A stretch of 32,573 nt of DNA, from positions 1 through 32,573 of the forward strand of contig JAUTCS010000014.1 of NCBI GenBank assembly GCA_030673825.1. Reading direction: 5' to 3'. This document shows, one piece after another, positions 1 through 32,573 of this stretch (the stretch's first letter is position 1; the number at the start of each line of letters is the position of its first letter). The notes beneath the pieces are model-generated. The model was not told the origin of the DNA. It made no database searches and worked only from the letters and a program-made list of their open reading frames with translations. A program made the position numbers and the translations under genes. Source of the stretch: Verrucomicrobiota bacterium JB024 (GTDB taxonomy: Bacteria; Verrucomicrobiota; Verrucomicrobiia; Opitutales; Cerasicoccaceae).

Positions 1-474
1 CTCAAAGAGCTTGCGGCGGGCGTACTCCTCCACGTCCTGCGTCTCGGCGGCAAAGCCCACCACGATCTGGCCGGGGCGCTTGTCCGCGGCGACGGTCTTT
101 AGAATATCCTCCACCGGCTCGAACTCGACCGTGAGCGAGAGAGCGTCCTTTTTGACCTTGTGCGGGTACAGGTGCTTCGGGCGCATGTCACAGACGGCGG
201 CAACCTTGATCAGGATGTCGCAGGCCGGGAAGCGTTCCCGCACGGCCTTGAGCATGTCGCGCCCGGTCACGACCGGGACCACGCCGACCCCCTCGGGCGC
301 GGGCAGCGCAACCGGGCCGCTGATCAGCTCCACCTGCCAGCCCGCCGTACGCGCGGCGGCAGCCAGCGCGTAGCCCATCTTGCCGCTGGACGGGTTACTG
401 ATGTAGCGGACCGGATCGAAAAACTCCCGGGTCGGGCCGGCGGTGATCAGACAGCGGATAGGGCTTGCGTTCAT
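1..474 (-). CDS. coaB: Phosphopantothenate-cysteine ligase (CoaB), 5' part
   Basis: The gene runs off the left edge; 158 codons from the ATG at 474 are present. CoaB joins 4'-phosphopantothenate to cysteine in CoA synthesis, in the cytoplasm. The protein opens with a nucleotide-binding region, ITAGPTREFFDPVRYISN followed by SSGKMGYALA, and continues through KVAAVCDMRP and VGFAAET, all typical of the DFP/CoaB fold. It starts directly at the ligase domain, with no CoaC decarboxylase domain in front, so it looks like a stand-alone CoaB rather than the CoaBC fusion of many bacteria. CoaC would have to lie elsewhere. The start codon lies only 28 bp from the divergent start at 503. Confidence 0.9.
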   Translation of the reverse strand, partial: MNASPIRCLITAGPTREFFDPVRYISNPSSGKMGYALAAAARTAGWQVELISGPVALPAPEGVGVVPVVTGRDMLKAVRERFPACDILIKVAAVCDMRPKHLYPHKVKKDALSLTVEFEPVEDILKTVAADKRPGQIVVGFAAETQDVEEYARRKLFE

Positions 475-502
475 GCGGAGGTCAGAAAGTGTAGGACCCA
501 AA

Positions 503-1267
503 ATGAGCGACAACGCCCAAGAGTCCACACCAAAGCCCGCCACCGAGCGTCGGGAGAACATCTGGCTGAACCTGCTCTTCAACCTGGCAGGGCCAATCCT
601 CCTGCTGACCAAGGGCGAGAAGTGGTTCTCCTTCCTGAGTGCACCGCAGGTCCTGATCGTCGCCCTGCTCTTCCCCATCGGCTACTTCTTGTACGACCTG
701 AAGACCCGCAAGAAGGTCAACGGCCTCTCCGTCCTGGGCTTTATTAGCGTGCTGCTCACCGGGGGGATCGGCCTGCTCAAGCTCAGCCCCACCGTCTTCG
801 CCATCAAGGAAACGCTCCTGCCTCTGATCATGGGTGTGGCCGTCGTCGCCTCGCTCAAGACAAAGAAGCCCTTTATCCGCATGTTCCTGCTCAACCCCTC
901 GGTCCTCGACACGGCAAAGCTGGAATCGCACCTCGACACGCCCGAGAAGCGGACCACCTTCCAGCAGGTGCTCGTGCGCTGCACGTGGATTTTCGCCGCG
1001 TCATTCCTGGTCAGCGCAGCGGTGAACTTCACGCTCACGCGCATGATCGTCACCACCGATCCGAATCTCGATCAGGCCGCCTACAACGCCGAACTGGGCA
1101 CGCAGACCTGGGTCTCCTGGCTCGTCATGACCGTGCTCACCCTGCCGCTGATGGTGATGTCCATGTGGGTCCTCTTCAAGGGCATCCGCGAGCTCACCGG
1201 CCTGGGCATGGAAGACCTCATGCACGACGCCAAAAAAGATACGGCACCGACCAAGACGGAGCAGTAG
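503..1267 (+). CDS. VC0807-like integral membrane protein
   Basis: A 254-residue protein with about five or six hydrophobic segments. These include one near residue 25 (LNLLFNLAGPILLLT), one at about 45-65, two at about 75-120, one at about 160-180 and one at about 205-230. The C-terminal tail is charged and probably cytoplasmic. The layout, with a charged N-terminus, a loop containing RMFLLNPSVLD and a VSWLVMTVLTLPLMV helix, resembles the uncharacterised VC0807 family of small inner-membrane proteins. No enzymatic motif is visible and no function is assigned. I chose the ATG at 503 because the protein then begins with an ordinary polar leader; an in-frame ATG at 473 would add ten residues and overlap coaB. 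Confidence 0.7.
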   Translation: MSDNAQESTPKPATERRENIWLNLLFNLAGPILLLTKGEKWFSFLSAPQVLIVALLFPIGYFLYDLKTRKKVNGLSVLGFISVLLTGGIGLLKLSPTVFAIKETLLPLIMGVAVVASLKTKKPFIRMFLLNPSVLDTAKLESHLDTPEKRTTFQQVLVRCTWIFAASFLVSAAVNFTLTRMIVTTDPNLDQAAYNAELGTQTWVSWLVMTVLTLPLMVMSMWVLFKGIRELTGLGMEDLMHDAKKDTAPTKTEQ

Positions 1268-1280
1268 GCTGGAAGGAGAT

Positions 1281-1465
1281 TGCCCGCGAAGACACGCGAA
1301 GGAACGCGAAGACCGTTTATCGCTATAGAACTGGCGTGCGTTCGTTCCTCCAATAGCTCATGACAACCCAGTGGTGTGTCTGCTGGCTGCACATGCTCTC
1401 AACCTCAAGCAGCCAAACCGTTCCCTTCTCCCCCCTTCGTGCCTCTTCGCGTGGCTTCGCGGGCA
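1281..1465. repeat. MITE-like element with 31-bp terminal inverted repeats
   Basis: The left arm at 1281-1311 begins TGCCCGCGAAGACACGCGAA and the right arm at 1435-1465 ends GTGGCTTCGCGGGCA. They are inverted copies with about five mismatches in 31. The interior has no ORF with recognisable content. A related pair of arms bounds 10306-10680. Both copies lie between the 3' ends of convergent genes. No transposase is present, so mobility is an inference. Confidence 0.7.
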
Positions 1466-1492
1466 ATTTCTTGGGCACCCTCTCCCCTCCCG

Positions 1493-1529
1493 CAAAAAAA
1501 CGCCGCCCGGATCCGGGCGGCGTTTTTGC
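1493..1529 (-). terminator. Rho-independent terminator of gltA, possibly bidirectional
   Basis: A GC-rich perfect hairpin, CGCCGCCCGG facing CCGGGCGGCG, is flanked by seven A on one side and five T on the other. It can therefore act in both directions. It sits about 20 bp beyond the gltA stop codon on the minus strand. Confidence 0.9.
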
Positions 1530-1551
1530 ATAAAAGAATCAGACTGACCGG

Positions 1552-2883
1552 TTATTCGGCGTACTTGGGCTCCTCGTCGGCGGGCTGGAGGTTTTTCGCG
1601 CGGTCCTTCATCATGATGTAGTCGCGCTTATTCTTGCCGATGTAGATCTGGCGCGGACGGTGGATGCGCGAGCCGCCCTGGGCGACTTCCTTCCAATTCG
1701 CTATCCAGCCCGGCATACGGCCGATGGCGAAAATGACAGTGAACATGTCCAGCGGCAGGCCGATGGCGGCGAGGATGATGCCGCTGTAGAAGTCCACGTT
1801 CGGGTACAGCTTGCGGTCGACGAAGTACGAGTCGCTAAGGGCCTTCTCTTCGAGGCGGCGGGCGATGTCCAGCAGCGGGTTGTCCTGCTTGAGGGCGGCG
1901 AGGACCTTTTCGCACATCTTGCCCAGGATGCGGGCGCGCGGGTCGTAGTTCTTGTAAACGCGGTGGCCGAAGCCCATGAGGCGGGCCTCGCCGCGCTTGG
2001 CGGCCTCGATGAAGCGGCTACCGTCGTCCCCGGCGTCGTGGATCTTCTGGAGCATGTTGACCACGGCCATGTTGGCCCCGCCGTGGAGCGGACCCCACAG
2101 GGCGCAGACCCCGGCGGAAACGGAGGCGAACAAATTGGCACCACCGCTGGCGACCATGCGGACGGTGGATGTGCTACAATTCTGCTCGTGGTCGGCGTGC
2201 AGGAGTAGGATCAGGTCGAGCGCCTTAACGACGTCATCGTGCGGGACGTAATCGTGGTAGGGCTCGGAAAAGAGCATGTGCAGGAAGTTCTGGCAGTAGC
2301 CCATGCTATGCTTCGGATAAACGAAGGGCAGGCCGTTCTTCATGCGGTAGGTCATGGCCGAGAGGGTCCGGACCTTGGAAAGGAGGATGGAGGCGGCCTC
2401 GTCGAACACCTCGAGGTCGCGCTCGCGGTTGTTCGTGGCCATTTCCGGGTAGTAGCAGCCGAGCGAGTTCAACATGGCCGAGAGCATGGCCATGGGGTGT
2501 GAACTGTGGGGAAATCCCTCGAAAATGCGGTGCATGCCCACGTCGATGCGGGCGTTGCGCAAGACGCGACCGGAGAACTCCGTCATCTGCTTGCGCTGGG
2601 GCAGCTCCCCGTAGATGATCAGGTACGCGGCCTCGATGAAGGTCGAGCTTTCCGCCAGCTGCTCGATGGGATAGCCACGGTAGCGCAGGATGCCCTTTTC
2701 ACCGTCGATGAAGGTGATGGAGCTTTCGCACGAGCCGGTATTACCGTAACCCTCGTCGAAGGTGATAAAACCGCTCTTGGAGCGCAGCGTCCGAGTATCG
2801 ATCGCCTTCTCGCCTTCGGTGCCTTCCATGAGAGGGAAGGTGTAATTTTCATTAGCAATACGAATAGTGGCGGTGTCTTCCAT
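1552..2883 (-). CDS. gltA: Citrate synthase (type II)
   Basis: A 443-residue citrate synthase that condenses acetyl-CoA and oxaloacetate in the TCA cycle. The N-terminal beta-rich domain typical of hexameric, NADH-sensitive type II enzymes is present (residues 1-60). The catalytic residues can be read: His267 in WGPLHGGAN, His307 in MGFGHRVYK and Asp364 in PNVDFYSG. These fall two or three positions from their E. coli counterparts. Length matches the family. The gene follows hisH by 55 bp on the same strand and is closed by a strong terminator. No clear Shine-Dalgarno sequence precedes the ATG. Whether it is truly NADH-regulated cannot be told from sequence alone. Confidence 0.97.
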
Positions 2884-2938
2884 GAGCGGTGCTTTTTAAG
2901 TATCTGAGTTGATAACGTAGGGGAATTAATACCTCTCC

Positions 2939-3568
2939 TTAGAGAGATTTCACGAAGTTAGTGTACATTTGCAAGCCTTTGGCCTGACTTTTTTCCGGGT
3001 GAAACTGCGTGGCGTAGCACTTTCCGTGCGCAATCGCGCTGACAAAGGGGTAGCCATAGACGGTTTCTCCCCAGACCAAATCGGCCTGGTCGGTCTCCAC
3101 ATGATAGCTGTGGACGAAGTAAAACTGGTCGCGTTCGGGGTCGATCCCGTCCGTCAGGGGCGGCGGATCGCCGCGGAACTTGACGGCGTTCCAGCCCATG
3201 TGCGGGATCTTGTACTCCGGCCCGAGGCGGAAACGCTTCACCCGACCGGGGAAGATTCCCAGCCCCCGTGTGTCGCCCTCCTCGGAATGCTCGAAAAGCG
3301 TCTGAAGGCCCAGGCAGATGCCAAAAAAGGGCTTATCGGCGGCGATCCAGTCCTTCAGGGTCTGCGCCCAGCCGGTCTTCTCCAGGCGGGCCATGCAGTG
3401 CGGGATAGCCCCCTGCCCCGGAAAAACGACGGCGGCAGACTCCTCCACCCCCTCCGGCGTCGGTGCGAGGCGGATTTGCGCCCCGGCGTGCTCCCAGGCG
3501 CGGCAAACGCTGCGCAGGTTGCCCATTTCCGGGTCGATGACAGTAACGATTGGAGCTTGCTCCCTCAT
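2939..3568 (-). CDS. hisH: Imidazole glycerol phosphate synthase, glutaminase subunit HisH
   Basis: A 209-residue class I glutamine amidotransferase. HisH releases ammonia from glutamine and passes it to HisF for the fifth step of histidine synthesis. The early [12 protein letters not shown] segment is a HisH signature. The nucleophile lies in [12 protein letters not shown] and the His-Glu pair in [12 protein letters not shown] chose the ATG at 3568, giving [17 protein letters not shown], over a TTG thirteen codons upstream because it matches the usual start of the fold. HisF is not adjacent, so the his genes appear scattered in this genome. Confidence 0.93.
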
Positions 3569-3676
3569 GCAGGGGCTAAAAGTGCGGCCCCCTAACGACT
3601 TTGTCAAATCCCCTAGTACCCGACGCGCGAACTTTCTCCCTCCTACTCAAAAACAGGAAGGCCGCCCCGCACCCGC

Positions 3677-5152
3677 TCAGGTAAAGCGTTTCCACAGCGA
3701 AGGCGAAAACAGCACGAGCACGGCATAGAGCTCCAGGCGGCCCATGATCATGAGCAGCGACAGAAAGAGCTTCGCCCCCTCGCTGAAGTACGAGTAGTTC
3801 AGCGTCGGTCCCACCTCGTTGAAGCCCGGTCCGACGTTAAACAGGCAGGCCAGCATGGCCGAAAGCGCCCCCTCAAAGCTCAGCCGGTGCGCGAACAGCG
3901 ACAGGATCGGCACCGACACCACGCATACGATGGCCAGCAGCACGATATAGCTGATGACGTTGTCCTGGTCGTCCTTGTCCAGCACACGGCCGTTCATGTG
4001 CAGCGGGCGCACCACCCGCGGGCGGAAGGCGTGCTCGATCTGCCGGCGGGCCACCTTTAAGGCCACCACCACACGCACGACCTTCGTGCCGCCGCCGGTG
4101 GAGCCGGAGCACCCGCCCACGATCATCGCAGCCATCAGAAGCGTATGCACGGCGTTGGGCCACATCTGGAAGTCCGCCGTGGAGAACCCCGTGCTCGTCA
4201 TGAGCGAGACCGCCTGGAACGTGCTCAACCGGAAGGCCTCGCCAAAATCCCCCAGCGTCCCCTCCCCCAGCAGGATCAGGGTAATGATCAGGCTGAATCC
4301 GGCCATGATCACCAGGTAGGCGACAAACTCGGTGTTCGACCACACGTAGCGGAAGTCCCCTTTGACCATGCGCAGCATGACGAAGAAGCTCGTCCCGCCC
4401 AGGGCCATGAAAATGATTACCATCCACTCGATCAGAGGACTCTGGAAGGCCGCTACGCTGCTGTTGTACGTGCCGAATCCGCCCGTGGAGACGGTGGCGA
4501 ACATGTGGCAGAGCGCGTCAAACCAGTCCATCCCGCACAGATGGTACACCATCGCGCACAGCGCGGACAGGCCCAGATAGACGTACATGATCTGGAGCAC
4601 GCCATGCTGGACGCGCCCCGAGTCGATATCCGTCGAGTGGCCCGAGGATTCGTTGGAAAACAGGATCTTCGCCCCGGCCCCAAGGGAGGACAGCAACGCG
4701 ACGAAGAACACCACCACACCGAGGCCGCCGATCCACTGGCTCAGGCAGCGCCAGAACAGCAGGCTCGTCGGGATACTCTCCAGGTTGCTGAAAACCGAGG
4801 CCCCGGTCGTGGTCAGCCCGGATGCCGACTCGAAGATCGAATCCGCCAGCGAGGCTTCCTCCAATATCAGGTAATACGGCATGGCGCCGACCACGCTGGC
4901 CAGAATCCACCCCAGGCCGATCACGGTCAGGGCCTCCTTGCGCAGGAGCTTGTGGCCGGAGTTGCGCCCCAGCAAAATAAACAGCAGGGCCAGCGCCCCC
5001 GTGCCCGCCGAACACATCAACCACTCGTCGAAAACGCCGTCCTCGCGCACCGTCGTGTCAAAAACCTGTCCCATGGCCAGACAGACCAGGAAGGCCACGG
5101 CGAGCGTCACGACGATCACGCTCAGCAGTTTGCAGATAAGCCGGTAATTCAT
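3677..5152 (-). CDS. trkH: Trk-type potassium uptake membrane subunit
   Basis: A 491-residue K+ channel-like subunit with many membrane segments, of the TrkH/KtrB superfamily. Four selectivity-filter repeats can be read: TTTGASVF, VSTGGFGTY, MTSTGFST and FNVGPGFNE. Each carries the conserved glycine. TrkH forms the ion path and works with the cytoplasmic regulator TrkA, whose gene lies immediately upstream (10-bp gap), so the pair is almost certainly co-transcribed. The segment VGGCSGSTGGGTKVVRV is the loop characteristic of TrkH. Length fits TrkH better than the shorter KtrB. Confidence 0.94.
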   Translation of the reverse strand: MNYRLICKLLSVIVVTLAVAFLVCLAMGQVFDTTVREDGVFDEWLMCSAGTGALALLFILLGRNSGHKLLRKEALTVIGLGWILASVVGAMPYYLILEEASLADSIFESASGLTTTGASVFSNLESIPTSLLFWRCLSQWIGGLGVVVFFVALLSSLGAGAKILFSNESSGHSTDIDSGRVQHGVLQIMYVYLGLSALCAMVYHLCGMDWFDALCHMFATVSTGGFGTYNSSVAAFQSPLIEWMVIIFMALGGTSFFVMLRMVKGDFRYVWSNTEFVAYLVIMAGFSLIITLILLGEGTLGDFGEAFRLSTFQAVSLMTSTGFSTADFQMWPNAVHTLLMAAMIVGGCSGSTGGGTKVVRVVVALKVARRQIEHAFRPRVVRPLHMNGRVLDKDDQDNVISYIVLLAIVCVVSVPILSLFAHRLSFEGALSAMLACLFNVGPGFNEVGPTLNYSYFSEGAKLFLSLLMIMGRLELYAVLVLFSPSLWKRFT

Positions 5153-5162
5153 AAGCCGCAGC

Positions 5163-6512
5163 CTAGGTCAACATTTTCAGAAGCGGTTGCAGGCTGTTTT
5201 CGCGCACGATGGCGACCAGCCGGTCCCCGGGCAGGATGACATCGTCGGCCCCGGGCATCTTCGCCTGGAACTTGTGCAGGAGCACGACAATGATCGCCCC
5301 GCGTGGCCAGGAAATCTCGCGGATCTTGCGGTTGATGCAGGGGCTGTCGGAGGAAACACGCAGCTCGATGATTTTCCCGCTGCGGTCCGGCAGGGTGGCC
5401 AGCTCGGTGTAGCGGTCGAGCGTAAGGTAGCGCAGCAGCTCCTCCATGGTGGCCTTGCGGGGGGCCACGGCCAGCTCGACCCCGAGGGTCTCCTTCAACT
5501 GGTCGAGCACGTCTTCGTAGTCGGGCTTGTTGATGACGAGCTGCACGTGGCGGGCGCCGAGCTTGTTGGCCTGCAGGCAGGTCATGATGTTGTCCTCGTC
5601 GTCCTTCGTGCAGGCTACAAAGTAGTCCACGCTGCCGACCTGCTCCTCTTCCATCAGACGCAGGGAGGTGGCCGTGCCGTGAATCACCGTGATGTGCGGG
5701 AAGCGCTCCGCCAGGGAGCGGCAGGTCTTGGCGTCGCTCTCGATGATGCGGATCTTGAAGCGCGGGTTCTTCAGCAGGCGCACGAGGGCAATGGCCGTCT
5801 CGGATCCGCCGAAGAGCACCACCCGGATGTTGTCGCCGAGCTTCTCGGGCTCGAAGACCGGGCGCACCTTCATCAGGACCTCCGTGAGGCCGAAAAGGGT
5901 CAGCAGGTCACCCGGTTCCAGCACGGAGTCGGCGTCGGGCACCTCGGTGTGTCCCTCGCGCTGGACCATGCCGATGCGCATCCCCGCGGGCAGGTGCAGC
6001 TCCTTGAGCGGCTTGCCGGTGAAGCGGGACTTGCGGGCGATCCGCAACTGGTGCACCTCGATCTCGCCACGGGCGAAGTTCTCCACCGCGACGCGACCGG
6101 GGTGGCGGATGGACTTGGCCAGTTCGACCGCGCTGAGCGCCTCCGGGTTGAGCAGAAAGTCGATCCCGAAGTGCAGCTGGTAGTTGACCAGCGAGTTGTC
6201 GCTGTAGGTCTGGTCGTGGATGCGGGCGATGGTCGATTTCGCGCCGAGCGCCTTGGCCAGCGAGCACGCAATCAGGTTCGTGCGGTCGTCGCTGGTCATG
6301 GCCAGGAAAAAGTCGCAATCGCTTGCCCCGGCCTTTTGCAGAACAACGGCGGAAGCGCCGTTGCCCTCGACCACTTTCACGTTCGCCGACTCGTCCACGT
6401 CCTGTGCCGTGGACTCCGACGTCTCGATCACCGTGACGTTATGGCCGACATCGCTCAGCGTCTGACTGAGAAAACGGCCCACGTCGCCTGCCCCTACCAC
6501 CAATATCTTCAT
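5163..6512 (-). CDS. trkA: Trk potassium uptake regulator, peripheral NAD-binding subunit
   Basis: A 449-residue protein with two RCK units, each with a Rossmann NAD(H)-binding part and a C-terminal ligand-sensing part. The first Rossmann motif is MKILVVGAGDVGRFLSQ at the N-terminus; the second begins near residue 230 (RVVLFGGSETAIALVRLL). TrkA sits on the cytoplasmic face of TrkH and gates it. The reading frame is open further upstream, but the ATG at 6512 gives the exact family start, so the upstream extension is rejected. trkA and trkH form a two-gene operon with a 10-bp gap. The divergent gene at 6714 leaves about 200 bp for two promoters, in which I see no clear motif. Confidence 0.94.
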   Translation of the reverse strand: MKILVVGAGDVGRFLSQTLSDVGHNVTVIETSESTAQDVDESANVKVVEGNGASAVVLQKAGASDCDFFLAMTSDDRTNLIACSLAKALGAKSTIARIHDQTYSDNSLVNYQLHFGIDFLLNPEALSAVELAKSIRHPGRVAVENFARGEIEVHQLRIARKSRFTGKPLKELHLPAGMRIGMVQREGHTEVPDADSVLEPGDLLTLFGLTEVLMKVRPVFEPEKLGDNIRVVLFGGSETAIALVRLLKNPRFKIRIIESDAKTCRSLAERFPHITVIHGTATSLRLMEEEQVGSVDYFVACTKDDEDNIMTCLQANKLGARHVQLVINKPDYEDVLDQLKETLGVELAVAPRKATMEELLRYLTLDRYTELATLPDRSGKIIELRVSSDSPCINRKIREISWPRGAIIVVLLHKFQAKMPGADDVILPGDRLVAIVRENSLQPLLKMLT

Positions 6513-6713
6513 AACAGCGTATTGCCGGTGCGCCCGCGGCGGTGCTTGAGGTGCCGGGTGGAGACCTCCCCGGCGGGCGTGCCCGTCATTTGCATATCCG
6601 GCCATCTTCTCGCATCCGCCCGCTCAATGAAAGCCTTTTTTACGCACCCGCTTTCCGCCGTTTGCCCCCCGGATTCCATCGACAAACGGCCCGGTTTTCA
6701 CCTAAATGGGCTC

Positions 6714-7688
6714 ATGCCTGTTTGCCCCAAAGTCGTTCTCGTCACCATGTTTGAGCCCGCTGGCCGCCCCGGAGAGATGTCGCTGTTCAAGGAACGGCTG
6801 GACCTCGCCCCCGTCGAGCTGGCCGGAACCGCCTTGAAGGATGTGCACCTCGGCGCCGAGGGTGACCTCCTCGCCCTCAGTACCGGCGTCGGCACCGCCA
6901 ACACCGCCGTCTCCCTCATGTCCCTCGGACTGTGCCCGGAGGTCGATGTCTCCGAAAGCTTCTTTATTATAGCGGGGATCGCCGGGGCCGACCCGGCGGC
7001 GGCCACCCTGGGCTCGCCCGTGTGGGCGGACTGGTGTGTGGACGGCGACCTGGCCTTTGAGATCGACGCACGCGAAATCCCCTCCGACTGGGAAACGGGC
7101 ATCCTGCCTCTCGGCGCGGTCCGCCCCTACGGCCCTTCCGACAACCTTCCCCTCGAAGACATGGGCCGCCCGTACCAAGTTTTCGAGTTCAACCACACCC
7201 TCGTCCAGGCCGCCCACGACCTGACCGCCGGGCTGGAGCTGGACACCTCCCCCGCTCACGAGGCATATTTGCAGAAATTCCCCGAAAACTCCGCCGCCCG
7301 CCAAGCTCCCTCTGTCCTGCGGGGCGACTGCCTGAGCGCCGCCCGGTATTTCCACGGGCAGCGCGCCACCGCCTGGGCCCGCAAGTGGATCGCGCACTGG
7401 ACCGGCGGTAAGGGCCGCTTCGCCACCTGCGGGATGGAGGACTCCGGCACCCTGCACGCGCTCAAGGTCCTCGGTGAGATTGGCCACGCCAACCCCGCCC
7501 GCGCCCTGCTCCTGCGCACGGCCAGCAACTTTACCCAACCCCCGCCCGGCGAGCCCGCTACCGAGCATTTTTCCGACGAAAACACCTTCCCGGCCTTCGA
7601 CCTGGCCCTCGAAAACGGCACCCGCACCGCCACCGCCGTCATCGACGCCATCCTCGCCGACTGGCCCGAGTGGAACGGGCGGTTTTAA
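6714..7688 (+). CDS. Purine nucleoside permease (NUP)-family protein
   Basis: A 324-residue protein starting MPVCPKVVLVTMFEPAGRPGE. The VTMFE....RPGE opening, the STGVGTANTA segment, FFIIAGIAGADP and the late TCGMEDSGTLHAL segment match the NUP family, named after a Candida purine nucleoside transporter. The sequence lacks obvious membrane helices and its Gly-rich IAGIAG segment resembles nucleoside phosphorylase-fold enzymes. It may therefore be a soluble nucleoside-binding or cleaving protein rather than a permease. purE-purK lie a little downstream, but the AT-rich nuclease gene separates them, so a shared pathway is only a suggestion. The start was chosen from the ATG before the conserved strand. 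Confidence 0.75.
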   Translation: MPVCPKVVLVTMFEPAGRPGEMSLFKERLDLAPVELAGTALKDVHLGAEGDLLALSTGVGTANTAVSLMSLGLCPEVDVSESFFIIAGIAGADPAAATLGSPVWADWCVDGDLAFEIDAREIPSDWETGILPLGAVRPYGPSDNLPLEDMGRPYQVFEFNHTLVQAAHDLTAGLELDTSPAHEAYLQKFPENSAARQAPSVLRGDCLSAARYFHGQRATAWARKWIAHWTGGKGRFATCGMEDSGTLHALKVLGEIGHANPARALLLRTASNFTQPPPGEPATEHFSDENTFPAFDLALENGTRTATAVIDAILADWPEWNGRF

Positions 7689-7741
7689 TCGTTTCTATTT
7701 TCACATATCATGGTAAACATGAAGCATAACAGCAACTAACT

Positions 7742-8533
7742 ATGGCCAAAGATTTACCCTGGAAAAAAGCGATTGAAAAAGTGCTTCGTGAAAACGGTGG
7801 TGCCATGCATTACAAAGATATCGCGTCCCAAATAGTAAGCCAAAAGCTACGGACCAGCGTAGGGGCAACCCCAAGTGCAACCGTTTCGGCGAATATCACC
7901 TATTCAATTAAACAACAGCAGGAGAAATCTCCGTTTCGGAGAGTTAGTCCAGGGACTTTTATTTTAAATGACCCTTTAGCCTCCAGCAGCCCTAAGCAAT
8001 CAAGCCGAATACCGGGCAGCAATGATGCTACGACTGAAGAACAATATACGATTATCTCCTCGTTTGGAATGTTCTGGCAAAGAGATATCGTAGAGTGGAA
8101 CAGTAAGGCCAAGCTGCTGGGGATGCAGGAAATTGGCGCTGAGCCAGTTGATTTTCACGACCAACTTGGGATATACCTTCTCTATGACGGCCGTGAGGTC
8201 ATCTATGTTGGGCGGGCAACTGCTCGGCCGATTGGCAAGCGCTTGCACGAGCATACCTATGATCGCCTAGCAACTCGATGGGATCGCTTTTCATGGTTTG
8301 GGCTAAAACCCGTCTCTGATGACGGCAAGCTCCGGCCACTTCCCGTCACTATTGATTCCAACGCAATTGTTCCTGCCCTCGAAGCCATCCTCATAGAAGC
8401 ACTTGAACCCAGACAAAATCGGAAAAGAGGGGATGATTTGGCAGCTGTTGAATTTCTTCAAAAGGAAGACCCAGCCATTGTTAAGAAAAAAACCCAAGCA
8501 CTCCTTGAAAATGCCTTGAGAAAGCTCTCTTAG
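7742..8533 (+). CDS. HARE-HTH domain fused to GIY-YIG nuclease
   Basis: A 263-residue two-domain protein. Residues 5-77 look like a HARE-HTH winged helix (PWKKAIEKVLRENGG, then MHYKDIASQI, and a closing FRRVSPGTFILND), a DNA-binding module often fused to restriction and other nucleases. After a polar linker, residues 142-227 carry GIY-YIG elements: GIYLL (143-147), IYVGRA (154-159), Arg167 in GKRLHEH, and a candidate metal-binding Glu with a following Asn in LEAILIEALEPRQN. The gene is clearly richer in A and T than its neighbours and sits between housekeeping genes, which suggests horizontal transfer. No methyltransferase is adjacent. A defence or modification-dependent cleavage role is an inference. 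Confidence 0.8.
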   Translation: MAKDLPWKKAIEKVLRENGGAMHYKDIASQIVSQKLRTSVGATPSATVSANITYSIKQQQEKSPFRRVSPGTFILNDPLASSSPKQSSRIPGSNDATTEEQYTIISSFGMFWQRDIVEWNSKAKLLGMQEIGAEPVDFHDQLGIYLLYDGREVIYVGRATARPIGKRLHEHTYDRLATRWDRFSWFGLKPVSDDGKLRPLPVTIDSNAIVPALEAILIEALEPRQNRKRGDDLAAVEFLQKEDPAIVKKKTQALLENALRKLS

Positions 8534-8627
8534 GGGATCCACACTCCCCAATACATAGAGAAACGCTTAGTCTCAATCTTCCAGCCTAGGCTTGATAAGT
8601 CCGGCCAACTCTCCACACTGGGCGGGT

Positions 8628-9143
8628 ATGGCGAAAAGCAAGCAGAGCGCGGCGGCGAAGCCCGTCGTCGGGATCATCATGGGCAGCACCTCCGACTGGG
8701 AGACGATGCAGCACGCGGCCGAGACGCTGGCCGCGCTGGGCGTGCCCTTTGAAAAAGAGGTCGTCAGCGCCCACCGCACCCCTGAAAAACTCTACGACTA
8801 CGCCAAGACCGCCGAAAAGCGCGGCCTGAGCGTGATCATCGCCGGAGCGGGCGGCGCGGCCCACCTGCCGGGCATGACCGCCTCCATGACCACGCTGCCG
8901 GTCTTCGGCGTGCCGGTCCAGTCCAAGGCGCTCAGCGGCCTGGACTCGCTCCTGTCCATCGTACAGATGCCCGCCGGCATCCCCGTGCCCACGCTGGCCA
9001 TTGGTCGCGCCGGGGCCATCAACGCCGCCCTTTCCGCCGCTGCCGTCATTGCCCTCAGCGATGCCAAGGTACGCCGCAAGCTCAAGGCGTTCCGCGCCAA
9101 GCAGACCGCCACCGTGATGGAAGCCCAACTGCCCGAAGCATGA
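8628..9143 (+). CDS. purE: N5-carboxyaminoimidazole ribonucleotide mutase (PurE class I)
   Basis: A 171-residue PurE, which converts N5-CAIR to CAIR in purine synthesis. The signature [14 protein letters not shown] lies near the N-terminus, followed by [14 protein letters not shown] with the catalytic His, and the Gly-rich [16 protein letters not shown]. The late segment [15 protein letters not shown] is also typical. The ATG at 8628 gives a short Lys/Ala leader before the conserved strand; the frame is open to a TTG at 8592 but that start is less plausible. The presence of purK next to it means this is the two-step N5-CAIR route rather than a class II PurE. The purK start overlaps its stop by 4 bp (ATGA), indicating translational coupling. 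Confidence 0.96.
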
Positions 9144-10279
9144 TCCAGCCCGGCGCGACTCTAGGCATCATGGGCGGAGGCCAGCTTGGCCGCATGTCCA
9201 TCCTCGCCGGGCGGCAGCTCGGCTACCGCTTCCGCGTGTTCGAGCCCCACGCCGGCTGTGCAGCCGGGATGGTGGCCGACGAGGAGATCAACGCCCCCTA
9301 CACCGACGAGGAGGCGCTCCAGCGCTTCACCAAGGGGCTGGGAGCCGTCACGTTCGAGTTTGAGAACGTCCCCGCCGAGCCGCTGGCCGTGCTTGCCTCC
9401 GGCGCACCCGTGCGCCCGCGACCCGAGGTGCTCTACGTCTGCCAGAACCGCCGCCGCGAGAAGGAGTTCCTCTCCGGGCACGGCTTCCCCTGCGCGCCCT
9501 TCCGCGTCGTGGACAGCGCCGAGTCTCTCGCCCGCGCCGTCGGCACCATTGGCCTGCCCTGCGTGCTCAAGACCGCGGACTTCGGCTACGACGGCAAGGG
9601 CCAGGTCAAGCTCAGCGAGGAGCAGGACTGGGCACAGGTCTGGGAAAATTTTGGCGCCCCGCTGGGCGTATTGGAAAGCTGGATACCCTTCGTGGCGGAG
9701 TGCTCCGTCATCGCCGCCCGCACACCGGACGGACGCGTGCGCTGCTTCCCGCTGGCGGAGAACATCCACCGCAACCACATCCTGCACATGTCCATCGCTC
9801 CGGCCCGCCTGAGCGAACAGGTGCACGAGCGCGCGGAGGAACTCGCCCGAGACATCGCCGAGGCGCTAGGTGTCGAGGGACTGATCGCGGTGGAACTCTT
9901 TGTCACGGACAAGGGAGACCTCCTCGTTAACGAACTCGCTCCGCGCCCGCACAACAGCGGCCACCACACGATCGACGCCTGCATGACGAGCCAGTTCGAG
10001 CAGCACATCCGCGCCGTCTGCGGACTGCCGCTGGGCTCCCCCGCCCTGCACACGCCCGCCGTCATGGTCAACCTGCTCGGCGATGTCTGGCCGCAGGGCC
10101 AAAGCCCCGACTGGTCCCGCCTGCTGCGGAATCCGCGCCTCAAGCTTCACCTCTACGACAAGGGCGAACCGCGCCCCGGGCGCAAGATGGGCCACTTCAC
10201 CCTGCTCAGTTGCGACGGCAAGCCACCCGTGGACGAGGCCGAACGTATTTTTAACGAGATCGCACACGCTAGCGCCTGA
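9140..10279 (+). CDS. purK: N5-carboxyaminoimidazole ribonucleotide synthase (PurK)
   Basis: A 379-residue ATP-grasp enzyme that carboxylates AIR with bicarbonate and ATP to give N5-CAIR, the substrate of PurE. The N-terminus [13 protein letters not shown] is the PurK signature. The ATP-grasp part includes [17 protein letters not shown] and the metal-binding end [17 protein letters not shown]. The final domain includes GKMGHFTLL-like residues (RKMGHFTLL). Length matches the family. The gene overlaps purE by 4 bp. It converges on the BMC operon; the 490 bp between them hold a repeat element rather than genes. Confidence 0.96.
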
Positions 10280-10305
10280 GCCCGCCCCATCAGTCAAAAA
10301 GAGAC

Positions 10306-10680
10306 TGCCCGCGAAGCCACGCGAAGGAGCGCGAAGAATTTCTTCCGGTGCATGACCGCCTCAGCGCCAGCGAATGTTCGGAGAGGGGATGTCCAGATAT
10401 GGACATACTTGATTAAGACGTTGTCATCCTGAGCGAGCGCAGCGAGTCGAAGGATCTCCTCGTGCGTATTTCCCCATCCCAAGATACTTGTACGCGGAGA
10501 GCCTTTGAGACGCCCCGACGTGGACTTGCTCAGGATGACAACAGCCTGCCTGATTCCCCCGCTTGAGCCTCAGCCGCATCGGCAAACATTGCGAGTATCC
10601 CTGACGCGACCAGCCCGCTACCGGCCGCCTGTGTAGCGTAACAGTTGACCTTCGCGCCCCATCGCGTGGCTTCGCGGGCA
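10306..10680. repeat. Second MITE-like element, 31-bp terminal inverted repeats
   Basis: The left arm at 10306-10336 begins TGCCCGCGAAGCCACGCGA; the right arm at 10650-10680 ends with its exact 19-base inverse. Over 31 bases there are two mismatches. It is the same family as 1281-1465 but twice as long, because another inverted-repeat element (10420-10542) lies within it. Confidence 0.75.
10420..10542. repeat. Nested 123-bp repeat with perfect 15-bp inverted ends
   Basis: The ends are GTTGTCATCCTGAGC at 10420-10434 and its exact inverse at 10528-10542. The TCATCCTGAGCGNAGCGAAGGATC-like core just inside the left end resembles short dispersed repeats that I recall from several bacterial phyla. 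It carries no ORF of note. Confidence 0.65.
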
Positions 10681-10693
10681 AGCTCCCACCCAC

Positions 10694-10724
10694 AAAAAAA
10701 ATGGGGACCGGTTTCCCGGTCCCC
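10694..10724 (-). terminator. Rho-independent terminator of the BMC operon
   Basis: On the minus strand the hairpin GGGGACCGG (loop GAAA) CCGGTCCCC, read from 10724 to 10703, is followed by a run of eight T after one A. It lies about 45 bp past the aldolase stop codon and closes the operon. Confidence 0.9.
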
Positions 10725-10770
10725 TAGTATTGAATCTATACTATATACGCAGTCAGAAAAGACGTAAGGC

Positions 10771-11859
10771 TTACGAGCCGAGCTGCTTCATGATCATATC
10801 GGTGACCTTCTGCACGAGCGCTTCGGTCTCGTCCTTGCCCTCGGGCTTGAAGTTCTGGGGCTGGATGACGCCGGTGTCGAGCTGGCAAACCACGCCGGGG
10901 CGGAACTCCGCGTTGTCGCACAGTTCGCACTCCTTCCAGTCGGCGCGCTTCTCGGGCATGCCCAGGCTGGTGCGGATGTTCATGAGATCCTTGAGCTTCT
11001 GCGGGCCGTAGGTCTTCATGCCGCCGAGCTGAGAGGCCACGTACACCGTCTGGCAGTACGACTCGGTGTTTTCCATCTTCCAGTAGGCGTCCTCGACATC
11101 CTTACCCCAGACGATGACCCCGTGGTTTTCCATCAGGATCGACTGGTGATCGGGCGCGAGCTTGCCCACGGTCGCAGCCATCTCGGGCGAGCCGGGGGTC
11201 TCGTAGGGAGCCAGGCCGATCTGGCCAAGGAAAACTTCCGGCTCGGGGATGAGGCAGGTCGGCGGGACCATGCCGCACACGGCAAAGGCGGTGGCGTAGA
11301 TCGGGTGCGCGTGCACGCAGGACTTGGCCTCGGGCGTGGCCTTCATGATGGCCAGGTGCGTGTTGCACTCGCTGGTGCGCTTACGCGTGCCGGCGACCTG
11401 CTTGCCGTCCATGTCCACGAGGCAGATGTCCTCGGGATTGATGTAGCCCTTGGAGATCAGGGTCGGCGTGCAAAGCACGAGGTTGTCACCGACGCGGATG
11501 GTGATGTTGCCGCCGTTGCCGTCGCAGAAGCTGCGGGCCCAGATACGGCGGCCCATGTCGCACATGCGCTCCTTGAGTACCTTGATTTCGGGCGAGTTAA
11601 AGAAAGCCTGGATCGCCTCGGGGGTCTTCGGGTCCGTGCCCGGGGTCCAGTGAAACTCGTAGTCGGGGACGATCGGCTCGGCGGGCTTGCTGGCAGCAGA
11701 GGTGGCCACGGCGGACTTGCCGTTGCGGCCCTTTTTGAGGGCGTCGCGGATGGCGTCGCGCCCGGAAGGAGTGATCACCGCGCTGTCGGGAATGCTGGTG
11801 ACGTCGCCACCGGCGGCCACGAGTTCGGCAATATCTTTGGCTGTGTAAACCTTCTTCAT
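10771..11859 (-). CDS. BMC-associated class II aldolase (fuculose/rhamnulose-1-phosphate type)
   Basis: A 362-residue protein with an aldolase domain at about residues 90-290. Zinc-ligand histidines are seen in CVHAHPIY (183, 185) and MENHGVIV (246), and the likely catalytic Glu164 in TSECNTH. In PVC compartments this enzyme splits L-fuculose- or L-rhamnulose-1-phosphate into DHAP and L-lactaldehyde. The protein is longer than E. coli FucA (about 215 residues). An N-terminal piece of about 45 residues (YTAKDIAELVAAGGDV, then SAVITPSGRDAIRD) resembles the N-terminus of EutQ. The C-terminal helix ETEALVQKVTDMIMKQL could be an encapsulation peptide. It is the last gene of the operon. The exact sugar substrate cannot be read from the sequence. 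Confidence 0.88.
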   Translation of the reverse strand: MKKVYTAKDIAELVAAGGDVTSIPDSAVITPSGRDAIRDALKKGRNGKSAVATSAASKPAEPIVPDYEFHWTPGTDPKTPEAIQAFFNSPEIKVLKERMCDMGRRIWARSFCDGNGGNITIRVGDNLVLCTPTLISKGYINPEDICLVDMDGKQVAGTRKRTSECNTHLAIMKATPEAKSCVHAHPIYATAFAVCGMVPPTCLIPEPEVFLGQIGLAPYETPGSPEMAATVGKLAPDHQSILMENHGVIVWGKDVEDAYWKMENTESYCQTVYVASQLGGMKTYGPQKLKDLMNIRTSLGMPEKRADWKECELCDNAEFRPGVVCQLDTGVIQPQNFKPEGKDETEALVQKVTDMIMKQLGS

Positions 11860-11884
11860 GATAAATGTGCGGTTGGGTAAAAAG

Positions 11885-12181
11885 TCAGGATGCGGGCTGG
11901 TAGTTTAAATTCTCGATGATGGCGGCGTTGTAGGCGTCGATGGGCGTGGGCCGCTCGAAAGGCGCGGTCGCCTCGGCTCCCTCGACGAAGCCGATGATGT
12001 CCCCGCGGGAAGCACCCAGGTCGTCGTACACGACGACGGAGGCGGACTTCGAGATCAGCTCCTCGCCGGGCTGCGAGAGCTGCGGGCGGGACATGGGGCT
12101 GACGATCATCCAGCGGGCCCCGCGAAAGGCGGGGTCCTGGCGGCTGAGAGTGACTCTCCCGATGACGCGTCCGAGTCTCAT
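11885..12181 (-). CDS. BMC-P shell pentamer protein (EutN/CcmL family)
   Basis: A 98-residue vertex protein of the compartment shell. MRLGRVIGRVTLS is the standard opening of the family, and SASVVVYDDLGASRGDIIGFVEG contains the turn and strand seen in EutN/CcmL pentamers. Pentamers close the twelve corners of the icosahedral shell. The start codon lies 2 bp beyond the stop of the preceding BMC-P gene, so the two are probably translationally coupled. The C-terminus (APFERPTPIDAYNAAIIENL) is a slightly extended tail. Confidence 0.93.
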   Translation of the reverse strand: MRLGRVIGRVTLSRQDPAFRGARWMIVSPMSRPQLSQPGEELISKSASVVVYDDLGASRGDIIGFVEGAEATAPFERPTPIDAYNAAIIENLNYQPAS

Positions 12182-12183
12182 GG

Positions 12184-12438
12184 CTAGTCGATGATCCCCA
12201 TGACCATGTTGCGCAGCGGCGAGTGTTCATCGCCCACGTGCTCGCGCGCGCTGCTGCCGTCGGTGGTATAAAAAACCCGATCGCCAATACCTGCCCCTTG
12301 CTCGTCCATGGCAATGACGGGGTCGCCGGTTTCCCGGCCCTCCTCGTCGATGCCCTGGAGAATGAGCAGACGCCATCCCCTGAGGGTCTTGTGACAGACC
12401 GTCGAGGTGATGTTACCGTCTACGCGGGCGAGGATCAT
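12184..12438 (-). CDS. BMC-P shell pentamer protein (EutN/CcmL family), short form
   Basis: An 84-residue shell protein. MILARVDGNITSTVCHKTLRG opens with the family pattern (residues 1-20) and is followed by GIGDRVFYTTDGSSAREHVGD and the closing VMGIID strand. The frame is open upstream into the aldehyde dehydrogenase gene region, but that stretch is not protein-like; the ATG at 12438 gives the correct family length. No Shine-Dalgarno sequence is visible. It differs enough from the other two BMC-P proteins to be a separate paralogue, as expected for the three-pentamer PVC shell. Confidence 0.92.
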   Translation of the reverse strand: MILARVDGNITSTVCHKTLRGWRLLILQGIDEEGRETGDPVIAMDEQGAGIGDRVFYTTDGSSAREHVGDEHSPLRNMVMGIID

Positions 12439-12476
12439 GGCGATGGGCGATTGAGTTATGCGGGAAAAATAATTCA

Positions 12477-12512
12477 GGAACGAAGAACCAAGCACAAAGA
12501 ACCAGGAACTTC
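12477..12512. repeat. GAACC/AAGCACAAAG intergenic repeat
   Basis: The gap between the aldehyde dehydrogenase and the middle BMC-P gene contains AGAACCAAGCACAAAGAACC, bounded by GGAAC-type repeats. The 12-mer CCAAGCACAAAG (12488-12499) recurs exactly at 28488-28499 in the pabA-nrdR gap. Confidence 0.5.
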
Positions 12513-13973
12513 CTAGTACATCTGGAGGTTGTCCACCATGACGCAGCGGCGGCGGCGGGTGAAGGTGTCGGGCGTGGTAATGCCCTCGCCGGTGGTCGTG
12601 GCGATGGAGAAGCTGGAGTAGCCCTCGCCGCCGGTGCCCAGCCCGGCCAGGCAGGAGCCGTTCTTCACAAACACGGTGGAGTCGAGCGCGCGGGCCATCA
12701 TGCCCATGTGTTCGACGTTCAAAGAGTGGATCATGGACGAGTGCTTGTATCCATGTTCGGATACGCGGGCCAGCTCGATGGCCTCCTCGATGTCGCGCAC
12801 GCGCACCACCGGGACCATCGGCATCATCTGCTCTTCCATGACAAAGGGGTGGTCCGCGTCGGTCTCGGCGAAGAGCAGCTCGGTGTTCGCCGAGCAGCTC
12901 GCACCGGCCACTTCGGCCAGGCGGGTGGCATCCGCGCCCACGAGATCGCGATTGAGCACCGGGTGCGAGCAGCCGCCGCCGTCCTTCTTGTAGGTGAAGG
13001 CGGCCTCGGTCAGCTTGGCCAGTTGCGCGTCGTTGATCTGGACGGCTCCGGCTTCCTTGAAGGCCTGGAGGAACGCGCCGTAAATCTTGTCGAGGACGAA
13101 GATCTGCTTTTCGCCCACGCACAGCAGGTTGTTGTCGAAGGCGGCACCGACGATGATATCGCGGGCGGCCTTCTTCAGGTTGGCGGACTCGTCCACCACC
13201 ACGGGCGGGTTGCCCGGACCGGCGCAGATGGCGCGCTTACCGCTGGCCATGGCGGCGTTGACCACGCCGGGACCGCCGGTGACGCACAGCAGGTTCACAT
13301 GCGGCGACTTGCACAGGGCAGAGAAGGACTCCAGCGTCGGCTTCTCGATGATCGTCACGAGATTTTCGATACCGACTTCGTCCTTGAAGAGACGGTTATA
13401 AAAACGGATGGCCTCGGCCGCGCAACGGGCACCGCCTGGGTGCGCGTTGAAAACGACGCCGTTACCCGCGGCAACCATGCTGACGATGTTACAGCTGATG
13501 GTCGGGATGGAGTGAGTGACCGGCGTGATCGCGCCGACGACGCCGAAGGGCGTGTTCTCCTCCATCGTGATCCCGTGATCGCCGCTCATGCCGCGCGGGG
13601 CGAGCCACTCGACGCCGGGCAGGCCGGGGATGCCGGAGAGCTTGGCAATCTTGTGCTCCAGACGGCCGATCTTCGTTTCGTCGAACTCGAGCTTGCCCCA
13701 CTCCTGAGCCTTCTCGGCGCAGGTGCGCTTGACGATGTTGACGATCTTCGCGCGCCCGGCGATGCCGAGCTTGCGCAGCTGCTTCTGGGCATGGGCGGCG
13801 GCTTCAGAAGCCTCGCCCGCATCCTGGAAGACCCCGTCGCGGCCCTTGGCCGAAGAGGAGGTCTTGCTGCAACCGCAATCGGCGCTCTTGGCGGAGGCCG
13901 CCTGCTGGCCGAGTTTTTTCAAAACGTCTTCCACCACGGATTTGAGCGTGGCTTCGTCAATGTTCAGACTCAT
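12513..13973 (-). CDS. BMC CoA-acylating aldehyde dehydrogenase
   Basis: A 486-residue enzyme of the PduP/EutE type that oxidises an aldehyde, here probably L-lactaldehyde, to the acyl-CoA with NAD+. Residues 1-22 (LNIDEATLKSVVEDVLKKLG) form an amphipathic helix followed by a Ser/Ala/Cys linker, the usual layout of an encapsulation peptide. Catalytic Cys is at about 285 in FDNNLLCVGEKQ; the preceding AGPGNPPVVVDE and the FNAHPGGARCA segment are typical of this family. The linker contains DCGCSKTSSS, an unusual pair of cysteines. The gene lies between two BMC-P genes. Substrate choice is inferred from the aldolase in the operon. Confidence 0.93.
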   Translation of the reverse strand: MSLNIDEATLKSVVEDVLKKLGQQAASAKSADCGCSKTSSSAKGRDGVFQDAGEASEAAAHAQKQLRKLGIAGRAKIVNIVKRTCAEKAQEWGKLEFDETKIGRLEHKIAKLSGIPGLPGVEWLAPRGMSGDHGITMEENTPFGVVGAITPVTHSIPTISCNIVSMVAAGNGVVFNAHPGGARCAAEAIRFYNRLFKDEVGIENLVTIIEKPTLESFSALCKSPHVNLLCVTGGPGVVNAAMASGKRAICAGPGNPPVVVDESANLKKAARDIIVGAAFDNNLLCVGEKQIFVLDKIYGAFLQAFKEAGAVQINDAQLAKLTEAAFTYKKDGGGCSHPVLNRDLVGADATRLAEVAGASCSANTELLFAETDADHPFVMEEQMMPMVPVVRVRDIEEAIELARVSEHGYKHSSMIHSLNVEHMGMMARALDSTVFVKNGSCLAGLGTGGEGYSSFSIATTTGEGITTPDTFTRRRRCVMVDNLQMY

Positions 13974-14005
13974 GGGAAGTTGGGATTACGCGTGTGGGAG
14001 GTTGC

Positions 14006-14317
14006 TCAGGGCTTGTCCTTGTAGACCTGTTGGCCGAGCACATCGACCGTGTCCACAATGCCGATGACGGCGGCGTCCACCGGAAGCTGTTTCATGCCGT
14101 CGGTCTGACGGGCGGAGCTGCCCGAGCAGAACAGGACCATCTCACCGGCACCGGCACCGAGCCGGTCCACGGCGACGATCGTGTTCGAGCCGTCGCGGAG
14201 CTGTCCGGGGTTGGCCGGGTCCACCACCTGGGGCCGCAGCACCAGCAGGCGCTGCCCCACCATGGCGGGGTCCTTTTTCGTCGAGACGACGTGGCCGATG
14301 ACTTTGGCGAGAAACAT
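14006..14317 (-). CDS. BMC-P shell pentamer protein (EutN/CcmL family), long form
   Basis: A 103-residue pentamer. MFLAKVIGHVVSTKKDPAMVG is the family opening, RLLVLRPQVVD the second strand, and IVAVDRLGAGAGEMVLFCSGSS the conserved turn with Gly residues. The frame is open upstream to 14410 but that part is repeat DNA; the ATG at 14317 is the family start. The start codon lies only nine bases after the 3' arm of a long mRNA hairpin (14327-14420), so its translation may be limited, which would suit a protein needed in few copies. Confidence 0.93.
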   Translation of the reverse strand: MFLAKVIGHVVSTKKDPAMVGQRLLVLRPQVVDPANPGQLRDGSNTIVAVDRLGAGAGEMVLFCSGSSARQTDGMKQLPVDAAVIGIVDTVDVLGQQVYKDKP

Positions 14318-14326
14318 CTTTATTAA

Positions 14327-14420
14327 GTTTGAGAGTTTGAGAGTTCCTGGTTCGAGAGTTCGCAGTGCCGGTGCGTCTGGCCACGAGGGGCGCGCACCGG
14401 CAACTTTCAAACTCTCAAAC
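14327..14420 (-). promoter_or_regulatory. Long intercistronic hairpin after BMC-H gene
   Basis: GTTTGAGAGTTTGAGAGTT at 14327-14345 faces AACTTTCAAACTCTCAAAC at 14402-14420: a 19-bp stem with one mismatch that becomes G-U in RNA. Inside it is a perfect 10-bp GC stem (TGCCGGTGCG 14366-14375 with CGCACCGGCA 14393-14402; one base is shared with the outer arm). It lies between a BMC-H cistron and a BMC-P cistron. Role as mRNA stabiliser, attenuator or repeat remnant is inferred. Confidence 0.6.
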
Positions 14421-14454
14421 GTTCAAACGCTCAAACACCCGTCAGGGTTCCGGG

Positions 14455-14742
14455 TTACTTCTTGGCGGGGGCCTTGATGAGGCTCTTGCTCAGGTCGTCG
14501 TGCGGACGCGCGATGACGTGGGCGCTGACCACTTCGCCGAAGGCGGAGGCAGACTGCGCGCCGGCGTCGATGGCGGCCTTGACCGCGGCGACGTCGCCGG
14601 TGATGGTGGCGCTGACCAGAGCGCTACCGACGTTCTTCATCGGGCCGACCAGCTCGACATTGGCTGCCTTGAGCATGGCATCAACGCCCTGCACGAGCGA
14701 GATAAGACCTTTGGTTTCGAGGAGTCCGAGTGCTTGGGACAT
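14455..14742 (-). CDS. BMC-H shell hexamer protein (paralogue closest to the aldolase end)
   Basis: A 95-residue single BMC domain. MSQALGLLETKGLISLVQGVD has the conserved ETKG start, VSATITGDVAAVKAAIDAG the typical second helix, and SAHVIARPHDDL the closing strand. Such proteins form the hexameric tiles of the shell facets, and the central pore lets small metabolites through. It differs from the other two BMC-H by a longer basic tail (KSLIKAPAKK). The leader has no Shine-Dalgarno sequence and contains ACCAACCCAAC, also found before the BMC-H gene at 16664. Confidence 0.95.
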   Translation of the reverse strand: MSQALGLLETKGLISLVQGVDAMLKAANVELVGPMKNVGSALVSATITGDVAAVKAAIDAGAQSASAFGEVVSAHVIARPHDDLSKSLIKAPAKK

Positions 14743-14787
14743 GATTGCATGAGTTAAGTTTTCGTTGGGTTGGTGTTGAAAGTCGTG

Positions 14788-15978
14788 TCAGGAGGCCGGG
14801 GCCAGGCGCGCCTGCATGAAGCGGTACACTTCGCGGGCGACGACCAGCTCTTCGTTGGCCGGAATGACGAGGCCCTTGATCGCGGCATCGTCGGTGGTGA
14901 AGGTCCCCTCGCCTTTGAGGGAATCGTTGGCGGCCGTGTCGAGCTTTAACCCGAAGGGCTCAAGCCCCGCGCAGACCGCCGAGCGCAGGAAGGAGTTGTT
15001 CTCGCCGATACCGCCGGTGAAGGCGATGGCGTCGATGCCGCCCATCTGCCAGAAGAAGCTGCCCGCCCACTGCCGGATGCTGTGCACCAGGACATCGAGC
15101 GCGAGCTTCGCGCGTTCGTTCCCCGCCGCAGTGGCTTCGAGGATGTCGCGCAGGTCGTTGCTGACGCCGGAGAGGCCGAGCAAGCCGCCCTCTTTCGTCA
15201 TCTGACGCTCGATCTCGTCGATGGAGAGGCCGCCGACCTTCAGCATGTACGGGACCGCCATCGCATCGAGGTCGCCCACACGGTTGTTTTGCGGGACGCC
15301 GCCCTGCGGCGAAAAGCCCATGCTGGAGCCGATGGCGACGCCGTTGCGGATGCCCGTGATGGAGCTGCTGCCGCCGAGGTGACAGGAGACGACGCGCAGC
15401 GGCTTGTCCACCGGCGTATCACCTTTCTGATACAGGCGCTGAACCTTCTCGGCGACATCGTCGCGCCCGAGCAGTTGCGCGGAACGCTCGGCCACGAACT
15501 TGTGGCTCGCGCCGTGGAAGCCGTAGCGGCGTACGCCCAGCTCGTACCAGATCTCGGGGACGGCGTAGCGGCAAGCCGCGGGGGCCATCCACTGGTAAAA
15601 CGCCGTCTCGAAGAGCGCCACACGCGTGACCTTGGGCATGACCCGGGCGAACTGCTTGATCCCGGCAGCGTAGGCCGGGTTGTGCGCCGGGGCCATGGCC
15701 TCGAAGCCCTTGAGGGCCTCCAGCACCTTATCGTCGGCCTCGACACAACCGCTGAGCTTCTTGCCCAGGACGGTCTTGAAGCCGACCGCGTCCAGGTCGT
15801 CCGCGCCCTTGAGGTGCCCCTGCTCGGAGAGAGACTTGATACAGTCCTCGATCACCGGGCCGAAGTCCTCGACGCGCTCGTACCCTCCCTTGGCCAGGAG
15901 AGTCTCCGCCCCGCCGCCCAGCTCGAAGAGCCGGTACTTGAACGAGGTTGAGCCGAGATTGGAGACGAGAATTTTCAC
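14788..15978 (-). CDS. ackA: BMC-associated acetate/acyl kinase homologue (AckA family)
   Basis: A 396-residue ASKHA-fold kinase, the ATP-yielding last step of the compartment pathway (acyl-phosphate plus ADP to acid plus ATP), probably acting in the cytosol or at the shell. Family features are VSNLGSTSFKYRLFE, APAHNPA, YGFHGASHKFVA, SCHLGGSSSITG, SMGFSP, NNRVGDLD and ANEELVVAREV. Two key positions differ from classical acetate kinases: the HRVVHGG segment carrying the essential Arg reads FKTVLGK (Lys68), and FDTAFH carrying the catalytic Asp reads FETAFY (Glu124). The start codon is GTG. The true substrate may be lactyl-phosphate rather than acetyl-phosphate; this is inferred, not seen. Confidence 0.88.
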   Translation of the reverse strand: MKILVSNLGSTSFKYRLFELGGGAETLLAKGGYERVEDFGPVIEDCIKSLSEQGHLKGADDLDAVGFKTVLGKKLSGCVEADDKVLEALKGFEAMAPAHNPAYAAGIKQFARVMPKVTRVALFETAFYQWMAPAACRYAVPEIWYELGVRRYGFHGASHKFVAERSAQLLGRDDVAEKVQRLYQKGDTPVDKPLRVVSCHLGGSSSITGIRNGVAIGSSMGFSPQGGVPQNNRVGDLDAMAVPYMLKVGGLSIDEIERQMTKEGGLLGLSGVSNDLRDILEATAAGNERAKLALDVLVHSIRQWAGSFFWQMGGIDAIAFTGGIGENNSFLRSAVCAGLEPFGLKLDTAANDSLKGEGTFTTDDAAIKGLVIPANEELVVAREVYRFMQARLAPAS

Positions 15979-15991
15979 AGCGTACTTACGC

Positions 15992-16073
15992 GTTTGAAAG
16001 TTTGAAAGTTTGAGAGTTGCTCAGAGTCCTGCCCACGAAGGCTCCGGACTCTCAAACACTCAAACTCTCAAAC
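15992..16073 (-). promoter_or_regulatory. Long intercistronic hairpin between BMC-H and ackA
   Basis: A 26-base left arm (15992-16017) made of three GTTTGARAG units faces a 26-base right arm (16048-16073) with three mismatches. It lies 12 bases beyond the BMC-H stop and 13 before the ackA start. It uses the same GTTTGAGAG unit as the hairpin at 14327-14420. Confidence 0.6.
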
Positions 16074-16085
16074 ACATGAACTTAT

Positions 16086-16364
16086 TTAGGCGATCCAGGG
16101 ACCGAGCTTGGAAAGGTCGTCGTGCGGGCGGGGGATCACCTGGACGCCGACCACCTGGCCAACGCTCGAGGCGGCTTCCGCGCCAGCGTCAACGGCGGCC
16201 TTGACCGCGGCGACGTCGCCCGTGAAGAAGCCCGTGACGATCCCGCTGCCGATCTTTTCCCAGCCGGCGAGGGAGACGTCAGCCGCCTTCAGGGCGGCGT
16301 CGGTGGCTTCGAGCAGGCTGATCAGGCCCTTGGTTTCGATCATGCCGATAGCTTGTTTTGCCAT
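16086..16364 (-). CDS. BMC-H shell hexamer protein
   Basis: A 92-residue single BMC domain protein forming shell facets. MAKQAIGMIETKGLISLLEATD carries the conserved IETKG motif; FFTGDVAAVKAAVDAGAEAA and VQVIPRPHDDL complete the fold. It is a close paralogue of the gene just upstream (16395-16664), with a 30-bp gap between them, and looks like a tandem duplication followed by divergence. A long hairpin follows its stop codon. Residues lining the pore cannot be assigned safely without a structure-based alignment. Confidence 0.95.
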   Translation of the reverse strand: MAKQAIGMIETKGLISLLEATDAALKAADVSLAGWEKIGSGIVTGFFTGDVAAVKAAVDAGAEAASSVGQVVGVQVIPRPHDDLSKLGPWIA

Positions 16365-16394
16365 TTTCGGAAGGGTGTTTGGGAGTTGCTTGGA

Positions 16395-16664
16395 TTACAG
16401 TTCGAACTGCTTGATGAGGTCCGGGTGCGGACGGGGGATGACGTGCGAGGAAACGAGTTCGCCCACGCGCGAGGCAGCTTCGGAGCCGGCGTCCACCGCC
16501 GCTTTGACGCTGCCGACGTCGCCCTTGACCACGACGGTGATGAAGCCGCCGCCGATCTGGACGCTGCGGGCCAGGGAGACCCCCGCCGCCTTGACCATGG
16601 CGTCGCTGGCTTCAACGCTGCCAACGTAGCCCTTGGTTTCGACCATGCCTATTGATTCGCTCAT
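16395..16664 (-). CDS. BMC-H shell hexamer protein
   Basis: An 89-residue single BMC domain protein. MSESIGMVETKGYVGSVEASD, the helix GDVGSVKAAVDAGSEAASRVG and the final SSHVIPRPHPDL define the family. It is the first shell gene after pduL. The segment around residues 35-45 (RSVQIGGGFITV) carries GGG where the pore loop is expected; the neighbouring paralogues have different residues there, so the three hexamers may differ in pore properties. Its leader contains ACCAACCCAAC and no Shine-Dalgarno sequence. Confidence 0.95.
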   Translation of the reverse strand: MSESIGMVETKGYVGSVEASDAMVKAAGVSLARSVQIGGGFITVVVKGDVGSVKAAVDAGSEAASRVGELVSSHVIPRPHPDLIKQFEL

Positions 16665-16734
16665 TGTGTGTTGTTGGGTTGGTATTTAAGTCGGGTTCTG
16701 AAAACGTGTAGTGAAAAACGGATACGCGGGCCAA

Positions 16735-17412
16735 TTACTTGACCAGCTCCACCTGGCTTTTCGGGCCGAGGCGGCAGGCGTTGCCCTCGTCGGTGTCGAT
16801 GTGGACCTCCAGCTTGAAGGATTTGTCCACGCGGACGAAAATGCGGTCGAAGGTCACGCCGAGCTCGCCGCCCACGCGCATCTTCATAAAGTCGCCCTGC
16901 TTGACGCCATAGAACGCCGCATCCTCCGGCGCCATGTGCACGTGCGGAGCGGCGCGGATGACGCCCTCGTCGAGTTCGAGGAATCCCTTCGGCCCCATCA
17001 GCATGCAGCCGGGGGTACCCTTGATGTCGCCAGACTGGCGCACCGGGATATCGTAGCCCAGCGCGATCGCGTCGGTGAAGGCGAGCTCAACCTGATTGAG
17101 CGGGCGGCACGGGCCGAGAATGCGCAGGTTGGAAATCACGCGGCTGCGCGGGCCCACGAGGGTGACGGACTCCTGAGCGGCGTACTGCCCCTCTTGATAG
17201 AGCCACTTCATCGGCGTGAGCTGGTGGCCGGGGCCAAAAAGCTTTTCCACCGCCTCGGGGGACAGGTGGCAGTGCCGGGCGCTGGTGTTCACCACGAGGG
17301 GATTGGGCGCCTGACGGGCAGCGGGCGCGGCCTTGCCGAGCTGCTTGTAAATGCTCTCGCGAACCAGCCGCTCGATGGCGGCCCGGGTCAGGTCAGGAGT
17401 AGCTTGGGCCAT
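16735..17412 (-). CDS. pduL: BMC phosphotransacylase PduL
   Basis: A 225-residue phosphate acyltransferase that turns the acyl-CoA into acyl-phosphate and returns CoA inside the compartment. The catalytic metal-binding elements are NTSARHCHLSPEAVEKLFG and AAPHVHMAPEDA; the pattern RQSGDIKGTPGCMLMGPKG links the two halves. Residues 1-27 (DLTRAAIERLVRESIYKQLG) form an amphipathic helix with a Pro/Ala linker, a typical encapsulation peptide. It is the first gene of the operon; 217 bp upstream holds the presumed promoter. No Shine-Dalgarno sequence precedes the ATG. Confidence 0.95.
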   Translation of the reverse strand: MAQATPDLTRAAIERLVRESIYKQLGKAAPAARQAPNPLVVNTSARHCHLSPEAVEKLFGPGHQLTPMKWLYQEGQYAAQESVTLVGPRSRVISNLRILGPCRPLNQVELAFTDAIALGYDIPVRQSGDIKGTPGCMLMGPKGFLELDEGVIRAAPHVHMAPEDAAFYGVKQGDFMKMRVGGELGVTFDRIFVRVDKSFKLEVHIDTDEGNACRLGPKSQVELVK

Positions 17413-17629
17413 GGAAATTTGAAAGGGGCTTGAAAGGTTTCTAGAAGATTATGCACGAAAACTCTCAAAATCTTCCACGCCTGTCAACGCCTATTTTTTC
17501 CCCTTTTTCCCCAAAATACAAAAATATTCGGCGACCACCACTTGTCACCGAATAGAAACATCCCCGACATCATTGTCCATCTGCCCAGAGGCAACGCCTC
17601 CCCTCCAGGCGTACACTCATCTGCCAATT
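17413..17629 (-). promoter_or_regulatory. Presumed promoter region of the BMC operon
   Basis: The only sizeable gap upstream of pduL. On the minus strand it holds a TTGACA-like hexamer (17482-17487) and CATAAT (17448-17453), but their 28-bp spacing does not fit a standard sigma-70 promoter. A run of T and C lies between. An operator-like inverted repeat is at 17526-17553. Confidence 0.45.
17526..17553. promoter_or_regulatory. Candidate operator: 9-10-9 inverted repeat
   Basis: ATTCGGCGA and TCACCGAAT are inverted copies with one mismatch, separated by ten bases. The centre is about 127 bp upstream of the pduL start. Size and placement suit a dimeric repressor or activator, but no regulator gene is nearby to link it to. 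Confidence 0.4.
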
Positions 17630-19522
17630 CTACGAATTTATAAATCGTGAATTTACGAATTTAAAGGCCGCCCAGGCGAAAAGCAGAGCGCTGAGGGCGA
17701 CGAACCAGTCGCCATAGCGGACATACGGGCTGAGACGCCCCGACCAGCGCAAGTCCCGGCGCAGGTCAAAGACACCCGTATCCTGGCAGTAGATGGAACC
17801 ATTGTGCCCGATGAGCACATCGCGGATGCGGCCCTGCTCATCGATCCAGCCACTCCAGCCGTGGTTGCCGCACCGCAAGACGGGGCGGCGCGTCTCCACC
17901 GCCCGCAGCACAGAGTGGGCGGCATGCTGGATCGCCCCACCCTCCTGGCCGTACCAGGCATCGTTTGTCACCACGAGGAGAAAATCCGCCCCACCCGCGG
18001 CCATCTCCCGCGCGAGTTTCGGAAAAATGTCCTCGTAGCAGATGAGCGGCCCGGCGTTGACGACCCCGTCCGGCAGATCGACCGGGATCACGACCGGGCC
18101 GGGGCCGGGAGCGATATCCTCCGTGGGGACGAACTTGCCCAAGAAGGGCAGCAGCTTGCGAAACGGCACGAACTCGCCGTAGGGCACGCGCTTCTGCTTG
18201 CCGTACCAGTCGGCGTAAACGCCGTCAACCGGGTCGATCAAAAAGACGGCGTTGTACCAGTGACCGTCCACAATGGCGAGATGGCCCGAGAGCAGCGGTA
18301 CACCAACGGAGGCGTCGAGCTGCTCGACCCAGGCCTGCATGCGCGGGTCCTCAGGGTCCAGCAGCGGGCCGGGCGTGGCCGCCTCCGGCCACACGATAAG
18401 GTCCGGCTGCATGAGTGCCGCCCGCTGGGTAAGCGAGCTGAGCGTCATCAGGTTATCCCGGAAATACTCCGCATCCCACTTCTTTTGCGGGTCGGTCCAG
18501 GGCTGCACCACCCCCGCCCGGAACAGCGGGGCCGTCTCTTCGGCGCGAGGGATGGTTTTGAAGAAAAGCCAGAGGCTGCCCAGGATCATGGCCAGCGCGA
18601 GCATGAGCTCGGGACTTACCCGCAAAAAGCGAGTAAACCCACCGCCTGGAGATCCACCTGCGAAGAGCCCCCCGAGCGAGAACGCCCCCGAGAATGACCG
18701 CTTCGGGCGCGGCGCGTGCAGGAGCGAACGCCCCAGGCTGCGGTACGGACGGCCACGCGTGGAGCCTTCCCCCTCCGCCTCACTGTCGTCGGTGGCATCG
18801 ACGGCATGAGCGTCAGCGGCGACGTATTTTTCTTCGGCAGAGGTCCCCATGCCCACCGTCCCGGTGACGCGAGCGCCCTCCCCTGCCTCGTCATCCTCCT
18901 CATCGGCGTCTGGGGCCTCAGGCGGATGAAAAAGCCGCCAGCCGTAACCGGCCAGGGCGAGGTTAAAAAAGATCAGGATGAACGACACCCCGTAGGCCCC
19001 GGTCCACGCGGCCACCGGGAGCATCGGCGGGCGCTGCCACTGGCTGACGGCCAGCGTCGCCCACGGGAAGCCAAAAAACAGCCAACTGCGGACCCACTCG
19101 GTCACGACCCAGCCCCCGGCCAGCCCGAGCAGGGCGATCAGCCGGAGCCGCAAGGGGCGCTCCACCGCCGGGGGGAAAAGCCAGCGGGCGGCGGCGTACC
19201 AGGGGAGATTAAACCCGGCCATGATGCCGGAAAGGATGACGAGCGCGACCCAGCCCATCGGCGGCTCCATGTGGCGCAACCAGATCAGCAGGCAAAACCA
19301 AGTCACGGCGGACGCGCCCCAGGAGCCCAACAGCCAGACGCGCCAGCGGGGGCGGGCCGTCGTCCACATCAGCAGCGGCACGGCCAGCACGTAGGCGGCC
19401 TCGGCCACGTCAAAGGGCGGAAAGGCGACGACGCCGAAGAGCACGGTCAGCGCCAGGGCGGCGACCGCGTAAAAGCGCCGCAGGGGCGCTGGTGTGGACT
19501 CGGCCCCCTCCGGACGGCTCAT
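17630..19522 (-). CDS. lnt: Apolipoprotein N-acyltransferase
   Basis: A 630-residue membrane enzyme that adds the third acyl chain to lipoproteins at the periplasmic face of the inner membrane. The N-terminal half has six or more hydrophobic segments; the nitrilase domain follows. The catalytic triad can be read as Glu380 in LIVWPEAATPG, Lys442 in WYGKQKRVPYGEF and Cys495 in GPLICYEDIF. It is about 120 residues longer than E. coli Lnt, mainly because of an acidic, low-complexity stretch at residues 200-300 between membrane segments. I chose the ATG at 19522; the frame stays open to 19630. It lies 32 bp downstream of secA. Confidence 0.92.
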   Translation of the reverse strand: MSRPEGAESTPAPLRRFYAVAALALTVLFGVVAFPPFDVAEAAYVLAVPLLMWTTARPRWRVWLLGSWGASAVTWFCLLIWLRHMEPPMGWVALVILSGIMAGFNLPWYAAARWLFPPAVERPLRLRLIALLGLAGGWVVTEWVRSWLFFGFPWATLAVSQWQRPPMLPVAAWTGAYGVSFILIFFNLALAGYGWRLFHPPEAPDADEEDDEAGEGARVTGTVGMGTSAEEKYVAADAHAVDATDDSEAEGEGSTRGRPYRSLGRSLLHAPRPKRSFSGAFSLGGLFAGGSPGGGFTRFLRVSPELMLALAMILGSLWLFFKTIPRAEETAPLFRAGVVQPWTDPQKKWDAEYFRDNLMTLSSLTQRAALMQPDLIVWPEAATPGPLLDPEDPRMQAWVEQLDASVGVPLLSGHLAIVDGHWYNAVFLIDPVDGVYADWYGKQKRVPYGEFVPFRKLLPFLGKFVPTEDIAPGPGPVVIPVDLPDGVVNAGPLICYEDIFPKLAREMAAGGADFLLVVTNDAWYGQEGGAIQHAAHSVLRAVETRRPVLRCGNHGWSGWIDEQGRIRDVLIGHNGSIYCQDTGVFDLRRDLRWSGRLSPYVRYGDWFVALSALLFAWAAFKFVNSRFINS

Positions 19523-19554
19523 AACGGCTCTGGCTGAAACGGCCTGCGCGGCGA

Positions 19555-22674
<3,120 letters not shown>

Positions 22675-22742
22675 GATCGGATATTTCCGTTTCCGAAAAG
22701 GAAAAGCCGGAAATGTTGCCAACAAATCCCCCCCTTGGCAAG

Positions 22743-22960
22743 CTCCGGCTGGAGCAGCTTTCAGGGGCCAGCCCCTACGGCGCTACGCGCCTACCCCGGG
22801 AAGGACATTGTCCTGCACCTGTGGTGGTGCGCACCACGGATGCCTTCGCCTAGAGCCAAAGGCATGAACGCCGATACGAGCCCCCCCCTTCTGGCTGTGC
22901 ACCTACACGGCAAGAAGGGCCGCTACCCCCGCAACAAAAAATAATAAGGTGGTGACCCAG
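22743..22960. repeat. Hairpin array, copy A
   Basis: A chain of short palindromes: CTCCGGCTGGAG, AGGGGCCAGCCCCT, GGCGCTACGCGCC, AGGACATTGTCCT, GTGGTGGTGCGCACCAC, and an ATGCCTT/AAGGCAT pair. It begins CTCCGGCTGGAGCAGC and ends GGTGACCCAG, as does the shorter copy at 24147-24236. Confidence 0.65.
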
Positions 22961-22976
22961 TTTTGATGCCTTCGCT

Positions 22977-23021
22977 CTGCGATTACCGGAAATGAGCATC
23001 GCTCATTTCCGGTAATCGCAG
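22977..23021. repeat. Perfect 21-bp palindromic hairpin
   Basis: The arms 22977-22997 and 23001-23021 are exact inverses around the loop ATC (CTGCGATTACCGGAAATGAG and its complement). It lies downstream of the UDP-glucuronate decarboxylase stop on the minus strand. No T run follows, so it is not a standard terminator. Confidence 0.8.
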
Positions 23022-23024
23022 ACA

Positions 23025-23085
23025 CGATGCGCAGCATCGAAAGTGCAGGCTGTGCCTGCCGCGGGTCTGGGCTGCGCAAGCCCAG
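23025..23085. repeat. Modular hairpin repeat, copy C
   Basis: Three hairpins in a row: CGATGCGCAGCATCG, GCAGGCTGTGCCTGC and CTGGGCTGCGCAAGCCCAG. The first two, with their spacer, match 32446-32480 inverted at 34 of 35 positions. Confidence 0.8.
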
Positions 23086-23108
23086 ATTCTCAACGCATGC
23101 CCTGCCTG

Positions 23109-24083
<975 letters not shown>

Positions 24084-24126
24084 AGTGTTAGTAGAGCTTA
24101 TCGGCACGCGGGGAAAAGCCTAAAGT

Positions 24127-24236
24127 GCGGGTTGCACCCGCTGACACTCCGGCTGGAGCAGCAACGAGGGCCTGCGCCCCTACGCGGCCAGACAGGCCGC
24201 CCCCCCGGCAACAAAATGCCCCTACTGGTGACCCAG
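24127..24236. repeat. Hairpin repeat, copy B
   Basis: It starts with the hairpin GCGGGTTGCACCCGC, followed at 24147 by CTCCGGCTGGAGCAGC and ending with GGTGACCCAG at 24236, the same ends as copy A. The last 15 bases overlap the 3' end of the small gene at 24222. Confidence 0.6.
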
Positions 24237-24422
24237 GGGCGAAACGTCGGTCTGACGAAACTCCTCAGCCAACCGGTCCAGCTCCTCGACCGCCGCCAGG
24301 CGCTGGGCAAAGGTCAACTCGGCCCCGCGCAGGAGCGTCGCCTCCGCCGCCCCCTCGAACGTGGCGTAGTACCACGGGTCGTCCCGCCAGCGGATATGGT
24401 GCCTGCCGTCAGTGACTTTCAT
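24222..24422 (-). CDS. Small hypothetical protein
   Basis: A 66-residue protein that I do not recognise. The N-terminal part (MKVTDGRHHIRWRDDPWYYA) is basic and aromatic; the middle (FAQRLAAVEELDRLAEEF) should form an amphipathic helix. The start ATG lies inside the end of the AT-rich gene upstream (14-bp overlap) and is preceded by AGAAGAAAAGAAG, a weak purine-rich ribosome site, so the two are probably translated together. Its final residues, LGHQ and the stop, fall in a dispersed repeat (copy B), which suggests that the original C-terminus has been replaced. A toxin-antitoxin role is possible by layout only; no motif supports it. Confidence 0.55.
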   Translation of the reverse strand: MKVTDGRHHIRWRDDPWYYATFEGAAEATLLRGAELTFAQRLAAVEELDRLAEEFRQTDVSPLGHQ

Positions 24423-25002
24423 GGTCTTCTTTTCTTCTCAACATCACCAAAGGAGCAACCACGGCACATGAATCTTCGAGAAAAGGATTTGTATATATCC
24501 ATCGAACCAGCGCTTTGATTGGGATATGGGGATCAAACGTTAACGTCTGATTGAATCGAGTCAATTGGTCATACCCCGAAGTAAAATACATATCGTTGGC
24601 GACCAGATCTAGCCTACCTTCTATATCGGAACAATCTCGTGCTACATGAAAATAAGTATCTTCACACAGACGCTTCCCGTCTTTTATCTTTGCACTAGAT
24701 GCAAACAATAACCATCCACTGACCCAAAAGATATCAGGTAATCTTAAGGCATCTAGACTCCACATGTCGTACGATTCAATTTCATTCAGCGCTGAAGATA
24801 CCTGCTCATACATACGGAGCGAAGAGACGGGATACTCCTTGGTTTCCTTTGACGACACTCCAGCTTTTATAAAGCCACCATTAATTCCGCCGGAAATATC
24901 CTCAGTCTTCGTTATCTTAGTCGGCACGTTATTGCCTAATAACTCTTCATATGCCGCGGCAATGAAAGCAGTATCGAGATAGACCAAACTAATGAATTTC
25001 AT
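24409..25002 (-). CDS. Hypothetical protein, AT-rich, possibly DUF6414-like
   Basis: A 197-residue protein starting MKFISLVYLDTAFIAAAYEEL. A short strand with YLDT, a charged stretch and a Gly-rich segment (ISGGINGGFIKAG) recall DUF6414-type proteins, but this is from memory of the pattern and is weak. A hydrophobic stretch (DIFWVSGWLLFAS) lies near the middle and may be a buried helix. Its base composition is much richer in A and T than both neighbours, pointing to recent transfer. It is shorter than the DUF6414 proteins I recall, so it may be a fragment or a different family. The tgt stop is 17 bp upstream. Confidence 0.6.
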   Translation of the reverse strand: MKFISLVYLDTAFIAAAYEELLGNNVPTKITKTEDISGGINGGFIKAGVSSKETKEYPVSSLRMYEQVSSALNEIESYDMWSLDALRLPDIFWVSGWLLFASSAKIKDGKRLCEDTYFHVARDCSDIEGRLDLVANDMYFTSGYDQLTRFNQTLTFDPHIPIKALVRWIYTNPFLEDSCAVVAPLVMLRRKEDHESH

Positions 25003-25019
25003 ATCTCCGCAGTTGAATG

Positions 25020-26186
25020 TTATTTTCTCTCCTTTTCCCCTGCCTCGTACCGCTCGATCCACGCCTTTGACCACGCCTCGTAGTCGCCGGCCTCGATATG
25101 TTCGCGGGCCTGGCGCATGAGGTCGAGGAAGAAGTGGCTGTTGTGCAGGCTCAGGAGGGTGTGGCCGGTGATCTCGTTGGCCATGTTGAGGTGGCGCAGG
25201 TAGGCGCGGCTGAAGCGGCGGCACGTGTAGTTGTCCAGGCCCTCCACGAGCGGAGCCGGGTCGGCCTTGAAGCGCTCGTTGCGCAGGTTGATCAGCCCGT
25301 CCGGGGTGAAGGCGTTGCCGTGACGCGCCAGACGGGTCGGCATCACGCAGTCGAACATGTCCGCGCCCAGCGCGATCATTTTCAACAACTGCGGGGGCGT
25401 CCCCACCCCCATGACGTAGCGGGGCTTGTCGGCGGGCAGGTGCGGGATGGCGGCGGCCACCTGCTTGAGCATCTCCTCCTCCGGCTCGCCCACGCTGACC
25501 CCGCCGATGGCGTAGCCGGGGAAGTCCATCGCCGCGAGCGCCTGGGCGCACTCGGCCCGCTGCTCCGCGAAAACCGACCCCTGTACGATCCCGAAGGCAT
25601 GGTGCCCACGGGCGAACCACCCGTCCGCCTCCGCGATGTCGCGAAACTGCTTCGCCCAGCGCACGGTGCGCTCCAGCGCCTGGCGGCTGTCCTCCTCGGA
25701 GCAGGGAAAGGGCGGGCACTCGTCTAAAACCATGGCGATATCGCTGCCGAGGGCCTTCTGGATGCGGAAGCACGACTCCGGGTTGAGGAAAATCTTGGTC
25801 CCGTCGAGGTGGGACTGGAAGCGGATGCCCTCCTCGGTGATTTTGCGGATCTTGGCCAGGCTGAAGACCTGGAAGCCGCCGCTGTCGGTCAGGATCGGCC
25901 CGTCCCAGGCCATGAAGTTGTGCAGCCCGCCGAAGGACTCGATCAGCTCCGGGCCGGGCCGGAGGTTCAGGTGGTAGGTGTTGCCCAAAATGATCTGCGC
26001 GCCTATCTCGACGAGCTGCTCGCAGGTCAGGGCCTTGACCGTACCCTGCGTGCCCACAGGCATGAAGATCGGGGTCTGGATCTCCCCGTGACGGGTCTTG
26101 AGGACGCCGCGGCGCGGACCGCCGGGGTTGGCGGCGGGCAACCCGTTCGAGTCGGGGGCTTTGATTAACCGAAAAGTCTTCTCCAC
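25020..26186 (-). CDS. tgt: tRNA-guanine transglycosylase with altered zinc site
   Basis: A 388-residue TIM-barrel enzyme that swaps guanine-34 for preQ1 in tRNAs with GUN anticodons, in queuosine synthesis. The base Asp101 is in ILTDSGGFQVFS, the nucleophile Asp279 in GADMFDCVMPTR, and substrate-pocket residues lie in VQGSV and ILGNTYHL. The zinc site of bacterial Tgt is CxCxxC plus a distant His. Here the segment reads EGLDNYTC: the first two Cys are Leu317 and Asn319, while Cys322 and His348 remain. The rest of the protein is well conserved and of normal length, so it is probably active; how the local fold is held is unclear. Confidence 0.93.
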   Translation of the reverse strand: MEKTFRLIKAPDSNGLPAANPGGPRRGVLKTRHGEIQTPIFMPVGTQGTVKALTCEQLVEIGAQIILGNTYHLNLRPGPELIESFGGLHNFMAWDGPILTDSGGFQVFSLAKIRKITEEGIRFQSHLDGTKIFLNPESCFRIQKALGSDIAMVLDECPPFPCSEEDSRQALERTVRWAKQFRDIAEADGWFARGHHAFGIVQGSVFAEQRAECAQALAAMDFPGYAIGGVSVGEPEEEMLKQVAAAIPHLPADKPRYVMGVGTPPQLLKMIALGADMFDCVMPTRLARHGNAFTPDGLINLRNERFKADPAPLVEGLDNYTCRRFSRAYLRHLNMANEITGHTLLSLHNSHFFLDLMRQAREHIEAGDYEAWSKAWIERYEAGEKERK

Positions 26187-26243
26187 CCGGCCAGCGTGGA
26201 AGCTCCCGCCCCCGCGGCAATGCTATTTTTGCGCGGGAAAGGG

Positions 26244-27653
26244 TCAGGCCGCCCGCCACCGTCGACGCCAGATCAGCGCCAGCGGGCACGCCACCGAGAG
26301 CGCCAGCGCCACGCTCAGGACGAGCAGGTAGTGGGCTTCGCTGATCTGGGTCAGGCTCGTGGGCCGAAAAAAACCGAAAACAAAGACCGCCACGCACGCC
26401 GCCAGCCCAACCACGCAGGACAACGCCATTCCGAGGTTTCCGCCGGGCACGCGGTAAGGCCGGGGGCGCTCCGGGTGGGTTTTGCGCAGCCGCCACGCGG
26501 CCAGAAACAGCAGCAGGTACATTCCTACGTAGAGCTGCACCAGCAGCGCGCTCAGCAGCCAGAACGTGCTCTGCACACCCGGCACGACAATGAAAAACAG
26601 GCAGATGAGCGAGCCGACCACGGCCTGTGCGTAGAGCATGCCCGGGGCGATGTCCCCGGAGCGCCCGCTGAAGCGCTTCGGCAGGAAGCCGTCCCGTCCG
26701 GCGCGGGCCATGGAAATGGGCGTCCCAGCCATCCACCCGGCGATTTCCCCCGTGGCATCGAGCCAGAGCGCCAGCGCGAAAAATCCCGCCAGCCACGGCA
26801 AAGCGGCATTGTCGGCGAAAACCGCCCGGACGGCCTGCACGAGCCCGGCGGCGATATTCAATTCGCTGTCGGGCACCAGCACGGAAATCGAAAGGGTCGC
26901 CGGGACCAGCAGCAGCACGGTCAGCCCGATGGCCAGAAACGACGCGCGCGGGTAGTTCTTTTCCGGGCGGTGGACCTCGTTGGCGCGAGCGCCCATCAGC
27001 TCCACCCCGGCGAAGATCATGATCGTCGAAATCCCGAAGCTGAGGTTCCCCGGCTGGCTCAGGTCCGGCAGTAGCGTGTGCCAGTCGAGCGAGAGGTACG
27101 AGTGCTCCCCGCGCAGGACATGATAAAGGGCCAGCGCAACCAGCAGCCCACCGGGTAGGGCCGTGCCCACGAGCGAGCCGAGGATGCCGATCTTGCCCGT
27201 GGCGTGGAGCCCGCGGGCCGTCACCCAGGTGGTCAGCCAGATCGTGCCAACGACCACGGCCACCGTGTAGGGCTTGCTCGCGGCCAGGGCGGCGTCCCCG
27301 AAGCCGATTGCCAGCATGGACGCGCTCCCGGTCAGGATCACGGTCCAGAAGATCAGATTCTGCTGCCACTGGAGCCAGGTGGCGACGAAGCCCCAGTCCT
27401 TGCCGAAGGCCTCGCTCACCCAGATGTACACTCCGCCCTCGTGCGGCCAGCCCGTGGCCAGCTCCGCCGCCACCAGCCCGGCGGGGATGAGAAACCCTGC
27501 CACCGCCACCAGCAGGTAAAAGAGCGAGCCCAGCCCGTAGGTGGCCAGGGGCGAGAGCCCGTGCAGCGTCGTGGTGATGCCGAACATCAGCATCGCCAAG
27601 ACAAAGGGCCCGAGCGGCCTGCGCCGGTTGGACGGATCAGAGAGTTTAGGCAT
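26244..27653 (-). CDS. APC-superfamily amino acid permease (glutamate/GABA antiporter-like)
   Basis: A 469-residue transporter with about twelve membrane segments. The segments LSPLATYGLGSLFYLL, VAAELATGWPHEGGVYIWV and WGFVATWLQWQQN match the AGT group of the APC superfamily, which contains the glutamate:GABA antiporter. The substrate is probably an acidic amino acid or its amine, but this cannot be set from sequence. The ATG at 27653 was chosen over an upstream in-frame start because the protein then begins with a short polar leader before the first helix. It precedes tgt on the same strand with a 57-bp gap and could share a transcript. Confidence 0.85.
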   Translation of the reverse strand: MPKLSDPSNRRRPLGPFVLAMLMFGITTTLHGLSPLATYGLGSLFYLLVAVAGFLIPAGLVAAELATGWPHEGGVYIWVSEAFGKDWGFVATWLQWQQNLIFWTVILTGSASMLAIGFGDAALAASKPYTVAVVVGTIWLTTWVTARGLHATGKIGILGSLVGTALPGGLLVALALYHVLRGEHSYLSLDWHTLLPDLSQPGNLSFGISTIMIFAGVELMGARANEVHRPEKNYPRASFLAIGLTVLLLVPATLSISVLVPDSELNIAAGLVQAVRAVFADNAALPWLAGFFALALWLDATGEIAGWMAGTPISMARAGRDGFLPKRFSGRSGDIAPGMLYAQAVVGSLICLFFIVVPGVQSTFWLLSALLVQLYVGMYLLLFLAAWRLRKTHPERPRPYRVPGGNLGMALSCVVGLAACVAVFVFGFFRPTSLTQISEAHYLLVLSVALALSVACPLALIWRRRWRAA

Positions 27654-27829
27654 GTCGGTCGTCAAAACGGAGAGCGGGGCACCCCAGACGCTGCCCACGT
27701 CCCCTCCCCCGTCAACGGTAAAACCCGCCTCCCCTGCCCATCATGGACGCAAAGATTTTTTACACAATGAGGGGTGATTTTTGGAAAAACAACCCACATC
27801 TAGTAAGGGCAATGGGGCGCTTGACTATT

Positions 27830-27847
27830 TGTGGGGGACACCCCACA
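27830..27847 (+). promoter_or_regulatory. Palindrome just before pabA/trpG
   Basis: TGTGGGG-GACA-CCCCACA is a perfect 7-4-7 inverted repeat ending 14 bases before the start codon. A TTGACT hexamer overlaps its upstream side (27821-27826). It could be an operator or an mRNA hairpin near the start. Confidence 0.35.
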
Positions 27848-27861
27848 CTGATCTTTTGCAG

Positions 27862-28425
27862 ATGATACTGGTCATCGACAACTACGACTCTTTCACCTAC
27901 AATCTGGTCCAATACCTGGGCCAGTTGGGGGCGGAGCAACGCGTTTTTCGCAACAACGAGATCACGGCCGAGGAAGCCCTCGCGCTCGAGCCCGAGCGTG
28001 TCCTGCTCTCGCCCGGACCCTGCACGCCTGATGACGCGGGCGTTAGCCTGGACATGATCAAGGCCTTCGCGGGCCGGGTGCCGCTCTTCGGGGTGTGCCT
28101 GGGGCACCAGTGCATCGGGCAGTACTTCGGGGGCAAGGTCATCCGCGCTCCGCGCCTCATGCACGGCAAGACCTCCCCCATCCGCCATAAGGACACGGAC
28201 GTTTTTAAGGGCATGCCGCAGGATTTTCAGGCCACCCGCTATCACTCGCTCGTGGTCGAGCGCGAGAGTCTCCCCGACTGCCTGGAGGTCACCGCTGAAA
28301 CCGCCGAGGGCGAGATCATGGGCCTGGCGCACAAGGACTTGCCCGTCTGGGGCGTGCAGTTCCACCCCGAGTCCTACGCCACCGACAGCGGCCTCAAGAT
28401 GCTGGAGAACTTTTTAAAGCTATAA
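27862..28425 (+). CDS. pabA/trpG: Anthranilate/aminodeoxychorismate synthase, glutaminase component
   Basis: A 187-residue class I amidotransferase. It supplies ammonia to TrpE (anthranilate, tryptophan route) or PabB (folate route). [20 protein letters not shown] is the diagnostic start; Cys79 in [11 protein letters not shown] is the nucleophile, with His168 and Glu170 in [19 protein letters not shown] is also typical. No chorismate-binding partner is adjacent, so it may serve both pathways, as in Bacillus. The frame is open 27 codons upstream from a TTG, but the ATG at 27862 is the family start. Confidence 0.93.
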
Positions 28426-28429
28426 AGTT

Positions 28430-28499
28430 CTTTGTGCTTTGTTCTTAGTTCTTTGTTTTTTCCAAAGACACATCGAGAAATCCAATACCAAGCACAAAG
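28430..28499 (+). repeat. Imperfect inverted repeat in the pabA-nrdR gap
   Basis: CTTTGTGCTTTG (28430-28441) faces CCAAGCACAAAG (28488-28499) with one mismatch. The right half recurs in the BMC operon at 12488-12499. The stretch between is T-rich, so it might also weaken transcription after pabA. Confidence 0.5.
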
Positions 28500-28519
28500 C
28501 ACCAACGCACTTATCCCCC

Positions 28520-28978
28520 ATGTATTGCCCCAAATGCGGCCATAAAGACACGAAAGTGCTCGATACCCGAATCGGCAAGAGCAAGCTCTCCATCCGTCGT
28601 CGGCGCGAATGCCTCGACTGCGGCTACCGCTTCACCACGGTGGAGGAGATCCTGCGCGAGGGCCTGATTGTGATCAAGCGCGACGGGCGGCGGGAGGACT
28701 TTGACCGGATGAAAATCCTCGACGGCCTGCGCAAAGCTACCGAAAAGCGTCCCATCCAGGCCGAACAGATCGAGATGATGGTAGCCGAGGTTATGGAGGC
28801 GCTCGACAGCGAGTTCGACACCGAGATCCCCACCAAAGCCATTGGCGAGCACATCATGAACCGCCTCAAGGCCATCGACTCCATCGCCTACGTCCGCTAC
28901 GCCAGCGTGTACAAGGACTTCCGCGACATCAACGAGTTCGCCCGGGAAATCAGCTCGCTGAAGAAGACCAGCCGCTAA
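28520..28978 (+). CDS. nrdR: Transcriptional repressor NrdR
   Basis: A 152-residue repressor of ribonucleotide reductase genes. The N-terminal zinc ribbon has Cys3, Cys6, Cys31 and Cys34 (YCPKCG and CLDCGYRF), followed by an ATP-cone from about residue 49 ([20 protein letters not shown]) that senses dATP/ATP. Length and order match the family. The ATG at 28520 was chosen because MYCPKCG is the invariant start. No nrd gene or NrdR box was recognised in this window, so the targets lie elsewhere. Confidence 0.97.
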
Positions 28979-29106
28979 GCGGTCCCAATCCGTTTTTTAC
29001 CGGGAGGGACGGAAAGTGCTGATGGGAAAGCTCGGAAACTCTTCTTTCTGTTCTTTCCGATCTTCCTGTTAAATCTTCTCCGTCAGGACGCGGACAGGAT
29101 GTGCAC

Positions 29107-29604
29107 TCACCCGCCGACAAGGAGCTGAAGCTGCTCCTGGATACGGACGAGTTTTTCGGGGTTGATGTCGTCCATGGGCACGTCGTACTCGCGGTCCTGC
29201 TTGGGGTGGCGGTAGCGCTGAACGCCCTTGGTGGTGGGGCCGACGCGCTTGATCACGCGCTTGCGCTCCAGCATGAGGGCCAGAAGCTGCTTAAGGACGG
29301 CGCGGTCCTCCTCGCCATCGGCACCGGATTCCTCGAACAGCGACAGGAACAACTCTTCGGTCGTGGCCATGAGCTGGCGGCGGGCCTCCTTGGCCTCCTC
29401 ATTGGGGGCCTTGACCTCGCGCCGCCACCGGCCGAGGATGCCGCCCGGCGCTTCGAAGGTTTCCTCTTCGCTCTCGCGCAGGTCCGCCCGCTGGAGTTGC
29501 GCCTGTTCGTCCAGGTGAAGGATACAGACGACGATGTCGCCTTCGGCGAAGGGTTCGTCGCTGAGAGAAGACTTGCGGGCCGGGGGGTTAAACTGCCAAT
29601 CCAT
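29107..29604 (-). CDS. Hypothetical protein
   Basis: A 165-residue protein I cannot assign to a named family. It begins MDWQFNPPARKSSLSDEPFAEGD, a pattern I associate with uncharacterised proteins of Planctomycetes and Verrucomicrobiota. The middle is strongly acidic and helical (ESEEETFEAPGG, EEAKEARRQL). The C-terminal half has a basic patch (LERKRVIKRVG) and ends in an amphipathic helix (INPEKLVRIQEQLQLL). No Cys pairs, signal peptide or membrane segment is seen, so it is probably cytoplasmic. It converges on nrdR and diverges from the metallophosphatase gene (72 bp between starts). Confidence 0.75.
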   Translation of the reverse strand: MDWQFNPPARKSSLSDEPFAEGDIVVCILHLDEQAQLQRADLRESEEETFEAPGGILGRWRREVKAPNEEAKEARRQLMATTEELFLSLFEESGADGEEDRAVLKQLLALMLERKRVIKRVGPTTKGVQRYRHPKQDREYDVPMDDINPEKLVRIQEQLQLLVGG

Positions 29605-29676
29605 AGTTTTTTTGTTCCAGTCGCTTTAAATTGTTTGCAAGGTAGGGTCTGCTACAAGGAAAAAGCCTGTTTAATC

Positions 29677-30351
29677 ATGGGGGAAGAAAAAGGGAGAATC
29701 ATCGCGATCGGAGACGTGCACGGCTGTGCGGACGAGCTGGAGGAAATGCTCGACAAGATCGCGCCGACGGTGGACGACACCCTCATCTTCCTTGGTGACC
29801 TCGTCAACCGTGGCCCGGCCACCGCCCGCGTGCTCGCCCGTGTCCGCAATCTGGCCAACGCCCGCAGCCTCCTGGGCAACCACGAGCTTCGCCTGCTGCG
29901 CTACCGCCACCAGGGCGACCCAGCCGTGCTCAAGGACTACGACTGGGAGACGCTCAAGCAGGTCGGCGTCGAGGACTGGGCCTTTCTGGAGAGCCTGGAG
30001 CTGACCATCTCCTACCCGGAGCTGGAGACGGTGTTCGTGCATGGGGGTTTCCTGCCGGACCGCGCCTGGACCGAGCAGGACGCCGAGATCGTCACCTCCA
30101 TCCAGGTCATCGATCCGGCCAACCCTGCCGTTTACGGCAAGCGCACCAAGATCACCAACGGCGTCAGCTGGGCCGAGCGCTGGAAGGGCCCGCCCTTTGT
30201 CATCTGCGGCCACACCCCGCGCCCGGACATCTTCCGCCGCCCCTGGTCGCTGTGCATCGACACCGGCTGCGTCTATGGGGGCAAGCTCACCGCCTACGAC
30301 GTGCGGGCGGAGAAATTCCTTCAGGTCAGCGCCCGCAAGGCTTATATCTAA
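29677..30351 (+). CDS. Metallophosphatase (PrpA/ApaH-like)
   Basis: A 224-residue calcineurin-like phosphoesterase. The metal-binding motifs follow in order: GDVHG (12-16), GDLVNRGP (40-47), GNHE (67-70), then VFVHGGF and CGHTPRP. This layout is that of serine/threonine phosphatases PrpA/PrpB and diadenosine tetraphosphatases. Which of the two activities applies cannot be told here. The ATG at 29677 was chosen because MGEEKGRIIAIGDVHG is the usual start; the frame is open far upstream only as an antisense shadow of the hypothetical gene. The isochorismatase-family gene follows after 80 bp. Confidence 0.9.
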   Translation: MGEEKGRIIAIGDVHGCADELEEMLDKIAPTVDDTLIFLGDLVNRGPATARVLARVRNLANARSLLGNHELRLLRYRHQGDPAVLKDYDWETLKQVGVEDWAFLESLELTISYPELETVFVHGGFLPDRAWTEQDAEIVTSIQVIDPANPAVYGKRTKITNGVSWAERWKGPPFVICGHTPRPDIFRRPWSLCIDTGCVYGGKLTAYDVRAEKFLQVSARKAYI

Positions 30352-30431
30352 CCGCTCGAAACCTAAACCCGGCGATTTTTTCAAGATTTTGGATCGGAGA
30401 GCCCCCGCGCTTTCGCCTATACTAAACGCTT

Positions 30432-30995
30432 ATGAACGACGAATCCGGCCAACTCGTCCGCAAAATCGTGCTGCTTGTCCTCGACATGCAGGAGAGCTTC
30501 CTCAAGGTCATGCCCGACCGTGAGCGCGTGCTGGCCCGATGTTCGCTCGCGGTGAGCGCCGCCACCCTCTGCGGGATCGACGTCGTCTTCACCGAGCAGA
30601 TGCCCGATAAGCTCGGCCCCACTCTGCCCGAGCTACTGGCCCTCGCCCCCGAGGCCGCCGTCTTCTCCAAGGAAGCCTTTTCCGGCATGGACGCCCATGG
30701 GATGGACCGCTATCTCTCCGCGGGTGAGACCGAGCACCTCCTGATCGCCGGACTGGAGACCCCGATCTGCGTTTACCAGACCGCCCTGGCCGCCTATGGT
30801 CAGGACTTGGGCGTCACCCTCCTCGCCGACGCCCTCACCTGCCGCCGCCCCGACGATGGCCAGCAAATCCTCAGCGCCTTGCGCCACGCCGGTTGCCACG
30901 TGCTGCCGACGGAGACCGTTTTCTACAGCCTGCTGGCCGATGCCCGCCACCCCGCCTTCCGCGCGTTTACCCAACTGGTAAAAAAGTATGGCTGA
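30432..30995 (+). CDS. Isochorismatase-family cysteine hydrolase
   Basis: A 187-residue Rossmann-like hydrolase. The catalytic triad is Asp18 in VLLVLDMQESF, Lys80 in FSKEAF and Cys113 in GLETPICVYQTAL; the cis-peptide segment before Cys is Glu-Thr-Pro. The family includes nicotinamidases, ureidoacrylate hydrolases and uncharacterised house-cleaning hydrolases. The short length and absence of the nicotinamidase metal-binding pattern make the last group most likely. The stop overlaps the mgtE start by 8 bp (ATGGCTGA), so the two are translationally coupled. Confidence 0.88.
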   Translation: MNDESGQLVRKIVLLVLDMQESFLKVMPDRERVLARCSLAVSAATLCGIDVVFTEQMPDKLGPTLPELLALAPEAAVFSKEAFSGMDAHGMDRYLSAGETEHLLIAGLETPICVYQTALAAYGQDLGVTLLADALTCRRPDDGQQILSALRHAGCHVLPTETVFYSLLADARHPAFRAFTQLVKKYG

Positions 30996-32367
30996 AGTCA
31001 AAGACACGCCCGCGGCGCCCGCTGAACCCGAGGCCTACACCCTCGACGAACTGCGCGAACTCTACACCGACAAAGGAGTGGAGGCCCTCGACACGCGCCG
31101 CCTGGAGGCGACTTCGCCCTACACCGTCGGCAGCTTCCTCTCCCGTCTGGACGTGGACGGACGGCGCGATGTCCTGCGCCTGATCCCCCTGGAGCACACC
31201 ACGAGCATCCTTTCCGAAATGGATGCCGAGGACGCCGCTGACGTCGTCGAGGCCATGCGCGAGCCCCGCGCCATTCAGATCCTTGAGGAGCTCGACCCCG
31301 ACGACAGCGCCGACATCTTTAACGAGATGGAGGACGCCGACCGCGAGCGTCTCCTGGGCAAGGTGGACGACGAGACCGCCGCCACCATGCGCGAGCTGAT
31401 CGCCTACGAGCCGGACACCGCCGGGGGCATCATGACGACCGAGGTCGCCACCGCCCGCCCCTCGATGACGGTCATCCAGACCGTGCGCCACATCCAGCGC
31501 CTCAACGACGAGCTGGAGCACATCTTTTACGTGTACGTGGTCGATGAGGAGAACCGCCTGCTGGGCGTCGTCTCCATGCGCGACCTCGTCATGCACGGCC
31601 CGCTGGACTACCTGCGCGACTTCATGAACCGCGACCTCAAGGGCGTCTGCCGCGTGGACACGGACCAGGAACAGGTCGCCCGCACCATGGCCGAGCTCAA
31701 CCTCAACGCCGTGCCCATTGTCGATGCGGACAACCGGCTGGTCGGGATGGTCACGCACGACGACGTGCTCGACATCGTCCAGTCCGAGGCCACGGAAGAC
31801 ATCCAAAAGCTCATGGGTGCCGGGGGCGACGAGGCCGTCAACGACCCGGTCTTCCAGAGCATCCAGCGGCGCAGCCCCTGGCTGCTGATCAACCTCGTCA
31901 CCGCCATGATCGCGGGCAGCGTCGTGTACGCCTTCGAGGACCAGATCAGCCAGATGGCCATCCTCGCCGCCTGCATGCCCGTGGTGGCGGGCCTCAGCGG
32001 CAACACCGGGGCGCAGACCCTAGCCATCCTTATCCGCAGCATTGCCCTGGGCGACATCCACAGCGGGGAAGACCGCCGCGTGTGCATGCGGGAGATGTTC
32101 AAGGGCCTCATGAACGGCCTGCTCATCGGCCTCATCGCCGCCGTCAGCGTCGGCACCCTCACCGGCAACCCGATGATCTCCGTCGTCATCTTTACCGCCA
32201 TGGTCATGGCCATGTGCTTCGCCGGGATGGCCGGGGCCTTCATCCCCCTCATGCTGAACAAACTCGGCTTTGACCCCGCCCAGTCCAGCAACATCTTCCT
32301 CACCGCCTCCACCGATATCTTCAGCTTCGCCGTCTTCCTCGGCCTCGGCAGTTGGATCCTGCTGTAG
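30988..32367 (+). CDS. mgtE: Magnesium transporter MgtE
   Basis: A 459-residue Mg2+ channel. It has an N-terminal MgtE superhelix (residues 20-135, with the Asp/Glu-rich EMDAEDAADVVEAM and ELDPDDSADIFNEM repeats), a pair of CBS domains (about 140-265; IMTTEVATARPSMTV, VPIVDADNRLVGMVTHDD) and a five-helix membrane part. The membrane part holds GNTGAQTLAILIRSIALGD and TASTDIFSFAVFLGL, whose Asp lies in the pore. The cytosolic domains close the channel when Mg2+ is high. Length matches the family. The start overlaps the isochorismatase stop by 8 bp. Confidence 0.97.
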   Translation: MAEVKDTPAAPAEPEAYTLDELRELYTDKGVEALDTRRLEATSPYTVGSFLSRLDVDGRRDVLRLIPLEHTTSILSEMDAEDAADVVEAMREPRAIQILEELDPDDSADIFNEMEDADRERLLGKVDDETAATMRELIAYEPDTAGGIMTTEVATARPSMTVIQTVRHIQRLNDELEHIFYVYVVDEENRLLGVVSMRDLVMHGPLDYLRDFMNRDLKGVCRVDTDQEQVARTMAELNLNAVPIVDADNRLVGMVTHDDVLDIVQSEATEDIQKLMGAGGDEAVNDPVFQSIQRRSPWLLINLVTAMIAGSVVYAFEDQISQMAILAACMPVVAGLSGNTGAQTLAILIRSIALGDIHSGEDRRVCMREMFKGLMNGLLIGLIAAVSVGTLTGNPMISVVIFTAMVMAMCFAGMAGAFIPLMLNKLGFDPAQSSNIFLTASTDIFSFAVFLGLGSWILL

Positions 32368-32393
32368 GGGCCGGGCTGTTGAGTTGGGAATAG

Positions 32394-32480
32394 CTGGGCT
32401 TATGCAGCCCAGACCCGCCCCGGGGCTTCGCACCCCGGACCCGCGGCAGGCAAAGCCTGCACTTTCGATGCTGCGCATCG
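32394..32480. repeat. Modular hairpin repeat, copy C' (inverted relative to 23025-23085)
   Basis: Four hairpins: CTGGGCT-TATGC-AGCCCAG, CCGGGG-CTTCGCA-CCCCGG, GCAGGC-AAA-GCCTGC and CGATGCTGCGCATCG. Compared with copy C it has one extra hairpin (32415-32442) inserted between matching flanks. Confidence 0.75.
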
Positions 32481-32487
32481 CATCGGC

Positions 32488-32526
32488 GTGTTTTTTGAAA
32501 AAAACACCCGGGTTTTTAAAAAAACC
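32488..32526 (+). terminator. Tandem A/T hairpins after mgtE
   Basis: GTGTTTTTTGAAAAAAACAC (32488-32507) and GGTTTTTAAAAAAACC (32511-32526) are two palindromes in a row. They lie about 120 bp past the mgtE stop. They have T and A stretches but weak GC stems, so a terminator role is only possible. Confidence 0.35.
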
Positions 32527-32573
32527 ACCGGCGCGAAAAAAGTGTGGCCGCCCAGTGGGGGGCGCGAAGGGCC

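Follow-up and report, generated by a model that had tools for sequence, protein, structure and literature searches.

Which reaction is served by a microcompartment kinase that profile scores place among the acetate/propionate kinases and whose active site departs from that of acetate kinase? The question is raised by a locus of Verrucomicrobiota bacterium JB024, contained in a stretch of 32,573 nucleotides (contig JAUTCS010000014.1, here the window), in which a kinase gene lies among shell protein genes (Table 1).

Table 1. Genes of the microcompartment locus and remodelled or kept residues of its kinase (window coordinates; residue equivalences in Methanosarcina thermophila acetate kinase numbering).
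Feature	Position	Strand	Basis
Class II aldolase, signature enzyme of PVM loci	10771..11859	-	PF00596 E 1.4e-45; role from PMC4207490
EutN/BMC-P shell protein	11885..12181	-	PF03319
EutN/BMC-P shell protein	12184..12516 (stretch scanned)	-	PF03319 from residue 27; true start probably internal
Acylating aldehyde dehydrogenase	12513..13973	-	PF00171; NF011927 588.7 bits, cut-off 403
EutN/BMC-P shell protein	14006..14410	-	PF03319 from residue 32; true start probably internal to the ORF
BMC-H shell protein	14455..14742	-	PF00936
Acetokinase-family gene, 396 aa, remodelled catalytic site	14788..15978	-	ORF, profiles, AlphaFold2 model
Glu376 = position of Glu384, kept	14851..14853	-	Alignment
Asn231-Asn232-Arg233 = positions of Gly239-Thr240-Arg241 (LOOP3)	15280..15288	-	Alignment; loop pLDDT under 50
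Gly203-Ser204 = positions of Asn211-Gly212 (PHOSPHATE2)	15367..15372	-	Alignment
Glu124 = position of Asp148, codon GAG	15607..15609	-	Alignment
Ala98 = position of Leu122 of the acetate pocket	15685..15687	-	Alignment
Lys68 = position of Arg91, codon AAG	15775..15777	-	Alignment to 1g99
BMC-H shell protein	16086..16364	-	PF00936
BMC-H shell protein	16395..16664	-	PF00936
PduL-type phosphate acyltransferase (PTAC)	16735..17412	-	PF06130 E 2.8e-71

The kinase and its locus

The reading frame of the kinase opens with GTG and runs without an internal stop. The protein matches Pfam PF00871 over its full length (E 3.7e-90, 302.9 bits, cut-off 22) and exceeds the cut-off of TIGR00016 (300.1 against 293.4 bits), and is thus a member of both families; with the butyrate kinase model TIGR02707 it reaches 55.4 bits, against a cut-off of 289.1, and falls outside that family. 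By profile score alone, its name would be acetate/propionate kinase. The AlphaFold2 model (pLDDT 87, under 50 in LOOP3) has the ASKHA acetate kinase fold, with a VIA-align Z of 41.6 to 1g99 over 363 residues (rmsd 3.0).

PVM microcompartments have a PF00596 aldolase as their signature enzyme and a gene set that includes an "acetate kinase" (PMC4207490). The window encodes such a class II aldolase together with shell proteins, an aldehyde dehydrogenase and PduL, and its locus is of the PVM type. The kinase corresponds to the PVM "acetate kinase" (PvmG; Erbilgin 2014, Axen 2014), being the same gene in the same type of locus; changed catalytic residues find no mention in the parts of PMC4207490 and PMC6620236 considered here.

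Repeats are also present in this region. A 36-nt inverted repeat, 89% complementary (10301-10336 and 10650-10685), lies downstream of the aldolase gene. Tandem 8-nt units of the form GTTTGARA occur in inverted arrangement in two intergenic stretches of the operon, one between a BMC-H gene and the kinase gene (15979-16085), the other between another BMC-H gene and a EutN gene (14320-14450); the RNA of both is predicted to form long hairpins (z -7.30 and -7.25). The pattern has 7 matches, compared with 0 in 100 shuffles. A longer form of it is missing from 230 of 232 loci, the remaining two being copies of the window place. At gathering scores, no Rfam family matches the window.

Remodelled catalytic residues

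The initial annotation had described an acetate kinase with changed catalytic positions, in which HRVVHGG reads FKTVLGK (Lys for Arg91) and FDTAFH reads FETAFY (Glu for Asp148), the second active-site Arg and a late Glu being kept. Alignment to M. thermophila 1g99 bears out this description: Lys68 falls opposite Arg91, with one gapped column after it, Glu124 opposite Asp148, and Arg233 and Glu376 opposite Arg241 and Glu384. No substitute Arg is found opposite residues 84-101 and no substitute Asp opposite 142-156. The kinase shares Asn7, Ser10, Ser12, Lys14, His123, His180, Arg241, Gly331 and Glu384 with AckA (M. thermophila 1g99/1tuy; PF00871), but differs from it by S11T (in what is presumably part of PHOSPHATE1), H90F, R91K, L122A, D148E, N211G, G212S, G239N and T240N and belongs to a separate clade. 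Apart from R91K and D148E, these exchanges go beyond what had been noted before, as does H94L.

The residue pairs that mark a canonical acetate kinase (EC 2.7.2.1) are consequently incomplete. Arg241 and Glu384 are kept while their partners Arg91 and Asp148 are replaced by Lys68 and Glu124, and both members of the pair Asn211 (PHOSPHATE2) and Gly239 (LOOP3) are exchanged, for Gly203 and Asn231. In the M. thermophila enzyme, Arg91 and Arg241 contact the acetate carboxylate, and the R91A variant retains 0.3% of kcat (PMC6461089). Asn211 touches the beta-phosphate and is hydrogen-bonded to Gly239; the changes tested at these two residues lower activity 6- to 200-fold (PMC4390882). For the Salmonella enzyme, Leu122 is given as an acetate-binding residue and Asp150 as a metal-binding one (PMC3475010), the latter being Asp148 here because of a numbering offset. 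None of the published N211, G239 and R91A mutants equals the residue combination of the window kinase.

Two related kinases were compared. The propionate kinase PduW (Klebsiella pneumoniae, 7fj7) is likewise named for a microcompartment locus and is 40% identical to the window kinase when structurally aligned (Z 42.8). Unlike the window kinase, it retains HR/LH/FD/GNG/MGTR at the signature sites and combines Ala93 with Leu122, against Val and Ala at these two positions of the window kinase. Butyrate kinase (1saz, TIGR02707) shares with the window kinase the fold (Z 26.8), Thr11 and, at 122, an aligned HA motif. Three butyrate kinase sequences also have Gly at 211, in what is a loose alignment, but retain Asp148 and have no LOOP3 motif, unlike the window kinase.

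Conservation of the signature

A kinase match (E<=1e-20) occurs in 195 of 288 genomes of the phylum. Among these, 28 matches at 58-100% identity are set apart, the next being at 49% and below. These 28 sequences, picked by overall similarity alone, all carry F90, K91, A122, E148, G211 and S212. A pattern scan of an 84,980-species collection gave at least 584 stretches encoding relatives, of which 80 were read (5 being duplicate sequences), and the gene probably occurs in hundreds of genomes. Among plasmid sequences, 368 records matched, all under 60% identity, the 40 matches listed reaching at most 38.4%.

The signature set comprises 111 unique sequences including that of the window (116 rows minus the duplicates L035, L043, L079, L087 and L095). 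L138-L142 were excluded as repeats of collected loci, and L111-L114 were likewise omitted from the alignment. The comparison set consists of 36 canonical acetate kinases, with the butyrate kinase BUK_L137 left out. K91, E148, G211 and S212 are found in 111/111 signature sequences and in 0/36 canonical ones, the residue-91 counts being imposed by construction because the groups were divided on this residue, and the other columns being free of this constraint. Ala122 is present in 109 of the 111, and residue 239 is Asn in 103, Ser in 7 and Gly in 1. The counts at 122 and 211-212 are partly imposed in the 80 pattern-scan loci, because the patterns contain Ala122 or Gly211-Ser212; the 28 loci picked by similarity are free of this bias. 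All 36 canonical enzymes have R91, D148 and G212, and 35 have N211, the remaining one having Ser; at the columns of K91, A122, E148, G211, S212 and N239, the usual residues have at most one exception per column in this group.

Across the whole protein, ten columns switch between the two sets under a 95%/90% rule (11, 90, 91, 122, 148, 211, 212, 231, 233 and 240), columns 231 and 233 flanking Pro232. All ten lie within or beside the ligand- or phosphate-binding segments named in PMC3475010 and PMC4390882. N7, S12, K14, H123, H180, R241, G331 and E384 are invariant in all 111 signature sequences, which speaks for a working kinase. The acyl-pocket residues Val93 and Phe179 are mostly unchanged (107/111 and 110/111). 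Values of dN/dS between the window kinase and four relatives (0.105-0.215) indicate purifying selection and, with the open frame, rule out a pseudogene. Sequencing or assembly error is ruled out by the agreement of relatives from independent genomes.

Both types of kinase may occur in one genome. A second acetate kinase match (E<=1e-20) is present in 8 of the 28 clade genomes and absent from the other 20. Five second kinases that accompany a signature kinase in the same genome (L115, L143, L144, L145 and L146) have R91, D148 and N211. The looser relatives L158, L159, L161 and L162 keep K91, E148, G211 and S212, with variation at 122 and at 239-242.

Origin and compartment linkage

In a tree of 65 selected rows, built by a quick method with three butyrate kinases as the root and computed without the main trait columns (columns 231 and 233 being retained), 33 signature rows form one clade apart from 29 canonical rows (SH-aLRT 98). 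The branches leading to L117 and L146 are long. A single origin of the signature kinases would be the simplest account of this topology. The changed catalytic positions, which the initial annotation had reported for one protein, thus turn out to be coordinated, clade-wide and of single origin on the tree.

The linkage to a compartment also proves stronger than had been proposed. A BMC-H gene is at most 166 bases from the kinase in 80/80 loci of named genomes, and within the 1.5-kb flanks in 28/28 loci picked by similarity. Among the named-genome loci, 66 reach 11 kb; BMC-H is found in all 66 of these, EutN in 65, aldehyde dehydrogenase and PduL in 64 each, and the aldolase in 61. The more distant relatives L029 (49%) and L030 (45%) are likewise located inside PVM-type loci (L149 and L150).

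Some relatives are placed elsewhere. In genome G311, the 17 kb examined of a PVM locus (L221) contain no kinase, and the signature kinase (L157, 52%) of this genome is on another contig (L171), adjoining a DeoR gene and a gene for a 412-aa protein. The DeoR sequence from L171, used as a query, matched 60 collected loci and gave no match in the window. The 412-aa protein (L171 7001-8239) has no Pfam match and has homologues in three PVM loci (L065, L104 and L107); its NCBIfam matches, at E 0.004 and 0.008, are very weak and fall in class I aldolase-like families. The stretches around L158, L159, L161 and L162 (L172, L173, L177 and L178) contain no BMC, PduL, aldehyde dehydrogenase or aldolase match. 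The four genomes concerned have BMC-H genes elsewhere, of which only one, in G297, has an adjoining PduL match.

Proposed function

We slightly favour a reading in which the gene product serves as acyl kinase in an L-fucose or L-rhamnose microcompartment of the PVM type, converting lactyl-phosphate and ADP to lactate and ATP in an acetate kinase cleft that was rebuilt once. The class II aldolase would cleave the sugar phosphate into DHAP and lactaldehyde, the aldehyde dehydrogenase would convert lactaldehyde to lactyl-CoA, and PduL would convert lactyl-CoA to lactyl-phosphate. The kinase, presumably active and with lactyl-phosphate as its main substrate, would then pass the phosphoryl group to ADP. 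A pathway from lactaldehyde through lactyl-CoA and lactyl-phosphate to lactate is published (PMC8857213, PMC6620236). L-rhamnose isomerase is represented in the genome of JB024 by two partial matches, one of them at a contig edge, and support for a fucose isomerase is weak (best 38.6 bits, cut-off 29.3).

The cleft would have been rebuilt from that of an ancestral acetate kinase. Lys would replace Arg91 at the acyl carboxylate or phosphate, and Glu would replace Asp148 at the metal. Because Leu122 is a residue of the acetate pocket (PMC3475010), its exchange for Ala is expected to widen the acyl pocket and may open it for a three-carbon hydroxyacid. The hydrogen-bonded pair Asn211 (PHOSPHATE2) and Gly239 (LOOP3) would have been swapped for Gly and Asn, an exchange after which the pair still consists of an Asn and a Gly and which may be compensatory.

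A marker in the neighbouring enzyme was considered as independent support for lactyl-phosphate. Tyr or Phe at residue 77 of PduL has been linked with lactyl-CoA in a published paper. The window PduL has Gln77, and the residue is Gln in 99, Tyr in 11 and Ala in 7 of 117 rows (109 unique); as it is mostly Gln, the published marker is not general in the PVM-type loci examined, and Tyr77, in 11/117 rows, failed as support. Residue 73 of PduL (rPduL numbering, Lys in rPduL) is Tyr in 116 of the 117 rows and Phe in 1.

Other substrates and roles

A broad-range acetate/propionate kinase, whose site drifted to an equivalent solution and which works for the compartment as well as in general acetyl-phosphate metabolism, is an unlikely reading with arguments of its own. 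The TIGR00016 score is above the cut-off, and Salmonella AckA (StAckA) uses formate, acetate and propionate (PMC3475010). The genome of JB024 encodes a PTA_PTB-family protein, and the window kinase is the only acetate kinase found in it, so that the kinase may also serve acetyl-phosphate. Coordinated changes fixed throughout the signature set and absent from canonical enzymes, however, are poorly matched by drift; 8 of the 28 clade genomes have a second acetate kinase match, and the five second enzymes examined in genomes with a signature kinase have the canonical R91, D148 and N211.

The initial annotation had suggested a lactyl- or propionyl-phosphate kinase for a lactaldehyde pathway, and the two halves of this suggestion fare differently. 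The lactyl half fits the aldolase, aldehyde dehydrogenase and PduL of the locus, the published pathway and the widened pocket. For a propionate kinase, lactaldehyde would be reduced to 1,2-propanediol and the Pdu route would yield propionyl-phosphate; PduW is among the closest structures, and a similar PVM scenario is reviewed in PMC6620236. The same review favours the lactyl route for gut Firmicutes, an aldolase is present, no diol dehydratase is found among the 10 window ORFs scanned by profile, and PduW 7fj7 retains the canonical catalytic residues, all of which makes the propionyl half improbable. A catalytically dead kinase acting as compartment scaffold or regulator would account for the replacement of residues important or essential in the acetate kinases of M. 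thermophila and P. gingivalis. It is very improbable, given that the signature set shows no variation at phosphate-binding and further catalytic sites and that the replacements themselves are fixed; dN/dS is low as well, though this is equally expected of a conserved non-enzyme.

A relative outside microcompartments

The long-branched kinase L117 has the signature, including A122 and N239, and is encoded in genome G083, a single contig of 5.7 Mb in which the genome search gave no BMC-H match. The idea of the signature as an adaptation confined to compartments is weakened by this case. Its gene order is FdrA-AllG-kinase-AllH (L147 7728-13536). Oxamic transcarbamylase is the product of AllFGH in E. 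coli, where ybcF encodes the carbamate kinase (PMC11326118, PMC9843812). An ArcC-type carbamate kinase was not found in G083 by a single profile search (TIGR00746, E<=0.001); as this profile matches all 14 control genomes, mostly below its cut-off, such an enzyme may have been missed at first look. A true carbamate kinase is encoded in the sister genome G263, whose two AllG stretches carry no acetate kinase.

Recurrent linkage of AllG with a kinase was not found among 24 AllG matches in 20 of the 288 genomes. In 20 AllG loci, an acetate kinase is present only in L191, which is the L117 place itself; the match in L192 is a non-acetate-kinase frame extension ahead of L117. Acetate kinases are also absent from five longer AllG stretches, L201-L205, among which are both AllG places of G263 and the second one of G083. 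The L117 kinase, a single case, may act on carbamoyl phosphate. Since it lies outside any microcompartment, the subfamily may not be lactate-specific, and the signature is no proof of lactate. More broadly, one ancient rebuilding of the cleft, including the Asn211/Gly239 exchange, could have founded an unrecognised subfamily of acyl-phosphate kinases, with the PVM lactate kinase as its main branch and with L117 as a deep branch that replaces carbamate kinase and acts on carbamoyl phosphate; this extended scheme is tentative and, on the present comparison, rather doubtful.

Implications

The microcompartment kinase and the lactyl-phosphate pathway are already published. No account of a conserved remodelled site or of its single origin was found in the available parts of the literature on PVM kinases and lactyl-phosphate, and the 2014 characterisation of the planctomycete compartment may say more. 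The signature kinases offer a natural test of how far an acyl kinase can do without residues regarded as essential in acetate kinase, and because Arg91 and Asp148 are exchanged together with the partner pair 211/239, compensation is testable by mutation. Should the enzyme prove to be a lactate kinase, the final step by which polysaccharide degraders gain energy from fucose and rhamnose would have an enzyme recognisable by a mark in its sequence.
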